Positions 1-64,000 of a stretch of 64,000 nt of DNA are shown piece by piece. This DNA comes from Streptacidiphilus sp. ASG 303 (GTDB lineage Bacteria; Actinomycetota; Actinomycetes; Streptomycetales; Streptomycetaceae): contig NZ_JAJLRA010000002.1 in NCBI RefSeq assembly GCF_020991365.1, positions 62,001-126,000 of the forward strand, written 5' to 3'. Every line of letters starts with the position of its first letter. Positions within the stretch are counted from its first letter, which is position 1. A program made the position numbers and the translations under genes. The notes beneath the pieces were generated by a model that saw nothing but the letters and a program-made list of their open reading frames with translations, was not told the origin of the DNA and did no database searches.

Positions 1-1226
1 GAGAGGGTCTGCACGGCCGCCGGGTCGTAGACGACGAGGTCGGCGTCGGCGCCGGGCGCGATGGTGCCCTTGCGCGGGTACAGGCCGAACATCCGGGCCG
101 GGGTGGCGCAGGCGATGTCGATCCAGCGGCGGCGGGTGAGGTGCCCGTCGACGACGGCCTGGTGGAGGAGGTCCATGCGGTTCTCCACGCCGGGCAGCCC
201 GTTGGGGATCCTCGAGAAGTCGCCGCGGCCCATCTCCTTCTGCCCGGAGAAGCAGAACGGGCAGTGGTCGGTGGAGACCACCTGGAGGTCGCCGGTGCGC
301 AGGCCCTTCCACAGCTCGGCCTGGTGCTCCCTCGGCCGCAGCGGGGTGGAGCAGACGTACTTGGCGCCCTCGAAGTCCGGCTCGGCGAGGTTGTCGGTGG
401 AGAGGAAGAGGTACTGGGGGCAGGTCTCGCCGAAGACGGGCAGGCCCTGGCGGCGGGCGGCAGCCAGTTCGGCGACGGCGGAGGCGGCGGAGACGTGGAC
501 CACGTACAGCGGCGCGCCGGCGACCTGGGCGAGCTTCACCGCGCGGTGGGTGGCCTCGGCCTCCAGCAGTTCGCGGCGGACCTCGCCGTGGTAGCGGGGG
601 TCGGTCCGCCCGGCGGCGAGGGCCTGCTCGACGAGGACGTCGATGGCGATGCCGTTCTCCGCGTGCATCATGATCAGGCCGCCGTTGGCGGCGCCGCGCT
701 GCATGGCCCGCAGGATGCGGCCGTCGTCGCTGTAGAAGACGCCGGGGTAGGCCATGAACATCTTGAAGGAGGTCACCCCCTCCCCCACCAGCGCGTCCAT
801 CTCCTTGAGGCTGCTCTCGGTGACGTCCGAGAGGATCATGTGGAAGCCGTAGTCGACCGCGCAGACGCCCTCGGCCTTGGCGTGCCAGGCGTCCAGGCCC
901 TCGCGGAGCGAGGAGCCGACGGACTGGATCGCGAAGTCGACGATGGTGGTGGTGCCGCCCCAGGCGGCGGCGCGGGTGCCGGTCTCGAAGGTGTCGGCGG
1001 CGGTGGTGCCGCCGAACGGCATCTGCATGTGGGTGTGGACGTCGACGCCGCCCGGGATCACGTAGTGGCCGGTCGCGTCGATCACCGTGTCGGCGGTCCA
1101 GGCCTCGGCGGCGGAGGACCCGGTGGCGGCGAGGGCGACGACCTTCTCGCCCTCGACCAGGACGTCGGCCTCGGTCTCCTCGGCGGCGGTGACGACGAGT
1201 CCGCCGCGGATGACGGTGCGGGTCAC
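1..1226 (-). CDS. hydA: Dihydropyrimidinase / D-hydantoinase (C-terminus outside window)
   Basis: Cytosolic cyclic amidohydrolase that opens dihydrouracil, dihydrothymine or hydantoin rings to N-carbamoyl-beta-amino acids. The 408 visible codons show the metal ligands DVHTH, the carboxylated-lysine segment SFKMFMAYPG, MHAENG, YVVHVSAAS and STDHCPF, all in family order. The gene runs off the left edge, so roughly the last 50-60 residues are missing. The GTG start at 1226 overlaps the stop of the upstream aminotransferase by 4 bp (GTGA), which implies translational coupling. With the beta-ureidopropionase upstream this fits reductive pyrimidine degradation. The exact substrate preference (dihydrouracil versus a 5-substituted hydantoin) cannot be read from sequence. 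Confidence 0.93.
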   Translation of the reverse strand, partial: MTRTVIRGGLVVTAAEETEADVLVEGEKVVALAATGSSAAEAWTADTVIDATGHYVIPGGVDVHTHMQMPFGGTTAADTFETGTRAAAWGGTTTIVDFAIQSVGSSLREGLDAWHAKAEGVCAVDYGFHMILSDVTESSLKEMDALVGEGVTSFKMFMAYPGVFYSDDGRILRAMQRGAANGGLIMMHAENGIAIDVLVEQALAAGRTDPRYHGEVRRELLEAEATHRAVKLAQVAGAPLYVVHVSAASAVAELAAARRQGLPVFGETCPQYLFLSTDNLAEPDFEGAKYVCSTPLRPREHQAELWKGLRTGDLQVVSTDHCPFCFSGQKEMGRGDFSRIPNGLPGVENRMDLLHQAVVDGHLTRRRWIDIACATPARMFGLYPRKGTIAPGADADLVVYDPAAVQTL

Positions 1227-2650
1227 GGGGTCTGCTCCTTCCCGCCGACCTCGCGGTCGGCCTCGCGGAGGGCCTGGACGAGGAGGCCGGCGCCCTCCTC
1301 GGCCTCGGCCTCGGTGAGGGAGAGCGGGGGCGCGATCCGCAGGGCGTTGCCGTGCCGCCCGCCCTTGCCGACGAGCAGGCCCCGCTCGCGGGCGTGCTCC
1401 AGGGCGGCCGCGGCGGCGCGCGCCGAGGGGCGGCCGTCCCGTTCGACGAGCTCCACGCCGATCATCAGCCCGCGGCCGCGGACCTCGCGGACGACGGGAA
1501 GCCCCGGGGCGGCGGTGCGCAGCCGGCCGAGGATCAGTGCGCCGGTGGTGCGGGCGTTGCCCTGGAGGTCGTTCTCCAGCAGGTACCGGAGGTTGGCGAG
1601 GGCCCCGGCGGTGGTGACCGGGCTGCCGCCGAAGGTGGAGATGGAGTTGGCGCCGAGGCAGTCCATGACCTCGGCGCGGGCGACGACGCCGCCCATGGAG
1701 AGGCCGTTGCCGACGCCCTTGGCGAAGGTGAGGATGTCGGGCGGGCCGGCGGCGGCGTGCGCCTGCCAGCCCCAGAAGTGGTCGCCGGTGCGGCCCCAGC
1801 CGGTCTGCACCTCGTCGCTGATCCACAGGATGCCGTGCCGGTCGAGCACCTCCTTGAAGGCGGCGAGCAGGCCGTCGGGGCCGGAGGTGAAGCCGCCGAC
1901 GCCCTGGACCGGCTCGGCGATGAGGGCCGCGACGGTCCCCTCGGCCTGGCCGAGGAGGTCCTCCAGGTCGGCGACGCAGGCGGCGGTGAAGGCCGCGTCG
2001 TCCAGGTGGGCGAAGGGGCCGCGGGTCCGCACGCCGCCGTGGACGTAGAGGGTCTGCAGCGGGGAGAGGCTGGTGGGTGACCAGGCGGTGTTGCCGGTGA
2101 TGCCCACGGTGGTGAAGGAGCGGCCGTGGTAGCTGTTGCGCAGCGCCACGACCTGGTTGGAGCGCCGGTACGCGGTCGCCAGGAGCAGGGCGGCGTCGTT
2201 GGCCTCGGTGCCGGAGGTGGTGAGGAAGACCTTGGCGTCGGGGATGCCGGAGAGGTCCGCGATCCGCTCGCACAGCTCCACCATGGGCGTGGAGAGGTAG
2301 AGGGTGGAGGTGTGCAGGATCCGCCCGGCCTGCTCGGCGACGGCCTTGGTGACCTCGGGGAGGGCGTGGGCGGTCATGGTGGTGAGGATGCCGCCGAAGA
2401 AGTCCAGGTAGCGGCGGCCCTCGGCGTCCCAGACGTGGCGGCCCTCGCCGTGGGTGACCTCGATGGGCTCGCGGTAGTAGGTGGCGAGCCAGGCGGGGGT
2501 GACCGCGCGGTGGCGGGCGAGGAGGGCGGCGTGCGGACCGGGGGCGGCCGCCGGTGCGGCGGGGGCCGGGGCGTGGGCGCCGGCGGCGTGCGGGCCGGCG
2601 GCGCGGGTGCCGTGCGTGGCGGCGGTGTGCGGGACGGTGGCGTCGTCCAT
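1223..2650 (-). CDS. Class III PLP aminotransferase (AGXT2/beta-alanine type)
   Basis: A 475-residue fold-type I aminotransferase. Visible are the cofactor-binding TSGTEAND, the aspartate-containing WISDEVQTGWGRTG and the Schiff-base lysine in LTFAKGVGNG. The first 40 residues are Ala/Pro/His-rich and probably not part of the fold, so the real start may lie a little downstream. It sits between beta-ureidopropionase (19-bp gap) and dihydropyrimidinase (4-bp overlap). The natural inference is transamination of the beta-alanine or beta-aminoisobutyrate produced by the pathway to a semialdehyde. Relatives are usually annotated only as 'aspartate aminotransferase family', so the substrate remains inferred from context. 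Confidence 0.9.
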   Translation of the reverse strand: MDDATVPHTAATHGTRAAGPHAAGAHAPAPAAPAAAPGPHAALLARHRAVTPAWLATYYREPIEVTHGEGRHVWDAEGRRYLDFFGGILTTMTAHALPEVTKAVAEQAGRILHTSTLYLSTPMVELCERIADLSGIPDAKVFLTTSGTEANDAALLLATAYRRSNQVVALRNSYHGRSFTTVGITGNTAWSPTSLSPLQTLYVHGGVRTRGPFAHLDDAAFTAACVADLEDLLGQAEGTVAALIAEPVQGVGGFTSGPDGLLAAFKEVLDRHGILWISDEVQTGWGRTGDHFWGWQAHAAAGPPDILTFAKGVGNGLSMGGVVARAEVMDCLGANSISTFGGSPVTTAGALANLRYLLENDLQGNARTTGALILGRLRTAAPGLPVVREVRGRGLMIGVELVERDGRPSARAAAAALEHARERGLLVGKGGRHGNALRIAPPLSLTEAEAEEGAGLLVQALREADREVGGKEQTP

Positions 2651-2669
2651 GGGCTCGGCCGTCCTTCCG

Positions 2670-3512
2670 TCAGGCCCCGGTGAGGGGTCCGTAGGCGTCG
2701 GGCCTGCGGTCGCGGTAGAAGGCCCACTGCTGCCGGACCTGCTCGATCAGGCCGAGGTCGAGGTCGCGGACGACGAGCTCCTCGTCCTTGTCGGAGGCCA
2801 CGTCGCCGACGAACTGCCCGCGCGGGTCGACGAAGTAGGAGGTGCCGTAGAAGTCGTTGTCGCCGTACTCCTCGACGCCGACCCGGTTGATGGCGGCGAC
2901 GAAGTACTCGTTGGCCACGGCGGCGGCGGGCTGCTCCAGCTGCCACAGGTACTGGGAGAGGGAGCGGCTGGTGGCGGAGGGGTTGTAGACGATCTCGGCG
3001 CCCGCCAGGCCGAGGGCGCGCCACCCCTCGGGGAAGTGGCGGTCGTAGCAGATGTACACGCCGACCCGGCCGACGGCGGTGTCGAAGACCGGCCAGCCGA
3101 GGTTGCCGGGCCTGAAGTAGTACTTCTCCCAGAACCCCTTGACCTGGGGGATGTGGTGCTTGCGGTACTTGCCGAGGTAGGAGCCGTCGGCGTCGATGAC
3201 GGCGGCGGTGTTGTAGTACAGGCCGGCCTGCTCGACCTCGTACACCGGGACGACGAGGACCATGCCGAGCTCCCGGGCGAGCGCCCGCATCCGGGTGACG
3301 GTGGGGCCGTCGGGGACGGGCTCGGCCCAGCGGTGGTGCTCCTCCTCCTGCACCTGGCAGAAGTACGGGGCGTTGAAGACCTCCTGGAAGCCCATGATGC
3401 GGGCGCCCTGGGCGGCGGCCTCGCGGGCGTACCGCTCGTGGACGTCGATCATGGACTCGGTGTCGCCCGTCCACTTGGTCTGGACGAGGGCGGCGCGGAC
3501 GATCCTGGGCAT
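2670..3512 (-). CDS. Beta-ureidopropionase / N-carbamoyl amidase, nitrilase superfamily
   Basis: A 280-residue carbon-nitrogen hydrolase of normal length. The catalytic triad is visible: Glu in GFQEVFNAP, Lys in GKYRKHHIP and Cys in YICYDRHFPEG. The enzyme would hydrolyse N-carbamoyl-beta-alanine to beta-alanine, CO2 and ammonia. It is the first gene of a minus-strand operon followed by the aminotransferase and dihydropyrimidinase. The sequence resembles the beta-ureidopropionase/putrescine-carbamoylase branch rather than true nitrilases. Operon context favours the pyrimidine role. Confidence 0.9.
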   Translation of the reverse strand: MPRIVRAALVQTKWTGDTESMIDVHERYAREAAAQGARIMGFQEVFNAPYFCQVQEEEHHRWAEPVPDGPTVTRMRALARELGMVLVVPVYEVEQAGLYYNTAAVIDADGSYLGKYRKHHIPQVKGFWEKYYFRPGNLGWPVFDTAVGRVGVYICYDRHFPEGWRALGLAGAEIVYNPSATSRSLSQYLWQLEQPAAAVANEYFVAAINRVGVEEYGDNDFYGTSYFVDPRGQFVGDVASDKDEELVVRDLDLGLIEQVRQQWAFYRDRRPDAYGPLTGA

Positions 3513-3817
3513 GAGGCCCCCTCAACTCCGGCACCCGCCGGGGAGGCGGGTGCGCGGGTGGCTGGTCGGTGAACACTCGGCGTGGATCTACGTGCGTAGA
3601 AGCTTGGACCTGCGGACGGCGGGTGGCAATACGCCCGTCGCGACATCGAGAAGACGATCACGTTTCACGGTCTCCCGGCCATCCTCCTACCGGGTGATTC
3701 CAGGATATTCCGCCCGAGAGAGGGCGTCTGCGGCGTCTCCGCGCCGTCGCGCGCCACCCGTACGGGCTTCACGCGGACGTAAGGACCGTTTAACACCGCT
3801 CTGGAAGGCTTTCCCCC
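3513..3817. other. Intergenic region with palindrome TCTACG-N2-CGTAGA
   Basis: A 305-bp gap between the pyrimidine operon (leftward) and a small plus-strand gene. Near the operon side, 3587-3600 is an exact inverted repeat, TCTACG TG CGTAGA, placed about 75-88 bp upstream of the beta-ureidopropionase start. Its size and position suit a dimeric repressor such as a GntR-family protein, but no regulator gene lies adjacent. The rest is less GC-rich than the coding DNA and probably holds the operon promoter. I could not assign -35/-10 boxes with confidence. Confidence 0.45.
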
Positions 3818-4054
3818 ATGACGGACCACCGGAACCGCGACCCGCACCCGGCCCCGGCCGCCCCTGCGGGGGCCGCCCGGGGCGCACGCCCCGGCTTCCC
3901 GCTCCCCCGGCGCCACCGGCGCCTGCTCGCGGCCTGCGGCACCGCCGCGGCCCTGCTGCTCGGCGGCCTGTCGGCCGGCACCGCCCTCCAGGCGTCGCAC
4001 GACGGCCCGGCGGGGGCCGCGGGCCCGGCCGCGGCGGCGCCGGCCGGGCGCTGA
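3818..4054 (+). CDS. Small hypothetical membrane protein
   Basis: A 78-residue predicted protein with a basic, Pro/Ala-rich first half (RRHRR just before the membrane), one hydrophobic segment around residues 37-57, and a short Ala/Gly-rich tail. That pattern gives a single-span protein or uncleaved signal anchor. A GGAAGG sequence lies 9 nt before the ATG. No family is recognised. Codon positions are GC-biased as expected for a real gene, but short length and low complexity keep confidence moderate. Confidence 0.45.
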   Translation: MTDHRNRDPHPAPAAPAGAARGARPGFPLPRRHRRLLAACGTAAALLLGGLSAGTALQASHDGPAGAAGPAAAAPAGR

Positions 4055-4179
4055 GCCGTCCGCGGAGCCCGCCCGCCGGAGCGCGCGCGGGCGTTCCCGG
4101 CGCCGTGCGCCCTCGTCCGCACGGCCGTCGGCGGGCGGCCCCGCCCTGCGCCGCCGGTCCCGTCCTGCTGCGCGGCGGG

Positions 4180-6075
4180 TCAGCGCCGCCCCGGGTCCGA
4201 CGGCCCGTCCGGGGCCCGCCGGGCGTGGCGTCCGGCGCCGCCGGCCGGGGCGGGGGCGGCGGGGGCGTAGCGCGCGGCGGGCGCCAGCAGCACCCAGCCG
4301 GACACCGCCGTGCCGCGTGCCCCGCGCACGTCGGCCGCCGCGCGCCCCTCAGCGTCGGCGTCCGGTCCGGGGCCGGACCGGGCGTCCTCCGGACCGGGTG
4401 CGTCCGGGCCGGGTGCGTCCGGACCGGCCAGGGCCCGGGCCGGACCGGCGGGCGCCACCAGGTGCATCCGGTGCAGCAGGTCGAGGACGTCGCGGCGGAG
4501 GGCCGCCCGGTCGGCGAGCCAGGCCGCGGGCCAGCGGCCCGCGCCGCCGTGCTCGTCGGCGATGTCGCCCAGTACCCCGTCGATCGCGGCGTCCGGCACC
4601 GGCACGCCGATCACCGGCCCGGCCGCCGTCCGGGACACCGGGTCTCCCGGGACCGGCCGCAGCTGCTCCACCAGGCGCTCCGCGAGCAGCAGCGCGGCCC
4701 GGGCGAGCGGACCGGACCCGGGCAGGCCCAGGTCGCAGAGCTCGTCGGCGGGGTCGAGCAGCGCCACGCCCTCGGCACGGACCTCGGCCTCCAGGCCGAG
4801 GAAGGCGGCGAAGGCGTCGGCCTCGCGGCGCTGCCGGGTGCGCAGCCAGACGCGTTCGCGGGCGGTGAGCTCGTCCAGCAGCACCGCGGGTGTCTCGGCG
4901 AGCCTGCGCCGGACGTAGAGGCGCTCCCCGCCGGGCCCCGGATCGGTGGCCCGGCGCACGAGGTCGGCCGGTCCGCCGTCGGCGGCGGTCGGCGGGACGG
5001 CCACCAGCAGCCGGGCGACGGCGCGGTCCACGGCCACCTCGCCGTCGGCGCGGAGGCCGGAGTCGGTGTCGGTGTCGCAGTCGCAGTCGCAGTCGCAGTC
5101 GCAGCCGGAACCGGAGTCGGCTCCCGCGCCGGATCCGGCGCCCGGCCCGGTGCCCGCTCCCCCGCCGGTGAGCACCTGCCGGTCCGCCAGCGCCCGCAGG
5201 GCGTCCGCCAGGTGGGGCGCGTCGGCGGCGGCCGCCAGCCCCGCCTCCTCGGCGGCCCCCCGGACGGCGTCGCGGAGCGCGGCGGACGGCAGCCGGTCGG
5301 GGAGGGCCGGCAGCACGGACAGGGCGAGGGCGAGGGCGGCGTACGAGCGGGGCGGGAAGGGCGTGCCGCAGGGGCGGCGCAGGCAGCGGCCGGACCCGGT
5401 GCCCAGCCCGGCCTTGAAGAGCCGGGCCGCACCGTCGCCGACCAGCAGCCGGTAGCCGAGGAGGCGCTCGAACCGCTGGGCGAGTGCGTCCGCGTGGCGG
5501 CGTATCTGCGGCAGGCTGGCGCCCCACGGACCGGCGGCGGTGACGAGCGGATGGGCGAGCAGCAGGCGGGCGGCCGCCCGCAGCTCCACGGCGGGGGCGT
5601 CGTCGGCGGCGCCGTCCGCGGCCGGGTGCAGCGGCCGGGCGTGGCGGGGCGCGCGGGGGCGCGGATCCGGCGCTCCCCCGGCGGGGGCGCCCGGGAGGCG
5701 CCCGTCCGGGGCCTGGGCCTGCGACGGGGACTGCGGCGCCCGGCCGCGCGGGCTGCGGACCGTGCCGGCCCGGAGCGCGGCGGGGAGCGGCGCCGGTGCG
5801 GCGGGGCCGTGCCACCAGCTGGTGTGGGCGGGCACGGCGGCGGCAGGGCCGGGGGCGGCCCCGAGGTGCCGGGCGCCGTAGAGGCCGAAGGCCGCGGTGT
5901 ACAGGTCGTGTGCGGCATCCGGACCGGCCGCCGCGAACCAGCGGGCGAGCCGCAGCAGCTCGTCCGGCACGGCGGCGTCCTCCGGACCGTCGGCGGCCAC
6001 CGCCGCGGCGGCGCCCCCGGTCCCGACCGCACCCCCGCTCCGGGCGGCATCCCCGGTCCTGGTCAACTGCACCAC
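4180..6075 (-). CDS. TIGR02678/DUF2398 family protein (orphan JetB-like)
   Basis: A 631-residue protein. Segments LLGYRLLVGDGAARLFKAGL, then TARERVWLRTRQRREADAF with GLEAEVRAEGVALLDPADEL match the conserved blocks of TIGR02678 (DUF2398). That family normally sits in a four-gene set with DUF2397, a giant SMC-like ATPase and DUF2399 (Wadjet-type plasmid defence). None of those partners is present in this window. Residues 1-150 are Ala/Pro/Gly-rich. In the middle a run of alternating Cys-Asp residues followed by Thr-Asp is encoded by a GTCGCA hexanucleotide repeat near 5061-5106. The GTG start at 6075 is preceded by GGGGGA. Function is unknown; an orphan defence component or a domesticated paralogue are both possible. 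Confidence 0.75.
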   Translation of the reverse strand: MVQLTRTGDAARSGGAVGTGGAAAAVAADGPEDAAVPDELLRLARWFAAAGPDAAHDLYTAAFGLYGARHLGAAPGPAAAVPAHTSWWHGPAAPAPLPAALRAGTVRSPRGRAPQSPSQAQAPDGRLPGAPAGGAPDPRPRAPRHARPLHPAADGAADDAPAVELRAAARLLLAHPLVTAAGPWGASLPQIRRHADALAQRFERLLGYRLLVGDGAARLFKAGLGTGSGRCLRRPCGTPFPPRSYAALALALSVLPALPDRLPSAALRDAVRGAAEEAGLAAAADAPHLADALRALADRQVLTGGGAGTGPGAGSGAGADSGSGCDCDCDCDCDTDTDSGLRADGEVAVDRAVARLLVAVPPTAADGGPADLVRRATDPGPGGERLYVRRRLAETPAVLLDELTARERVWLRTRQRREADAFAAFLGLEAEVRAEGVALLDPADELCDLGLPGSGPLARAALLLAERLVEQLRPVPGDPVSRTAAGPVIGVPVPDAAIDGVLGDIADEHGGAGRWPAAWLADRAALRRDVLDLLHRMHLVAPAGPARALAGPDAPGPDAPGPEDARSGPGPDADAEGRAAADVRGARGTAVSGWVLLAPAARYAPAAPAPAGGAGRHARRAPDGPSDPGRR

Positions 6076-6180
6076 GTCCCCCGGCTGCCGTACTCGTCCA
6101 TCGTGCTCAGCCTAGGTGATGATCGCACCGGCTCAGCGTCCGGTCGGGAGTCCGGCCGGGAGTCCGGTCCGGCGTCCGGC

Positions 6181-6546
6181 TCAGCGCCCGCGGCCCACCG
6201 CGGGCGGCCCGCCCGCACGCTCCCACTCCACGAACCGGCCGGACTCCCGGACCATGCCGCGCAGCGCCCACATCAGCACACCCGCGTCGTCGGTCCAGCC
6301 GATCACGGGGAAGACGTCCGGGATCACGTCCACCGGCGAGGCCACGTAGGCGGCCGTCAGCAGCACGTACAGCAGCGCCCGGCCGCGCGGCAGGTGCGGG
6401 TACGCACCGCGCACCGCCGCACGCAGCATCCGCGGCGCCGCACCGATCCGCGCCCCCAGTCCGGGCGCCCCCGGGCGCCGCGTCTCGCCGTACAGCTCCC
6501 ACGCCTCGCGGGCGCCGGGACGGCGCCTCCCCCTGCCTGCCGCCAC
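6181..6546 (-). CDS. YkvA/DUF1232 family membrane protein
   Basis: A 121-residue protein. The DUF1232 signature is clear: a hydrophobic stretch ALLYVLLTAAYVASPVD followed by DVIPDVFPVIGWTDD, which gives one membrane-associated helix pair. The GTG start at 6546 is chosen because GGAGAG lies 5 nt upstream and the start follows it directly; the open frame extends much further upstream only as a shadow of the desaturase gene. The family is widespread and functionally uncharacterised. It is divergent from the fatty-acid hydroxylase gene at 6634, with an 87-bp spacer likely holding both promoters. Confidence 0.82.
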   Translation of the reverse strand: MAAGRGRRRPGAREAWELYGETRRPGAPGLGARIGAAPRMLRAAVRGAYPHLPRGRALLYVLLTAAYVASPVDVIPDVFPVIGWTDDAGVLMWALRGMVRESGRFVEWERAGGPPAVGRGR

Positions 6547-6633
6547 CGGTCTCTCCTTCCGTCCGTGCGGTGCCGCTCCACCGCGCCACTGCGCGGGGGC
6601 GGCAACCTCTTCCCCCCGCGCCACCGCTGACCT

Positions 6634-7533
6634 ATGGTGCCCGACATGCCGAACCTGCCCGACGTGGTGCTCTGGTCCGTGCCCGCCTTCCTGCTGCTCA
6701 CCGTCCTGGAGATGGCCTCCTACCGGTTCCACCCGGACGACGACGAGCAGGGCTACGGCGGCAGGGACACCGCGACCAGCCTCTCCATGGGGCTGGGCAG
6801 CCTCCTCTTCGACGCGCTGTGGAAGGTCCCCGTGGTGGCCGTCTACAGCGCGCTGTACGCCGCGACACCGCTCCGCGTTCCCCTGCTGTGGTGGACGGTA
6901 CCGCTGATGCTGCTGGGGCAGGACTTCTTCTACTACTGGTCGCACCGCGGCCACCACGTGGTCCGCATCCTGTGGGCCTGCCACGTGGTGCACCACTCCA
7001 GCCGCCGGTACAACCTCTCCACCGCGCTGCGCCAGCCCTGGACCAGCGCCACCGGATGGGTCTTCTACGTGCCGCTGGTGCTGGCCGGGGTGCACCCCGC
7101 GGCCCTCGCCTTCTGCTCCTCCGTCAACCTCGTCTACCAGTTCTGGATCCACACCGAGCGCATCGGCCGGCTTCCCCGGCCGGTGGAGCTCGTCCTCAAC
7201 ACTCCTTCCCACCACCGGGTCCACCACGCCTCCCAGGGGGGCTACCTGGACCGCAACTTCGGCGGGATCCTGATCGTCTGGGACCGGCTGTTCGGCACCT
7301 TCGCACCGGAGACCGTCCGCCCGGTGTACGGCCTCACCAAGAACATCGCCACCCACAACCCGCTGCGGGTGGCCACCCACGAGTACGCCGCCATCGCCCG
7401 CGACGTCGCCGCCGCGCGCACCTGGCGCGACCGGGTCGGACACGTCGTCAGGGGGCCGGGCTGGCAGCCGTCCCCGCGCCCGGAGGCGCCCGCCGCGCCC
7501 GCGGACGGCCTCCCGGAGGGGAGCGCCGCGTGA
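6634..7533 (+). CDS. Sterol desaturase / fatty acid hydroxylase family protein
   Basis: A 299-residue integral membrane di-iron oxygenase. The His boxes are complete: HRGHH, HVVHHSS and HRVHH, with a further His-containing segment near FWIHTERIG. Several hydrophobic helices precede and separate the boxes, as in the family. It probably hydroxylates or desaturates a membrane lipid. The stop overlaps the GTG of the YhhN gene by 4 bp, so the two are co-translated. That suggests a shared role in ether- or plasmalogen-type lipid modification, which is an inference from the partner only. Confidence 0.9.
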   Translation: MVPDMPNLPDVVLWSVPAFLLLTVLEMASYRFHPDDDEQGYGGRDTATSLSMGLGSLLFDALWKVPVVAVYSALYAATPLRVPLLWWTVPLMLLGQDFFYYWSHRGHHVVRILWACHVVHHSSRRYNLSTALRQPWTSATGWVFYVPLVLAGVHPAALAFCSSVNLVYQFWIHTERIGRLPRPVELVLNTPSHHRVHHASQGGYLDRNFGGILIVWDRLFGTFAPETVRPVYGLTKNIATHNPLRVATHEYAAIARDVAAARTWRDRVGHVVRGPGWQPSPRPEAPAAPADGLPEGSAA

Positions 7534-8234
7534 CGCCCCGCCGCCGGGCCCTCGCCCGCACCCTGCTCTGCGCGTTCGCCCTCGCCGCGGCCGCGCACCT
7601 CGCCGCCCTGCTCGGGGGCGTCCGGGTCCTGGAGCTCGCCACCAAGCCCGTCCTGATGCCGCTGCTCGCCGGGTACGCGGCGGCGGCGTCCGACCGGCTC
7701 CCCCGGCTGCTCACCGCGGCGCTGCTCTGCGGGGCGGCGGGCGACGCGCTGCTGGAGGCGGGCGGCCCCGCCTTCCTGGCGGGGATGGGGGCCTTCGCGG
7801 CCGGCCACGTCTGCTACGTGGTGCTCCTCACCCGCCTCGGCGCCCTGGCGGACCGCCGCCGCGCCGCCCTGCGCGCCGCCGCGTACGCGATCGTGTGGGC
7901 CGTCGCGGTCGGCCTGCTCTGGTCCGGCCTGGGCGTGCTCAGGGCGCCGGTCGCCCTGTACAGCCTGCTCCTCACCGCCACCGCCGCCACTTCCGGGGGG
8001 CTCGGTGCGCGCGCCGGCCTCGGCGGGGCGCTCTTCCTGCTCTCCGACACCCTGATCGCGGTGCGGATGGCCGACCGCCCGCTGCTCCCCGGCCACGACG
8101 TCTGGGTGATGGCCACCTACCTGGCCGCCCAGTACCTGCTCGCGACCGCCGTCCTCCGCGCCGGCCGCCCGCGCCCGGGCGCCCCCGCCGACCCCCTGCC
8201 CCGCACCGCACCGGCCGCGGGCGCGCCCGTCTGA
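7530..8234 (+). CDS. YhhN/TMEM86 family protein (lysoplasmalogenase-like)
   Basis: A 234-residue polytopic protein with about seven hydrophobic helices. YhhN landmarks are the TKPVLMPLLAGY segment near the N-terminus, CGAAGDALLE in the second third and LFLLSDTLIA further on, with the acidic residues conserved in the family. Characterised animal members hydrolyse the vinyl-ether bond of lysoplasmalogens; bacterial members are mostly untested. The GTG start at 7530 shares bases with the stop of the hydroxylase gene, giving a two-gene operon. Confidence 0.85.
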   Translation: MTPRRRALARTLLCAFALAAAAHLAALLGGVRVLELATKPVLMPLLAGYAAAASDRLPRLLTAALLCGAAGDALLEAGGPAFLAGMGAFAAGHVCYVVLLTRLGALADRRRAALRAAAYAIVWAVAVGLLWSGLGVLRAPVALYSLLLTATAATSGGLGARAGLGGALFLLSDTLIAVRMADRPLLPGHDVWVMATYLAAQYLLATAVLRAGRPRPGAPADPLPRTAPAAGAPV

Positions 8235-8307
8235 CGGCGCGCCGCCCCCGCCCCGCGCGGGCGGGACCGGGAACGGCCGGGGCCGGAGGCGGGCAGGGGA
8301 CGCGGCG

Positions 8308-9333
8308 TCAGGCCGCGGCCGGACGCTCCAGCGGGGCGGTGCTGCCCCGGCGGACCAGCTCCGGCGGCGCCGCCTGGAGGTCCCGGACCTCCTCGCCCGC
8401 GACCAGGTCGCACAGCTGCCGGGCGGCGTGCGCGCCGTAGGCGGCGATGTCGCGGCGCAGCGCGGTGAGTCCGGGCCGGACCGCCCCGCACAGGGGCGAG
8501 TCGTCCCAGGCCAGCAGGGAGACGTCGGCCGGCACCCGGAAGCCGTGCTGCTGGGCGGCGCTGAGGCCGGAGACCGCCATCAGGTCGTTGTCGTACAGGA
8601 CCGCGGTGTGGCGGTCGGGCCCCTCCAGCAGGGCGAGGGTGGCGGCGGCCCCGCCCTCGCCGGTGTAGTCGGCCTCGACCGTGGTGGCGCGCAGGCCCAG
8701 CTCGGCGGTGACGGCGTCGAAGGCGGCGCTGCGCTGGCGGGTGTGGAGCAGGTCGGCGGGTCCGCTGACCCGGGCGACCGAGCGGTGCCCCAGGCCCGCC
8801 AGGTGCTCGACGGCCAGCCGGACGCCGTCCGCCTCGTCGTTCCACACCGCGGGCAGGCTGCCGGAGGCCACCGGCGAGCCGATCACCACGGCGGGCAGCT
8901 GCAGCTCCTCCAGCGCGGCGATCCGGGGGTCTCCGACGTGGACGTCGACGAGGAAGACCCCGTCGACGCGGCGGCTGGCCCACCAGTCGCGGTGCACGGC
9001 GACCTGGGCGCGGACGTCCTCGGCGAGGGTGAACAGCAGGGCCACGCCGTCGCGGGACAGCTCGGCCTGGATGCCGGAGATCAGCTGCATGAAGAACGGT
9101 TCGACGCCGAGCGCGGGCGCGGGCCGGTCGATGACGAGGCCGAAGGCGCCGGCCCGGCCGTCGGACAGGGCGCGGGCGGCGCTGTTGGGCTGCCAGCCCA
9201 GCTCCTCGGCGATGGCCAGGACGCGGCGGCGGGTCGCCTCCGACACGCCGGGCTTGCCGTTGAGGGCGAACGAGACGGCGCCCTTGGTCAGCCCGGCCCG
9301 CCGCGCGATGTCCGCCATCGTCGGACGCTTCAA
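8308..9333 (-). CDS. LacI family transcriptional regulator (paralogue 1)
   Basis: A 341-residue regulator with an N-terminal HTH (TMADIARRAGLTKGAVSFAL, hinge ELGWQPNSAARALSDG) and a periplasmic-binding-like sugar sensor. The start is TTG at 9333: the homologous gene at 16383 begins with the same KRPTMADIARRAG sequence, and GGAGGG lies about 11 nt upstream. The open frame extends 30 codons further but with no family similarity. It is highly similar to the second LacI along its whole length, so the two are paralogues bracketing the ABC importer. It lies downstream of, and in the same direction as, the importer operon but behind a strong hairpin, so it probably has its own promoter. Confidence 0.92.
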   Translation of the reverse strand: MKRPTMADIARRAGLTKGAVSFALNGKPGVSEATRRRVLAIAEELGWQPNSAARALSDGRAGAFGLVIDRPAPALGVEPFFMQLISGIQAELSRDGVALLFTLAEDVRAQVAVHRDWWASRRVDGVFLVDVHVGDPRIAALEELQLPAVVIGSPVASGSLPAVWNDEADGVRLAVEHLAGLGHRSVARVSGPADLLHTRQRSAAFDAVTAELGLRATTVEADYTGEGGAAATLALLEGPDRHTAVLYDNDLMAVSGLSAAQQHGFRVPADVSLLAWDDSPLCGAVRPGLTALRRDIAAYGAHAARQLCDLVAGEEVRDLQAAPPELVRRGSTAPLERPAAA

Positions 9334-9785
9334 CCCCGCACCCCCTCCGGCCCGCCGTGCGCACCGCGGCCCGGTCGGGCGGGGCCGGTCCCGACGGTGC
9401 GGGGACCAGTCTACGCGCGGCACGCCCGCCCGGAGCCCGCCCGGAACGGCCCGGAACCGCCCGGCGCGGGGCGGCGGGGACCGGCCGGGGAGGCGACGGG
9501 GCGGGGCCGGTCGGGGAGGGGGCGGGGCCGGTCGGGGAGGGGGCGGGGCCGGTCGGGGAGGGGGCGGGGGGTCGGTCGGGGAGGGGGCGGGGGGGTCGGT
9601 CGGGGAGGGCGCGGGGGGTCGGTCGGGGAGGGCGCGGGACGGACGGGTGTGCGGCGGAGGAGCGCGCGGCGCAGGGGGCGGCCGCCGGGCGTGCGGGCCG
9701 GGCGCAGGACGGCCCGCACGCCGGGGGCGCCCCGGGGGGGGCGCCGGGGGCGGGCGGTGCGCGGTGGACGCACCGCCCGGGGTCA
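9334..9785. other. GC-rich intergenic region upstream of lacI paralogue 1
   Basis: About 450 bp without a supported gene. It holds the G-rich tandem repeat described separately and a second G/C-rich half near 9640-9780. No promoter boxes for the leftward LacI gene were clear. Open frames through it have low-complexity Arg/Gly/Pro translations and no ribosome-binding context. Confidence 0.6.
9499..9638. repeat. G-rich 21-23 bp tandem repeat (about six units)
   Basis: Head-to-tail units built on gcggggccggtcggggaggg. The first three are 21-bp copies and the next three are 23-bp variants with gcggggggtcggtcggggag. The plus strand carries many runs of four or more G and so has quadruplex potential; on the minus strand, read by the leftward genes, the same tract is C-rich. 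It sits between the importer operon terminator and the LacI gene. Confidence 0.85.
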
Positions 9786-9815
9786 GGGGCCCCGGGACGC
9801 CGGTCCCGGGGCCCC
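9786..9815 (-). terminator. Terminator hairpin of the ABC importer operon
   Basis: A perfect 13-bp stem (9786-9798 with 9803-9815) closed by the 4-nt loop gccg, starting 5 bp after the stop of the last importer gene. There is no T-run, which is usual for actinobacterial terminators. It separates the importer operon from the LacI gene downstream on the same strand. Confidence 0.8.
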
Positions 9816-9819
9816 GGCC

Positions 9820-10881
9820 TCAGGGCGCCGCCCGGTGCGGCGGCACGGCTGCGGCCGGTCCCGCCGCGGGCAGCGCACCGGCCGCGGCGGCGGGGTCCGC
9901 GTACAGCCAGCACAGGGCGCGGTGGCCCGTCCCGCCGTCGCCGTCGGGGGGCGGCGCGACCTGCACCTCGGGCGGCCGCCGGGCGCAGCTGTCCATGGCG
10001 AACGGGCAGCGGGGCCGGAAGCGGCACCCCTCCCCCACCACGACCTCGCGCCGCTCGGCGTCCCGCCGGGCGCGGGACTCCAGCCGTACCCGCCGCGCCT
10101 CGCGGACCTCCTCGCGGCTCGCGCCGGTCCGGGGCGCGGCGGCGGCGAGCAGCCGGGTGTAGGGGTGGCGCGGGTCCAGGATGACCTCGTCGCTGGGACC
10201 GCGCTCGACGACCTCCCCGCGGTACATCACCATGATCTCGGAGGAGAAGTGCCGGGCCGTGGCCAGGTCGTGGGTGACGTAGAGCAGGGCGAGGTCGCGT
10301 TCGCGTTTGAGGCGGTCCAGCAGGTTGAGGATCTCCAGGCGGATGGAGACGTCCAGCATGGAGACGGGCTCGTCGGCGAGGAGGACGGCGGGCTCGGGCG
10401 CCAGGGCGCGGGCGATGGCGACGCGCTGGCGCTGGCCGCCGGAGAGCTCGTGCGGCCGCTTGCGGGCCACGTCGGCGGCCGGGGTGAGGTTGACCTGGCG
10501 CAGCAGCGCGGCGACGGCCTCGTCGGCCTCCGCGCCGCGGCGGGCGCGGCCGGTGGCGAGCAGCGGGCGGCGCAGGTGGTGGTCGACGGTGTGGGAGGGG
10601 TTGAGCGAGGCGAAGGGGTCCTGGAAGACCATCTGCACGGCCCGCCGGTACTCCCGGCCGCGCACGCCCTCCCGCCCGTCGAGCAGGATGCTCCCCTCGG
10701 CGGGCCGCACCAGGCGCGACAGCGCCTTGAGGACGCTGGACTTGCCGCTGCCGCTCTCCCCGACCAGGGCCAGGGTGCGGCCGGCGCGCAGGGAGAAGGA
10801 GAGCCGTTCGACGGCGCGGAAGGGCCTTCCGTGGGCCTGCGGGTAGGCGACGGTGAGGTCGCGGACGTCGAGTGCGGTCAC
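9820..10881 (-). CDS. ABC importer ATPase, DppF/OppF type
   Basis: A 353-residue ATP-binding subunit. Walker A is GESGSGKS, the Q-loop lies in MVFQDPFASLNP, the signature is LSGGQRQR, Walker B is LLADEPVS and the switch His is in YVTHDLA. The C-terminal oligopeptide-transporter extension has the four-Cys region around CRFRPRCPFAMDSC that often binds Fe-S in this family. Last gene of a five-gene leftward operon; its GTG overlaps the previous stop by 4 bp. Such subunits are annotated as dipeptide transporters by default, but context here suggests an oligosaccharide. Confidence 0.93.
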   Translation of the reverse strand: MTALDVRDLTVAYPQAHGRPFRAVERLSFSLRAGRTLALVGESGSGKSSVLKALSRLVRPAEGSILLDGREGVRGREYRRAVQMVFQDPFASLNPSHTVDHHLRRPLLATGRARRGAEADEAVAALLRQVNLTPAADVARKRPHELSGGQRQRVAIARALAPEPAVLLADEPVSMLDVSIRLEILNLLDRLKRERDLALLYVTHDLATARHFSSEIMVMYRGEVVERGPSDEVILDPRHPYTRLLAAAAPRTGASREEVREARRVRLESRARRDAERREVVVGEGCRFRPRCPFAMDSCARRPPEVQVAPPPDGDGGTGHRALCWLYADPAAAAGALPAAGPAAAVPPHRAAP

Positions 10882-12098
10882 GGCTGCCGCCCTTCGGTGG
10901 TCGGGCCGCCGCCGGGGGCGGCGGGGGCGGGCTCGGGCGTCCCGGCCGGTACGGGGGTGCCGGACGGCGCCGGGACGTCGGACGGCGCGGGGACGTCGGA
11001 CGGCGCGGGTGCGCCGGGCCGGGCGGGCGCCCCGGCCGGCGGCCGGTGGGCGGGGTCGTGGAGGTGGCAGGCGGCGGACCAGGGCCCGGCCGCGCGGCCG
11101 AGGTCCAGCAGGCGCGGCGCGGTGGTGCGGCAGGGCTCGAAGGCGTGCTCGCAGCGGTCGGCGAAGGCGCAGCCCGCGAGGTCGCCGCGCAGGTCGGGCG
11201 GCGAGCCGGGGATGCCCCGCAGTTCGCGCCGCTCGCCGGCCAGGTCGGGGAAGGAGCGCAGCAGGCCCTGGGTGTAGGGATGGGCGGCGCCGCCGGCGAG
11301 CTGCTCGGCGGGCGCGTACTCGACGACCTCGCCCGCGTACATGACGGCCAGCCGGTCGCTGATCTCCAGCAGCAGGCCGAGGTCGTGGGTGATGAAGACG
11401 ACGCTGAAGCCGAGTTCGGCCCGGAGCCGCTCGACCTCGTCGAGGATCTCCCGCTGCACCACCACGTCGAGCGCGGTGGTGGGCTCGTCCATGATGACGA
11501 CGTCGGGCTCCAGGGCGAGGGCCATGGCGATGACGACGCGCTGGCGCATGCCGCCGGAGAGCTCGTGGGGGTGGCTGCGGACCCGGTCGGCGTCGATGCC
11601 GACCATCTCCAGCAGCTCGCGGGCGCGCCGGTCGCGCTCCTCGGGGCCCATGTCGGGGCGGTGGGCCCGGAAGACGTCGGCGAACTGGCGGCCGACGGTG
11701 GTGACGGGGTTGAGGGCGTTCATGGCGCTCTGGAAGACCAGGGAGAGCCGGCTCCAGCGGAAGGTCCGCAGCCCCTCCTCGTCCAGGGCGAGCAGGTCGA
11801 GCTCCTCCCCCTCGCGGGTGCGGAAGGAGAGGCTGCCGCCGGTCATCCGGGCGGGTGCCTTGAGCATGCGGGTGACGGCGTAGGCGAGGGTGGACTTGCC
11901 GCAGCCGCTCTCGCCGGCGATGCCGAGGACCTCGCCGCGGCGCAGTTCGAAGGAGACGCCGCGGACGGCGCGGGTGGGGCGCTCGCCGTCGTACTCGACG
12001 CGGACGTCGCGGGCGCGCAGGACGACGTCGCGGCCGTCCGGGCCGTCCGGACCGGCGGGGCTGCCGGGTCCGGCGGGGGCGGTGGCGGGGGCGTTCAC
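10878..12098 (-). CDS. ABC importer ATPase, DppD/OppD type
   Basis: A 406-residue ATP-binding subunit: Walker A GESGCGKS, Q-loop LVFQSAMNALNP, signature LSGGMRQR, Walker B VIMDEPTT and ITHDLG. The oligopeptide C-terminal motif with Cys residues (GCAFADRCEHAFEPC) follows. The last 60 residues are a Pro/Ala/Ser tail with repeated APSDVP units. The GTG start at 12098 overlaps the permease stop by 4 bp; longer open frames upstream only read through the permease gene out of phase. It pairs with the DppF-like subunit as a heterodimer. Confidence 0.93.
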   Translation of the reverse strand: MNAPATAPAGPGSPAGPDGPDGRDVVLRARDVRVEYDGERPTRAVRGVSFELRRGEVLGIAGESGCGKSTLAYAVTRMLKAPARMTGGSLSFRTREGEELDLLALDEEGLRTFRWSRLSLVFQSAMNALNPVTTVGRQFADVFRAHRPDMGPEERDRRARELLEMVGIDADRVRSHPHELSGGMRQRVVIAMALALEPDVVIMDEPTTALDVVVQREILDEVERLRAELGFSVVFITHDLGLLLEISDRLAVMYAGEVVEYAPAEQLAGGAAHPYTQGLLRSFPDLAGERRELRGIPGSPPDLRGDLAGCAFADRCEHAFEPCRTTAPRLLDLGRAAGPWSAACHLHDPAHRPPAGAPARPGAPAPSDVPAPSDVPAPSGTPVPAGTPEPAPAAPGGGPTTEGRQP

Positions 12099-13126
12099 CG
12101 GTCGGCCTCCTGTCGCCGGGCTGCCTGCTGCTGGGGTGCGGTCCGCCGGGGGGCGGTCCGCTGCCGTCCGGCGCGGCCGCGCCGGGCCGGGCGGTACACG
12201 CGGAGCCGGGGGTCGAGGACCTCGTCGAGGCCGAAGCTGACCAGCGACATGGCGGCGCCGAAGACGGCGATGCACAGGCCCGGCGGGACGAACCACCACC
12301 ACGCGCCGCCGGAGAGCGCGTCCGCGTTCTGGGCGAAGTAGAGCATGTTGCCCCAGGTCAGGTCGGAGGGGTTCTGCAGGCCGAGGAAGGCGAGGCCGGC
12401 CTGGGTGAGGATGGCGAAGATGACGGCGAAGATGAACTGGGAGACGATGATCGCCGCCTCGTTCGGCAGGATCTCCACCAGCACGATCCGCCACCGCCGC
12501 TCGCCGTAGAGGCGGGCGGCGAGGACGTAGTCGCGGGTGCGCAGCGAGAGGGTCTGGGCGCGCAGCACGCGGGCCGAGGCGGCCCAGCTGGTGAAGGCGA
12601 TGACGCCGATGGTGGCGAGCAGGCTGCCGCCCTTGGTGTACGAGGAGATGACGATCACCAGGGGCAGGCCGGGGATCACCAGGAAGACGTTGCTGAGCAG
12701 GGAGAGCGCCTCGTCGGACCAGCCGCCGAGGAAGCCGCCGCCGATGCCGATGACGACCGAGATCGCGGTGGCGGCGAGCGCGGCGGCGAAGCCGATCAGC
12801 AGCGAGGTGCGGGTCGAGACCATGAGCTGGTCGAAGACGTCCTGGCCGGTCTGGGTGGTGCCCAGCCAGTGGGCGCCGGAGGGGGGCTGGGAGAGGTCGG
12901 TGCCGAAGCCCTGCGGGTCGGTGGCGAGGAGCGGGCCGACGGCGGCGGTCAGCAGGAAGAGGGCGATCAGCGCGAGGCCGGCGGAGAGCCGCCGGGAGCG
13001 GCGGACGGTGCGCCAGGCGGCGGCGAGGCGGGCGCCGGGGCCGCCGCCGGAGGGGCCGGCCGGGAGCGCCGCGGCGGGGACGGGGGCGTGGGTGGCGTCG
13101 GCGGAGGTGATGTCGGCGGTGGTCAT
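12095..13126 (-). CDS. ABC importer permease, DppC type
   Basis: A 343-residue permease. A cytosolic N-terminus of about 45 residues and the OppC-type first TM precede the HWLGTTQTGQDVFDQL motif typical of DppC. Five more TM segments follow with the EAA loop around ARLYGERRWRIVLVEILPN. The C-terminus is Arg/Gln-rich. ATG at 13126 overlaps the DppB stop (ATGA). Forms the membrane channel with the DppB-like subunit. Confidence 0.93.
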   Translation of the reverse strand: MTTADITSADATHAPVPAAALPAGPSGGGPGARLAAAWRTVRRSRRLSAGLALIALFLLTAAVGPLLATDPQGFGTDLSQPPSGAHWLGTTQTGQDVFDQLMVSTRTSLLIGFAAALAATAISVVIGIGGGFLGGWSDEALSLLSNVFLVIPGLPLVIVISSYTKGGSLLATIGVIAFTSWAASARVLRAQTLSLRTRDYVLAARLYGERRWRIVLVEILPNEAAIIVSQFIFAVIFAILTQAGLAFLGLQNPSDLTWGNMLYFAQNADALSGGAWWWFVPPGLCIAVFGAAMSLVSFGLDEVLDPRLRVYRPARRGRAGRQRTAPRRTAPQQQAARRQEADR

Positions 13127-14106
13127 CGGGCGAGCCTTGTCCGCGGGTCGACGAAGCCGTACAGGACGTCCACCAGGAAGTTGGCGGACAGCACGGTGAA
13201 GGTGATGGCGAGGAAGATCGCCTGCATCAGGGGGTAGTCGCTGTTGGTGACGGCCTGGAGGAGCTGGTAGCCGATGCCCTGGTAGGAGAAGACCATCTCC
13301 ATGACCAGGGAGCCGCTGATGACGAAGCCGAGCGAGATGGCGAAGCCGGCGACCGAGGGCAGCACGGCGTTGCGGGCGGCGTAGCCGAGCATGACGGTGC
13401 GGGGGCGCAGGCCCTTGGCCTCGGCGGCGGAGACGTAGTCCTCGGAGAGGGTGGAGACCATCATGTTGCGCATGCCGAGCATCCAGCCGCCCACCGAGCT
13501 GACGACGATGGTGAGGGCGGGCAGGATCGCGTGGCGCAGCGCGGAGGAGGCGAACTCCCCGGACCAGCCGATGTCGAGGCCGGGGTCGTAGCTGAACTGG
13601 TCGGGGAAGACCGGCCAGACCTGGGTGAAGAGGTAGATCAGCAGCAGCGCCACCCAGAAGTAGGGCACCGCCGCGAGGAAGGTGGTGGCCGGGACGAGGG
13701 AGTCCAGCCAGGTGCCCCGCCTCCAGCCGGCGAGGGTGCCGAGGGTGAGGCCGATGAGGACGCTGATGACGGTGGCGGTGCCGACGAGGACCACGGTCCA
13801 CAGCACGGAGGAGCGCAGGATGTCGGCGACGGGGGTGGGGAAGTAGGTGACGGAGAGTCCGAACCTGAGCCGGGCGATGGAGGCGAGGTAGTCGCCGTAC
13901 TGGCTGAGGATGCTGCCGTGGCCGAGGCCCAGCATCTTCTCCAGCGCCTCCTTCTCCCCCGGCGGCACCGGTCCGAGCTGGGACTGGCGGGCCATGATGA
14001 GCTGGACCGGGTCGCCCGGGATGAGGCGGGGGAGGGCGAAGTTGAGGGTGACCGCCATCCAGGCGGCGATCAGGTAGAACCCGAGTTTTCTGAGGATGTA
14101 CCGCAT
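13123..14106 (-). CDS. ABC importer permease, DppB type
   Basis: A 327-residue permease with the family start (YILRKLGFYLIAAWMAVTLN), followed by the FALPRLIPGDPV motif, six predicted TM helices and the EAA loop region AAEAKGLRPRTVMLGYAARN. An AAGGAG site lies 10-11 nt before the ATG. It follows the solute-binding lipoprotein gene after an 82-bp gap containing a strong stem-loop, an arrangement that usually lowers permease expression relative to the binding protein. Confidence 0.93.
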   Translation of the reverse strand: MRYILRKLGFYLIAAWMAVTLNFALPRLIPGDPVQLIMARQSQLGPVPPGEKEALEKMLGLGHGSILSQYGDYLASIARLRFGLSVTYFPTPVADILRSSVLWTVVLVGTATVISVLIGLTLGTLAGWRRGTWLDSLVPATTFLAAVPYFWVALLLIYLFTQVWPVFPDQFSYDPGLDIGWSGEFASSALRHAILPALTIVVSSVGGWMLGMRNMMVSTLSEDYVSAAEAKGLRPRTVMLGYAARNAVLPSVAGFAISLGFVISGSLVMEMVFSYQGIGYQLLQAVTNSDYPLMQAIFLAITFTVLSANFLVDVLYGFVDPRTRLAR

Positions 14107-14141
14107 GGCACGGGGCTCCTTGCCGTGGTCGGCGGCCGGGG

Positions 14142-14178
14142 GCCGCCGGGCGGGGTGGGTGGGCCCCCGCCCGGCGGC
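14142..14178 (-). promoter_or_regulatory. Intercistronic stem-loop between binding protein and permease
   Basis: A perfect 14-bp stem (14142-14155 with 14165-14178) and 9-nt loop, between the lipoprotein stop at 14189 and the permease start. In ABC importer operons such structures protect the upstream mRNA and attenuate read-through, giving excess binding protein. That role is inferred here. Confidence 0.7.
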
Positions 14179-14188
14179 GCCGGGGCGG

Positions 14189-15880
14189 CTACTTCTTGCT
14201 CGCGTTCCCGGCCACGGGGGAGATCCGGGCGGCGACCCAGCCGCTGTCGGGGGCCAGCCAGATCGCGGCGCCCGCGTAGGGGTCGTCCTTGGTCGGGTAG
14301 CCGGTGACGTCGTTGCCGTCGAACTCCTGCTCGTTCTGGGAGTTGAAGAGCGGGATGAGCGGCATGTCCTTCACGAACGCCTGCTGGATCTCGTAGAAGT
14401 ACGGCTTCTGCTTCTCCAGGTCGGGGGTGGCGGCGATGGCGTCGAGCGCCTTGTCGACCGCGGGGTTGGAGTAGCCGCCGTAGTTGCCGACCGTGCTGTT
14501 CTGCCCGTCCCTGGGCGCGATCCGGCTGTCGAGGAGCTGGTCGTAGTAGGCGTAGGGGACGGGCGTGTAGCCGTAGTTGCTGAGCAGCATCTGGAACTTG
14601 CCCGCCGACTGGTTGGCGCCCCACTGCGCGTACGCCTCGGCGCGGACCTCCAGGTCGATGCCGACCTTGGCCAGCTGCTGCTTGGCCATCTGGGCGACGC
14701 TGATGTAGTCGGTCCAGCCGGCGACGGTCTCCAGGGTGATGGTGAGCTTCTTCCCGTCCTTCGCGTAGAAGCCGTCGCCGCCCTTGGTGTAGCCGGCGGC
14801 CTTGAGGTAGCCCTCGGCCTTGTCGGGGGTGTCGAACGCCGCGTCCTTGAGGGAGGGGTCGAGGACTGACTCGAAGTTCGGCGTGAGCAGGGCCATCGGG
14901 TTGGTGGGGCCGGCCTGCCCGTTGTAGACGGTCTTCGACATGAAGTCGCGGTCGAGGGCGGCGCTGACCGCCTTGCGGACGTTGACGTCGGCGGTGGGGC
15001 CGGACCTGACGTTGGGGACGAAGTAGGTGACGGCCAGCGGGATGTTGACCAGGTCGAACCTGGGGTTCTTCGCCAGGTAGTTCTTCTCGATGTCCGGGAT
15101 GAAGCTGCCGGCCCAGTCGATCTTCCCGGAGGTGACCGCGGCGTTGGAGCCGTTGTTGCCGGAGAAGGAGAGGTAGCGCAGGGTCTTGATCTTCGGCAGG
15201 CCCTTGACGTAGTAGTCGGTGCGGGCCTGGAGGTCCATCGACATGCCGGCGACCTTCTTGACCTTCCAGGCGCCGGTGCCGACGGGGTTCTTGTTGAGGA
15301 CGGTCTTCTTCTGGTCGTCGGGGATGGACGCCCAGACGTGCTCGGGCAGCTGGTCCTGCTTGCCCAGGATGAAGAACTCCTTGGTGTAGGCCGACTCGGA
15401 GAACGTCAGCACCACCGTGTCGTCGCCCTTGGCGGCGACGGAGGCGAGCGGCAGGGCGAAGCTGTTGAAGTCCTTGTTCTTCAGCGCCAGGCCGAAGGTG
15501 AAGGCGACGTCCTTGGCGGCGAACGGCTTGCCGTCGTTCCAGGTCGCGTCGGTGCGGAGCTTGACCGTGAGCGTCCTCCCGCCGTCCGACCAGGCGTAGG
15601 ACTTCCCGAGCCACGGCTGGACGTCGCCGGCCTTGGCCTGGTTGAAGAGGAAGAGCGGCTCGTAGATCATGCCGTGGGTCGCCTGGAGGGCGTTCGGCGA
15701 GAACGGGTTGAAGTTCTCGGTGAAGTTGCCGGTGGACCCGGTGGTGACCGTGAGCACGCCGGTCGCGGCCGGGCTGTCCTTCCCGGAGGAGCCGCTGCTG
15801 CAGGCGGCGGTGGAGACGGCGAGGGACAGCACGGCGCCGGCGGCGAGGAGGCGCCGGGCGGCCGGTCTCATGACGTTCAT
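14189..15880 (-). CDS. Solute-binding lipoprotein, SBP family 5
   Basis: A 563-residue extracellular binding protein. The start at 15880 is chosen because GGGGAA lies just upstream and it opens directly into a lipoprotein signal peptide: basic MNVMRPAARR, hydrophobic core and lipobox STAAC with lipid-modified Cys27. Family-5 features follow (GMIYEPLF, LTVKLRTDATWNDGKPF, DVAFTF). It is first in the importer operon. Family 5 is usually labelled peptide/nickel-binding, but some members bind oligosaccharides. The flanking LacI regulators, GH5 enzyme and acetyl esterase make a beta-linked oligosaccharide a reasonable ligand here. Confidence 0.93.
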   Translation of the reverse strand: MNVMRPAARRLLAAGAVLSLAVSTAACSSGSSGKDSPAATGVLTVTTGSTGNFTENFNPFSPNALQATHGMIYEPLFLFNQAKAGDVQPWLGKSYAWSDGGRTLTVKLRTDATWNDGKPFAAKDVAFTFGLALKNKDFNSFALPLASVAAKGDDTVVLTFSESAYTKEFFILGKQDQLPEHVWASIPDDQKKTVLNKNPVGTGAWKVKKVAGMSMDLQARTDYYVKGLPKIKTLRYLSFSGNNGSNAAVTSGKIDWAGSFIPDIEKNYLAKNPRFDLVNIPLAVTYFVPNVRSGPTADVNVRKAVSAALDRDFMSKTVYNGQAGPTNPMALLTPNFESVLDPSLKDAAFDTPDKAEGYLKAAGYTKGGDGFYAKDGKKLTITLETVAGWTDYISVAQMAKQQLAKVGIDLEVRAEAYAQWGANQSAGKFQMLLSNYGYTPVPYAYYDQLLDSRIAPRDGQNSTVGNYGGYSNPAVDKALDAIAATPDLEKQKPYFYEIQQAFVKDMPLIPLFNSQNEQEFDGNDVTGYPTKDDPYAGAAIWLAPDSGWVAARISPVAGNASKK

Positions 15881-15984
15881 CGGTTCCCCTTGGATCGGTG
15901 GGCGGGCGGGACGGCCGTCGGGGCGGGGTGCGGGCGGTGCCGGCCAGGGCGCCGGGACCGCCAGTCCGGACGCCGCGGCGAGGT

Positions 15985-15996
15985 GACAACGTTGTC
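15985..15996. promoter_or_regulatory. LacI-type operator GACAACGTTGTC
   Basis: A perfect 12-bp palindrome with the CG centre typical of LacI-family operators. It lies about 105 bp upstream of the lipoprotein start, in the divergent region between the importer operon and LacI paralogue 2. Relative to the promoter at 16214-16242 it falls in the transcribed leader, where a bound repressor could act as a roadblock, or it may mark a second promoter nearer the gene. Confidence 0.6.
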
Positions 15997-16213
15997 CGGC
16001 ACCCGTGGGGGCCTGGGTCGGGCGGGGGTGGTGCTGCGCGTCGGCACGAAGGGGTGGCACGGGTGGTCGCGCGGGTGGTGCGCGGCCGGCCGGCGGGGTC
16101 CGCACACCACCGGCCCGGAGCAGGCGACGGTCTCCCGGCCGCGCATCGGCACGTCCGGGGACACGGCACCGCAGCGGGGCCCTGCGGGTCCGCGGCGGTG
16201 CGTCGTGGCCGAA

Positions 16214-16242
16214 AAATTAGAGCGCGTGTAACGCGGTGTCAA
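16214..16242 (-). promoter_or_regulatory. Sigma70-type promoter of the ABC importer operon
   Basis: Read on the minus strand: TTGACA (16242-16237), a 17-bp spacer and TAATTT (16219-16214). This is a near-consensus housekeeping promoter and one of the few AT-rich spots in the region. It points toward the binding-protein gene, with a predicted leader of roughly 325 nt. Confidence 0.75.
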
Positions 16243-16309
16243 TGGCGCGGGAACAATTCCTCGCCACCCGCCGGGTCCGTCACTACACTGCCGCGCATCC
16301 GCACCGCTG

Positions 16310-16317
16310 AACCGGTT
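16310..16317. promoter_or_regulatory. AACCGGTT operator half of LacI paralogue 2 (autoregulation)
   Basis: AACCGGTT core flanked by TG and TTG, about 65 bp upstream of the LacI paralogue 2 start. The same core is found in the longer palindrome at 17497-17510 and in the promoter spacer near 17548-17555. A possible -10, TACACT, is at 16284-16289, which would place this site just downstream of the transcription start, as expected for autorepression. Confidence 0.5.
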
Positions 16318-16382
16318 TTGCCCTCCCGCCGGAATTCCCGCACCGCAGCGCGTGCGGCACCCCGCGCCCTCCTGGAGCCCAC

Positions 16383-17495
16383 GTGAAGCGTCCGACCATG
16401 GCGGACATCGCCCGCCGTGCAGGTGTGACCAAGGCCGCCGTCTCCTTCGCCCTCAACGGCAGACCCGGGGTCTCCGACCCCACCCGCCGCCGCATCCTCG
16501 CCATCGCCGACGAGCTGGGCTGGCAGCCCAACAGCGCCGCCCGCGCCCTCTCCGACGGCCGGGCCGGCGCCTTCGGCCTCGTCGTCGACCGGCCCGCCCG
16601 CATGCTGGGCCTGGAGCCGTTCTTCATGCAGCTGATCTCCGGCATCCAGGCCGAGCTGTCCGCCGACGGCACGCCGCTGCTGTTCACCGTGGCCGAGGAC
16701 CAGCGGGCCGAGATCGCCACCTACCGCTCCTGGTGGGCGCAGCGCCGGGTGGACGGCGTCTTCCTGGTGGACGTGCAGCTGGAGGACGCCCGGGTGCCCG
16801 TCCTGGAGGAGCTGGGCATGCCCACGGTGGTGATCGGCGCGCCCGTCGGGACCGGGCGGCTGCCCGCCGCGTGGAGCGACGACGCGGCGGCGGCCGGCAC
16901 CGCCCTGCGGCACCTGGCGGCGCTCGGGCACCGGCGCGTGGGGCGGGTCTGCGGGCCCGCCCACCTGCGGCACACCGAGATCCGCTCGGCGGCGGTCGCG
17001 CGGCTGGCCCCGGAGCTCGGCATGGAGTGCGCGACGGTGGCCACCGACTACAGCGCGGACGAGGGCGCCGCGGCGGCCCGCACCCTGCTGACCAGGCCGG
17101 ACCCGCCGACGGCGATACTCTTCGACAGCGACCTGACCGCCGTGTCGGGGCTGACGGCGGCCCAGGCGATGGGCCTGCGGGTGCCGGAGGACGTGTCCGT
17201 GGTGGGGTGGGGCGACTCGGCGCTCTGCGAACTGGTGCACCCGCCGCTGACGGCGCTCAGCCGCGACGTCGCCGCCCACGGGGGCCACGCGGCCCGCATG
17301 CTCCGTGCGGCGGCCGGGGGCGCCCGGGTGGCGGACCTGGAGGACGAGGCGGCCCGGCTGGTCCTGCGCGGCTCCACGGGACCGGCCCCCGTCACCGCCG
17401 CCGCGGGGGCCGCCGCGGGGGCCGCGGCCGGGGGCGGCACGCAGGGCGCGAACGCGCCCGGACCCGGGCAGCGGCAGACCGTTGCAGAGCTGTGA
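16383..17495 (+). CDS. LacI family transcriptional regulator (paralogue 2)
   Basis: A 370-residue LacI regulator with HTH TMADIARRAGVTKAAVSFAL, hinge ELGWQPNSAARALSDG and a sugar-binding core including the GWGDSALCELVHPPLTALS region. The GTG start follows a sequence with little Shine-Dalgarno character. The first 60 residues are almost identical to LacI paralogue 1, so both probably recognise related operators. The C-terminal 45 residues are Ala/Gly-rich and absent from the paralogue. It lies between the divergent importer operon and the GH5 gene and is the best candidate repressor for the AACCGGTT sites at 16310, 17497 and 17548. Confidence 0.92.
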   Translation: MKRPTMADIARRAGVTKAAVSFALNGRPGVSDPTRRRILAIADELGWQPNSAARALSDGRAGAFGLVVDRPARMLGLEPFFMQLISGIQAELSADGTPLLFTVAEDQRAEIATYRSWWAQRRVDGVFLVDVQLEDARVPVLEELGMPTVVIGAPVGTGRLPAAWSDDAAAAGTALRHLAALGHRRVGRVCGPAHLRHTEIRSAAVARLAPELGMECATVATDYSADEGAAAARTLLTRPDPPTAILFDSDLTAVSGLTAAQAMGLRVPEDVSVVGWGDSALCELVHPPLTALSRDVAAHGGHAARMLRAAAGGARVADLEDEAARLVLRGSTGPAPVTAAAGAAAGAAAGGGTQGANAPGPGQRQTVAEL

Positions 17496-17496
17496 T

Positions 17497-17510
17497 GTAA
17501 ACCGGTTTAC
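17497..17510. promoter_or_regulatory. Operator palindrome GTAAACCGGTTTAC
   Basis: A perfect 14-bp palindrome immediately after the LacI paralogue 2 stop and 30 bp upstream of the GH5 promoter -35 box. It shares the AACCGGTT core with the sites at 16310 and 17548. Length, symmetry and CG centre fit LacI-family operators. Confidence 0.75.
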
Positions 17511-17539
17511 GGGCCGCCCCCGCAAATGCACCTGAAGGG

Positions 17540-17568
17540 TTGACACTAAACCGGTGCAGTGCTTGCAT
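17540..17568 (+). promoter_or_regulatory. GH5 gene promoter with operator in the spacer
   Basis: TTGACA (17540-17545), a 17-bp spacer and TTGCAT (17563-17568; weak -10). The spacer carries ACTAAACCGGTGCAGT, an imperfect palindrome with the AAACCGGT core seen at 17497-17510. A repressor bound there would block RNA polymerase directly. The two sites are about 48 bp apart centre to centre. Confidence 0.7.
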
Positions 17569-17569
17569 C

Positions 17570-18034
17570 GTGCTGCTGCCCGCGGGGCCGCCCGTCCGCA
17601 ACGGGCCCGTCCGGGACGCCCGCCCGCCGTGCCGCACGGCGGCGGCCGGTGCGGTGCCCCGCACCGCGCGCCCCCGACCCTCCGACCCCTGGCCCCGACC
17701 CCCTGCCCGGCGGCACCGGGCCCCGGCGGCCCGTGCACCCGGCAGCCGGCACACCCCGGTCCGCGCACCCGCCCGCCCGCTCCGCCGGGGCGGGACCGGC
17801 CGGCACGGCTCCGCCCGGCGGACCCGCCCCGCACGCCCCCCGGACGTCCGGGAACGGCGGGCACGGCCGGGCCGCACCCCGCACCCCCGCACCCCCGCAC
17901 CCCCGCACCCGGCACCCCGCCCGGCACCGCACCGTGCCCCGGCAGACCCGCCCCGCCCGCACCCGCACCCGCACCCGCACCCGCCCGTACACGTGCCCGT
18001 GCACGTCCGCACACGTCCGAAGGGGACCCCGCCC
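17570..18034 (+). other. Long C-rich leader of the GH5 gene with short tandem repeats
   Basis: About 465 nt between the promoter and the GH5 ATG. It is stop-free in the gene's frame but translates only as Pro/Arg/His/Ala low-complexity sequence and has no start with a ribosome-binding site, so I read it as untranslated leader. It contains gcacccccgcaccccc-type repeats (about 17878-17913) and a cccgca hexamer array (about 17950-17985). Confidence 0.55.
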
Positions 18035-19966
18035 ATGCTGCGCAACTCCGCCCGGCTCACCGACGCCGACGGAAACCCGGTCACCTGGCTCGGCGCCAAC
18101 TACTGGTCCCGCACCGGCGGCCCGCTGATGTGGCGCTCCTACGACCCGCAGGTCGTCGAGGAGGAGCTGCTCGCGCTGCGCGACCACGGCATGAACGTGA
18201 CCCGGTCCTTCTACTACTGGCCGGACTTCATGCCCACGCCTCACACCGTCGACGAGGAGAAGTGCGCGCACTTCGCCGACTTCCTGGACCGCCACCGGGC
18301 GCTCGGCATGTCCACCATCCCCACCTTCATCGTCGGCCACATGTCCGGCGAGAACTGGGACCCCTCCTGGCGGGGCGGCCGCGACCTGTACACCGACGTG
18401 TGGATGGTGGCCCGTCAGGCCTGGTTCGCCGGCGAGATGGTCCGCCGGTTCAAGGACCACCCGGCGGTCGCCGGCTGGCTGGTCTCCAACGAGATGCCGA
18501 TCTACGGCGAGGCCACCCGCGACCGCGAGTCCGTCTCCTCCTGGGCCCAGATCGTCGTCGACGCCGTGCGCGCCGCCGGCGGCACCCAGCCGGTCTCGCT
18601 GGGCGACGGCGCCTGGGGGAGGGAGAACACCGGGCACGAGAACGGCTTCTCCGTGCGGCACTCCGCCGAGATCTGCGACTTCCTCGGCCCGCACGTCTAC
18701 CGCATGGAGGACGACCCGGTCCGCCAGCACCACGCGGCCGCCTGGGTCTGCGAGCTGACCGGCACCTTCGGCCGGCCGGTGGTGCTGGAGGAGTTCGGCG
18801 TCAGCTCCGACTTCGTCTCCGGCGACAAGGCCGCCCGCTACTACCGCCAGGTGCTGCACAACACGCTGCTGGCCGGCGCCACCGGCTGGATCGCCTGGAA
18901 CAACACCGACTACGACGACCTGCGCCACCAGCCCCCGTACTCGCACCACGCCTTCGAGATGCACTTCGGCCTCGTCGACCGGCACGGGCGGCCCAAGCCG
19001 CAGCTGCGGGAGTTCAAGGAGTTCACGGAGGTGCTGGAGCGGGTGGGCTTCGGGCACACCTCCCGGCCGGACAGCGACACCGCCCTGGTCGTCTCCTCCT
19101 ACCTGGACACCCCCTACCCCTTCACCCGCGAGGAGGACGGCGACCACGTCTACAGCGCCGCCCGCCAGGCGTGGGTGGCGGGCCGGCTCGCCGACCTCGC
19201 CCCCGCCGTCACCCGCGAGAGCGACGGCCTGGCCGACGACGCCCGGCTGTACCTGGTGCCCTCCGCCAAGCAGCTGCTCTCCCCCACCTGGTACGCGCTG
19301 GAGGACCGCGCCCGGGCCGGCGCCACCGTGTACGTCTCCTACTGCCCCGGCGCCCACGACGAGCAGCGCGGCCCCTGGTACGCCCACCTCGACGAGCTGT
19401 TCGGGGTGCGGCACCAGCTGGAGTACGGCCTGGTGGACCCGATCGAGGACGACGAGGTGGTCCTCACCTTCACCCGGGCCTTCGGCAGCCTCCCGGAGGG
19501 CGCGAAGCTGACCTTCAGGGCCGCCGGCACCCCCGACAGCCGGGTCTTCCTCCCCGTGGAGCCCGACGGCGCCGAGGTCCTCGCGGTGGACGGCCGCGGC
19601 CGCCCCGCGCTGCTGCTGCGCCGGGTCGGCGAGGGCGCGACCGTGCTGTGCACCTACCCCCTGGAGCACATGGCGGCGGTGACGCCGCGGGTCAACCCCG
19701 AGGACACCGCCGTGCTGTACGACGCCCTGGGCGCGTACGCGGGCGTGCGGCGGCCCGTGGCCGTCGCCGACCCGCGGGTCGCCGTCGACCGGCTGGTGCA
19801 CGAGGACGGCCGCACCTTCGTCTGGCTGGTCAGCCAGGCGGTCGAGGAGCTGACCGTCAAGCCGGCCGTCGGGAACGGCACCCTGCACGACCTCGACGGC
19901 GCCGCCGTGGACGCGGTGACCCTGCCCGCGTACGGGGTCCGGGTGCTGGAGCTGCGCACGGCCTGA
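18035..19966 (+). CDS. GH5-like (cellulase/mannanase clan A) glycoside hydrolase
   Basis: A 643-residue intracellular glycosidase without a signal peptide. The clan GH-A (beta/alpha)8 barrel occupies about residues 1-360. It includes the acid/base motif LVSNEMP (Glu153) and the nucleophile in VVLEEFG (Glu253). A Trp/Asn pair (WIAWNNTDYDD) follows in the barrel. Residues 370-640 resemble the glutamine-amidotransferase-like and beta-sandwich tail seen in beta-mannosidase/beta-galactosidase relatives. ATG at 18035 is preceded by GAAGGGGA. Being cytosolic, it would cleave imported oligosaccharides, consistent with the adjacent importer and LacI repressor. The bond specificity (beta-mannoside, glucoside or other) cannot be settled from sequence. 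Confidence 0.88.
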   Translation: MLRNSARLTDADGNPVTWLGANYWSRTGGPLMWRSYDPQVVEEELLALRDHGMNVTRSFYYWPDFMPTPHTVDEEKCAHFADFLDRHRALGMSTIPTFIVGHMSGENWDPSWRGGRDLYTDVWMVARQAWFAGEMVRRFKDHPAVAGWLVSNEMPIYGEATRDRESVSSWAQIVVDAVRAAGGTQPVSLGDGAWGRENTGHENGFSVRHSAEICDFLGPHVYRMEDDPVRQHHAAAWVCELTGTFGRPVVLEEFGVSSDFVSGDKAARYYRQVLHNTLLAGATGWIAWNNTDYDDLRHQPPYSHHAFEMHFGLVDRHGRPKPQLREFKEFTEVLERVGFGHTSRPDSDTALVVSSYLDTPYPFTREEDGDHVYSAARQAWVAGRLADLAPAVTRESDGLADDARLYLVPSAKQLLSPTWYALEDRARAGATVYVSYCPGAHDEQRGPWYAHLDELFGVRHQLEYGLVDPIEDDEVVLTFTRAFGSLPEGAKLTFRAAGTPDSRVFLPVEPDGAEVLAVDGRGRPALLLRRVGEGATVLCTYPLEHMAAVTPRVNPEDTAVLYDALGAYAGVRRPVAVADPRVAVDRLVHEDGRTFVWLVSQAVEELTVKPAVGNGTLHDLDGAAVDAVTLPAYGVRVLELRTA

Positions 19967-20061
19967 GCCGGGCGGCCCGCCCCGCAGGCCCGGCCCCCGC
20001 CGGGCGGGCGGTGCCGTGCCCGTACGATCGGGCCCGCGCCGCCCGCCCGCCCGCACCGCGC

Positions 20062-20097
20062 CGCCGGGCGGCCCGTCCGCGACCGGGCCGCCCGGCG
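20062..20097 (+). terminator. Stem-loop between GH5 and CE7 genes
   Basis: A perfect 14-bp stem (20062-20075 with 20084-20097) and an 8-nt loop, ending about 28 bp before the esterase ATG. It may terminate or attenuate GH5 transcription. A weak -10-like TACGAT at 20023-20028 leaves open that the esterase also has its own promoter. Confidence 0.55.
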
Positions 20098-20125
20098 CAC
20101 CGCCCGACCACGCCAGGAGGAGCCC

Positions 20126-21106
20126 ATGCCGCTCACCGACCTCCCCCTCGACGCACTGCGCGACTACCGCCCCGACCTGCCCGCCCCGGCCGGCTTCGAC
20201 GCCTTCTGGGCCGAGACCCTGGACGAGGCCCGGGAGCACGGCGGATCCCCGGCCGTCTCCCCCGTCCGCGACCACCTGCTGCCCGCCCTGGAGGTGCACG
20301 ACGTGCGCTTCCCCGGCTGGAACGGCGAACCCGTCGCCGCCTGGCTGCTGCTGCCGCGGGACGCCGGGAGCCCGCTGCCGCTCGTGGTGAAGTACATGGG
20401 CTACAGCGGCGGCCGGGGCCTGCCCACCGACCACGTGCTGATGCCGGCCGCCGGCTACGCCCACCTCGTCGTGGACAGCCGCGGCCAGGGCCACGACACC
20501 CCCGACCACGGCACGGGCCAGGGCACGCAGTGGGTCGAGGGCGTGATGACCCGCGGCATCGAGGACCCGCGCAACCACTACTACCGGCGGCTGGTCACCG
20601 ACTGCGTGCGCGCCGTCGACGCGGCCCGGGCGCTCCCCGGGGTGGACCCGGAGCGGGTCGTCGTCTCGGGCGCCAGCCAGGGCGGCGGCCTCGCCCTGGC
20701 GGTGGCCGGGCTGGCGGGCGACCTGGTGCGGGCCGCGCTGGTCGACGTGCCGTTCCTCTGCCACTACCGGCGCGGCGCCGACGTGGCGTCCGACGGCCCC
20801 TACCTGGAGCTCGTGCAGTACCTGCGGCGGCACAGCCAGGGGATGGCGGAGACCGCCTTCGCCACGCTGGACCACTTCGACGGCGTGCACTTCGCCGCCC
20901 GTGCGACCGCCCCGGCGCTGTTCAGCGTGGGGCTGATGGACCCGGTCTGCCCGCCGTCCACCGTCTTCGCCGCCTACCACCGCTACGCGGGCGAGCGGGA
21001 CATCCGGGTCTGGCGCTACGCCGACCACGGCGGCGGGTACGGCGCGAACCCGCCGGAGCAGCTGGCGTGGCTGCGCGGCCAGGGGCTGGCCCCCAAGCCC
21101 GCCTGA
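20126..21106 (+). CDS. CE7 acetyl esterase (acetylxylan esterase / cephalosporin deacetylase)
   Basis: A 326-residue alpha/beta hydrolase of CE7 length. The family triplet is complete: RGQG (119-122), nucleophile GASQGG (Ser184), and Asp272 in GLMDPVCPP with His301. There is no signal peptide, so it deacetylates sugars inside the cell, as known CE7 enzymes do with short acetylated oligosaccharides. AGGAGGAG precedes the ATG. It follows the GH5 gene, so the pair would deacetylate and hydrolyse what the importer brings in. Confidence 0.92.
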   Translation: MPLTDLPLDALRDYRPDLPAPAGFDAFWAETLDEAREHGGSPAVSPVRDHLLPALEVHDVRFPGWNGEPVAAWLLLPRDAGSPLPLVVKYMGYSGGRGLPTDHVLMPAAGYAHLVVDSRGQGHDTPDHGTGQGTQWVEGVMTRGIEDPRNHYYRRLVTDCVRAVDAARALPGVDPERVVVSGASQGGGLALAVAGLAGDLVRAALVDVPFLCHYRRGADVASDGPYLELVQYLRRHSQGMAETAFATLDHFDGVHFAARATAPALFSVGLMDPVCPPSTVFAAYHRYAGERDIRVWRYADHGGGYGANPPEQLAWLRGQGLAPKPA

Positions 21107-21180
21107 CGGACGGTCACCCGCTGTCCGGGAGGGCCCCCGGGACCGCCGCCGACGCGGGATCAGCGGTGCGGGGCGCGCGA

Positions 21181-21984
21181 TCAGAGGTCGAGGTCGACCA
21201 CCACCGGGGCGTGGTCCGAGGTGCCCTTGCCCTTGCGGGCCTCCCGGTCGACGTAGGCGTCGGAGACCGCGTCGGCGAACGGCCGGTTGCCGTAGACCAG
21301 GTCGATCCGCATGCCGTTGTTCTTGGGGAAGGCCAGCTGCCGGTAGTCCCAGTAGGTGTACGGGTGGTCGTACTTGAGGGGCCGCGGCACCACGTCGGAG
21401 AGCCCCGTGGCGCGCAGCGCGGCGAGGGCGTCCCGCTCGGCGGGGGTGACGTGGGTGGAGCCCTCGAAGACGGAGCGGTCCCAGACGTCCTCGTCGGCGG
21501 GGGCGACGTTGAAGTCGCCGAGGACGGCGAAGGGGCGCCCGCCCGCGGCGTCGTCGGCGACCGAGGCGCGCAGGGCCTCCAGCCACTCCAGCTTGTAGGC
21601 GTAGTGCGCGTGGCCGACCTCGCGGCCGTTGGGCACGTACACCGACCAGACGCGGACCGGGCCGCAGGTCGCGGCGACGGCGCGCGGCTCGACCTCGGGG
21701 ATCATGGCGCCGTCGGCGAGGTAGCCGGGCTGGCTGGGCAGGCCGCGGACGACGTCGTCCAGGCCGATCCGGGAGACGACCGCGACGCCGTTCCACCGGC
21801 CGGTGCCGTGGGCGGCGGTCTCGTACCCCAGCTCCTTGACCGCGTCGTGGGGGAACGCCTCGGTCGAGCACTTGAGCTCCTGGAGGCAGACCACGTCGGG
21901 CCGGGCGCCCTCCAGCCACTCCAGGAACTTCGGGAGCCGTGCGGTGATGGAGTTGATGTTCCAGGTGGCGATGCGGACGGTCAC
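21181..21984 (-). CDS. xthA: Exodeoxyribonuclease III (AP endonuclease)
   Basis: A 267-residue Mg-dependent nuclease of the EEP superfamily for base-excision repair. Motifs in order: WNINSI (Asn ligand), LQELKC (Glu), VYVPNGREVGH (Tyr), VLGDFNVAP (Asp/Asn) and the catalytic SDHAPVV at the C-terminus. The GTG start at 21984 matches where the family begins. The large open frame continuing upstream is only a shadow of the gamma-glutamyltransferase gene. It stands alone on the minus strand, convergent with the CE7 gene. Confidence 0.95.
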   Translation of the reverse strand: MTVRIATWNINSITARLPKFLEWLEGARPDVVCLQELKCSTEAFPHDAVKELGYETAAHGTGRWNGVAVVSRIGLDDVVRGLPSQPGYLADGAMIPEVEPRAVAATCGPVRVWSVYVPNGREVGHAHYAYKLEWLEALRASVADDAAGGRPFAVLGDFNVAPADEDVWDRSVFEGSTHVTPAERDALAALRATGLSDVVPRPLKYDHPYTYWDYRQLAFPKNNGMRIDLVYGNRPFADAVSDAYVDREARKGKGTSDHAPVVVDLDL

Positions 21985-22226
21985 GGCGGGCGGGCCTCCG
22001 GGCGGTGCGGACGTCGGGCCGGGGCGCCGGGCCTGACGGCCCGGGACACCCCGGTCCAAAGCTACCGCCGCCCTCCGACAACGGGGGGACGCGGCCGGGG
22101 GGAGCCCCGGAGTCCCGGCGGCCGGGGATCCGGACGGCGTGGGCTCCCGCCGCCCGCCGCCCGCCGGGGGGCGGGCGGCGGGGCGCGGAGCGCGGGCGCG
22201 GGCGCGGGCGCGCCGCCGCCCCCGGG

Positions 22227-24077
22227 TCAGCGCCGGTCGGGCACCACCACGGCGGCCGCGCCGCCGCCGCGGCGCACCGGCTCGGCGGCGGCGAGCCACC
22301 GGCCGTCGGGCAGCCGCTCCACGCCCGTCGCGGCGCCGATCTCGCCCGCGTCGGTGAAGACGTGTCCGATCGCCTCCAGCTTGGCGCGCTCCGGCAGGGC
22401 CAGGAAGGCCGGCTCCGCGCCGGTGGCGGCCGCGTTGCGCTGGCTGGCGCGCGGCGCGGCGATGGCCTGCTCCAGGCTCAGGCCGCGGTCGATGCGGCCG
22501 GTGAGGACCTGGAGCACGGTGGTGATGATGGTGGCGCCGCCGGGCGAGCCCGCCGCGAGGAACGGCCTGCCGTCGCGGAGCACGACCGTCGGGGAGATCG
22601 AGGAGCGCGGGCGCTTGCCCGGGCCGGGCAGGTTGGGGTCGGGCACGCCGGGGACGGCCGGTGTGAAGGAGAAGTCGGTGAGCTCGTTGTTGAGCAGGAA
22701 CCCGCGGCCGGGCACGGTGATGCCGCTGCCGCCGGTCTGCTCGATGGTGAGGGTGTAGGAGACGACGTTCCCCCAGCGGTCGGCGACCGTCAGGTGGGTG
22801 GTGTTGGGCCCCTCGTACGCCTCGGGGGCGCCCTTCCCGGCGGCGGTGCAGCCGGCGGCGCCCGGGTGCCGGGGGTCGCCGGGGGCGAGCGGGCTGGTGA
22901 GGACGTGGTCGGGGGTGATCAGGCAGGCGCGGGAGTCGGCGTACCGCTGGGAGAGGAGCTCCCGGGTGGGGACGTCGGAGAAGCGGGGGTCGCCGACCCA
23001 GCGGTTGCGGTCGGCGAAGGCGATCCGGGACGCCTCCAGGAAGCGGTGGTCGTACTGGACGGCGTCGAGACGGCGGAGGTCGCTGCGCTCCAGGATGTTG
23101 AGGGCCTCGCCGACGGTGGTGCCGCCGGAGGAGGACGGCGCGATGCCGTAGACGTCCAGCCCGCGGTACTCCACGTGGGTGGGCCTCTGCCGGCGGACGC
23201 CGTAGGCGCGCAGGTCGTCCGCGGTCATCCGGCCGGGCCGGACCCTCCGCGTGGCGGCGGGGTCGACGGGCGGGTGCTGCACGGTGCGGACGATGTCGGC
23301 CCCGACGGACCCGCGGTAGAGGGCGGCGGTCCCCTCCCTCCCTAGCTGCCGGTAGGTGGCGGCGAGGTCGGGGTTGCGCAGCGTGGAGCCGACGGCGGGG
23401 GGCGCGCCGCCGGGGAGGAAGAGCTGCCGGGTGGCGGGGAAGTCGCGGAAGCGCGCCTGGTTGGCGGCGGTCTGGTCGCGGAAGGTGGCGTCGACGGTGA
23501 AGCCCCGGTCGGCGATGCGCTCGGCCGGTTTCAGCACGTCGGCGAGGGGTCTGCTGCCCCACAGCCTCAGCGCCCGCTCCCAGGTGGCGGGGGTTCCGGG
23601 GACGCCGACGGAGAGGCCGCTGGTGACGGCGTCGGCGAAGGGCAGCGGCCTGCCGTCCTCCAGGAAGAGGCCGGCGTCGGCGGTGCGGGGGGCGGTCTCG
23701 CGCCCGTCGAGGGTCTGCACCTTGCGGGTGCGGGCGTCGTAGTACACGAGGTACCCGCCGCCGCCGATGCCCGCGGAGTAGGGCTCGGTGACGCCGAGGG
23801 CCGCGGCGGTGGCCACGGCGGCGTCGACGGCGTTGCCGCCGCGGCGCAGGACCTCGATGCCGGCGGCGGTCGCGTCGGCGTCCACGCTCGCCACCGCCCC
23901 GCCCCGCCCGACGGCCTCGGGCGCCTTGGCCGTCGCGTGCGCCCCCGCCGCCCCGCGCACCCCGTCCGGGGGAGGCGGCGCCGCGGGCGAGGCGGTGGCG
24001 CCGGGGGCCGCGGCGAGGGCGGCGGTGAGCGCGGCGGCCAGGGCGAGGGAGGGGGTGAGGCGGGTCAGGACACGCAT
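22227..24077 (-). CDS. ggt: Gamma-glutamyltransferase, secreted
   Basis: A 616-residue precursor that transfers or hydrolyses gamma-glutamyl groups, for example of glutathione. The start at 24077 has AGGAGG with good spacing and opens into a Sec signal peptide (basic MRVLTR, hydrophobic core, Ala-rich cleavage region about 25-30). Family landmarks are GGNAVDAAVA, GIGGGG, and the autoprocessing site PNTTHLTV whose first Thr (about 426) becomes the N-terminal nucleophile of the small subunit. DFSF and the Gly-rich SPGGATI segment follow. Monocistronic. The signal peptide predicts an extracellular or cell-wall location. Confidence 0.95.
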   Translation of the reverse strand: MRVLTRLTPSLALAAALTAALAAAPGATASPAAPPPPDGVRGAAGAHATAKAPEAVGRGGAVASVDADATAAGIEVLRRGGNAVDAAVATAAALGVTEPYSAGIGGGGYLVYYDARTRKVQTLDGRETAPRTADAGLFLEDGRPLPFADAVTSGLSVGVPGTPATWERALRLWGSRPLADVLKPAERIADRGFTVDATFRDQTAANQARFRDFPATRQLFLPGGAPPAVGSTLRNPDLAATYRQLGREGTAALYRGSVGADIVRTVQHPPVDPAATRRVRPGRMTADDLRAYGVRRQRPTHVEYRGLDVYGIAPSSSGGTTVGEALNILERSDLRRLDAVQYDHRFLEASRIAFADRNRWVGDPRFSDVPTRELLSQRYADSRACLITPDHVLTSPLAPGDPRHPGAAGCTAAGKGAPEAYEGPNTTHLTVADRWGNVVSYTLTIEQTGGSGITVPGRGFLLNNELTDFSFTPAVPGVPDPNLPGPGKRPRSSISPTVVLRDGRPFLAAGSPGGATIITTVLQVLTGRIDRGLSLEQAIAAPRASQRNAAATGAEPAFLALPERAKLEAIGHVFTDAGEIGAATGVERLPDGRWLAAAEPVRRGGGAAAVVVPDRR

Positions 24078-24386
24078 GCGTACCTCCTGAGTCGGCGTCC
24101 CGACCGTTCTTTCACAGCCGCCCCGGGGGCACAACAGGGCCTCGCGGGCCTCCGGGGCGCGCGGTCCTCCCGGGAGCGGGGACCGACCGGGGGCGGGGAC
24201 CGACCGGGTGAGGGCGCCGGGGCGACGGCGGGCGGGCGGCGGTGACCGGGTGGCGGTGACCGGATGAGGGGCGCGGCGGGCGCGCCTCCGGGGGCGCGAC
24301 GGCGGCGCCGGGGGCGCGCGGAGGGGGCTCCGGCAGGCGCGCGGAGGCTCCGTGGAGCGGTCGGCGGACGGCACGCCCCGGCAAAA
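24078..24386. other. GC-rich spacer between ggt and the marR operon
   Basis: About 310 bp with short direct repeats such as gggaccgaccggg (two copies near 24180-24210) and ggtgaccgg (two copies near 24241-24260). I see no gene. It should hold the leftward ggt promoter, which I could not pinpoint. Confidence 0.5.
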
Positions 24387-24429
24387 GTTGCTTGAGGCAA
24401 CCAAGGGAGTTATGGTTGCTTCAGGCAAC
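24387..24429 (+). promoter_or_regulatory. Twin MarR operators overlapping the marR promoter
   Basis: Two inverted repeats, GTTGCTTGAGGCAAC (24387-24401) and GTTGCTTCAGGCAAC (24415-24429), identical except for the middle base region, with 28 bp between centres. The first supplies a -35-like TTGCTT (24388-24393); 17 bp further is TATGGT (24411-24416) abutting the second. Binding at either would occlude RNA polymerase, so the MarR-MFS operon is very likely autoregulated and inducible. Confidence 0.85.
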
Positions 24430-24444
24430 TAGATGGAGGCGGTC

Positions 24445-24927
24445 ATGGTCTCGCAGGAGAGCTGCGGGGAGCTGCTGCTGCAGCTCAGCAGCACCGACGC
24501 GCTGATCAGGACCTTCAAACGCGAACTGCGGCCCGGCGGCCCGCGGGGCGGCTTCGCCCTGCTCGCGGCGCTGCACCGCTGCGGCGGACTCCGGGTCGGC
24601 GACCTGGCGGAGCTCTTCGAGATCGACGTGTCGGCGGCCAGCCGGCAGCTCGCCGACCTGGAGGAGCGCGGCTGGGCGGAGCGCGTCCCCAACCCGCAGG
24701 ACCGGCGCTCCTGGCACGCCCGGCTGACCCCGGAGGGCGAGCGCGTCGCCCGGGAGCGCACGGCCCGGGCCCGCGACCTGCTGGCCGAGGCCATCGCCGA
24801 CTGGCCCGAGGAGGACGCCGCCGCACTGGCGGACCTCCTCGGCCGCCTCCGCACGAGCTTCGACGCGCGCCGCGTGCGCGTACCGGACCACCCCTCCCGC
24901 ACGGCTTCGGGAGCGAAAGGACTCTGA
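24445..24927 (+). CDS. MarR family transcriptional regulator
   Basis: A 160-residue winged-helix regulator: recognition region RVGDLAELFEIDVSAASRQL and wing NPQDRRSWHARLTPEG, with flanking dimerisation helices. The ATG at 24445 is preferred over the in-frame ATG at 24433 because GGAGG (24435-24439) sits 5 nt upstream of the former and overlaps the latter. Its stop overlaps the MFS start (TGATG), so the two are translationally coupled. The likely ligand is a substrate of the exporter. Confidence 0.92.
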   Translation: MVSQESCGELLLQLSSTDALIRTFKRELRPGGPRGGFALLAALHRCGGLRVGDLAELFEIDVSAASRQLADLEERGWAERVPNPQDRRSWHARLTPEGERVARERTARARDLLAEAIADWPEEDAAALADLLGRLRTSFDARRVRVPDHPSRTASGAKGL

Positions 24928-27416
24928 TGGAAACCGCAGCACCCGCCGGGGTGCGGGAGGCCGCACCCGCCGGCAAGGCCGCGGACGCGGCCGAGCCGAT
25001 GTCCCACCGGCAGATCATGGAGGCCCTCTCGGGCCTCCTGCTCGGCCTGTTCGTGGCGATCCTGTCGTCCACCGTGGTGTCCAACGCCCTGCCGACGATC
25101 ATCGCCGACCTGGACGCGAGCCAGACCGCCTACACCTGGGTCATCACCGCCACCCTGCTGGCGACCACCGTCTCCACCCCCATCTGGGGCAAGCTCGCCG
25201 ACCTGACCAGCAAGAAGCTCCTGGTCCAGCTCGGCCTGGTCATCTACGTCGCCGGCTCGGCCGTGGCGGGCCTGTCGCAGAACGCCGGCATGCTGATCGG
25301 GGCCCGGGTGGTCCAGGGCCTCGGCGCGGGCGGCCTCACCGCCCTCGCCCAGGTGATCATGGCCGCGATGATCTCCCCGCGCGAGCGCGGCCGGTACTCC
25401 GGCTACCTCGGCGCGGTCTTCGCGCTGGCCACCATCGGCGGCCCGCTGATCGGCGGCGTGATCGTCGACACCTCGTGGCTCGGCTGGCGCTGGTGCTTCT
25501 ACGTCGGCGTGCCGTTCGCCGTGCTCGCCCTGGTCGTGCTGCAGAAGACGCTGCACCTGCCGGTCCACCGGCGCAAGGTCAAGGTCGACTGGGGCGGCGC
25601 CACGCTGATCGCCGCGGCCGTGTCGCTGCTGCTGGTCTGGGTCTCCTTCGCGGGCGACAAGTACGACTGGCTGTCCTGGCAGACCGGTGCCATGGTGGGC
25701 GGCGCCGCGGTGCTCTCCCTGCTGGTCCTGCTGGTGGAGTCGAGGGCCGCCGAGCCGATCATCCCGCTGCACCTGTTCCGCAACCGCACGGTGACCCTGG
25801 CCGTCGTCGCCAGCCTCATGGTGGGTGTCGCGATGTTCGGCGCCACCACCTTCCTCAGCCAGTACTTCCAGCTCGCCCGGGGCGACTCCCCGACCCGGGC
25901 CGGCGTGATGACGCTGCCGATGATCGTCGGCCTGGCGCTCTCCTCCACCGTCGCGGGCCGGATCATCACCCGCACCGGCCGCTGGAAGGTCTTCCTGGTC
26001 ACGGGCGGCATCCTGCTCACCGCGGGCTTCGGCCTGATGGGCGGCCTGCGCAACGACACCGACTACTGGCTCGCCTCGGTCTACATGTTCCTGATCGGCG
26101 TGGGCCTCGGCATCACCATGCAGAACCTGGTCCTCGCCGTGCAGAACCAGGTCCGCCCGCAGGAGCTGGGCGCGGCCAGCTCGGTCGTCGCGTTCTTCCG
26201 GACCCTCGGCGGCGCCGTCGGCGTCTCGGCGCTCGGCGCGGTCCTCTCCCACCGGGTCACCGACTACACCAGCGAGGGCCTGGCGAAGCTCGGCGTGCAC
26301 GCCGCCCCGGGCCACGGTGCGATCCCGAAGCTCTCCGCGCTGCCCGCCCCGGTGCGCGGCGTGGTGGAGAGCGCCTTCGGCCACGGCGTGGGCGACGTGT
26401 TCCTCTACGCGGCCCCCACCGCCCTGGTGGCGCTGCTCGCGGTCCTGTTCATCAAGGAGGTGCCGCTGCGCACCGAGAACTCCGAGCAGCAGCGCACCGG
26501 CGCCCCGGCGGCGGCCCCGGCCGCAGCCCCGGCCGAGGGCGCCGGCCACGGCCGGCACGCCCAGCGCGAGGAGCCCGCGGCGGCGGCCGACCCGGTGGCC
26601 TCGGCCGCCGACGGCCTGGTCGGGGGCGTCGGGACGGAGGCCGTGCCGCCCGGCGGCGGCCTGATCCGCGGGTACGTCCGCCGCGCCGACGGCGTGCCGG
26701 TCGGCTCCGCGACCCTCACCCTGATCGACGTCCGCGGCCACCAGCTGGCCCGCGCGGCGGCCCGCCAGGACGGCCGGTACTCCCTGCCGACGCCGGGCAG
26801 CGGCACCTTCGTGCTGATCGCCGCCGCCGGGGAGCACGAGCCGTACGCCGCGACGCTGGTCGTCGGCGACCAGCCGGTCGACTTCGACCTGGTGCTGGCG
26901 GGCTCCGGCGGCCTGGCGGGCACCGTCCGCGCCGCGGACGGCGCGCCGGTCGAGGACGCGACGGTCGTCGTGACCGACCTGCGCGGCGAGGTCGTCGCCA
27001 CCGGCAAGACCGACGCCGCGGGCGGCTTCTCCTTCGCCGAGGTGGGCGCCGGGACGTACACCCTCGCGGTGAGTTCCGCCGTGCACCGCCCCGCCGCGCT
27101 GCCGGTCGAGGTGGTCGGCAGCGGCCAGACCGTGCAGGACGTGGAGCTGCAGCCCGGGGCCCGGGTCGCGGGCACCGTGCGGGTGCAGGGCGGCGGCCCG
27201 GTCGCCGACGCGCGGGTCACGCTGCTGGACGCGGCGGGCAACGTGGTCGGCGTGGCCACCACCGGTCCGGACGGGCAGTACGCCTTCGCCGACCTCACCG
27301 GCGGCCAGTACACCGTGACCGCCACCGGCTACCCGCCCGTGGCGAGCGCGCTCAACCTGGCCGCGGAGGGCGCCGACGCCCACGACCTGTGGCTGGGGCA
27401 CCCCGCCGCCGGCTGA
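24927..27416 (+). CDS. DHA2-type MFS exporter fused to three carboxypeptidase-regulatory-like domains
   Basis: An 829-residue fusion. Residues about 28-510 form a 14-TM drug:H+ antiporter, with motif A GKLADLTSKK and the antiporter region around LGAVFALATIGGPLIGG. A 70-residue Ala/Pro/Glu linker leads to three tandem beta-sandwich repeats (about 575-650, 655-735 and 740-815). Each follows the pattern G-V-P-V-A-T-L-D-G-G-Y-L-G-Y of the carboxypeptidase regulatory-like fold (VTLLDAAGNVVGVATTGPDG is one example). A soluble tail of this kind on an exporter is unusual; if the topology is 14-TM with both ends inside, the sandwiches are cytosolic. The YceI protein downstream carries one copy of the same domain. 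Confidence 0.9.
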   Translation: METAAPAGVREAAPAGKAADAAEPMSHRQIMEALSGLLLGLFVAILSSTVVSNALPTIIADLDASQTAYTWVITATLLATTVSTPIWGKLADLTSKKLLVQLGLVIYVAGSAVAGLSQNAGMLIGARVVQGLGAGGLTALAQVIMAAMISPRERGRYSGYLGAVFALATIGGPLIGGVIVDTSWLGWRWCFYVGVPFAVLALVVLQKTLHLPVHRRKVKVDWGGATLIAAAVSLLLVWVSFAGDKYDWLSWQTGAMVGGAAVLSLLVLLVESRAAEPIIPLHLFRNRTVTLAVVASLMVGVAMFGATTFLSQYFQLARGDSPTRAGVMTLPMIVGLALSSTVAGRIITRTGRWKVFLVTGGILLTAGFGLMGGLRNDTDYWLASVYMFLIGVGLGITMQNLVLAVQNQVRPQELGAASSVVAFFRTLGGAVGVSALGAVLSHRVTDYTSEGLAKLGVHAAPGHGAIPKLSALPAPVRGVVESAFGHGVGDVFLYAAPTALVALLAVLFIKEVPLRTENSEQQRTGAPAAAPAAAPAEGAGHGRHAQREEPAAAADPVASAADGLVGGVGTEAVPPGGGLIRGYVRRADGVPVGSATLTLIDVRGHQLARAAARQDGRYSLPTPGSGTFVLIAAAGEHEPYAATLVVGDQPVDFDLVLAGSGGLAGTVRAADGAPVEDATVVVTDLRGEVVATGKTDAAGGFSFAEVGAGTYTLAVSSAVHRPAALPVEVVGSGQTVQDVELQPGARVAGTVRVQGGGPVADARVTLLDAAGNVVGVATTGPDGQYAFADLTGGQYTVTATGYPPVASALNLAAEGADAHDLWLGHPAAG

Positions 27417-27429
27417 GCCGGCACGCACT

Positions 27430-27533
27430 CCGGACCGGGGGGCATCCGGTCCGGCGGCCCCGCCCCGCGGGACACCGGGGCGGGGCGACGGGAGGGACGT
27501 CCGGGACCGAAGGGCATCCGGTCCCGGACGTCC
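27430..27533 (+). promoter_or_regulatory. Three consecutive hairpins between the MFS and YceI genes
   Basis: Stem 1: 27430-27438 with 27446-27454 (9 bp). Stem 2: 27458-27467 with 27476-27485 (10 bp). Stem 3: 27495-27508 with 27520-27533 (14 bp, 11-nt loop). Stems 1 and 3 share the sequence gggcatccggtcc, which suggests duplication. The cluster could end MFS transcription or attenuate read-through into the YceI gene, which starts 126 bp later. Confidence 0.7.
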
Positions 27534-27658
27534 TCGCCCGGCGGGGACCCGCCCCGCACCTGCGGCACGCCCCGCGGGCCCGCACCGGCCCTCACCGGTC
27601 CGCCCGCACCGCCCGCCATCCCGACGAGAGCACACCCCGAAGCGAGAGCAGGAGCACC

Positions 27659-28528
27659 ATGCAGATCGGCACCGAGTCCGCCTCCGTCGCCGGAAGCGCC
27701 CCGACCGGGGGCCGCGGCCTGCACGCCAGGGTGTCCACCCGGGACGGCTGGGCGGTGCCGCACGCGGTGGCCACGGTCACCGACGCCGCGGGCCGCCAGG
27801 TGGCGCGGGCGGAGGCCGCCGACGACGGCACCGTGGCCACCGGCCCGCTGGCGCCGGGCGCGTACACCGTGGTGGTGACGGCGGTCGGGTACCTGCCCGC
27901 CGCGCGCACCGCGATCGCCACCGGGTCGGGCGCGGCCGAGCTCGGCACCCTCGTCCTCGCCCGGCAGGGCGGCGTGGAGCTGCCGCCGCCGGGCACGTGG
28001 ACGATCGACCCGGCGCACTCCACCGTCGCCGCCACGGCGCAGCACCTCGGACTGTCCAGCGTGCACGGGCGGTTCACCGCGTTCGGCGGGCGGATCGAGA
28101 TCTCCCCCGCGGTGGAGGGGTCCACCGTGGTCGCCGAGATCGACGCCACGTCGGTGGACACCGGCAACGCGATGCGCGACGAGCACCTGCGCTCCGCGGA
28201 CTTCCTGGACGTGGCGCACCACCCGGTGATCGCCTACCGCGGCGGCGGGCTCACCCCGGCCGGTCCGGACCGCTGGACGGTGCACGGGGAGCTGACGCTG
28301 GCGGGCGTCTCCCGGCCGGTCGACCTGGACCTGTCCTACCTGGGCACCGGCCCCGACCCGTGGGGCGGGGTGCGGGCGGCCTTCCGTGCCACCGCGGAGC
28401 TGCGCCGGGAGGACTTCGCGATGAACTGGAACCAGGTCGTGCAGGCCGGTATCGCCGCGATCGGCGCCACCCTGCGGGTGGAGCTGGACGTCCAGGCGGT
28501 GCAGGGCGAGGTGCTGCCGCAGGCGTGA
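27659..28528 (+). CDS. YceI-like protein with N-terminal carboxypeptidase-regulatory-like domain
   Basis: A 289-residue protein without a signal peptide. Residues about 18-100 form one carboxypeptidase-regulatory-like sandwich (ATVTDAAGRQVARAEAADDG), and residues about 110-285 a YceI lipocalin-like barrel (WTIDPAHSTVAATAQHLGLS, DEHLRSADFLDV, GELTLAGVSRPV). YceI proteins bind isoprenoid or other lipophilic molecules. GGAGCACC precedes the ATG. The shared accessory domain with the exporter upstream suggests that the two proteins act together, for instance by handing a lipophilic compound to the pump. That role is inference. Confidence 0.88.
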   Translation: MQIGTESASVAGSAPTGGRGLHARVSTRDGWAVPHAVATVTDAAGRQVARAEAADDGTVATGPLAPGAYTVVVTAVGYLPAARTAIATGSGAAELGTLVLARQGGVELPPPGTWTIDPAHSTVAATAQHLGLSSVHGRFTAFGGRIEISPAVEGSTVVAEIDATSVDTGNAMRDEHLRSADFLDVAHHPVIAYRGGGLTPAGPDRWTVHGELTLAGVSRPVDLDLSYLGTGPDPWGGVRAAFRATAELRREDFAMNWNQVVQAGIAAIGATLRVELDVQAVQGEVLPQA

Positions 28529-28638
28529 GTGCGGGCCCGCCCCGGGCGGGGGTCCGGGCGGCGCGGGTCGAACGGGAGCGGGAGCGGGGACCCACCCGCC
28601 GGTCAATCTTTACCTGTACATGACCTTCCAGCCCGTTA

Positions 28639-28665
28639 CTGACAGCAAGTCTCACAAGCTACGCT
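28639..28665 (+). promoter_or_regulatory. Possible promoter of the secreted hydrolase
   Basis: An AT-richer island around 28606-28670 contains CTGACA (28639-28644) and TACGCT (28660-28665). The spacing of 15 bp is short. The region lies about 70 bp upstream of the hydrolase ATG and is the only AT-rich stretch in the 206-bp gap, so a promoter is likely there even if the boxes are uncertain. Confidence 0.4.
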
Positions 28666-28734
28666 CCAGATGCCGCATCCGGTCGGACGTGCGCCCACCC
28701 ACCGCACGCGGATCGCGGCAGACTGGAGCACCGC

Positions 28735-30360
28735 ATGCGCGCGCACGCACGCCGTGCGGCGGCCACCGCCCTGGCCGCCGCCCTGCTCACCGCCGGGCCC
28801 CTCGCCCTCGCCGCCCCCGCCCAGGCCGCCCCGGCCGCCACCGCAGCGGCCGCCGCCTCCCCCGTCCTCCGCTTCACCGACATCCCCGGCTCGGGCGGCG
28901 TCGTCCTCAAGGGCAACGTCTACGCCCCCGCCGACACCGCCACCCCCCACCCCCTGGTCGTGCTCCCCTCCAGCTGGAGCCTCAACGACCTGGAGTACCT
29001 CGCCCAGGCCCGGCAGCTGGCGCAGGCCGGCTACGTGGTCGTCAGCTACACGCCCCGCGGCTTCTGGGGCTCCGGCGGCCGCATCGAGGTCGCCGGGCCG
29101 CCCGACGTCGCCGACGCCGCGAAGGTCGTCGACTGGGCGCTCGCCCACACCGCCGCCGACCCCTCCCGCATCGGCATGGCCGGTGTCTCCTACGGCGCCG
29201 GGATCAGCCTCCTCGCCGCCGCCTCCGACCCCCGGGTGCGGACCGTCGCCGCCCTCAGCGGCTGGGCCGACCTGGTCGGCTCGCTGTACAGCGACGAGAC
29301 CCAGCACCTGCAGTCCGCCGGCCTGCTCGCCCTCGCCGGCTACCTCACCGGGCGGCCCGGCGCCGAGCTCCAGCAGGTCCTCACCGACTTCTTCGGCTCG
29401 GAGTACCCGAAGGAGGAGCAGGTCAAGGCATGGGCGCGGCTCCGCTCCCCCGCCACCTACCTCGACCGCATCAACGCCAACGGCACGGCCGTCATGCTGG
29501 CCAACGCCTGGGGCGACTCCATCTTCCCGCCCAACCAGCTCACCTCCTTCTACGAGGGGCTGACCGGGCCCAAGCGGCTGGAGCTGCGGCCCGGCGACCA
29601 CGCCACCGCCGAGGCCACCGGACTGCTGGGGCTGCCCAACGACGTGTGGACCGACGCGCGCCGCTGGCTCGACCACCACCTCATGGGCGCCGGCAACGGC
29701 ATCGACCGGGAGCCGCCGGTCCACCTCCAGCCGCAGCTCCAGGACTCCTACGAGGACTACCCGAGCTGGCAGGCCGTCAGCACCTCCAGCCGCAGGCTCG
29801 CCCTCGGCGCCCGCGACTGGCTGGGCACCGGCGGCCTGGGCGGCGGCGCGGCCACCGGCTGGCGCACCACCGTCGCCACCGGCCTCGACTCCGGCGCGGA
29901 CGGCGGGGTGGTCTTCCTCAGCAACCTCGCCGAGCAGTTCCTCAAGGTCCCGCCGCTGGTCTCCGTGCCGCTGCTGCCGCGCGCCGTGAGCGCGGTGTGG
30001 CAGTCCGACCCGTACGGGACGGAGCAGCGGATCCGGGGCAGCGTCCGGGTCCACCTCGGCGTCGTCCCCGGCGACGACCGGGGCAGCCTGGTGGCCTACC
30101 TGTACGACGTGGGGCCGCTCGGCGTCGGGCGGCTCGTCGCCCACGCGCCGTACACCTTCGTGGAGCGCACGGCCGGGAGCCGGTTCACCGCCGACTTCGC
30201 CCTCCAGGCCACGGCCTACGACGTGCCCGCCGGGCACCGCCTGGCGCTGGTGGTGGACACGGTGGACCCGCTGTACCTCACCCACAACGCCGCCGGCACC
30301 CGGATCGGCTTCGACTCGCCGGACGCCGACCCCTCGTGGATCTCGGTGCCGCTGAGGTGA
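28735..30360 (+). CDS. Secreted CocE/NonD (S15-like) alpha/beta hydrolase
   Basis: A 541-residue exported hydrolase. A Sec signal peptide (MRAHARRAAAT..., cleavage near APAQA-AP at 30-33) is followed by an alpha/beta-hydrolase core with GVSYGAG (Ser152), WGDSIFPP (Asp261) and GDHAT (His289). A C-terminal jelly-roll-like domain (about 390-541) ends with the SDPY...GVVPGDDRGSLVAYLYDV region characteristic of X-Pro dipeptidyl-peptidase S15/CocE enzymes. It could be an acyl-esterase or peptidase. Monocistronic, followed by a strong terminator. Confidence 0.88.
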   Translation: MRAHARRAAATALAAALLTAGPLALAAPAQAAPAATAAAAASPVLRFTDIPGSGGVVLKGNVYAPADTATPHPLVVLPSSWSLNDLEYLAQARQLAQAGYVVVSYTPRGFWGSGGRIEVAGPPDVADAAKVVDWALAHTAADPSRIGMAGVSYGAGISLLAAASDPRVRTVAALSGWADLVGSLYSDETQHLQSAGLLALAGYLTGRPGAELQQVLTDFFGSEYPKEEQVKAWARLRSPATYLDRINANGTAVMLANAWGDSIFPPNQLTSFYEGLTGPKRLELRPGDHATAEATGLLGLPNDVWTDARRWLDHHLMGAGNGIDREPPVHLQPQLQDSYEDYPSWQAVSTSSRRLALGARDWLGTGGLGGGAATGWRTTVATGLDSGADGGVVFLSNLAEQFLKVPPLVSVPLLPRAVSAVWQSDPYGTEQRIRGSVRVHLGVVPGDDRGSLVAYLYDVGPLGVGRLVAHAPYTFVERTAGSRFTADFALQATAYDVPAGHRLALVVDTVDPLYLTHNAAGTRIGFDSPDADPSWISVPLR

Positions 30361-30366
30361 GCCGCC

Positions 30367-30420
30367 GGTCCCGGGCGGGGCGGCCGGACCCGAGCCGGTC
30401 CGATCGCCCCGCCCGGGACC
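30367..30420 (+). terminator. Terminator of the secreted hydrolase gene
   Basis: A 15-bp perfect stem (30367-30381 with 30406-30420) that encloses a second 6-bp stem (30385-30390 with 30397-30402), starting 6 bp after the stop codon. No T-run. Confidence 0.8.
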
Positions 30421-30426
30421 ACCCGT

Positions 30427-30479
30427 GCGTACGGGGGTGCCCGGGTGCCGGGTCCCGGCACCCGGGCACCCCCGTACGC
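30427..30479. promoter_or_regulatory. 24-bp perfect hairpin ending in a leaderless -10
   Basis: Arms 30427-30450 and 30456-30479 are exact reverse complements over 24 bp with a 5-nt loop. The right arm and the next base create TACGCT (30475-30480), a -10-like box 6 nt before the GTG at 30487. So the hairpin lies directly over the probable promoter of the PLP gene, which would be leaderless. It may be a back-to-back terminator, or a cruciform or operator. Confidence 0.7.
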
Positions 30480-30486
30480 TGGCCCC

Positions 30487-31401
30487 GTGCTCGCCCCCGC
30501 CGCCCTCCCCTCACCGCTCCAGCAGGTCGACGACCCCGTGCTGGCGCGGGCGGGCGTCCGGCTGCAGCTCAAGCGGGACGACCTGGTCCACCCGTCGGTG
30601 CCCGGCAACAAGTGGCGCAAACTGGTCCCCAACCTGCACGCCGCGGCCGACGCCGGGCACACCCGGCTGCTGGCCTTCGGCGGCGCGTACTCCAACCTCC
30701 TGCGGGCCGCCGCGGCGGCCGCGGCCGCCCACGGCATGGCCAGCACCGGGATCGTCCGCGGCGAGGAGCTGGCGGACCGGCCGCGCAACTGGTCGCTGCG
30801 GGCCGCCGAGGCGTACGGCATGGAGCTGGCGTTCCTGCCGCGCTCCGCCTACCGCGCCACCCTGGGGGGCCTGGCGGACCCCGGCGTCCGCCGCGCCCTG
30901 GAGGAGCGCTGGGGCCGCTGCTGGATCCTGCCGGAGGGCGGCACCAACGTGCACGCCGCCCGCGGCAGCGCCGCCACCGCCGCCGAGCTCACCGACCTCG
31001 GCCCGGACGACCTGGTCTGCTGCCCCGTCGGCACCGGCGGCACCCTCGCGGGCCTGGCGGCCGGGCTGCCGCCGGGGGCGCGGGCCCTCGGCGTCGCCGT
31101 CGTCGCCGGGGCCCGCCACCTCGACGGGGAGGTGGCGCGGCTGCACGCGGAGGGCTGGGGGCGCTCCTTCGCCAACTGGCGGATCGACCACGACCACCAC
31201 GGGGGCGGTTACGGCCGCGTGCCGCCCGCGCTGGCGGACTTCGCGGCCGGCTTCGCGCTCCGGCACGGCACCGCCCTGGAGCTGCGGTACGTCGCCAAGA
31301 CCCTGCACGCCGTGTACCGGCTGGCCGAGGCGGGCCGGCTGCGGCCGGGCACGCGGGTCACCGCCGTCGTGACGGGACCGCCCGACCCGGTCCCGGCGTG
31401 A
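30487..31401 (+). CDS. D-cysteine desulfhydrase / ACC deaminase family PLP enzyme
   Basis: A 304-residue fold-type II PLP enzyme. The cofactor lysine is in VPGNKWRKL (Lys42). Other landmarks are AFGGAYSN, the phosphate-binding glycine loop CPVGTGGTLAGLA and ILPEGGTN. These match the 1-aminocyclopropane-1-carboxylate deaminase/D-cysteine desulfhydrase family; the two activities cannot be separated here. The GTG start at 30487 is preferred because the core begins there and a -10 box lies 6 nt upstream. The longer open frame reads through the hairpin. Confidence 0.88.
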   Translation: MLAPAALPSPLQQVDDPVLARAGVRLQLKRDDLVHPSVPGNKWRKLVPNLHAAADAGHTRLLAFGGAYSNLLRAAAAAAAAHGMASTGIVRGEELADRPRNWSLRAAEAYGMELAFLPRSAYRATLGGLADPGVRRALEERWGRCWILPEGGTNVHAARGSAATAAELTDLGPDDLVCCPVGTGGTLAGLAAGLPPGARALGVAVVAGARHLDGEVARLHAEGWGRSFANWRIDHDHHGGGYGRVPPALADFAAGFALRHGTALELRYVAKTLHAVYRLAEAGRLRPGTRVTAVVTGPPDPVPA

Positions 31402-31558
31402 TCCCGCGCGGCCCGCGCCACCCCGGCGGGGCCGTGACGGCGGGGCCGCCACGGCGGGCGGCGCGGCGGCGGCTCCGCACGGGGATCCGGAGGCACGGGC
31501 GGCGGTCCGGGAGCGGGAGGCACCGGTGCCGGGTCGGGGGCGGGGGCCGCCGGGCGTC

Positions 31559-32146
31559 TCAGCCCAGTCCGCGGCGCCCCGGGAGGGCGGGCGCGGCAGC
31601 CCACCGGACGGCGACGGCGCCGGCGGCGCGGGCCTCGACGGCGGTCCGCCACGCCTCCAGCCGGGCGGTGAGCGGACCCGGGTCCACGGCCGGGTCGACC
31701 GCACGCAGCCCGACGACGATGCGGGCGGCGGCCCCCGGGGCGCCGCCCGGGGCGCCGTCCGGGGCGCCCTCCGGACCCGGCTCCCGCGCGGCGGGCAGCA
31801 CGGCCATGTCGGCGAGGAGGACGCCCTCGCCCCACAGGGCCCGGTCGAGCAGCTCCAGGGAGACGCCGACGGGGTCGGGCCGCTCGGGCACCGCGCACAG
31901 GACGACGATCTCGTGGCCGCGGGGGCCGAGCGGGCGGCTGTGCAGCACGCGCGGGCCGGTGGCGGCGCCGGTACCGGTGGCGGCGACGCACAGGGCGCGG
32001 CCGGAGCCGTGGACGGCGGTGCCCGTCCCGGCGCTGAGCAGACCGCGGAGTCCCGGCAGGAAGGCCGCGGCGGCGGCGACCCGGGCGTCGAGCCGGGAGG
32101 CGGGAACGGCTGCGGCCGCGACCGCGGAGGAGGCGGTGCTCGTCAT
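31559..32146 (-). CDS. Hypothetical protein, Ala/Gly-rich
   Basis: A 195-residue protein of no recognised family. After an Ala-rich first 20 residues there are hydrophobic-alternating segments (GHEIVVLCAVPERPDPVGVS, LLDRALWGEGVLLADMAVLP) that look like a real fold, then a Pro/Gly-rich loop and a C-terminal helix (LEAWRTAVEARAAGAVAVRW). The ATG at 32146 opens the plausible part; the frame continues 20 codons upstream. It is not in an operon with its neighbours and is convergent with the PLP gene. Real gene likely, function unknown. Confidence 0.55.
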   Translation of the reverse strand: MTSTASSAVAAAAVPASRLDARVAAAAAFLPGLRGLLSAGTGTAVHGSGRALCVAATGTGAATGPRVLHSRPLGPRGHEIVVLCAVPERPDPVGVSLELLDRALWGEGVLLADMAVLPAAREPGPEGAPDGAPGGAPGAAARIVVGLRAVDPAVDPGPLTARLEAWRTAVEARAAGAVAVRWAAAPALPGRRGLG

Positions 32147-32537
32147 GGCCCGCGCCCCACCCTCCCCCTCGCCCGGCCGCGCCCACGCCTGTCGTGTCCG
32201 CACCACACTGCCCGAAGACCCGACGCCCCGTCCACTCCTTCTTCACATCTCCGTGCGGGGCACCTCGCCGTCCGGTACCGGGGTGCACGGTCGCGTCCCG
32301 GGCGACGGCGGCGGGCCGGACCACGGCCCCGAGCCGCCCCTACCGTCTGCGCCGCCCCACCGCCCGTGCAGCCGCCCCTCCCCCCGCGTCCCCCCGTGAA
32401 TCGCGGGCACGGCACCGCTCGGCGGCTGCCCGGAGCGCGGCCGTTCCTCCGTGGACGGACCACCGTCCTCCGCGGAACGGAAGGGGCGGCAGCGACAGCA
32501 GGGACGGGAGGGGCCCGGCGGGCGTAGGGTCGGCCGC
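32147..32537. other. Divergent intergenic region with leaderless promoter for the dehydratase
   Basis: A 391-bp gap between the hypothetical gene (leftward) and the threonine dehydratase (rightward). TAGGGT at 32525-32530 lies 7 nt before the dehydratase ATG at 32538, the arrangement of leaderless actinobacterial promoters. The remainder shows no gene. The patch at 32215-32265 is less GC-rich and may hold the leftward promoter. Confidence 0.5.
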
Positions 32538-33503
32538 ATGCTGACCCGTGCAGACGTCGAGGAGGCGGCCGCCCGCATCGCCGGCCGCGTCCGGACCACC
32601 CCCGTCGCAGTGCTGGAGCCCGAGGACGCGGGCGGCGCACCCGTGGGGCCGTCGCTGTTCAAGCTGGAGATGCTCCAGCACTCCGGCTCGTTCAAGGCCC
32701 GCGGCGCCTTCAACCGGCTGCTCGCGGCCCGGGAGGCGGGCGCGCTGCCCGCCGCCGGCGTGATCGCGGCGTCCGGCGGCAACCACGGCCTGGCGGTCGG
32801 GCACGCCGCCGCGCGGCTCGGCGTCCGGGCGGAGATCCTCGTGCCCGCCACCGCCCCGCCGGTGAAGCTGGCCGCCCTCAGGGAGACCGGGGCGGCGGTC
32901 GGCCTGCACGGCACCGAGTACGCGGAGGCGTACACCGCGGCCAAGCAGCGCGCGGCGGACACCGGGGCGCTGTTCTGCCACGCCTACGACCAGCCGGAGG
33001 TGTGCGCGGGCCAGGGCACGGTGGGGCTGGAGCTGATGGAGCAGGCCGGGCCGGACGGCCTGGACACGGTGCTGGTGGCGGTGGGCGGCGGCGGCCTGCT
33101 CGCGGGGGTCGCGGCGGCGGTGGACGGCCGGGCGCGGGTGGTGGCGGTGGAGCCGGAGGCGATCCCGACGCTGCACGACGCGCTCACGGCGGGCGGTCCG
33201 GTGGACGTGCCCGTCTCCGGGATCGCCGCCGACTCGCTCGGCGCCCGGCGGCTGGGCGCGGTCGCCCACGACGCGGCCGTGCGGCACGGCGTCGTCTCCG
33301 TGCTGGTGCCGGACGCGGAGATCGCGGCGGCCCGGCGGGCGCTGTGGGAGCGCCGCCGCCTGCTGGTGGAGCCGGCCGGGGCGGCCGCCCTGGCGGCGCT
33401 GCGGTGCGGCGCGTACCGGCCGGAGCCCGGCGAGCGGGTCGGCGTGGTGCTCTGCGGCGCCAACACCGACCCGTCCGACCTCGGGGACGGCGGCGCGCTG
33501 TAG
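32538..33503 (+). CDS. Threonine/serine dehydratase-like PLP enzyme
   Basis: A 321-residue fold-type II enzyme. Visible are GSFKARGAFN (Schiff-base Lys53), ASGGNHG, the phosphate loop VGGGGLLAGVAA and the SGIAADSLGARRLG region. It ends without an ACT regulatory domain, so it is of the short catabolic type that deaminates Thr/Ser to oxo acids. The ATG at 32538 is chosen because the fold begins there and a -10 lies 7 nt upstream. Serine racemase-like activity is an alternative within the family. Confidence 0.88.
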   Translation: MLTRADVEEAAARIAGRVRTTPVAVLEPEDAGGAPVGPSLFKLEMLQHSGSFKARGAFNRLLAAREAGALPAAGVIAASGGNHGLAVGHAAARLGVRAEILVPATAPPVKLAALRETGAAVGLHGTEYAEAYTAAKQRAADTGALFCHAYDQPEVCAGQGTVGLELMEQAGPDGLDTVLVAVGGGGLLAGVAAAVDGRARVVAVEPEAIPTLHDALTAGGPVDVPVSGIAADSLGARRLGAVAHDAAVRHGVVSVLVPDAEIAAARRALWERRRLLVEPAGAAALAALRCGAYRPEPGERVGVVLCGANTDPSDLGDGGAL

Positions 33504-33615
33504 GGCGCCCCCGGGACCCACCGCCGCCCGGGACGCCGCCGCACCGGCACCCGGGACACCGCCGCACCGCCGCACCCCCGCGGCGGGGCGCGGCCCCGGC
33601 CGGCCGCCCCGGCGG

Positions 33616-34770
33616 TCAGGCGCCGCCGCGGCGCTCCACCCGGCGGCGCCTGACGGTGCGGAAGCGGCGGGCGACCTGGCGGGCCAGGTCGGCGGCGCCC
33701 ACGAGTCCGGCCTCGCCGCCGAGCTCGGCGAGGACGATCTGCGCCTCGGGCCGGAAGCCGCGGCCGGTGAGGGTCCGCCGGAAGGCATCCCGGGCGGGCT
33801 CGATGAGCAGGTCGCCCGCGGCGGAGACCCCTCCGCCGACGACGAACCGGCCGGGGTCGAGGGCGGCGGCGAGGTTGGCGATGCCGACGCCGAGCCAGCG
33901 GCCGACGTCGTGCAGCAGCTCCACGGCGACCGCGTCGCCCTCCCGGGCGGCCTCGGTGACCAGCGGGCCGGTGATGGCGGAGACGTCGCCGCCGACGCGG
34001 TCGAGGAGCGGTTCGGCGACGGGGGACTCGGCGGCGGCGAGCTCGCGGGCGTCGCGGACCAGCGCGTTGCCGGAGGAGTACTGCTCCCAGCAGCCGCGGT
34101 TGCCGCAGGGGCAGCGGTGGCCGCCGGCGACGACCTGCATGTGGCCGAACTCGCCGGCCAGGCCCCACTTCCCGCGCTCCAGCAGCCCCTCCCGGACGAC
34201 GCCGCCGCCGATGCCGGTGCCGAGGGTGATCATGACGAGGTGGTCCTCGCCGCGGCCGGCGCCGAACCGCCACTCGGCCCAGGCGGCGGCGTTGGCGTCG
34301 TTCTCCACGACCACCGGGAACCGCAGCCGGTCGCTGAGGGCCTGCCGCAGCGGTTCGCCGCGCCAGTTGAGGTGGGGGGCGAAGAGCACCCGGGACCGGT
34401 CGGCGTCGACCCACCCGGCGGCGCCGACGCCCACGGCGTGGACGTCGTGCCGGTCGGCGAGGTCGAGGACGAGCTCCACGATGGTGTCCTCGACCACCTT
34501 GGGGCTCTTGCTCTTGTGGGGGGTCTCGGTGCGCAGCTGCTCCAGCACCCGCCCGTCGGCGTCCACGGCCCCGGCGGCGACCTTGGTGCCGCCGATGTCG
34601 ACCCCGACGGTGGTCAGCCGCAGGGAGCTGAGGTGGACCGCGCGCCGGCGGCGGCTCGCGCTGCGCTGCGCGGTGCGGCCGCCGTGCCCCCCGGTTGCGG
34701 AACCGGCTCCGGGGACGAGTCCGGAGAGGGGGCGCCGCCCCTCCCGTCCGGCGTCTGCGCTGCTGCTCAC
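33616..34770 (-). CDS. ROK family glucokinase with N-terminal extension
   Basis: A 384-residue ROK protein. ATP motif VGVDIGGTKVAAG, sugar site VVENDANAAAWAEWRFGAG, the H-x-CPCGNRGCWEQYSSG zinc cluster and TLGTGIGGGVV are all present. There is no HTH, so it is a kinase and not a repressor. Compared with the usual 315-320 residues it carries about 50 extra N-terminal, Arg/Gly-rich residues. The same extension and the RRVER C-terminus occur in a second class of Streptomyces ROK glucokinases as I recall them, which supports the GTG at 34770 with GGAGCAGGAC upstream. It may act on glucose released by the sugar clusters nearby. Confidence 0.87.
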   Translation of the reverse strand: MSSSADAGREGRRPLSGLVPGAGSATGGHGGRTAQRSASRRRRAVHLSSLRLTTVGVDIGGTKVAAGAVDADGRVLEQLRTETPHKSKSPKVVEDTIVELVLDLADRHDVHAVGVGAAGWVDADRSRVLFAPHLNWRGEPLRQALSDRLRFPVVVENDANAAAWAEWRFGAGRGEDHLVMITLGTGIGGGVVREGLLERGKWGLAGEFGHMQVVAGGHRCPCGNRGCWEQYSSGNALVRDARELAAAESPVAEPLLDRVGGDVSAITGPLVTEAAREGDAVAVELLHDVGRWLGVGIANLAAALDPGRFVVGGGVSAAGDLLIEPARDAFRRTLTGRGFRPEAQIVLAELGGEAGLVGAADLARQVARRFRTVRRRRVERRGGA

Positions 34771-35410
34771 GTCCTGCTCCGCCCCCGCCGTGTCGGCGTG
34801 CTCGTCGTCGTGGATGCCTGCCGGTGGCCGTCCCGGACGCCCCCGGCGCACGGCCCCGAGGGCGCCGTATGCCGGTCTCCGCGGGGGGCCGGCTGCTATC
34901 CTCCCCCATACGCGCGGGCCTCTTCCCGCACGCGGAGCGAGACGGCTCAGGTCAGGGCGGGCGCAGTGCCGGCGCAGCCCGCGGGAGCCGTGCCCGGGGG
35001 TGCCGCCCCGGACGGAGCGGCTGCGCGCCGCGGAACGACCGCAGGACGGACGCCCCCGCCACCCGGACGGCGACGGACACCCGCGGGCCGCCGTGACGTC
35101 CGCCGTACCGGCCCGTGTCCGCGCCCTCTCCTGCCGCGCCCCCTCCTGCCGCGCCGCCGCCTCCACCACCGCGCCCCGAGAGCCGCACGCCCGCCCGTGC
35201 CGGGCCGCCGGACCCGGCGGGACCGCGCACGCCCCCGGGCACCCGCCACCCCACGGCACCTCCGCATCCCGGCACCACCGACCGCGTACCACCGCCATGC
35301 CCGGCAGCCCGTCAGCGGCGGCCGGCGGTGGGCGCCCGGACACCCGGCTCCGGACGCCCGGCTCCGGACGCCCGGCAGGTGCGCGCCCGTTCCGAAAGGC
35401 TTCTGCTCCC
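34771..35410. other. 640-bp divergent region, no gene recognised
   Basis: Between the glucokinase (leftward) and the mat-like locus (rightward). A plus-strand -10-like TATCCT at 34897-34902 sits in a slightly AT-richer spot; if used, the leader of the membrane-protein gene would be about 500 nt. Open frames here are Arg/Pro/Ala low-complexity and lack ribosome-binding sites. I see no repeats of note. Confidence 0.45.
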
Positions 35411-36280
35411 GTGACGACCAGGCCATCGCGGGCCCCGCGGCGACCCGGGCCCCGGACGAACGCACCCGGGGCCCACCCCCGTGTCCCGGAGGACACCGGG
35501 CATCCGCCGGGCGGCCCCCCGCAGGACGGCACCGACCTGCCCACGGTGGCCCTGCGCGTCCTGGGGGCGCCCGCCCGGCCCGCCGCGCCGGCCGCCCCGC
35601 CCCGGCAGGTCCCGGTGCGCCGGCAGGCCCCGGTGCGCCGCCAGGCCCCGGGGCTCCGGCAGGCCGCCCCGGGGCGCCGACGGGCCCCGGCCCCCGCCTC
35701 CGGGGCCGGGGACGCCGCCGGTCCCGTCTTCGCCGACAGCACCGGACGCCGCAGGCGCGGCCTGCGCCTGGTCGGCTGGCTGGTGGGCACGTCCTGCGTG
35801 GCCTTCACGGCGGTGTTCACCACCGCCGTGCTGAGTGCGCGCTCCGAGGTCCCCGGGCTCGACATCCCCGAACGGCACGGCGCCACCGCCACCGCGCGGC
35901 CCGGCCCCTCCGGGCCGACGGGACCCCGGACCCCGTCGGCGGAGGCCTCCGGGTCCGCCGCACCGGACGGCACCGCGTCCGCGGACGCCGCTCCCGGATC
36001 CCCCCTCCCGGGCGGCGCCGACGGGCGGCCCGCCCGCCCGGCCGCCCGTCCAGGGACGCACGGCGCCACGACCCGGCCGCCCTCGCGCACGGCGGCGCCC
36101 GCCGCGGGCTCCGCCCCGGCCCGCGCCCCCGCGGGACCGCCGGCCGCCACCGGGCCCGCCACCACGGCGGCCCCGTCGTCCGCCCCCGCCGGGGGCACCC
36201 CGGCCGGACCCCCGCCGTCCGGCGGCACCCGCGACCCGCAGGCCGGGAGCACCTTCCCGAGCCTCCCCTCGTTCCCCTAG
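35411..36280 (+). CDS. Single-span membrane protein upstream of the matB-like gene
   Basis: A 289-residue protein. A cytosolic Arg/Pro/Gln-rich N-terminus of about 115 residues (tandem QVPVRRQAPVRRQAPG repeats) is followed by RRRRGLRLVGWLVGTSCVAF and one TM helix (about 120-145), then a 140-residue Pro/Ala/Ser/Thr-rich extracellular region ending in TFPSLPSFP. The GTG start is tentative (AAAGG at 10 nt). The gene lies 15 bp upstream of the polysaccharide synthase gene, the same position as matA in the Streptomyces mycelial-aggregation locus. Homology to MatA could not be shown by eye because the sequence is low-complexity. Confidence 0.65.
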   Translation: MTTRPSRAPRRPGPRTNAPGAHPRVPEDTGHPPGGPPQDGTDLPTVALRVLGAPARPAAPAAPPRQVPVRRQAPVRRQAPGLRQAAPGRRRAPAPASGAGDAAGPVFADSTGRRRRGLRLVGWLVGTSCVAFTAVFTTAVLSARSEVPGLDIPERHGATATARPGPSGPTGPRTPSAEASGSAAPDGTASADAAPGSPLPGGADGRPARPAARPGTHGATTRPPSRTAAPAAGSAPARAPAGPPAATGPATTAAPSSAPAGGTPAGPPPSGGTRDPQAGSTFPSLPSFP

Positions 36281-36295
36281 CGGAGAAGCCAGCTG

Positions 36296-38440
36296 ATGCA
36301 CCGTCACCGACGTCACCGGGCCGCCGCCCGGACGCGCCGCAGGTCCGCACCGCCGCTGCGCTTCCTGCTGCCCTCCCTCGTCATGGTCGCCCTGATGGGC
36401 CTGCTCCTGCTGCGCGGCCTGGTCACCAACGAGGTGTTCCACGACAGCCGGGTCGCCGAGTCGGTGGACAAGACGACCGTCCCGCGCCACCTGCTCACCG
36501 GCGGACCGGTCGTCGACTCCCGCCACGGCAGGCAGCGCAGCTACCGCCCCGCGGACCGCACCGTGGCGCTCACCTTCGACGACGGCCCCGACCCGGTCTG
36601 GACGCCGAGGGTGCTCGACATCCTGGCGAAGCACCACGCCCGTGCGACGTTCTTCGTGACGGGCGCGATGGTCTCGCGCCACCCCGCCCTGGTGCGGCGG
36701 ATCGTCGCCGAGGGCCACGAGGTCGGCGTGCACACCTTCGACCACCCGGACCTCGCCCTGCAGTCCGACACCCGGCTCTCCTGGGAACTGGCCCAGACGC
36801 AGCTGGCCCTGGCGGGCGCCGCCGGCATCCACAGCTCGCTGTTCCGCCCCCCGTACTCCTCCAGGGCGAGCGCGCTCGACGACCTCACCTGGCCGGTCGT
36901 CAGGAAGGCCGGCGCGCGCGGATACGTCACCGCCTTTATCGACACCGACACCGACGACTGGAAGCGGCCGGGCGTCGACGCCATCGTCCGGGCGGCCCTG
37001 CCCCGGCATCCCGGCGAGGGGGCCGTGGTGCTGATGCACGACTCCGGCGGCGACCGCTCCCAGACGGTGGCCGCCCTGGACCGGCTGATGCCCCTGCTGG
37101 AGGCGGAGCACTACCGCTTCACCACGGTGAGCGGGTCGCTGGGCGCCCCGAGCGCGCACACCGCGGTCAGCGGCTTCCCGCTCTGGTCGGGCAGGGTGTT
37201 CATCGGGTTCGTCTCCGTCTCCGTGGCCCTGCTGCCGGTCCTGGTGGCGCTGCTGGCCGTGGTCGGCGGCCTGGTGCTGGCGCGGTTCGCGCTGATGCTG
37301 GCGCTGTCCTTCCGGCACGTGCGGCGCACGCGTGCCGACGGGTTCTCCTGGGGGCCGCCGGTGACCGCGCCGGTCACCGTGCTGGTGCCCGCCTACAACG
37401 AGCGGGAGTGCATCGCCCACACGGTGCGGTCGCTCGCCCGGAGCGACCACCCGGTCGAGGTGGTCGTCGTCGACGACGGGTCGACGGACGGCACCGCGGC
37501 CGTCGTCGAGGCGCTGGGGCTGCCCGGGGTGAGGGTCGTGCGGCAGGCCAACGCCGGCAAGGCGGCGGCGCTCGACACCGGCCTGGCGCACGCCTCGCAC
37601 GACCTGGTCGTGATGGTGGACGGCGACACGGTCTTCGAGCCCTCCACCGTCCGCGAGCTGGTGCAGCCCTTCGCCGACCCCCGCATCGGCGCGGTGGCGG
37701 GCAACGCCAAGGTCGGCAACCGGGACACCCTGATCGGCGCCTGGCAGCACATCGAGTACGTCATGGGCTTCAACCTCGACCGGCGGATGTACGACGTGCT
37801 CGGCTGCATCCCCACCATCCCCGGCGCCGTCGGGGCCTACCGCCGCTCCGCGCTCGCGGGGGTCGGCGGCATGAGCGACGACACCCTCGCCGAGGACACC
37901 GACGTCACCATGGCCCTGCACCGGGCCGGCTGGAGGATCGTCTACGCCGAGGACGCCCGCGCCTGGACGGAGGCGCCGCAGTCCATGGACCAGCTGTGGT
38001 CGCAGCGCTACCGGTGGAGCTACGGCACCATGCAGGCGATGTGGAAGCACCGGCACGCGGTGCTGGAGCGCGGCACCGCCGGACGGTTCGGCCGGGTCGG
38101 ACTGCCGCTGGTGGCGCTCTTCACGGTGGTCGCGCCGCTGCTGGCGCCGCTGATCGACGTCTTCCTGCTCTACGGGATGGTCTTCGTCGACCTGGGGCGG
38201 ACCCTGCTGGCCTGGCTGGCCGTGCTCGCCGTCCAGGCGGTGTGCGCCGGGTACGCCTTCCGGCTCGACCGGGAGAGGCCCTGGCACCTGGTCAGCCTGC
38301 CGATCCAGCAGGTCGTCTACCGGCAGCTGATGTACCTGGTGCTGCTGCAGTCCTGGATCACCGCCCTGACCGGCGGCCGGCTGCGCTGGCAGAAGCTCCG
38401 CCGGACCGGCGAGGTCGAGGCCCCCGTCGCCGCCGTGTGA
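36296..38440 (+). CDS. matB: Bifunctional polysaccharide deacetylase / family-2 glycosyltransferase (MatB-like)
   Basis: A 714-residue membrane enzyme. After one N-terminal TM (about 22-42), residues 75-275 form a NodB deacetylase (LTFDDGPDP, the metal-binding HTFDHPD, RPPYSS, VVLMHDSGG). A TM pair near 300-335 leads to a processive GT2 domain (VLVPAYNE, VVVDDGSTDG, VMVDGDT, LAEDTDV, QRYRWSYG) and more C-terminal TM helices. The domain order fuses PgaB-like and PgaC-like activities, as in Streptomyces MatB, which makes poly-beta-1,6-N-acetylglucosamine for hyphal aggregation. GGAGAA precedes the ATG. Chitooligosaccharide or cellulose-like products are alternatives. Confidence 0.88.
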   Translation: MHRHRRHRAAARTRRRSAPPLRFLLPSLVMVALMGLLLLRGLVTNEVFHDSRVAESVDKTTVPRHLLTGGPVVDSRHGRQRSYRPADRTVALTFDDGPDPVWTPRVLDILAKHHARATFFVTGAMVSRHPALVRRIVAEGHEVGVHTFDHPDLALQSDTRLSWELAQTQLALAGAAGIHSSLFRPPYSSRASALDDLTWPVVRKAGARGYVTAFIDTDTDDWKRPGVDAIVRAALPRHPGEGAVVLMHDSGGDRSQTVAALDRLMPLLEAEHYRFTTVSGSLGAPSAHTAVSGFPLWSGRVFIGFVSVSVALLPVLVALLAVVGGLVLARFALMLALSFRHVRRTRADGFSWGPPVTAPVTVLVPAYNERECIAHTVRSLARSDHPVEVVVVDDGSTDGTAAVVEALGLPGVRVVRQANAGKAAALDTGLAHASHDLVVMVDGDTVFEPSTVRELVQPFADPRIGAVAGNAKVGNRDTLIGAWQHIEYVMGFNLDRRMYDVLGCIPTIPGAVGAYRRSALAGVGGMSDDTLAEDTDVTMALHRAGWRIVYAEDARAWTEAPQSMDQLWSQRYRWSYGTMQAMWKHRHAVLERGTAGRFGRVGLPLVALFTVVAPLLAPLIDVFLLYGMVFVDLGRTLLAWLAVLAVQAVCAGYAFRLDRERPWHLVSLPIQQVVYRQLMYLVLLQSWITALTGGRLRWQKLRRTGEVEAPVAAV

Positions 38441-38570
38441 GGCCCCCGCGGCGGCACGGACCGGCAGCACGGAGCCGCCCGTCCCCGCGCACCGTGCCGC
38501 CGCCCGGCACGGCCCCCGCCCCGCACCGCACCGCCCCGCACCGCACCGCCCCGCCACGAAAGGCACCCGC

Positions 38571-39821
38571 ATGACCCTCCCGGCAACGGCCCCCGCCCCG
38601 GCCGGGGCTGCCGTCCCCGTCGCACCGCGCCCGGAAAGCGGTGCGCCGCCCTCCGGGCGCGACCGCTACCTCGACCTGCTGCGCGCCCTGGCCCTGGTCC
38701 GGGTGGTGGCGTACCACCAGTTCGGCTGGGCCTGGCTGACGCTCCTCCTCCCGTCCATGGGCGTGATGTTCGCGCTCGCCGGGTCGCTGATGGCACGGTC
38801 GCTGGAGCGGCCGGCGCTGCACGTGGTCCGGAGCCGGATGCGGCGGCTGCTGGTGCCGATGTGGCTCTTCGGGGCCGTGGCGGTGGGCGGGATGGTCCTG
38901 CAGGGCTGGGGCCCCGGCAGCGGCGGCGGCACCCGCTGGTGGCTGAAAATGCTCTTCTGGGTGGTGCCGCTCAGCGACCCGCCGTACCCGTCGCACCTGC
39001 CCGGCGTGGACGGGATCCTGGACGGCGGCTGGGCCGAGCAGGTGGCCGTCCCGCTGTGGTACCTGCGGGCCTACCTGTGGTTCGTGCTGCTCTCCCCGCT
39101 GATGCTGCGGCTGCTGCGCCGCGCGCCCTGGCCGGTGCTGCTGGCCCCGCTGGGCCTCGCGGTGGTCCTGGGCTCCGGCTGGATCGCCCTGCCGGACCGG
39201 GTGGGCGCCGCCGCCACCGACTTCGCGGTCTTCGCCTCCTGCTGGCTGCTGGGCTTCGCCCACCACGACGGGGTGCTGCGCCGCCTCCCGCGCTACGTGA
39301 CGCCGTCCGTCGCCCCCTTCGTGCTGCTGGCCGGGCTGTGGTTCGCCGTGGACCACCAGGACCCGGAGAGCGGCTACGACCTGGACGGCATCCCGGTCGC
39401 CCAGGCGGTCTGGTCGTTCGGCTTCGTCCTGGTGCTGCTGCACCTCAGCCCCTCGTGGACCTCCTGGCCGCGGCGGCTGCGGCGGTGGTCGGGGGTGATC
39501 GGCCTGCTCAACGCCCGCGCGGTGACCGTCTACCTGTGGCACGAGGCGGCGCTGATCGCCACCGTGCCGCTGATCGACCAGCTCTGGCGGTTCCCGGTAC
39601 TGGAGCGGAACGTGCCGTGGCTGCTGGACAGCCCCTGGCTGAACTTCCTCGGCGCCTGGCCGCTGATCGCCCTGTGCGTCGTGCTCTTCGGCTGGGTCGA
39701 GGACGTCGCCGCGCGGCGGCGGCCGCGGCTCCTGCCGTGGCCGCGCCGGTCCGCCGGCCCGGGCACCGTCCGGGGGCACCGCGGCGGCAGGCGGCGTCAG
39801 GCGAGCGCCAGGGCCAGGTAG
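38571..39821 (+). CDS. Membrane acyltransferase (acyltransferase-3 family)
   Basis: A 416-residue polytopic protein with about ten TM helices. The acyltransferase-3 start (RDRYLDLLRALALVRVVAYH) contains the catalytic-type RxxAxxRVxxxH pattern. The N-terminal 30 residues are Ala/Pro-rich and cytosolic; the C-terminus is Arg-rich. It probably O-acylates (acetyl or succinyl) the polymer made by the adjacent synthase. The 130-bp gap upstream contains ccgcaccgcaccgcc repeats. Its last 25 bp overlap the 3' end of the convergent PucR gene. Confidence 0.85.
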   Translation: MTLPATAPAPAGAAVPVAPRPESGAPPSGRDRYLDLLRALALVRVVAYHQFGWAWLTLLLPSMGVMFALAGSLMARSLERPALHVVRSRMRRLLVPMWLFGAVAVGGMVLQGWGPGSGGGTRWWLKMLFWVVPLSDPPYPSHLPGVDGILDGGWAEQVAVPLWYLRAYLWFVLLSPLMLRLLRRAPWPVLLAPLGLAVVLGSGWIALPDRVGAAATDFAVFASCWLLGFAHHDGVLRRLPRYVTPSVAPFVLLAGLWFAVDHQDPESGYDLDGIPVAQAVWSFGFVLVLLHLSPSWTSWPRRLRRWSGVIGLLNARAVTVYLWHEAALIATVPLIDQLWRFPVLERNVPWLLDSPWLNFLGAWPLIALCVVLFGWVEDVAARRRPRLLPWPRRSAGPGTVRGHRGGRRRQASARAR

Positions 39822-41422
39822 AAGTCCACCCGGTCCTCCAGGCGCGCCAGGTCGCGGCCGGTCAGCTCCTCGATCCGGCGGATGCGGTAGCGCAGGGTGT
39901 TGACGTGGACGTGGAGGGCCGCCGCGCAGCGCGTCCAGGAGCCGTCGGCGCGCAGGAACGCGTCCAGGGTGCGGACCAGGTCCGCCTGGTGCTCCAGGTC
40001 GTAGGCGACCACCCGGTCCAGCAGCCGGCTGCGGAAGGCCCGGCGCACGTCGTCGGGGACGGCCGCCAGCAGCAGCACGTGGGAGGCGAGCCCCTCGGGC
40101 CCGGCGGCGCGGATCCGGCCGGTGCGGGCCGCGGCGACGCGGCGGGCGTGGCGCGCCTCCTCCCAGGCGCCGCGCAGCGCCCCCGGCCCCTCGGCGGGGG
40201 CGCTCACGCCGAGGGTGATCCGGCCCTCGGGGCCCAGGCCGGCCTCCAGGGGGGCGAGCAGGGCGCCCAGCCGGGCCGCGGCGTCGCCGCCCTCGGAGGC
40301 GCCGGGAGCCCCGGGGCCCTCCTCCCCGCAGGCCCCGCCCCCGGCGGGGACGGGCAGCAGCACCACGGCCTCGGCGCCGCTCCCGGCGACCAGCGCGCGG
40401 TCGTCGTCGTCGGTGAGCGCCTCCTCCAGCGCGGCCCGCAGCGCGCCGTCGGGCAGGCCGGTGCCCTCGGCGGCGACGACCAGCCGGGCGGCGGGCGGCG
40501 CCTGCGGACCGGGGCCGGACATGGCCTCGGCCGCGTCCAGGACGCGGGCGGTCTCGGCGGAGCCCGCGTCCCGGGCGAGCAGGGCGGCGAGCTCGTCGGC
40601 GAGGCGGCGGCGCAGCGCGCGCCCCTGGTCGCGGCGGACCCGCTCGGCGGCGACGAGGCGGGCGAGGTTCTCCGCGAGCTGGCCGCGCTTGGCGCTCCAC
40701 TCGGCGTCGTCGCCCGCGACGGCGAGCAGCCAGTCGGCGAGCGGGGCCGGGGCCGCCGGGTCGGCGGGGGCGGGCAGCAGGGCGTAGGGGCGGCCGTGCG
40801 CGCGGGCGCGGTGGGGCGGGCGGGTGCGGCGGCGCAGGGCGGCGAGGTGGGTGCGGACCAACCGCTCGCGGTCGGCGGCGGGCAGGCGGCCGGCGGGCCC
40901 GGCGACGACCCGGCCGGTGGGGGCGAGCACCCAGCAGTCCAGGTCGAGGTCGCCGCCGACCAGGTCGAGGACGGCGTCCAGGCCGCTGCCGCCCGCGGCG
41001 GAGACCAGCAGCCGGTGGCGTTCGACGAGGGCGGCGAGGTCCGCGGCGCGGTCGGCGGAGACCTGGCGGCCGACGTACTCGCCGACGGCGGCGAAGGCGA
41101 TGTCCTCGGGGACGGCGAAGAGCGGCATGCGGTGGCGCCGGCACGCCTCGACGAGGTCGGCGGGGACCGGTCCCACCTCGGCCTCCCCAGCGGCGAGGGC
41201 GACGGCCCCGGCGTCGGCCAGCACCCGCACGAACCGCTCGGAGTCCTCGGGGCGGGAGCGCCAGAGCATGCCGGTGAGGACGAGTTCACCCCCGTGGAGG
41301 TACCGGCCGGGGTCGTGCAGGTCGGTGGTCATCACGCCGGTGACCTGCCGGTCGAGCTCGTCCTCGCCCGTGAGGAGCCGCAGGCCGGGGGCGCCGGGGG
41401 ACAGCAGGGCGGCGACGCGCAT
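39797..41422 (-). CDS. PucR family purine-catabolism regulator
   Basis: A 541-residue regulator: N-terminal PucR domain (about 1-125; GVMTTDLHDPGRYLHGGELV), a central GGDEF-like region, and a C-terminal HTH (LHVHVNTLRYRIRRIEELTG) of the PucR/CdaR type. ATG at 41422 has GGAGGCAGGAG directly upstream. It is divergent from the xanthine dehydrogenase genes. In Bacillus, PucR activates or represses purine genes in response to intermediates; the same role is likely here. Its 3' end overlaps the acyltransferase gene by 25 bp on the opposite strand. Confidence 0.92.
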   Translation of the reverse strand: MRVAALLSPGAPGLRLLTGEDELDRQVTGVMTTDLHDPGRYLHGGELVLTGMLWRSRPEDSERFVRVLADAGAVALAAGEAEVGPVPADLVEACRRHRMPLFAVPEDIAFAAVGEYVGRQVSADRAADLAALVERHRLLVSAAGGSGLDAVLDLVGGDLDLDCWVLAPTGRVVAGPAGRLPAADRERLVRTHLAALRRRTRPPHRARAHGRPYALLPAPADPAAPAPLADWLLAVAGDDAEWSAKRGQLAENLARLVAAERVRRDQGRALRRRLADELAALLARDAGSAETARVLDAAEAMSGPGPQAPPAARLVVAAEGTGLPDGALRAALEEALTDDDDRALVAGSGAEAVVLLPVPAGGGACGEEGPGAPGASEGGDAAARLGALLAPLEAGLGPEGRITLGVSAPAEGPGALRGAWEEARHARRVAAARTGRIRAAGPEGLASHVLLLAAVPDDVRRAFRSRLLDRVVAYDLEHQADLVRTLDAFLRADGSWTRCAAALHVHVNTLRYRIRRIEELTGRDLARLEDRVDFYLALALA

Positions 41423-41799
41423 CTCCTGCCTCCTCCCGCCGGGGCTCCTGCCGCCGGGGCACCTGCCGCCGGCGGCCGCCCGCGCTCCCGGCGGCGGATC
41501 CCGCGGGGGATCCGGGCGGCGGATCCGGGCGGCGCGGATTGCGGAGGTCCGGCTTTGGAGAAAGCTACAGGAGAGCGCGGTACGGCGCCGCGCGGGGTTC
41601 ATGCCATCGGTGACTGCCCGCGCCCGCCCGCACGCGTGTGTACTGGCTCACAGAGGCACCGGTCCGCCGGGCGCACCGGTCCGCAGGGGTCCCGGTCCGC
41701 AGGGCGCGCCGGTCCACAGGCGCGGCGGCCCGCACGGCGACCGGTCCTCCGGGACGGCCGGTCCCCCGGGCGGGTGCGCCGCTCGACGAGGGAGACCGG
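41423..41799. other. pucR-xdh divergent control region
   Basis: A 377-bp region. Around 41552-41565 is GCTTT-GGAG-AAAGC, a 5-4-5 inverted repeat in the least GC-rich part, about 130 bp upstream of pucR; it is a candidate PucR box. Downstream, 41656-41720 has four degenerate copies of caccggtccgcaggg. No small gene is apparent, and I could not fix the transcription starts. Confidence 0.45.
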
Positions 41800-42690
41800 A
41801 TGGAGTTCCTGCGGCCCGAGACGTGGGACGAGGCGCTGGCACTGAAGGCGGAGCACCCCGACGCGGTCCCGGTCGCGGGCGGGACGGACGTGATGGTCGA
41901 GCTGAACTTCGACCGCCGCCGCCCGCCGGCGCTGCTGGACCTGAACCGGGTGGCCGAGGCGGCCCGGTGGGAGTCGGACGGCGCGGTGGTGCGGCTGGGC
42001 GCCGCGGTCCCGTACGCGCGGATCGTCTCCGAGCTGGGGCGGGAGCTGCCGGGGCTGGCCCTGGCGGCCCGCACGGTGGGCTCGCCGCAGATCCGCAACC
42101 GCGGCACGGTCGGCGGCAACCTGGGCTCGGCGTCGCCCGCCGGGGACGCGCACCCGCCGCTGCTGGCCGCGGGCCGCGGGGTGCGGGTGGAGGCCGCGTC
42201 GGTGCGCGGCACCCGGATGGTGCCGGTCGACGACTTCTACCTCGGCCCCAAGCGCAGCGCGCTGGAGCCGGACGAGCTGGTGCGGGCGGTGCACGTGCCG
42301 GTCGCGGGCGGCCCGCAGCAGTTCTCCAAGGTCGGCACCCGCAACGCGATGGTGATCTCGGTCTGCTCGTTCGCGCTGGCGCTGCACCCGGCGGACCGGA
42401 CGGTGGGCACCGGCATCGGGTCGGCCGCCCCCACCCCGCGCCGCGCCGCGGAGGCGGAGGCGTTCCTGGCCGGGGAGCTGGCGGAGCGCGGCCTGTGGGA
42501 GCGCGGCGGGGAGCTGGACGAGGCCGTGGTGCGGCGCTTCGGGGAGCTGGCCGCCGCCGCAGCCTCCCCCATCGACGACGTGCGCGGCAGCGCCGACTAC
42601 CGGCGCCACGCGCTGGCCGTCATGGCGCGGCGCACCCTGGGCTGGTGCTGGGCCGGGTACACCGGTCTGCCGGAGAGGAGCGCGGCATGA
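41800..42690 (+). CDS. Xanthine dehydrogenase, FAD-binding subunit
   Basis: A 296-residue flavin subunit of the molybdenum hydroxylase family. The FAD loop VAGGTDVMVELNF and the second motif NRGTVGGNLGSASPAGDAHP are present, then the CO-dehydrogenase flavoprotein C-terminal domain. GGGAGACC precedes the ATG at 41800. It is first in an operon with the 2Fe-2S and molybdopterin subunits (4-bp overlaps), all required for xanthine to urate oxidation. Confidence 0.93.
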   Translation: MEFLRPETWDEALALKAEHPDAVPVAGGTDVMVELNFDRRRPPALLDLNRVAEAARWESDGAVVRLGAAVPYARIVSELGRELPGLALAARTVGSPQIRNRGTVGGNLGSASPAGDAHPPLLAAGRGVRVEAASVRGTRMVPVDDFYLGPKRSALEPDELVRAVHVPVAGGPQQFSKVGTRNAMVISVCSFALALHPADRTVGTGIGSAAPTPRRAAEAEAFLAGELAERGLWERGGELDEAVVRRFGELAAAAASPIDDVRGSADYRRHALAVMARRTLGWCWAGYTGLPERSAA

Positions 42691-43169
42691 GGGTGGTGTT
42701 CACGGCCAACGGGCGCCGGGTGGAGGCCGACGACGTGTGGGAGGGCGAGAGCCTGCTGTACGTGCTGCGCGAGCGGCTCGGCCTGCCGGGCTCGAAGAAC
42801 GCCTGCGAGCAGGGCGAGTGCGGCTCCTGCACGGTCTACCTGGACGGCGAGCCGGTCTGCGCCTGCCTGGTGGCCGCCGGGCAGGCGGAGGGCCGGGAGG
42901 TGCGCACCGTGGAGGGCCTGGCCGGGGAGGACGGCCTCGACCCGGTGCAGCAGGCGTTCCTGGACGCCGGGGCCGTGCAGTGCGGCTTCTGCACGCCGGG
43001 CCTGCTGGTGCAGACCCACGCCCTGCTGGAGCGGGACCCGCGCCCCGCCGACGCGGACATCCGCGAGGCGCTGTCGGGCAACCTGTGCCGCTGCACCGGC
43101 TACGAGAAGATCATGGACGCGGTGCGGCTGGCGGCCGCCCGCCGGGCCGGGGAGGGGGCGCAGGGATGA
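42687..43169 (+). CDS. Xanthine dehydrogenase, [2Fe-2S] subunit
   Basis: A 160-residue electron-transfer subunit with two clusters: plant-type ferredoxin CEQGECGSCTVYLDGEPVCAC in the N-terminal half and CGFCTPG ... LCRCTGY in the C-terminal half. The start ATG overlaps the previous stop (ATGA) and the stop overlaps the next ATG the same way, so all three subunits are translationally coupled. Confidence 0.95.
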   Translation: MRVVFTANGRRVEADDVWEGESLLYVLRERLGLPGSKNACEQGECGSCTVYLDGEPVCACLVAAGQAEGREVRTVEGLAGEDGLDPVQQAFLDAGAVQCGFCTPGLLVQTHALLERDPRPADADIREALSGNLCRCTGYEKIMDAVRLAAARRAGEGAQG

Positions 43170-45523
43170 CCCCGCTGCGGACCGAGAAGAACCTGGTGAA
43201 GATCACCACCGACCACCCGCACGGCGTCGGCACCGACGCCGCCCGGCCCGACGGCATTCTCAAGGTGCGGGGCGAGTTCGCCTACTCCTCCGACCTGTGG
43301 GCCGAGGACATGCTCTGGGGGACCGCCCTGCGCTCCCCGCACGCCCGCGCCCGCATCCGCTCGGTGGACGTGAGCCGTGCGCTGGCGGTGCCGGGCGTGC
43401 ACGCGGTGCTCACCCACGAGGACCTCCCCGGCGTGAAGACGTACGGCCTGGAGATCCAGGACCAGCCCGCGCTCGCCGTCGACCAGGTCCGCCACCACGG
43501 CGAGCCGGTCGCCCTGGTCGCCGCCGACCACCCCGAGACGGCCCGCCGCGCCGCCGCCGCCATCGCGGTCGACTACGAGGTGCTGGAGCCGGTCTGCACC
43601 GAGGAGCAGGCCCTCGACCCCGAGCGGTACGGGTACGTGCACGCGCCCGGGGAGTACCGGGGCAAGGCGTCCGGCAACGTGCTGCACCGGCAGCGGGTCG
43701 TCTCCGGCGGCGGCGTCACCGACGAGGTGCGGGCCCGCGCCGACGTCGTGGTGCGCGGCACCTACGAGGTCGGCATGCAGGACCAGGCGTTCCTCGGCCC
43801 CGAGTCCGGCCTCGCGGTGCCCGCCGAGGACGGCGGCGTGGACCTGTACGTCGCCACCCAGTGGCTGCACGTCGACCGGCGGCAGATGGCGCCGGTGCTG
43901 GGCCTGCCCGAGGAGAGGGTGCGGATCACGCTCGCCGGCGTCGGCGGCGCCTTCGGCGGCCGCGAGGACCTCTCCATGCAGATCCACGCCTGCCTGCTGG
44001 CGCTGCGCACCGGCCGGCCGGTCAAGGTGGTGTACGGGCGCGAGGAGTCGTTCTTCGGGCACGTCCACCGGCACCCGGCGCGGCTGCGCTACGAGCACGG
44101 CGCGACCCGCGACGGCCGGCTGGTCTACGTCGACGCCCGGATCGTGCTCGACGGCGGCGCCTACGCCTCCTCCTCCCCCGCCGTGGTCGGCAACGCCGCC
44201 TCGCTGGGCGTCGGCCCGTACGTGGTGCCGCACGTGTCGATGGAGGCGCTGGCCCTCTACACCAACAACCCGCCGTGCGGGGCGATGCGCGGCTTCGGCG
44301 CCGTGCAGGCCTGCTTCGCGTACGAGAGCCAGATGGACCGGCTCGCCGCCGCGCTCGGCACGGACCCGGTGGAGCTGCGGCGGCTCAACGCCGTCGAGGA
44401 GGGCGACGCCCTGCCCACCGGGCAGCGCATCGACTCCCCGGCCCCCGTCGCGGAGCTGCTGCGGCGCGTGAAGGCGCTGCCGCTGCCGCCCGCCGCCGGG
44501 GCGGACCTGCGGGAGATGCCCGGCGCGCTCTCCAACACCACCCACGGCGAGGGCGTGGTGCGCGGCGTCGGCTACGGCGTCGGCATCAAGAACGTCGGCT
44601 TCTCCGAGGGCTTCGACGACTACTCCACCGCCCGGGTGCGGCTGGAGGTCGTCGGCGGGGAGCCCGTCGCCCTGGTGCACACCGCGGCCGCGGAGGTCGG
44701 GCAGGGCGGCGTCACCGTCCACGGGCAGATCGCCCGCACCGAGCTGGGCGTGGAGCGGGTCACCATCCACCCCGCGGACACCGGCGTCGGCTCGGCCGGC
44801 TCCACCTCGGCCTCCCGGCAGACCTACATGACCGGCGGCGCCGTCAAGATGGCCTGCGAGGCGGTGCGCGAGGAGCTGTTCGCGCGCGGCCGCGCCCGGC
44901 ACGGCTGGACGCACGACGACCTCTCCCTGGCCGGCGGCAAGGTCGTCTCCGAGGCGGGCGGGGTGCTGGCGTCGGTGGCGGACCTGCTGGGCGACGACGC
45001 GATCGAGCGGACCCGGGAGCACCATCACCGGCCCACCCAGCCCTTCGACCCGGAGACCGGGCAGGGCTTCGGCCACGTCCAGTACTCCTTCTGCGCCCAC
45101 CGGGCCGTCGTCGACGTGGACGTCGAGCTCGGCCTCGTGAAGGTGGTGGAACTGGCCGCCGCGCAGGACGTGGGACGGGCCGTCAACCCCGGCGCGGTCG
45201 TCGGCCAGATCCACGGCGGCTCCGTGCAGGGGCTGGGGCTCGCCGTGATGGAGGAGGTCGTCACGGAGGGCGGCCGCGTCCGCAACCCGTCCTTCACCGA
45301 CTACCTCATCCCGACCCTGCTGGACACCCCGCCGCAGCCCGTGGACGTCCTCGAACTCGCCGACCCGCACGCCCCCTACGGCCTGCGCGGCGCCGGCGAG
45401 GCCCCGACGCTCTCCTCCACCCCGGCGATCGTCTCCGCGATCCGGGCCGCCACCGGGCTGGCCCTGCGGCGGGTCCCGGTCCGTCCCGAGCACCTCACCG
45501 TGCGGAGGCCGGAGGAGGGCTGA
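43166..45523 (+). CDS. Xanthine dehydrogenase, molybdopterin-binding subunit
   Basis: A 785-residue catalytic subunit. Mo-cofactor motifs are visible: GGAFGGRED, MRGFGAVQ with its Arg, and the C-terminal PYGLRGAGEAP whose Glu is the base in the hydroxylation mechanism. AEVGQGGVTVHGQI is the Gln loop. Length and order fit bacterial three-subunit xanthine dehydrogenases. A related hydroxylase (hypoxanthine or another aldehyde/purine) is possible, but the PucR, XdhC and uricase neighbourhood supports xanthine. Confidence 0.94.
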   Translation: MTPLRTEKNLVKITTDHPHGVGTDAARPDGILKVRGEFAYSSDLWAEDMLWGTALRSPHARARIRSVDVSRALAVPGVHAVLTHEDLPGVKTYGLEIQDQPALAVDQVRHHGEPVALVAADHPETARRAAAAIAVDYEVLEPVCTEEQALDPERYGYVHAPGEYRGKASGNVLHRQRVVSGGGVTDEVRARADVVVRGTYEVGMQDQAFLGPESGLAVPAEDGGVDLYVATQWLHVDRRQMAPVLGLPEERVRITLAGVGGAFGGREDLSMQIHACLLALRTGRPVKVVYGREESFFGHVHRHPARLRYEHGATRDGRLVYVDARIVLDGGAYASSSPAVVGNAASLGVGPYVVPHVSMEALALYTNNPPCGAMRGFGAVQACFAYESQMDRLAAALGTDPVELRRLNAVEEGDALPTGQRIDSPAPVAELLRRVKALPLPPAAGADLREMPGALSNTTHGEGVVRGVGYGVGIKNVGFSEGFDDYSTARVRLEVVGGEPVALVHTAAAEVGQGGVTVHGQIARTELGVERVTIHPADTGVGSAGSTSASRQTYMTGGAVKMACEAVREELFARGRARHGWTHDDLSLAGGKVVSEAGGVLASVADLLGDDAIERTREHHHRPTQPFDPETGQGFGHVQYSFCAHRAVVDVDVELGLVKVVELAAAQDVGRAVNPGAVVGQIHGGSVQGLGLAVMEEVVTEGGRVRNPSFTDYLIPTLLDTPPQPVDVLELADPHAPYGLRGAGEAPTLSSTPAIVSAIRAATGLALRRVPVRPEHLTVRRPEEG

Positions 45524-45627
45524 CATCCTCTCAGCGCGGCCGGCCGGCCCCCGTCGGGCCGGACAGCCGGTCCGCCGGCCCGGACGGCCGGCCGCGCGAC
45601 CCGAGAGCGGACGAAGGAGCACCTCGG

Positions 45628-46842
45628 ATGCAGGACATCGCCGGACAGCTGCACGCCTGGCACACCGCCGGACGGCCCTTCGCCGTGGCCACCGTCACCG
45701 CCGTCTCCGGCAGCGCGCCGCGCGAGCCGGGCGCGGCGCTCGCCGTCGACGAGGACGGCGAGGCGGTCGGCAGCGTCTCCGGCGGCTGCGTCGAGGGCGA
45801 GGTGTACGAGCTGTGCCGGGAGGTGCTGCGCACCGGGCGGCCCGTGGTGCGGCACTTCGGATACGGCGACGAGGACGCCTTCGCGGCCGGCCTGACCTGC
45901 GGCGGGTCCGTGGACGTGCTGGTGCAGCGGGTGCGGCCCGGGGCGGACGCGGGCCTCGACGCGGCGCTGGCCGCCGTCGCCGAGGGGCTGCCCGTCGCCC
46001 TCGTGCGGGTGGTGGCGGGCCCGCCGGAACTGCTGGGCGCCGCCCTCGCCGTCACCGCCGACGGCAGCCGCGGCTCGCTGGGCGGCGGGCCGCTGGAGGC
46101 CGCGGCGGCGGCCGGCGCGCGCGCGATGCTCGCGGCCGGGCGGACCGGCCGGGTCGTCCTGGACCGGGAGGGGCGGCCCTGCGGCGAGGAGGCGGCGGAC
46201 GGCGTCGTGCTGCTCGTCGAGTCCTACGCCGCGCCGCCGCGGATGCTCGTCTTCGGCGCCATCGACTTCGCGGCGGCCGTCGCCCGCATCGGCGTCTTCC
46301 TCGGCTACCGGGTGACGGTCTGCGACGCCCGCGCGGTCTTCGCCACCGCCCGGCGCTTCCCCGACGCCGACGAGGTCGTCGTGGACTGGCCGCACCGCTA
46401 CCTGGAGCGGGAGGCCGCCGCCGGGGCGCTGGACGGGCGGACGGTGGTGTGCGTCCTCACCCACGACGAGAAGTTCGACGTGCCGCTGCTGACGGCGGCG
46501 CTGCGGCTGCCCGTCGCCTACGTCGGCGCCATGGGATCGCGCCGCACCCACCGGGACCGCCTGGCGCGGCTGCGGGCCGCCGGGCTCACCGATGCCGAAC
46601 TGGCCCGGCTCCGCTCCCCCATCGGCCTCGACCTGGGCGGCCGCACCCCGGAGGAGACGGCGGTGGCCGTCGCCGCCGAGATCGTCGCCCACCGCCGCGG
46701 CGGCACCTGCCTGCCCCTCACCCTCGGCGAGGGGCCGGTCCACGGCGGTCCGGCGCACGGGGGTCCGGAGCACGACAGCCCGGAGCACGGCGGCCTCCCG
46801 GGGCTGCCGTCCCCGCCGGAGGCTGCATCCGCCTCTCCGTGA
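45628..46842 (+). CDS. xdhC: XdhC/CoxI family molybdenum cofactor maturation protein
   Basis: A 404-residue chaperone that sulfurates and inserts molybdenum cofactor into xanthine dehydrogenase. XdhC_CoxI domain about 5-75 (TVTAVSGSAPREPGAALAV, GSVSGGCVEG) and a Rossmann domain about 200-350 (MLVFGAIDFAAAVARIG, VCVLTHDEKFD, AYVGAMGSRRTH). GAAGGAG precedes the ATG. The tail from about residue 368 is odd: His/Gly/Pro repeats, then residues whose codons overlap an integrase-derived fragment. The stop codon itself appears to lie in that foreign sequence. The enzyme core is intact. Confidence 0.9.
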   Translation: MQDIAGQLHAWHTAGRPFAVATVTAVSGSAPREPGAALAVDEDGEAVGSVSGGCVEGEVYELCREVLRTGRPVVRHFGYGDEDAFAAGLTCGGSVDVLVQRVRPGADAGLDAALAAVAEGLPVALVRVVAGPPELLGAALAVTADGSRGSLGGGPLEAAAAAGARAMLAAGRTGRVVLDREGRPCGEEAADGVVLLVESYAAPPRMLVFGAIDFAAAVARIGVFLGYRVTVCDARAVFATARRFPDADEVVVDWPHRYLEREAAAGALDGRTVVCVLTHDEKFDVPLLTAALRLPVAYVGAMGSRRTHRDRLARLRAAGLTDAELARLRSPIGLDLGGRTPEETAVAVAAEIVAHRRGGTCLPLTLGEGPVHGGPAHGGPEHDSPEHGGLPGLPSPPEAASASP

Positions 46843-47054
46843 TCCGGCACATGGCAGCCGCCCTCCACCTGGGGCAAGGCACGGCACCGGCCCTGATCGG
46901 GCGACCCCTAGGCCACGCCCACATCGGCGTCACCGCCACTGTCTACGCCCACGTCAGGCTCCGCCTCCAGCGCCAAGCCATCGACACCCTCGGCGACGCC
47001 CTTCGAGACCCCGAGAGCGCTGACGACCTGCCAAGTGCAGAACCCGTCCGCTGA
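46830..47054 (+). pseudogene. C-terminal fragment of a tyrosine recombinase (integrase)
   Basis: Seventy-four codons with the end of a phage-type integrase: an IRHMAAAL block (the R-H of the catalytic set), LGHAHIGVTATVYAHV with the nucleophilic Tyr, then the usual LQRQAIDTLGDALRDP tail. The N-terminal two-thirds, including the first catalytic Arg, is missing and there is no start, so it is a remnant. It begins inside the last codons of xdhC in another frame. After its stop comes GTTGCCGTCAA, a motif that recurs near 48190-48212. Confidence 0.85.
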
Positions 47055-47255
47055 CGTTGCCGTCAAGACGGCCAACGGCCCCACCAAGATTTCCGCTCGA
47101 TGGGGCCATTGACTATTAATTTTCAAGATTTGCGGGTCAATCAGAATGACAATAGAGCTTCCACCTTAAGGCGGAAGACAAATCTATAGATCATCCGCCG
47201 GCGCCTCTTTATCGATTTGATAAACCGCCAAACTGCTGAAACCCTTCGATACAGT
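47055..47255. other. AT-rich spacer after the integrase remnant
   Basis: About 200 bp clearly less GC-rich than anything else in the window (runs such as attaatttt and ctctttatcg). No gene or tRNA is seen. It marks horizontally acquired DNA and is downstream of the Imm26-like gene on the minus strand. Confidence 0.6.
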
Positions 47256-47738
47256 CTACGCTCTTTCACCAATTCGAATTTCATCGAACACGGGAAGCCA
47301 GGACTCGACCCCCTGAAAGGCTTGCGCCGCCTTCTCCACTAGCATCGGAGAGAATGACTTCTGCTTCTTGAGTCGGGCAGCCTCATCCGGAGTTAGTCGC
47401 CTTCCGATGCTTCCATCAATATGCTGCGCGAAGAAGTCACCGCCAGGCTCGACCTGGGTCTTGCATACAGGGATAGAGAGTTCAGTCGGCGGCGTCCAGT
47501 TCCCCGCCACTCTCCACGTCCCATCCTTGAGGCGCAAATCCATGGTCTCAACGAGGAAGACCGGCCGAGAGATCGACAGGCGTCCCAGGTCGACAGCCTC
47601 AACCGACTCCGCCAACTCCGAATAGATGGCGACCAGGACATTTCCGCCGCGCATCTTCAAGACGACCCGCCCTAGGGAAAACTCTCCCTCCGCGACAGGA
47701 ATGAGAAAAAGATCGCTTTGTCGATATCTCACGGGCAT
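47256..47738 (-). CDS. Imm26-type immunity protein
   Basis: A 160-residue protein. The start MPVRYRQSDLFLIPVAEGEF followed by SLGRVVLKMRGGNVLVAIY has the 'GD-x-F-x-I-P-L ... G-x-V' beginning of the Imm26 family, whose members neutralise polymorphic-toxin nucleases. Its start overlaps the end of the toxin fragment by 10 bp, the normal toxin-then-immunity order. Codon use is much less GC-biased than the neighbours, which indicates recent acquisition. Assignment is by eye from the N-terminal motif. Confidence 0.65.
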   Translation of the reverse strand: MPVRYRQSDLFLIPVAEGEFSLGRVVLKMRGGNVLVAIYSELAESVEAVDLGRLSISRPVFLVETMDLRLKDGTWRVAGNWTPPTELSIPVCKTQVEPGGDFFAQHIDGSIGRRLTPDEAARLKKQKSFSPMLVEKAAQAFQGVESWLPVFDEIRIGERA

Positions 47739-48112
47739 GACACGGCACCTCCGGCAGCCCGGTAGCGGGCTTCACCCATCTGAACACGCTTGTTCGTCAG
47801 AACACTACCTGGAACTGATGCCTTCCCGCCGCCAGCACGCATCCAACTCTCCTTGAGGACATCCAGATCGCGACCAGGTGCCGCCCGGCCAAGGACCTCG
47901 AAAGTGAAGGAGGAATTGGGATAGTCCCTGGCGTGTTCGGCCTGCCGCGCCAAATAGCGGTCCCAGCTCTTCGCCCGCCCAACATACTCCTCTCCAGTGA
48001 CGAGATCCGTACGGAGATAGATAACACCATCGGGAGCCGGGGGCGTGGAATTGTGGACCAGAACCGGAGTATTCCCAGCCAGCACATAGTACGTGTGCTG
48101 GGCGACCTCTCT
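47729..48112 (-). pseudogene. Orphaned polymorphic-toxin C-terminus, GIY-YIG-like nuclease
   Basis: The sequence enters through HTYYVLAGNTPVLVHN, the linker that ends pre-toxin/HINT regions of RHS-type toxins, followed by a 100-residue toxin tip. GVIYLRTDLVTGEEYVGRAK, RYLARQAEH, LDVLKES and LTNKRVQM align with the GIY, YIG, Arg, Glu and Asn landmarks of GIY-YIG nucleases. In frame, a TAG lies 9 codons before the linker's Val-Leu-Ala-Gly (48113-48115), and no delivery domain precedes it. It is therefore a displaced tip or pseudogene. A GTG at 48085 could still start a 118-residue peptide. Confidence 0.7.
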
Positions 48113-48115
48113 CTA

Positions 48116-48303
48116 CCTGCGTTTTTGCAGGTCAATGGCAGTTCGGTGGTCCGCTGACGTCCGTGGAAGTGCGGTGGCGTGGGGTCCGGTTGCCGTCAGC
48201 GTTGCCGTCAAAGGTATAGACCTATTGCCGCTCGGATCAGGCGGCGGCGATCGCGAGCATCTCCTCTTCGAGCGGCGCCCAGACCCCGATCCGCTACCAG
48301 AGC
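48116..48303. other. Junction region with GTTGCCGTCA repeats
   Basis: About 190 bp between the toxin remnant and the toxin-antitoxin operator. It contains GTTGCCGTCA twice in quick succession (about 48190-48212); the longer form with AA also follows the integrase fragment at 47055. GC content returns to the genome norm here. No gene is supported. Confidence 0.45.
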
Positions 48304-48333
48304 CATGACATCCGAGCTACTGTGGATGTCATG
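48304..48333. promoter_or_regulatory. Toxin-antitoxin operator: 10-bp inverted repeat over the start codon
   Basis: CATGACATCC (48304-48313), a 10-bp spacer, and its exact reverse complement GGATGTCATG (48324-48333). The spacer includes TACTGT (48318-48323), a -10-like box placed 7 nt before the ATG at 48331, so the transcript is probably leaderless and the operator covers both promoter and start codon. This is what autoregulation by the antitoxin or the complex would need. Confidence 0.85.
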
Positions 48334-48810
48334 ACGACGGCCTACGAGGACGTGCCCTTCAGCGAGCTGCTTCACCAGCCCGCGGCCACTACCCGGCGCC
48401 TGGACGCAGTCCGCGCACTGCGCCTGCGCCGCCGCGACGCGGGCGACCTCGCGCTCATCCGTGCCGACCAGCTGGAGCAGGACTCCACCGTGGTCGACTT
48501 CACCGCCCGCCTACTCGCCGGACTGGTCCGCACCGAGAACACCGCCGCACTGCGCCAGGCCCTGCCAGATGCTCTGCCCTGGTCGGTCTTCCTCCCCGAG
48601 GACGACGTCGAAGCGATGCTCGGCGAACTGGTGGACACCGCCCGCGGGGCCGCCGCGCTGGAGAACCTGGCCCCCATTGCGCTGCTGCTCGCCCAGTGGC
48701 GGCACAGCGCCGAGATCTACGCCGACCCGGCCCTGCACGCCATACTCACCCGCGAGCCCGACGGCGACCTCGGCACTGTCCCCGTACCCGAAGACGAGAC
48801 CGCCGAGTGA
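48331..48810 (+). CDS. Antitoxin of a type II toxin-antitoxin pair (Phd-like)
   Basis: A 159-residue, acidic, mostly helical protein. The N-terminus (residues 5-50, VPFSELLHQPAATTRRLDAV then RRRDAGDLALIRADQLEQD) resembles the Phd/YefM DNA-binding fold that starts 'V-x-x-x-x-L...'. The long C-terminal part (LLAGLVRTENTAALRQALPD onward) is atypical and may be the toxin-neutralising region. The ATG at 48331 is used rather than the GTG at 48322 because of the leaderless -10 spacing. Its stop overlaps the toxin GTG by 4 bp. Confidence 0.72.
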   Translation: MTTAYEDVPFSELLHQPAATTRRLDAVRALRLRRRDAGDLALIRADQLEQDSTVVDFTARLLAGLVRTENTAALRQALPDALPWSVFLPEDDVEAMLGELVDTARGAAALENLAPIALLLAQWRHSAEIYADPALHAILTREPDGDLGTVPVPEDETAE

Positions 48811-49160
48811 GCCCCAAGCGCGGTGACCGCGCGGCCCCGCCCCCGGTCGGCGAAGAGTTCGACCTGCGCTTCGCCAACACGGAGGCGGCCAACGGCTGGG
48901 ACCACCTCTCCCGCCACGCAGCAGGCAACCTCCGCCGCGCCTTCGACAAGATCCGATCCGCCCCGCGCGCCACAGACGACCCCGAGCGCCACCACCGCCT
49001 CAAGGGCAAGATCGGCTCCACAGTCTGGAAGGGGCAGACGCTGGAGCGCTGGCAGTACGAGGTCACCGGCGGCGGCCGCATCTGGTACCTGGTCGACGAC
49101 ACCAACCGCACCGCCTGGATCACCTACGCAGGCACCGGACACCCCAAAGCCACCGACTGA
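48807..49160 (+). CDS. RelE/ParE-type toxin
   Basis: A 117-residue basic protein: HHRLKGKIGSTVWKGQTLER, WQYEVTGGGRIWYLVDDTN and the C-terminal WITYAGTGHPKATD follow the RelE/YoeB pattern (helical N-terminal hairpin, then a beta-sheet with conserved Arg/Lys, ending in GHPK). It should be an mRNA interferase acting at the ribosome. The GTG start (48807) overlaps the antitoxin stop, so the toxin is made only when the antitoxin is translated. Confidence 0.8.
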   Translation: MSPKRGDRAAPPPVGEEFDLRFANTEAANGWDHLSRHAAGNLRRAFDKIRSAPRATDDPERHHRLKGKIGSTVWKGQTLERWQYEVTGGGRIWYLVDDTNRTAWITYAGTGHPKATD

Positions 49161-49664
49161 TCGCCCTTCACCTCCTGTCAACCTGCCGCGTCCACGATCC
49201 GCGCGCGTGTTGACGCGATCTTGGGCTGGCATCCTGCCAGATTCGGACCCCGCTCCGGGCAGGTGGGCGGTCCGGGGGCTCTCGGCTGCTCGACGGTCGG
49301 CCGCCGGGGCGGCCTTCGGCCGGCGCGTGCTTCGGCCAGTCTGGCAGCGCGGGCGCTGAGGCGGGGAGGGGTCCGGTCGACGGCGAGTGGCCGGGAGCTT
49401 CGCTCCCCTGCCGGAGGAGACGCCAGCCACCCGCCTGACGGTGAGCCCGGCGGACGCACGTTGAGGGTCAGCCCCCTGGGTCGGCCCTCTTCCCGTTGGA
49501 TACCCCATTGGGATATCCAACGGGATAACTTGCTCCGCGACGCGGCAAGGTTCTGGTCAGCCCAATCACCGGCCATTTCCTATCGGCTCACTGGGCGGCT
49601 GCGCCCGCCCGATCCGCCTCACCGGGCACCGCACCCGTCTGGACACCGCCACCGGCCAGATCCT
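49161..49664. other. Hairpin-rich intergenic DNA, decayed
   Basis: About 500 bp with no supported gene. It contains a small GGGAGC-TTC-GCTCCC hairpin (49393-49407), several GGCCG-type stems (49295-49340), and the stronger inverted repeat at 49492-49524. Open frames on both strands have no recognisable domains. It probably contains the lost 5' part of the pseudogene that follows. Confidence 0.5.
49492..49524. repeat. Inverted repeat CCCGTTGGATA-N11-TATCCAACGGG
   Basis: Perfect 11-bp arms (49492-49502 and 49514-49524) around an 11-nt centre, in an otherwise featureless stretch. Possible operator, recombinase site or mobile-element end. Confidence 0.7.
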
Positions 49665-51714
49665 CGACACCCGACCTCAAGGGCGCCGTCGTGCACGACG
49701 CCCGTCTGCGCGTCCTGCAGACCTACGCCTGGTCGTGCACCAAGCGCACGGTCAACGTCTACCTGACCGGCCCGGTGAGCGACAAGACGACGTGGAAGAA
49801 CGCGCCGGGCATGACCAGCGGCAACCTGCTCGACCACTAGAGCTTCGCGCACGGCTACAAGTCGGCCTCCTGCCCGGACGACTACGAGACCTTCGATGTG
49901 AAGGCCGCTGTACAGAAAGCCGTCAAGGGCGGATGGTCGACCATGACGCTCGGCCTGCGGGCCGCGGACGAAGGCTCGGCCTACAGCTGGAAGAAGTTCC
50001 AGGCCGACGGCGGCAACGACCCGTACGTCGACCTGGTGTACAACCGCCCGCCCGGTGCACCGCAGAAGCTCGACCTGGACCCCGACCTCTCCTGTGACAC
50101 AACCTCCCCCTACGTGAACGTGGACGCCTCCTCCATCACCTTCTGGGCGAGCGCCGGCGACGTGGACGGCAACCTGGCCTCCGTCCGCTTCGAGCTGTGG
50201 CCCACCGGCAACTACGGCAACATGCTGGGCTCCAAGGGCACGGTCTCCGTCGGCAGCCAGACCGGCTCCGCGCGCGTCCACACCGACCCCATCTCCACCA
50301 GCGGGCTCGTCAATGGCACCACCTACTCGTGGCGCGCCCGGTCCGTGGACAAGTTCGGCAGCACCTCCTCCTACACGCCGGGCGGCACGACCCCCTGCCG
50401 CTTCGTCTTCGACAACAGCCGGCCGTCCGCGCCCACCGTGACCTCGACGGTCTTCCCCGACGCCGACGCCCTGGACAACGGCTTCGGCAGCGACGGTGAG
50501 GACTCCACGTGGAGCACCCTCCCGTTCGGGACCGGCGGCTCCTTCACGTTCAAGGCATCCCAGACCGACGTGGTGCGGTACGAGTACGGCTTCAACTCAG
50601 CTTCCTACACCGGCTTCGCCTCCCGGACCAACGGCGCCGCCACCTCCACCACCACCACCGTCTCCAACCTGAAGCCGCCACTGGCGGGGCCGAACGTGCT
50701 GTACGTCCGCGCGGTCGACGCCGCAGGGAACGTCTCGGACCCGCGCAAGTACTTCTTCTACGTCACCCCGCGCGACAAGGCCGACTCCCCCGGCGACTTC
50801 GCCGGAGACGGGCTGCCAGACCTGATGGTCGTCGACGGGGACGGCAACCTCCGGATGTACTCCACCATCGCCACGGCCTCCGACCTCACCAAGGGGACGG
50901 GCAGCCTGGGATGGTCCATGGCCGGCGCCTACCAGGACAACCCGGACAAGGATCCGAGCGGCGACGACCGACCGTCCTATGTCGCTGCCACGTCGGGATA
51001 CTGGAAGAACACACTCATCGCCCACCTCGGCGACGTCTACGGAGGCGACGGCCTGACCTCGTCGCCATCAAGGACGGCCGGCTGTGGGTGTACCCGGGTG
51101 ACGGCTACGGCTCCGTCAACACAGGCAAGCGACAGGAGATCCTGATCCCGTCCAACGCGCCGGCATTGAGCACCATCACCCAGATCGTCTCCGCCGGGGA
51201 CGCCACCGGTGACGGCAAGCCCGACTTCTTCATGACTGTGGGCGACACCCTGTGGGCCTTCCTCGGCTACAACGGTGCCACGGTCTCCGAGGCCCGGATG
51301 GTCGCCAGCTCCGCCTGGACCGACCGCGACCTGGTCGCCGTCCAGGACATCGGCGGCGACGGCGTGGCCGACATCATCTACCGCACCGGGACCGGCGGGC
51401 GGCTTCTCCTCCGTACTGGGATCAAGGATCCGGCCACCGGAGGTGTCGACCTCGTCTCCTTGGCATCAGCGGCGGCCTCCTCCGGAGGCGCGGACGTCGA
51501 GTACGTCTCCTCGGGCTGGAGCACCACGACCGTCCGGCTCGTCTTCGGAACGCCGGACGTCAACGGCGACGGGATACCGGACATCTGGGCGGTCAGGACC
51601 GATGGCACCGTCCGCTTCTACCCCGGCGGCCGGACCGCTCTGACCAGCGCCGGCACACAGATCGTCAGCAACAGCGACGGGAAGGGGTGGAAGTACAAGA
51701 TGGCGATCGGATGA
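49665..51714 (+). pseudogene. Decayed DNRLRE / FG-GAP repeat surface protein
   Basis: The reading begins mid-domain with a DNRLRE-type beta-structure (GAVVHDARLRVLQTYAWSC). A TAG at 49838-49840 interrupts it between LLDH and SFAHGYKSASCPDDYETFDV. Fibronectin-like regions follow (LDPDLSCDTTSPYVNVDASS, YSWRARSVDKFGS), then FG-GAP/VCBS propeller repeats with Ca-binding motifs (GDGLPDLMVVDGDGN, TGDGKPDFFMTVGD, VNGDGIPDIWAVRTDGT). Near 51050 the frame shifts by one base deletion. No signal peptide remains. Intact relatives are secreted and often sit beside RHS-type toxins. Confidence 0.82.
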
Positions 51715-51954
51715 ATTCCGCCTCGCGCCGGACAGATGCCCTTCTCCCCGGAAGCCACAGGGTGCCGGGGCATCCGTCCCGCGCGAGGCGGCGCTCCGGT
51801 CGTGATCGGGAAAAGCCGGGCCATGCCCGCATCGGCACCATCGCCGACGCCCAGGCCGTACGCGACCCCGCCTTCGACGAGAGACCGTCGGCTGCTCCCG
51901 GGCCACGTGCCCCGCCGGCCGGACCCACCCGCCGCAGGGTCCGGGGGCCTGGGG
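51715..51954. other. Intergenic, nothing recognised
   Basis: 240 bp between the pseudogene and a small convergent gene. No stem-loop of note and no supported open frame. Confidence 0.4.
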
Positions 51955-52326
51955 TCATCCCCCGCTCCACACGGCGAGCTCCCCTCCGGGCATGCAGATC
52001 ACCCGTCGCCCGCCCGGTCCGGCGGTCTCCCACGCCTCGTAGTCGGGGTCCGGACGGACGGTCAGCCGTGTGCCGCTCGCGAACCCGACCACGAGGTCCC
52101 CCGCGTCCCCCGCCCCGGCCTCGGTGATCACGTCGCGGGCCAGGCCGACGAGGTGGGCGGCCGTGGCGCCCGGGGATTCCGGGTCGAAAGCAGCAGGTTC
52201 CCCGACCGGAGGATGGAGGACCGCCTCGGTCTCGATGATCATTTCCCAGTTCCTACTGGTCAGGATCCTGACGGCGTAGTCGAAGCAGACGCGGACGACC
52301 GTCTGGCCCTGAAGGTCCAGGTTCAT
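51955..52326 (-). CDS. DUF6188-like small protein
   Basis: A 123-residue protein: MNLDLQGQTVVRVCFDYAVR start, a middle TEAVLHPPVGEPAAFDPESP and a C-terminal LTVRPDPDYEAWETAGPGGR followed by RVICMPGGELAVW. The YEAW...PGGELAVW ending fits actinobacterial DUF6188 proteins as I remember them. These are of unknown function and often near toxin/immunity genes. The ATG at 52326 gives a full-length family product. It is divergent from the gene at 52538. Confidence 0.65.
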   Translation of the reverse strand: MNLDLQGQTVVRVCFDYAVRILTSRNWEMIIETEAVLHPPVGEPAAFDPESPGATAAHLVGLARDVITEAGAGDAGDLVVGFASGTRLTVRPDPDYEAWETAGPGGRRVICMPGGELAVWSGG

Positions 52327-52537
52327 GCCGGACACCCTGCCGGAACCAGGGCCGGGAAGCCACCGGGCGCCGGGGCGCCGTGCTCGTCGGAGCGACCGGC
52401 CGAGCACGGGCGCACCTGCTCGGCGGGCCGGAGGCGCCAAGCCCTTTGCGGGGCCGGGCCCGTCCCGTCTATCGTCCGGTCCGGCGTCATCGAGGGCGGC
52501 GGACAGGACGGCGCCCGGGGCACGGGGAGCGATCGTC

Positions 52538-52906
52538 ATGGGTGTGCTCGTCAGCGTCAGGGGCTGGCTGGAGTGCGACGACCGGCAGCTCGCCCGGATC
52601 AAGGAGATCATCGGCTCCGAGGACCGGGATCGGACGTACAGCGGCGGCTGGGGCTTCCCGGCGCGGCAGTACAACTTCGCCACCTGGGTCTTCTTCGGCG
52701 CCCAGATGCGCGCGGGGTCCCTCGACTGGTTCCGGGGACAGCTGGGTCGCGTGGCGCGGATTCCCGCCTCGGACGAGGACGGCGACCTGGTCACCGGGCT
52801 CTTCCTCGTCAGCCACGACGTCGAGGGCATGGGCGAGTGGCAGGTCCGCGACGGGGCTGTGGTGACCGGCCCCGCGAGCGGGCGGTACCGGTATCTCGAC
52901 GCGTAG
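52538..52906 (+). CDS. Uncharacterised small protein (possible immunity-like)
   Basis: A 122-residue protein: VRGWLECDDRQLARIKEII, SGGWGFPARQYNFATWVFFG, LDWFRGQLGRVARIPASDED and LFLVSHDVEGMGEWQVRDG. The alternation of aromatic beta-strands with a central helix, and the ending SHD...WQVRDG, resemble Imm-type proteins, but I cannot assign a named family. CACGGGGAGC lies upstream of the ATG. Its location beside toxin remnants supports an immunity role only weakly. Confidence 0.6.
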   Translation: MGVLVSVRGWLECDDRQLARIKEIIGSEDRDRTYSGGWGFPARQYNFATWVFFGAQMRAGSLDWFRGQLGRVARIPASDEDGDLVTGLFLVSHDVEGMGEWQVRDGAVVTGPASGRYRYLDA

Positions 52907-53361
52907 GGCCACGATCGGCCGGTTGTGACAAGGCGGGCGGTCGGGCCGCGCCGGTCCTCTGCTCGACGGCGGCGGGGCGGTTTGCGGGCCGGTGGCCGGG
53001 GCCGTAAACGGCCGCTCCTCCGCGGAGTGGAGGAGCGGCCGGGGACGGCGCCGGCGGGGACTCCGCCGCCGGGCCCGGCCCCGCCCGCCGGGCGGTCCCC
53101 GGCCTGGCCGCCCAGGCGGCCGGTGGGCGCGGTGGCGGTGCCCGGGACGGAGTGAAGCCCCCGACGGGCGGGTTGCCGACCGGGAGCGGCCCGTCCGCCC
53201 GGGGCTCCTCGTGCCTGTCCACCCACCGGGGACCGACCTGTCCGGCGCGGTCCTGCGCCGCCTCTCCCGTCCGCCACCGCCTCTCCCGTCCGCCGTGGGC
53301 CATGCGCCGGCTGCCGGAGGGGGCGGGGCACGGCACCTCGGACGAGCCCCGGCGGGTCGGG
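52907..53361. other. Intergenic region with hairpin and short direct repeat
   Basis: About 455 bp. A perfect 13-bp hairpin (53009-53021 with 53029-53041, 7-nt loop) serves as a terminator for either converging gene. Further on, ccgcctctcccgtccgcc occurs twice in tandem (53258-53275 and 53277-53294). No gene is supported. Confidence 0.6.
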
Positions 53362-56343
53362 TCAGTGCAGGCGGCGGAGGGTGTCGCGGAGGCGGCGGGC
53401 GTCGCGGAGGCGGTGCTCGTAGGTGGCGCCCGCGAAGAGGAGCAGGAGCCCGGCGGCGGCGAGGGGCGCCCAGCGGGGCAGCAGGCCGAGGGCCTGGGCG
53501 ACGGTGGGGGCCAGTTCGTGGAGGGCGTCGGCGGCCAGGACCGCTCCGCCGGCCAGCAGCGGGGCGCGCAGGCGGTGGCGGGCGCCGAGGAGGGTCACGG
53601 CGAGGGCGGCGAGCCCGAGGAGGAGCGGACGGAGCCAGTGGGCGTCGGTCCACGCGGCGGCCAGGCTCGGGAGCAGGGTGACGGTCAGTCCGGGGCCGTA
53701 GGCGGACCAGGAGCCGGTCTCCGGGGCGCGGCGCCGCCGCAGGTACCCGAGGACCAGGGCGGCGGCGGAGACGGGGAGGGTGTACGCCTCGGGGTCGTCC
53801 ACGCCGGCCAGGGCCAGCCGCACCCAGGAGGAGGCGGTCAGCAGGGCGGCGGCGGCGAGGAGCGCGGGGCGGCGGCGGTCGGCGCGCAGGGCGGTGCCCA
53901 GGGCGGCGGCGCCGCAGATGGCGAGGGCGGCGCTGAGGGCGTCCGGGTGGAGCACGGTCGCGGGCAGCGCGGCGGCGGCGACGGCGTAGCCGGCCAGTTC
54001 GACGGCGGCGGCGCGGGCGCCGGACGGGGCGGCGGAGGTGCGGGGGGTGGCGGGGGCGTGCGGGGCGGTGGGGTCGTCCGCCGGGCCCGGGCTGCGCAGG
54101 GCGGCGGCTGCGGGGACCGTGGCGACGGCCACCCCGAGCGCGGCGAACGCCGCCACGTGCGGCGGCAGGCCGACGGCCGTACCGGCCCGCGCCGCCTCCC
54201 CGCCGAGGACGGCCACGGCGGCCGCGGCGGCACCGGCCGCGGTGCGGCCGACCGGGAGCGCAGCGAGGACGGCGGCCAGGACCGCGGTGGCGCCCCACAC
54301 GGTGAGGGTCGCGGCCTGGTCGGGCAGCGACCAGGCCAGGGCGAGGGCCGCGGGGGCGGTCAGGGCGCAGAGCTGCGCGGCGCGGTCGGCGCCGGGGCGG
54401 CGCACCAGGTGGACGGCGGCGACGAGGGCCGGGAGCCAGGCGGTCGCCAGGGCGGCGGCGTAGGGCAGTCCGGCGGCGACCGGGGCGAGGGCGACGGCCG
54501 GGACGGCCGCCAGGACGGCGGCGCAGCGGAGCACGCGGCGGGCGTCGGCGGGAGCGGGGGCAGCAGGGGCCGGGGCGCGGTCGGCGGGATCGGCGGGGTC
54601 GGCGGGGTCGGCGGGATCGGCGGGGTCGGCGGGGTCGGCGGGGTCGGCGGGGTCGGCGGGGTCGGCGGGGTCGGCCGAGGTGCTGTCGGCCTGCGCAGGA
54701 GCGGCCGGCGCGGGGGCGGTGCCGCTGGAGCGGCCGAGGAGGGCTGCGGCGGCGGCCAGGACCGCGGCGGTCAGGGCGGCCGTGACGGGGACCGCCGGAG
54801 CGGTGCGCCAGCCCTCCGGGAAGGGGCGGGTGTCCGCGTCCCCGTGGTGCAGGACGTGCCGCAGGGGCTCGGCGAGCGCCTCCAGCAGGGCGGGGAGGAC
54901 CTGGAGGACGGCCAGGGCCAGGACCAGGGCGCCGGCGGCGGTGAGGCCGGTCCACAGGGGGAGGGAGTGTGCGGACGCTCCGGCGGGGGCGGCGGGAGTG
55001 GCGGCCGAGGTCCCGGCGGCGGGGGCCGGGGCGCCGGGGGTGTCCGCGGCTCCGAGGCGGGCGACGGACGGTCCGGCCGGGGGCATGCCGTCCCGCGCAG
55101 CCCCGCCCCGGACCGACCCGCCCCGGACCGTCCCGCCGCGGTCCAAGCCGTCCCCGCCCGGGTCGGCGGCCGGGAGGCCGGTGCGGCGGGCGAGGGCGGC
55201 GGTGGCGAGGAGCGCGGCGGGCAGCGCGTACGCGAGGACGGACCAGGTGTCCGGGAGGGCGAGGCGCGGTGCGGCGGCGGCCGCGGCGGTGAGGGCCAGG
55301 CCCGCGAGGACGGCGGCGCCGAGGCGGGCCCCGGACGGGAGGCCGGGCCGGCGGGAGGCGGCGGCCCCGAGCAGGACGAGCAGCGCGAGCGGGACGCAGG
55401 CGCGCAGGGCCGGTCCGTACGCGGGGGCGGTGAGGGCGGCGGTCGCGGCGAGACCGCCGCCGAGGACGGCCTGGACGGACCCGGCGGCGAGGGCGAGGCC
55501 CGCGAGGACGGCGGCGGGGCGGGCTCCGGTGCGCCGGGCGAGCGGGGCCGGGAGGGCGGTCGCGGCGCCGAGGTCGAGGAGGGCGGTGCCCGCCAGAGCC
55601 GCGGCCCATCCGGCGGGTCCGGCGCCGGCCGCGGACGCCGCGAGCGGGGCGGTGGTCTGGAGGAGCAGCAGGGCGGCGGGGGGCAGGACGGCGGACCGGG
55701 TCCGGTGGGCGTACGCGGCCGCCCCGAGGGCGGTGAGGGCGGTGGCCGCGGCCCAGTAGGCGGCGGCGTCGGTCCGGTGGAGTCCGGCGAGGCCGGCGGC
55801 GCGGGCGGCGTACCAGTCGAGCAGGACCAGGGCGAGGCCGACGGCGGAGGCCGTCTCGGCGGTGGCGGTGAGGCCGCGCCGGCGCAGCGGGAGGGGCGCG
55901 GCCAGGGCGGCGGCGGTGAGCGCGGCGAGGACGGCGGCGCGGCCGCCGATGCCGAGGCTGCCCCAGTTGACGACGGTGAAGGCGAGTCCGGCGAGGGTGA
56001 CCAGGAGGCCGCCGAGGACCAGGAGCACGGTCTGGACGGACGGCGCCGGGGCGTCCCGGCGGGGCCCGGGGGGCACCGGCGGCGGGCCCCAGGCCGGGAG
56101 GGCCGCGGGCTCCGGCGGCGGACCGGCCGTCGCGCGGCGGGCCCGGAGGCCGGAGACCAGGGCGGTACGCCGGTGGAGCAGGGCCGCCCGCCGGGCGTCG
56201 AGGTCGGCGAGGGCGGTGTCGACGTGCCGCAGTTCGGCGGCGTCGGGCCCGGTGAGCGGCAGGCCGCAGCGGGGACAGGCGGGAGCGGCGGCCGGGTGGA
56301 GGGGCGAGCCGCAGTCGGGGCAGCGGAGCGGGCGGGCGTCCAT
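53362..56343 (-). CDS. Large polytopic membrane protein, SCO7613 C-terminal-domain type
   Basis: A 993-residue protein. It starts with a zinc ribbon (LRCPDCGSPL ... CPRCGLPLTG, residues 6-30), then a helical linker (ELRHVDTALADLDARRAALL), and then roughly 25 TM segments rich in Ala/Leu/Gly arranged in pairs. This is the layout of the Streptomyces 'SCO7613 C-terminal domain-containing membrane protein' family, of unknown function. Between TM blocks is a run of about ten Ala-Asp-Pro units encoded by a 9-bp repeat (54580-54675). The ATG at 56343 starts directly before the ribbon. Confidence 0.82.
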   Translation of the reverse strand: MDARPLRCPDCGSPLHPAAAPACPRCGLPLTGPDAAELRHVDTALADLDARRAALLHRRTALVSGLRARRATAGPPPEPAALPAWGPPPVPPGPRRDAPAPSVQTVLLVLGGLLVTLAGLAFTVVNWGSLGIGGRAAVLAALTAAALAAPLPLRRRGLTATAETASAVGLALVLLDWYAARAAGLAGLHRTDAAAYWAAATALTALGAAAYAHRTRSAVLPPAALLLLQTTAPLAASAAGAGPAGWAAALAGTALLDLGAATALPAPLARRTGARPAAVLAGLALAAGSVQAVLGGGLAATAALTAPAYGPALRACVPLALLVLLGAAASRRPGLPSGARLGAAVLAGLALTAAAAAAPRLALPDTWSVLAYALPAALLATAALARRTGLPAADPGGDGLDRGGTVRGGSVRGGAARDGMPPAGPSVARLGAADTPGAPAPAAGTSAATPAAPAGASAHSLPLWTGLTAAGALVLALAVLQVLPALLEALAEPLRHVLHHGDADTRPFPEGWRTAPAVPVTAALTAAVLAAAAALLGRSSGTAPAPAAPAQADSTSADPADPADPADPADPADPADPADPADPADPADRAPAPAAPAPADARRVLRCAAVLAAVPAVALAPVAAGLPYAAALATAWLPALVAAVHLVRRPGADRAAQLCALTAPAALALAWSLPDQAATLTVWGATAVLAAVLAALPVGRTAAGAAAAAVAVLGGEAARAGTAVGLPPHVAAFAALGVAVATVPAAAALRSPGPADDPTAPHAPATPRTSAAPSGARAAAVELAGYAVAAAALPATVLHPDALSAALAICGAAALGTALRADRRRPALLAAAALLTASSWVRLALAGVDDPEAYTLPVSAAALVLGYLRRRRAPETGSWSAYGPGLTVTLLPSLAAAWTDAHWLRPLLLGLAALAVTLLGARHRLRAPLLAGGAVLAADALHELAPTVAQALGLLPRWAPLAAAGLLLLFAGATYEHRLRDARRLRDTLRRLH

Positions 56344-56853
56344 GGCATGGGAGTGTGGGGCGGCGGGCGCGCCGGCGCATGAGTACGGGTACTCAGACGG
56401 CGGCGGGGTGCGCGGAGCCGGTGTCCGCGGCGGGTGGGGGCGGCACCGGTGACGGTTCGTCGGACGGGTGGCGGCGGGGTGGCGCGGCGCGGCAGGCCGG
56501 GGACGGGCAGGCGGAGGCGCACGGTCGCCGGTCGGTCCGGCCGGGGACGGGGCACGCGTGGCGGGCGGCGGGGTGGCGCGGCGCGGCAGGCCGGGGACGG
56601 GCAGGCGAAGGCGCACGGTCGCCGGTCGGTCCGGCCGGGGACGGGGCACGCGTGGCGGACGGCGGGGTGGCGCGGCGCGGCAGGCCGGGGACGGGCAGGC
56701 GAAGGCGCACGGTCGCCGGTCGGTCCGGCCGGGGACGGGGCACGCGTGGCGGGCGGCGGGGTGGCGCGGCGCGGCAGGCCGGGGACGGGCAGGCGGACGG
56801 AGGAACTCCGGGGGGCGGCAGGACGGGCGGACGGAGCCGCTGGTGGCGTTCCG
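56344..56853. other. Intergenic region occupied mainly by a 94-bp tandem repeat
   Basis: 510 bp between the membrane-protein start and the IclR stop. The right two-thirds is the 94-bp repeat (see that entry). The left 125 bp should contain the membrane-protein promoter. The repeat is read through in several frames by open frames with repeated Arg/Gly sequence, which are artefacts of its GC content. Confidence 0.6.
56471..56798. repeat. 94-bp tandem repeat, three full copies and a partial
   Basis: Units begin at 56471, 56565, 56659 and 56753 with gcggcggggtggcgcggcgc and run through gcaggccggggacgggcagg and ggccggggacggggcacgcg. Copies differ at only a few positions (for example gcgga/gcgaa and a G/A at the unit start). 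The fourth is cut off after about 45 bp. The period is not a multiple of three, which argues against a coding repeat. It has no spacer/repeat alternation, so it is not CRISPR. Confidence 0.92.
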
Positions 56854-57609
56854 TCAGAGGGCGAGCGAGAGCAGGACCGTCGCGGTCCGGTCGGCGAGGA
56901 CGTCGGCGGCGCGGCGGAGCCGGTACGCCTGGTCCAGGGGCAGGGAGACGGCGAGGCAGGCGGCGGTGGAGCCGGCGGTGAGGGGGACGGCGGCGCAGAC
57001 CGTGCCCAGGGCGTACTCCTGGAGGTCGAGCACCGGCATGGTGGCGGGCTGCCGGTCGAGGCGCTGGAGCAGCTGCCCGGGGTCGGTGGTGGTGCGGGAG
57101 GTGAGCCGGACCGGGGGGTGGCGGTCGAGGTGGTCGCGGCGGGCCCGGTCGTCGAGCTGGGCGAGCAGGCACTTGCCGAGGGCGGTGGCGTGCGCGGCGG
57201 CGCGGGGGTCGACCCAGGCGGGGCCGCCCGGGGCCCACGGCGCGGTGGCGGACGCCTCGACGACGGCCTCCCCGTCGCGGTAGGCGCCGAGGTGGACGGC
57301 GGCACCCAGTTCGTCGCGGAGGCCGCGCAGCGCGGTGTCCAGCCGGTCCCGGAGGGTGTCGCGGCGGGTGCGGCCGGCGAGCCGGACCAGGGTGCCGCCG
57401 AGGACGTACGCGTCGCGGTCGAGGCGCTGCAGGTAGCCGTGGTCCTCCAGTTCGGCGGCGGTGCGGTCGACGGCGGCGACGGGCAGGCCGAGTTCGCGGG
57501 CGAGCGCGTCGGTGGTGACGCCGTCGCGGTGGCGGTCGACCGCCTCCAGCAGGCGCAGGGCCCGGTGGAGGGAGCCGCGCCGGACGGGCCGGACGTCGTG
57601 AAGGGTCAC
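56854..57609 (-). CDS. IclR family regulator (AllR-like)
   Basis: A 251-residue regulator: N-terminal winged helix (GSLHRALRLLEAVDRHRDGV, LARELGLPVAAVDRTAAELE) and an IclR effector domain (HATALGKCLLAQLDD, EYALGTVCAAVPLT). GTG at 57609 has GGGGGA upstream; the longer frame adds unrelated Pro/Gly sequence. It follows allantoinase and allantoicase on the same strand, 224 bp downstream, and so is the obvious candidate for the allantoin/purine repressor, as AllR is in other bacteria. Confidence 0.88.
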   Translation of the reverse strand: MTLHDVRPVRRGSLHRALRLLEAVDRHRDGVTTDALARELGLPVAAVDRTAAELEDHGYLQRLDRDAYVLGGTLVRLAGRTRRDTLRDRLDTALRGLRDELGAAVHLGAYRDGEAVVEASATAPWAPGGPAWVDPRAAAHATALGKCLLAQLDDRARRDHLDRHPPVRLTSRTTTDPGQLLQRLDRQPATMPVLDLQEYALGTVCAAVPLTAGSTAACLAVSLPLDQAYRLRRAADVLADRTATVLLSLAL

Positions 57610-57760
57610 CCGATGTCCCCCTGCTCGGTGGCGGCACGCGGCGTCCCCGGCGGGCGGCACGGCGGCCGGACCGGGTGTGAGCACGACAAGGATATCGGTG
57701 GGACGGACGGCCGGGCGGCCTTCTCGCGGAAGATCGCACCGCAAAGCCGCAGCTCAGACT

Positions 57761-57772
57761 TGGCATATGCCA
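57761..57772. promoter_or_regulatory. Palindrome TGGCATATGCCA upstream of iclR
   Basis: A perfect 12-bp palindrome in the AT-richest part of the 224-bp gap between alc and the iclR-type gene. It could be an autoregulatory operator of the IclR protein. Both the position and the AT centre are compatible; no second copy was seen at allB or at the urate operon. Confidence 0.5.
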
Positions 57773-57833
57773 GAAGCACCGCCGGTCGTGCCCGGGACCG
57801 GGGCCTCCCCGGGACTCCGCGCCCCGGCCGCCG

Positions 57834-59090
57834 TCAGACGCCCAGGAGCGCCCGGAGCGCCTCCCGGCGGCGGTCGGCGTCCGCGCCGCCGCTGGTCGGC
57901 GGCAGGGCGGCCGCAGCGGCTCGGGCCCCGGCGGCGTCGCGCAGCGGGCGGGCCGCGGTGAGCGCGGCGGCCTCGGCGGGGGTGAGCCCGGCGTCGGCCA
58001 GGGCCCGTTCCGCCTCGGGGGCGGGCAGCGTGTCGTACCAGCGCAGGGCCATGGCCGTGCGCCCCTCGGGAGTCAGACGCCCCGTCAGGCGCAGCCGCGC
58101 CATCCCGCCGTCGGGGTACACCGCCAGCCGGACGCGGGTGGCGGGCGGGGCGCCGTCCAGCCGGAAGCGGTGGCGGGTGTCGGGCTGGAGGCGGGTGCGG
58201 GGCAGCAGTTCGGTCCAGCCGCCCTCGGGGCCGCCGGGGCCGGCAGGCGCGGTGTCGTCGCGGCCCAGCAGGGCGGCCCAGCCCGGGGCGTTGAAGACGA
58301 AGTGGGTGGTGTCGATCTCGACCGCCAGCACCTCGCCGCGCCCGGCCAGGGACAGCTCCACCCAGTCGTGTCCGTCGTCGCGCCGCCGCCGGGTCTCCCA
58401 GCCCTCGCCCATGACGGCGGCCCGGCCGGGGGCGTTGAGGTGGTGCGGGGAGGAGTAGTGGCGGTCGGAGGCGGCCAGGGCCACTCCCCCGTGCTCCTGG
58501 GCGGCGAGGTCGAAGGTGAGGCCGTCCAGGTCGCGGGGGTCGGGGACGGCCTCGCCGTGGACGCGCAGCCGGGCCACGCCGCCGTCGGGCGCGATCACGA
58601 GGCGGACGTGGGTGAAGCGGCCGCCGACCGCCACCGGGAACGCGTGCGCGGTGTCCCCCTCGAGGGGGCTGTCCGGCACCAGGACGGTCCACTCCACGCC
58701 GTCGGCCAGCAGGTCCTCCGGTGCGGGGTGGCCGGGCACGGAGGCGGCCTCGACCCGGGCGGAGACGGGGTGGTTGCCGTTGAAGTGGGCGGTGTCCACG
58801 ACGACGCCCCGGACCACGCCGGGCGCGCCGAGCCGCACCAGGGCCCAGTCGTGGTCCCCGGCGGCGGGGTGCGGGCGGTCGGGCCTGGCGCCGCGGCGGC
58901 GGCGGGTCTCCCAGCCGTCCATGACCTGGCCCTTGTTGCCGAAGGTGCGCGGGCGGAAGACGGGGGGCGCGGGCGCCAGCAGGTTCTCCTTCTCGGCGAA
59001 GGACTCGTCGGAGGCGGCGACCACGCCCGCGCCCAGGGCGCGGGAGGCGAGGTCGAGCAGGTCGGTGAAGGGGGTTTCCGCGGGGCTCAA
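57834..59090 (-). CDS. alc: Allantoicase
   Basis: A 418-residue hydrolase converting allantoate to ureidoglycolate and urea. Two similar jelly-roll repeats are visible, each with the signature GWETRRRR (after NKGQVMDG in the first and AVMGE in the second), HDW and [10 protein letters not shown] / [11 protein letters not shown]. The C-terminal 75 residues ([20 protein letters not shown] onward) form an extra helical tail found in some actinobacterial members. The TTG start at 59090 overlaps the allantoinase stop by 4 bp (TTGA), so its translation depends on allB. Confidence 0.94.
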
Positions 59091-60640
59091 CGGGCACGTC
59101 CTTCCGGGTCGGGGCCGGCGGCCCGGGGGGTCCCGGGGGTCCCGGGGCGGTCGAGGAGGCGGCCGAGGGGTTCGCCGTCCGGCTCCACCGGCCGGCCGCG
59201 CAGCCAGGTGGCGCGGACGGCCCCGGTGAGGGTCCGCCCGGCGTACGGGGTGACGGGGTTGCGGTGGTGCAGGGCGGCCGGGTCGACGCGGAGGGCGGCG
59301 TCCGGGTCGAAGGCGACCAGGTCCGCGTCACGGCCGGGCGCGATGGCGCCCTTGGCGTCCAGGCCGGCCAGCGCGGCGGGTCCGGCCGACATCCAGCGGA
59401 CCACGTCGGCGAGGGTGTGCCCGCGGCGGCGGGCCTCGGTCCAGACGGCGGGCAGGCCCAGCTGCAGGGAGGCGACGCCGCCCCAGGCGGCGGCGAAGTC
59501 GCCGGAGCCGCGCTGCTTGAGGTCGGCGGTGCAGGGCGAGTGGTCGGAGACCACGGCGGCGAACTCCCCCGCCGCCAGCGCCGCCCACAGCCGGTCGCGG
59601 TTGGCCTCGTCGCGGATCGGCGGGCAGCACTTGAAGGCGGTGTCCCCGTCGGGGACCTCCTCCGCCGCCAGGCACAGGTAGTGCGGGCAGGTCTCGGCGG
59701 TGACCCGCACCCCGTCGGCGCGGGCGGCGGCGAGCAGCGGCAGCACGGCGGCGGAGGAGACGTGCAGGACGTGCACCCGGGCGCCGGTGCGGCGGGCCGC
59801 GTCCAGCAGGCGGGCGACGGCGGCGGTCTCGGCGCCGTCGGGGCGGGAGGCGAGGAAGTCCCGGTACCGGCGGCCGGGGCGCTGCGGGGCCGCGTCGAGG
59901 ACGGCGGGGTCCTCGGCGTGGACGAGGGCGAGCGCGCCGAGGCGGGCCAGCTCCGCGAGGGCCTCCTCCAGGTCGGCCGGCTCCAGGTGGGGGAACTCCT
60001 CGACGCCGGACGGGGAGAGGAAGCCCTTGAAGCCGAAGACCCCGGCCCGGTGCAGCGGCTCCAGCTCGGCGGTGTTGCCGGGGACCGCACCGCCCCAGAA
60101 GCCGGTGTCCACCCGCACCCGGCCCTCGGCGGCGCGGCGCTTGGCGGCCAGTCCGGCGGGGGTGGTGGTCGGGGGGACGGAGTTGAGCGGCATGTCGACG
60201 AGGGTGGTCACGCCGCCCGCGGCGGCCGCGCGGGTCGCCGAGTCGAAGCCCTCCCACTCCGTGCGGCCGGGCTCGTTGACGTGCACGTGGGTGTCGACCA
60301 GGCCGGGCAGCAGGGCGGTGGCGCCCAGGTCGACGACCGGCCCGGCGGGGGCGTCGAGGGTGCCGTGCGGGGCGACGCGCTCGATCCGGCCGTCGCGGAC
60401 CAGGACGTCGGCGGGGCGCTCGCCGTCGGGCAGCACGGCCCGGCGGGAGCGCAGCAGCAGGGTGCCGGACGGGCGGGGCGCGGTCCCGGTGCGGCGCGCG
60501 GCCCGGGCGCGGTGGTCCGCGCGCAGGTCGCGGGGGTGCAGCGGGTCCGGGTCGGGGCGGGGGGCCGGATCGGGGCCGGGGACCGGGCCCGTCGGCGCGG
60601 GGCGCGGCGGGTCGGGGGACGGTGGAGCGGGCAACGGCAC
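59087..60640 (-). CDS. allB: Allantoinase
   Basis: A 517-residue cyclic amidohydrolase opening allantoin to allantoate. Metal motifs: [28 protein letters not shown] (carboxylated Lys), [16 protein letters not shown] and VVSDHSPCT; the [18 protein letters not shown] ending is typical. Residues 1-60 are a Pro/Arg-rich extension not seen in most allantoinases (usually about 445 residues). The GTG at 60640 is the only start I can support, with GGAG immediately before it, so the true N-terminus is uncertain. Confidence 0.92.
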
Positions 60641-60677
60641 CTCCGGACTGTGCGGGGCCGGTGTTCGCGGCGCTCGG

Positions 60678-60707
60678 AGCGTAGGCCGGGCTTCAACAGA
60701 ACGTCAA
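60678..60707 (-). promoter_or_regulatory. allB promoter
   Basis: On the minus strand: TTGACG (60707-60702), an 18-bp spacer and TACGCT (60683-60678), about 38 bp upstream of the allB start. The spacer begins with TTCTGTTGAAG; its complement TTCAACAG also occurs at the urate operon promoter (61670-61677), suggesting a common regulator. Confidence 0.65.
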
Positions 60708-60842
60708 CGACGCGCAGCCCGGGCGGTCCGCGTGCCGGGCCCGGTGCGGCGCCCCGGCCCGGCCCGCCCGCGCCGGCCCGCGCCGGGCCGGGCACTCCGA
60801 GGCCGGGCGCTCCGGGCGCCGGGTCCGGCGGCGGTCCGACGA

Positions 60843-60905
60843 TCGGGGGTCGGGGGTCGGGGGTCGGGGGGCCGCGGTCGGGGGGCCGCGGTCGGGGGGG
60901 GGCGG
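60843..60905. repeat. G-run repeats between allB and the ThiBP-like gene
   Basis: Four copies of tcggggg followed by two copies of gccgcggtcgggggg. The plus strand has repeated runs of five or more G and so could form quadruplexes; it lies just upstream of the -10 at 60943. The region 60641-60954 contains no gene. Confidence 0.6.
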
Positions 60906-60954
60906 AGGTGGGCGGCCGGGGGCCGGACGGCCCGTCCCTCGATAGGGTGAGCGG

Positions 60955-61203
60955 GTGCGACTGATGGTGGAGTTCACGACCGAACCGTTCGCCCTGGACG
61001 CCTTCCCCGAGCACGCCAGGGCGGCCCGCCGGGCGGTGGACGAGGCGGGGCTGGCCGTGGAGGTCGGGCCGTTCGGGACCAGCGCCGAGGGCGGCGCGGA
61101 GGAGGCCCTGGCCGCCGTCTCCCGGGTCCTGCGCGACTCCCTCGCCGCCGGCGCCACCCGGATCTCGCTGCAGGTCAGCGTGGTCGACGGCGGTGAGCGG
61201 TGA
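60955..61203 (+). CDS. Thiamine-binding (YkoF/MTH1187-like) small protein
   Basis: An 82-residue ferredoxin-like-fold protein: LMVEFTTEPFALDAFPEHAR, VEVGPFGTSAEGGAEEALAA and the C-terminal AAGATRISLQVSVV match the MTH1187/YkoF family, some of which bind thiamine or its precursor. The GTG start at 60955 lies 6 nt after TAGGGT (60943-60948), so it is probably leaderless. Its stop overlaps the next GTG by 4 bp. Its link to purine catabolism is unclear. Confidence 0.75.
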   Translation: MRLMVEFTTEPFALDAFPEHARAARRAVDEAGLAVEVGPFGTSAEGGAEEALAAVSRVLRDSLAAGATRISLQVSVVDGGER

Positions 61204-61565
61204 GCGCCGGTCCGGCCCACCCCCTGGCGACGGCGATACGCCCGCTGCTGGACGCGGTGGGGGCCGTGCCGGTGGCGGTGGACGAGGCGCGCCCCGAGGA
61301 CCTGGTCCTGGAGTGGGACGGCGCCCCGGCCCTCGCGGTGCGGCTGCCGCACCTGGGCAGCGCCCTGGACCGGCTGCTGGCCGAGATGGAGCAGCGGTTC
61401 GGCGGCCCGCTCCCCGGGCTGGCCCGCGCCGACAAGCAGCGGGTGGTGGCCCTGCTGGAGGAGCGGGGGGCCTTCACGGTGCGGCACGGTGTGGAGACGG
61501 TGGCGGCGGCGCTGGGCGTCAGCCGGTTCACGGTCTACAACTACCTCAACCGGGAGCGGGCCTGA
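61200..61565 (+). CDS. Small HTH-domain protein
   Basis: A 121-residue protein. Residues 1-75 are uncharacterised (LATAIRPLLDAVGAVPVAVD, WDGAPALAVRLPHLGSAL). Residues about 80-120 form an HTH (DKQRVVALLEERGAFTVRHG, ETVAAALGVSRFTVYNYLNR) like the PucR/Fis-type DNA-binding end. It overlaps the ThiBP-like gene by 4 bp and precedes the urate operon on the same strand by about 180 bp, so a local regulatory role is plausible. I do not recognise a named family, although such proteins are common beside actinobacterial urate genes as I recall. Confidence 0.7.
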   Translation: MSAGPAHPLATAIRPLLDAVGAVPVAVDEARPEDLVLEWDGAPALAVRLPHLGSALDRLLAEMEQRFGGPLPGLARADKQRVVALLEERGAFTVRHGVETVAAALGVSRFTVYNYLNRERA

Positions 61566-61670
61566 TCCGCCCCGGCGGCCCGGCGAACGGCCCCGAGCGG
61601 CCCGGAACGGCCCGGGACGGCCCGCAGCACCCCGGCAACCGCCGCGACCACGGAACGTCACACCCCCGTT

Positions 61671-61710
61671 TCAACAGTCTGTTGACGGGGGCGAGCGGCG
61701 GATCTAGCTT
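61671..61710 (+). promoter_or_regulatory. Urate operon promoter with overlapping palindrome
   Basis: TCAACAG-T-CTGTTGA (61671-61685) is a perfect 7-1-7 palindrome that overlaps the -35 box TTGACG (61682-61687). A 17-bp spacer leads to TAGCTT (61705-61710). A repressor on the palindrome would exclude RNA polymerase. The half TTCAACAG recurs in the allB promoter. Confidence 0.75.
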
Positions 61711-61743
61711 TCTCGGGAGGCACCAGTCCCCGGGAGGCCGCCC

Positions 61744-62334
61744 GTGCCCGACAGCCCAGCCGCGCCCCACGGCACAGCCGCGCCGGGCACCCCGCCCGGC
61801 GAGCCCGGCCCGGCCCGCGCCCCCGCACCGGGCGGCGCACCGGTCCTCGACCGGCTGAACGCCGCCCCCCGCGCCGAGCTGGAGGCGCTGCTCCGGGGCG
61901 TCTGCACCGCCCGCGCCTGGGTCTCCGCCGTCGCCGCGTCCCGCCCCTGGGCGGACGGCGCCGCGCTGCTGGCCGCGGGCGCGGCGGCGACCGCCGCCCT
62001 GACCCCGGACGGCCTGGCCGAGGCGGTGGCCGGGCACGCCCGGATCGGCGCGCCCGAGGAGGGCGGCGCGGACTCCCGCCGCGAGCAGGCGGGCGTGGCG
62101 GACGCCGACCCGGCGCTGCTGGCGGAGCTGCGGACGGCCGTCGCCGCGTACGAGGAGCGGTTCGGCCACGCCTTCCTCATCCGGGCGACCGGCCGCACGG
62201 CCGCCGAGATGCTGGCCGCCGCGCGCGACCGGTACGCGAACGCCCCCGCCGCCGAGTGGGAGCACGTCCGCCGCGAGCTGGGCGGCATCAACGTGCTGCG
62301 CCTGGAACGCCTGCTGGCGGGAGGGGCCCCGTGA
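61744..62334 (+). CDS. uraD: 2-oxo-4-hydroxy-4-carboxy-5-ureidoimidazoline (OHCU) decarboxylase
   Basis: A 196-residue helical enzyme that converts OHCU to S-allantoin. Motifs in order: HARIGAP (usually HPRIG), SRREQAG and YEERFGHAFLIRATG. The first 30 residues are Pro/Ala-rich. GGGAGG lies before the GTG at 61744. It is the first gene of the urate operon and overlaps uraH by 4 bp. Confidence 0.92.
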   Translation: MPDSPAAPHGTAAPGTPPGEPGPARAPAPGGAPVLDRLNAAPRAELEALLRGVCTARAWVSAVAASRPWADGAALLAAGAAATAALTPDGLAEAVAGHARIGAPEEGGADSRREQAGVADADPALLAELRTAVAAYEERFGHAFLIRATGRTAAEMLAAARDRYANAPAAEWEHVRRELGGINVLRLERLLAGGAP

Positions 62335-62711
62335 CCGGCGTCTCCACCCATGTCCTGGACACCGCCCGCGGCCGCCCCGCGGCCGGCGTGGGCGTCGAGC
62401 TGGCCGTGCGCGACGGGGGCGCCGCAGGGTCCGGGCCGGGCGGCGACGGCTGGCGGGTGCTGGCGGTCTCCGCCACCGACGCCGACGGCCGCTGCCGCGA
62501 CCTGCCGGACGTGCCGGACGTGCCGGACGCGGGGGGCCCGGCGGGCGGCGCGGTGGTGCTGCGGCTGCGCTTCGCCACCGGCGCGTACCTCCCCGCGCCC
62601 GCCTTCCTCCCGGAGGTGTCGGTGGTCTTCGCCGTCGAGCCCGGCCAGGACCACTACCACGTGCCGCTGCTGCTCAGCCCGTACGGATACTCCGTCTACC
62701 GAGGGAGCTGA
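62331..62711 (+). CDS. uraH: 5-hydroxyisourate hydrolase
   Basis: A 126-residue transthyretin-like enzyme: STHVLDTARGRPAAGVGVEL at the start, FLPEVSVVF, HYHVPLLLSPYGYSVY and the diagnostic C-terminal YRGS. Glycine-rich loops around residues 30-40 and a DVPDVPDAGG stretch are slightly longer than usual. It hydrolyses uricase product to OHCU. GTG overlaps the uraD stop. Confidence 0.95.
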   Translation: MTGVSTHVLDTARGRPAAGVGVELAVRDGGAAGSGPGGDGWRVLAVSATDADGRCRDLPDVPDVPDAGGPAGGAVVLRLRFATGAYLPAPAFLPEVSVVFAVEPGQDHYHVPLLLSPYGYSVYRGS

Positions 62712-62717
62712 CGACCC

Positions 62718-63683
62718 ATGGCCCACGTGCTCGGCCAGAACCAGTACGGCAAGGCGGAGACCCGCGTGGTCCGCGTGGTCCGCGACGGCCCCCGCCACAC
62801 GGTCCGGGACCTGAACGTCTCCGTCGCCCTCTCCGGCGACCTCGACGACGTGCACCTCACGGGGAGCAACGCCCACTGCCTGCCGACCGACACGGTCAAG
62901 AACACCTGCTACGCCTTCGCGGCGCAGTACGGCGTCGGCTCGCCGGAGGCGTACGGCATCCGGCTCGCCCGGCACTTCGTGGGGACGGCGGCGCCGATCC
63001 ACCGGGCCCGGGTGCGGATCGAGGAGTACGCCTGGGACCGCATCCCGGCGGGCCCGGCGGAGCCCGGCCCGGCGGAGCCCGGCACGGGGGGCGGCGGCAC
63101 TGGGGGCGGGGACCCGGCGGGCGGCGGCCCGGAGCCGGGCCACTCCTTCGTGCGGCGCGGCGGGGAGGTCCGGACCGCCGAGGTCCGGTGGGACGGGGAG
63201 CACCTCGATGTGGTGTCGGGGCTGCGCGGGCTGACGGTCATGAACACCACCGGCTCGGAGTTCCGCGGCTACCTGCGGGACCGGTACACCACGCTGGAGG
63301 AGGCGTCCGACCGCATCCTCGCCACCGAGGTCACCGCCCGCTGGCGGCACGCCCCCGCCGGCCCGGACGAGGCGGCGGCCCGCACCGACTGGGACGCGGG
63401 CTGGGCCCGGGTGCGGAGCCGGCTGCTGGAGGCGTTCGCCGGGACGTACAGCCACTCGCTGCAGGAGACCCTGCACGCCATGGGCGCCCGGGTGCTGGAC
63501 CTGGAGCCCGGCGTGGACGAGGTCCGGCTGCAGCTGCCGAACAGGCACCACTTCCCCGTCGACCTGACGCCTTTCGGCCTGGAGAACGGGAACGAGGTCT
63601 TCCATGCGGCGGACCGGCCGTACGGTCTCATCGAGGGGACCGTGCACCGCGAGGGCGCCGTGCCCGCCATCCCCGCCGACTGA
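62718..63683 (+). CDS. Urate oxidase (cofactor-independent uricase)
   Basis: A 321-residue uricase. Family blocks: QNQYGKAETRVVRV (Lys active site), LTGSNAHCLPTDTVKNTCYA (Thr/Asp), ARHFVG, SEFRGYLRDRYTTLEE (Arg), and LPNRHHFPVDLTPFGLENGNEVF. Between about residues 112 and 137 is a Gly/Pro/Glu-rich insertion before the GHSFVRRG segment, longer than in typical bacterial uricases. It probably forms a surface loop. No peroxisomal-type tail. The 6-bp gap after uraH includes GAGGGAGC as its ribosome-binding site. Confidence 0.95.
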   Translation: MAHVLGQNQYGKAETRVVRVVRDGPRHTVRDLNVSVALSGDLDDVHLTGSNAHCLPTDTVKNTCYAFAAQYGVGSPEAYGIRLARHFVGTAAPIHRARVRIEEYAWDRIPAGPAEPGPAEPGTGGGGTGGGDPAGGGPEPGHSFVRRGGEVRTAEVRWDGEHLDVVSGLRGLTVMNTTGSEFRGYLRDRYTTLEEASDRILATEVTARWRHAPAGPDEAAARTDWDAGWARVRSRLLEAFAGTYSHSLQETLHAMGARVLDLEPGVDEVRLQLPNRHHFPVDLTPFGLENGNEVFHAADRPYGLIEGTVHREGAVPAIPAD

Positions 63684-63734
63684 GCCCGGCCCCCGCCGAC
63701 CGGGCCGGCAGGCCCCGCACACCCAGGAGGTCCC

Positions 63735-64000
63735 GTGACCGGCCAGACCCCGCCGCGCCGCACCGTCATCGAGCACTGCGCCGTCGCCACCGTGGACGCG
63801 GAGTCCACCGAGCACGCCTCCGGGCACGTGGTGGTCGCCGACGGCGTCATCGAGGCGGTGGGGCCGGGACCGGCCCCGGCGGGCCTGGAGGGGGTGGAGC
63901 GCCGGGTGGACGGCACCGGGCACCTGCTGACGCCGGGCCTGGTCAACACCCACCACCACTTCTACCAGTGGATCACCCGGGGCCTGGCCCAGGACTCCAT
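63735..64000 (+). CDS. Amidohydrolase, 8-oxoguanine deaminase-like (C-terminus outside window)
   Basis: The first 88 codons of a metal amidohydrolase: VIEHCAVATVDAESTEHASG, the TPGLVNTHHHFYQWITRGLA metal site and the start of the next helix. The NTHHHFYQWITR block with following aromatic residues is characteristic of the 8-oxoguanine deaminase/hydroxyatrazine hydrolase group. The gene follows uricase, which fits deamination of 8-oxoguanine to urate. AGGAGG lies 5 nt before the GTG. It runs off the right edge. Confidence 0.82.
   Translation, partial: MTGQTPPRRTVIEHCAVATVDAESTEHASGHVVVADGVIEAVGPGPAPAGLEGVERRVDGTGHLLTPGLVNTHHHFYQWITRGLAQDS

What the first reader, a model, noticed from the sequence alone, without database searches (positions are those of the whole stretch)
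46738..47054. xdhC now ends inside integrase-derived DNA
The tyrosine-recombinase remnant begins at 46830 in a different frame, while xdhC continues to 46842. The stop of xdhC therefore lies in the foreign fragment, and the preceding His-Gly-Pro repeats also look non-native. This is a precise footprint of an integration or deletion event at the gene's 3' end.
Basis: partly seen in the sequence, partly recalled or inferred. Interest (0 to 1): 0.5.

Follow-up and report, generated by a model that had tools for sequence, protein, structure and literature searches.

The report
Toxin-tip-swapping element scar beside xdhC
The odd end of this bacterial xdhC gene is the edge of a decayed mobile element of a family that appears to swap the killing tip of a secreted bacterial toxin, together with its antidote gene, by inserting itself inside the toxin gene.

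Summary
In detail: xdhC (45628-46842) stops about 20 bp inside DNA derived from a tyrosine-integrase gene (46822-47066, other frame); 0 of 88 relative xdhC loci show integrase downstream. The integrase tail is one edge of a ~5-kb scar: integrase 3' end, Imm26-like gene, orphan toxin tip, attachment core, arm repeats, two-gene cargo, RepSA fragment, broken toxin-partner gene. In relatives' intact loci these parts form a small RepSA-type integrative element (FtsK found in 8 of 36) inside an RHS/PT-HINT polymorphic toxin gene, at the codons for HTYYVLAGxTPVLVHN. The element's own tip completes the toxin; another tip lies at the far end, usually behind a stop. The window core is an 8-bp inverted repeat around 7 bp. 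Core in 191/297 family genomes (reversed-pattern control 0); 36 paired ends; 34/35 tip pairs unrelated; 14 tip families both fused and displaced. I infer integrase-mediated exchange of toxin tips that leaves old immunity genes behind. No recombination was shown. My open-access paper searches found no description of this.

The parts
45628..46842 (+). xdhC, 404 aa; native homology ends near 46743-46750
   Evidence: Pfam XdhC_CoxI and XdhC_C; relatives' tails
46738..46797 (+). 15-nt tandem repeat coding VHGGP/AHGGP/EHDSP/EHGGL, probably a local expansion of the xdhC tail
46822..47054 (+). 3' remnant of a tyrosine integrase gene (older element); supplies the xdhC stop at 46840-46842
47056..47065 (+). 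arm repeat GTTGCCGTCA just after the integrase stop
   Evidence: found at the same place after many relatives' integrases
47256..47738 (-). immunity gene, Imm26-like (below the Pfam cutoff)
47729..48097 (-). orphan (displaced) toxin tip, 122 codons from the core HTYYVLAGNTPVLVHN; only 5 open codons upstream
48079..48101 (-). attachment core CCAGCACA-CGTACTA-TGTGCTGG, 8-bp inverted arms around a 7-bp spacer
   Evidence: one match in the window (up to 3 mismatches), 0.00 expected
48115..48132 (.). hairpin ACCTGCGTTTTTGCAGGT in the element arm next to the core
   Evidence: like hairpins in other ends
48189..48210 (+). two arm repeats GTTGCCGTCA, 109 and 121 bp from the core
48322..49160 (+). two overlapping small genes, element cargo; a toxin-antitoxin pair is my guess (first one DUF6247-like at E 0.027, below cutoff; second unnamed)
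   Evidence: 48306-49160 is 80.7% identical to L251; 48049-49160 is 76.1% identical to L250, including its core
49279..49563 (+). conserved element-end DNA; coding status not examined
   Evidence: matches starting in this stretch in 26 loci, some overlapping
49582..49668 (+). fragment of the RepSA replication initiator gene
   Evidence: tblastn; 95.4% DNA identity to L283
49674..51714 (+). remnant of the LamG/FG-GAP partner gene that stands beside intact toxin genes; 5' truncated, frame broken near 51130
   Evidence: 67.9% DNA identity to L268 over 49674-51666

Best explanation
The stretch is the scar of a polymorphic-toxin locus that was visited by a family of small integrative elements related to actinomycete integrative and conjugative elements (AICEs). 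Seen: intact elements in relatives carry an integrase, often an excisionase-like gene and RepSA, sometimes FtsK, and beside the integrase a toxin tip followed by a small gene. The element end on the tip side is fused in frame to an RHS/PT-HINT toxin body at the last codons of the HINT domain; the other end carries the same core, usually behind a stop, followed by a different tip. Inferred: the integrase recombines the element's core with the core inside the toxin gene, so each insertion gives the toxin a new tip and immunity gene and pushes the old pair aside. The old tip falls silent and its immunity gene stays; excision would reverse this. In the window two generations remain: an older integrase tail with the Imm26-like/tip cassette, and the end of a younger element inserted at that cassette's core. 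Later deletions removed the toxin body and the rest of both elements, joined RepSA to the partner gene, and joined the older integrase tail to the 3' end of xdhC, which now stops in it.
For: Anatomy: in 5 of 5 plasmid loci opened (of 27 records matched) the integrase converges on a small gene (barstar family in one, hypothetical in four) and a very large HINT, RHS or lectin-type toxin gene. Of 51 distinct integrase 3' ends chosen by integrase similarity alone, 40 have the core on the opposite strand within 1.9 kb and 0 on the same strand. Core with at most 1 mismatch in 191 of 297 family genomes, reversed-pattern control 0; core plus arm at set spacing, exact, in 22 of 297, control 0. Ends: 36 distinct pairs are 0.23-0.48 identical per 5 bp left of the core, 0.92-1.0 over the first 20 bp, 0.67-0.88 on to +50 bp, then 0.25-0.39; open frame upstream is at most 51 aa in 35 of 36 at the far end and at least 723 aa in 28 of 36 at the tip end. 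Arm repeats lie near 33 of 45 displaced cores and 2 of 77 fused ones. PT-HINT match ends at residue 616, core codons start at residue 601 of that piece; RepSA E 1.3e-144, FtsK E 2.6e-14. Exchange: 34 of 35 tip pairs unrelated at E 1e-3; 14 tip families have fused and displaced members; toxins of two S. goshikiensis strains at one locus are alike (78.1%) over residues 1-2202, to the end of the VHN motif, and not after it, with a full element in one strain only. Window: same core, 109-bp arm spacing, cargo, RepSA fragment, partner.
Against: No recombination, excision or circular form was seen. By my queries only 8 of 36 elements show FtsK, 28 RepSA, 27 excisionase, and 7 only the integrase, so many may be non-conjugative or decayed. 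Eleven of 51 integrase ends lack the core within 1.9 kb; where at least 1.9 kb was available it is 10 of 17. Most paired loci were chosen because they carry the end pattern, which biases those counts. Two cores classed as fused have arm repeats, one of them a far end with 314 open codons. In the S. goshikiensis pair about 430 bp of toxin-body DNA ahead of the HINT part has no DNA match, so exchange is not confined to the core, and the active tip of the element-poor strain has no DNA match to either tip of the other: not a direct before/after pair. In the window the block 46822-46906 is about 60% like the family while 46907-47065 is up to 92%, so the xdhC-proximal block may come from another integrase. 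No toxin body remains in the window; the two-generation history is reconstructed.
Confidence: 0.78

Rival explanations
1. Tips are exchanged by ordinary homologous recombination between the conserved HINT 3' end on one side and the conserved integrase 3' end on the other; the elements only provide conserved flanks.
For: Both flanks of the tip cassette are conserved. In the S. goshikiensis pair homology resumes in the integrase 3' end, and a further block ahead of the HINT part has also diverged. A single recombination at the 3' tip is what was proposed generally for polymorphic toxins (PMC3482391, section 41 read).
Against: It does not explain the direct repeats with sharp left borders at both ends of int-xis-rep elements, the arm repeats at 109 or 121 bp, the stop ahead of displaced tips, or stacked generations. 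It may act in addition.
Confidence: 0.15
2. Ordinary element insertion into the 3' part of a conserved gene, with the gene end restored; the differing tip is a by-product and not a weapon exchange.
For: Integrative elements of a Streptomyces population use protein-coding genes in 14 of 51 sites (PMC9513070, passages), and att sites that restore gene ends are usual (recalled).
Against: The restored end differs from the displaced one in 34 of 35 pairs, and 14 tip families recur in both positions.
Confidence: 0.1
3. One reading: an integration at the 3' end of xdhC itself.
For: Integrase DNA abuts xdhC.
Against: The core is 1.2 kb away; 0 of 88 xdhC loci carry it; the integrase 5' part is missing at the junction; 0 of 88 show integrase downstream.
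Confidence: 0.03

Closest known systems
Actinomycete integrative and conjugative elements (pSAM2-type AICEs)
   Same: Tyrosine integrase, small HTH excisionase-like gene, RepSA initiator, in some FtsK/SpoIIIE translocase; stacking at one site, as in accretion (PMC9513070 and PMC3218068, passages only)
   Different: The site lies inside a toxin gene, not a tRNA gene; the element carries a new 3' end for that gene; FtsK found in only 8 of 36
Polymorphic toxin systems with standalone tip/immunity cassettes (PMC3482391, passages and section 41 read)
   Same: RHS body, PT-HINT, variable tip, immunity gene behind it, strings of old immunity genes
   Different: Section 41 names no recombinase for tip replacement; a passage suggests XerC/D for polyimmunity loci. 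Here a specific integrase, core and element are linked to tip replacement
Shufflon (PilV tips, Rci recombinase; recalled, no call)
   Same: Tyrosine recombinase acts at a site at the constant/variable boundary of a coding sequence
   Different: Inversion within one locus; here insertion of mobile elements brings tips from outside
Polymorphic toxin cassettes beside attachment junctions in M. abscessus prophages (PMC8092301, passages only)
   Same: Toxin-immunity pair next to an attachment junction of an integrating element
   Different: In the passages seen the toxin genes have their own N-terminal motif; nothing there on completing a resident toxin gene
T6SS effector displacement and immunity arrays in Vibrio cholerae (PMC5361080, search listing and abstract start only)
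   Same: Immunity gene arrays that record displaced effectors, by its title
   Different: The listing says nothing of an element-borne integrase

Membership tests
AICE | tyrosine integrase | tested here: met
   PF00589 E 8.7e-29 for the L181 integrase; 36 of 36 elements, by construction
AICE | excisionase-like HTH gene next to int | tested here: met
   HTH_17 E 1.1e-10 in L181; 27 of 36 elements
AICE | RepSA-type replication initiator | tested here: met
   PF20199 E 1.3e-144 in L181; 28 of 36 elements; NCBIfam RepSA model below its cutoff (485.6 against 700 bits)
AICE | FtsK/SpoIIIE DNA translocase | tested here: inconclusive
   PF01580 E 2.6e-14 in L181 but only 8 of 36 elements by 5 tblastn queries
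AICE | direct repeats (attL/attR) at both ends | tested here: met
   36 distinct pairs
AICE | usual tRNA-gene target (typical, not required: protein genes are 14 of 51 sites in PMC9513070, passages) | tested here: not met
   The core lies in toxin coding sequence; the only tRNA of the window is at 9158
AICE | conjugative transfer | not testable with these tools
   needs experiment
Polymorphic toxin system | large delivery body, PT-HINT, variable tip, small gene behind | tested here: met
   Rhs core and PT-HINT in L181; 86 tip families among 132 tips
Polymorphic toxin system | toxic activity of the tip and neutralisation by the next gene | not testable with these tools
   needs experiment
Imm26 (window 47256-47738) | score above the Pfam gathering cutoff | tested here: not met
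   19.6 bits against 23.3; called Imm26-like only
XdhC | XdhC_CoxI and XdhC_C domains | tested here: met

The most novel reading that the evidence does not exclude
A family of integrative elements in Streptomycetaceae is a dedicated, reversible weapon-switching system: its attachment core is built into the last codons of the toxin's HINT domain, each element brings a new toxin tip with its antidote, and successive insertions leave an ordered record of old antidotes. This would be the recombination machine behind tip polymorphism that the polymorphic-toxin work I read leaves unnamed, at least for this family.
Probability: 0.7. Interest if true: 0.88.

Novelty: new variant of a known kind. Interest (0 to 1): 0.75.

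Why it matters
How polymorphic toxins change their tips has been described as recombination with cassettes, without a named enzyme in the section I read. Here an integrase family, a 23-bp core, arm repeats and paired ends make the question directly testable, and stacked displaced cassettes give a readable order of past weapons and retained antidotes. It would also tie conjugative-type elements to bacterial warfare: the core occurs in 191 of 297 genomes sampled from the window's family (Streptomycetaceae by its named relatives) and in 10 of 224 genomes of other families in a class-wide sample (those 10 were not opened). For xdhC itself the matter is ordinary: a changed, non-conserved tail.

Tried and rejected
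Rejected: the xdhC 3' end as attachment site (no core in any of 88 xdhC loci); foreign origin of the His-Gly-Pro repeats. A phage origin of the integrase has no support (no match in the phage collection with window 46780-47120).

An AlphaFold model from one sequence is too poor to search (mean pLDDT 44.4); its strand-helix order and the motif IYLRTD..GEEYVG recall GIY-YIG nucleases (recalled, a lead only). A search for a free circular element in plasmid records showed no record under 72 kb among 40 of 47 listed; from that list I opened one. The tip has one relative in the other 296 family genomes (G078, 76% over 66 aa), not studied further. A third S. goshikiensis record holds a different locus and was not compared. 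A tblastn with the 5' integrase block used a wrong frame and was repeated.

Rows dropped or merged before counts: repeated identical ends were merged (39 to 36 pairs); 13 of 135 cores of unclear class count neither as fused nor displaced, and 11 of 77 fused ones are cut by the end of the stretch; 3 of 135 tips and 1 of 36 pairs were too short to compare. The 88 xdhC loci are not all from different genomes. A regular expression measured many tails wrongly, so its tail-length summary is not used.

Full report
What was claimed and what is there. xdhC is a whole gene, 45628-46842, 404 aa, with both Pfam domains. Relatives' XdhC proteins run on for a short, variable tail after a GPIHHD- or TPIHHD-like motif. 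In the window the tail becomes four 15-nt repeat units (46738-46797) and then enters DNA that resembles the 3' part of a tyrosine-integrase gene. In many comparisons that similarity starts at 46822, and it ends at 47065-47066. The xdhC stop at 46840-46842 lies in it, in another frame. The 85-bp block with the stop is 0.45-0.66 identical to 12 integrases in register; 11 of 12 exceed the null 99.9th percentile of 0.46.

What is not foreign. The GGPEH repeat type also occurs in another gene of the same genome, phosphatase-like by my reading of its motif. None of 88 xdhC loci of relatives shows integrase similarity downstream (one ends at its contig end, one has 111 bp) and none has the attachment core described below. 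In the two same-genus genomes xdhC is followed by other genes, which I read from their sequence as a glucarate-dehydratase-like gene, a transporter and a large secreted protein (one genome has a further gene first), up to an IclR-like gene shared with the window at 56854. The own genome gave no match to that dehydratase, an empty answer without a positive control.

Where the integrase comes from. 225 of 297 family genomes have a match to window 46690-47080, some of them only to the xdhC part or weak. Plasmid records gave 27 with a match; five loci were opened, and in 5 of 5 the integrase faces a small gene (barstar family in one, hypothetical in four) and then a very large gene annotated as HINT, RHS or lectin protein. 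A replication initiator and an FtsK gene stand behind the integrase in some. In one (L181) a stretch coding HTYYVLAGATPVLVHN occurs in the toxin, again beyond the far end of the element, and a third time further out (50-54 bp, 87-88% identical).

The attachment core. The shared piece contains CACACGTACTATGTGCT. In the window it is CCAGCACA-CGTACTA-TGTGCTGG (48079-48101, minus strand), a perfect inverted repeat around 7 bp, once in 64 kb with 0.00 expected. Repeats GTTGCCGTCA stand after the integrase stop and 109 and 121 bp from the core. Of 51 distinct integrase 3' ends chosen by integrase similarity alone, 40 have the core on the opposite strand within 1.9 kb and none on the same strand; among the 17 with at least 1.9 kb available it is 10. 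The core, with at most one mismatch, is in 191 of 297 family genomes, with a reversed-pattern control of 0; core with arm at the set spacing, exact, is in 22 of 297, control 0. In a class-wide sample it is in 21 of 246 genomes: 11 of 22 of the family and 10 of 224 of others.

Two ends, two meanings. In 36 distinct pairs of ends around an integrase (2.8-13.6 kb apart) the sequences agree from the first base of the core to about +50 bp, the HINT end, and not outside. At the integrase-side end the frame upstream is open for at least 723 aa in 28 of 36, as part of the toxin body; 6 of the other 8 look like displaced ends in stacks (0 or 5 codons). At the far end it is open for at most 51 aa in 35 of 36. 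Arm repeats lie near 33 of 45 displaced cores and 2 of 77 fused ones. The tips at the two ends are unrelated in 34 of 35 testable pairs. Across 132 tips there are 86 families, and 14 of them have members both fused to a toxin body and displaced. In G156 five displaced cassettes and one fused tip follow one another. PT-HINT matches residues 478-616 of the L181 toxin piece, and the core codons begin at residue 601, so the exchange point is the end of the HINT domain, where the payload begins.

A natural comparison. Two Streptomyces goshikiensis strains carry the same toxin locus on plasmids. The DNA is 94.0% identical over 17.7 kb, through most of the toxin gene, and 98.9% over 11.8 kb beyond the locus. 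About 430 bp of toxin DNA ahead of the HINT part finds no DNA match; the last 440 bp, to core+50 bp, are 82.0% identical. As proteins the toxins are alike from residue 1 to 2202 (78.1%), which is the end of the VHN motif, and not after it. Homology returns in the integrase 3' end (74%). One strain has a full element (FtsK, initiator, HTH, integrase), the other an unannotated integrase remnant. The tip of the second strain has no DNA match to either tip of the first, so this is not a before/after pair.

Reading the window. From left to right: xdhC; integrase tail with its arm repeat; Imm26-like gene and orphan tip; core with 5 open codons upstream; hairpin and two arm repeats; two small cargo genes 76-81% identical to DNA at the same place in L250 and L251; conserved end DNA; a RepSA fragment 95.4% identical to L283; then, after 5 bp, a partner-gene remnant. 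The toxin body, the younger integrase and its tip are not there. Another contig of the own genome has a toxin frame open for 2409 aa up to a core with two mismatches or fewer, a partner gene and a decayed integrase tail. So xdhC carries the edge of an old array, not an integration at xdhC.

Mechanism. Shown by sequence: the parts, their order, the shared core, the different tips. Inferred: that the integrase makes the exchange at the 7-bp spacer, that excision reverses it, that displaced tips are silent and displaced immunity genes useful. A contribution of homologous recombination is possible.

What is in print. Open-access full-text searches: among the 20 listed of 24 papers with at least three of the terms polymorphic toxin, integrase, AICE, Streptomyces, none holds both polymorphic toxin and AICE; no paper holds toxin, AICE, C-terminal and immunity protein together, nor 'actinomycete integrative', RHS and toxin, nor the terms. 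Searches listed 20 of 121, 6 of 6, 20 of 62, 20 of 50 and 1 of 1 papers; by titles and abstract starts none describes this. Preprints outside PMC and most subscription journals were not searched. Zhang et al. 2012 (PMC3482391; passages and section 41 read) propose that one recombination at the 3' tip replaces toxin and immunity gene, and name no enzyme for it in that section. AICE papers (PMC3218068, PMC9513070; passages read) report tRNA genes as the main targets, and protein genes for 14 of 51 sites in one population; their supplementary site tables were not available to me, so a toxin-gene site may be listed there.

Weak points. No experiment; many loci were picked by the pattern itself; FtsK is rarely detected; the integrase tail in the window is a mosaic (about 60% before 46907, up to 92% after) that I cannot explain; the junction with xdhC is not base-precise.

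Noticed in passing
window 46906/46907: Identity of the integrase remnant to its family jumps from about 60% to as much as 92% here, although the first block codes the conserved catalytic part in relatives; a mosaic of two integrases or uneven decay.
   Followed up: partly
window 51955-52326 (-): Complete DUF6188 protein gene (Pfam E 1.1e-34) just right of the partner-gene remnant; a possible further immunity-type gene (guess).
   Followed up: partly
window 53362-57300: Long open frame on the minus strand with low-complexity stretches, and a proline/arginine-rich peptide that recurs near 56400-57000; not examined.
   Followed up: no
G000:C132 (L284, L029): Second toxin locus in the same genome: toxin frame open for 2409 aa up to the core, LamG/lectin-like partner, decayed integrase tail.
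   Followed up: partly
matches (L217-L244): A hairpin like ACCTGCGTTTTCGCAGGT recurs in the element arm between core and arm repeats; role unknown, perhaps a binding site or terminator.
   Followed up: no
G156:C777 (L269-L271): Stack of five displaced core-bearing cassettes and one fused tip, with integrase genes or remnants between several of them.
   Followed up: partly
window 48322-49160: The two-gene cargo recurs at the same element end in L250 and L251, perhaps for element maintenance.
   Followed up: partly
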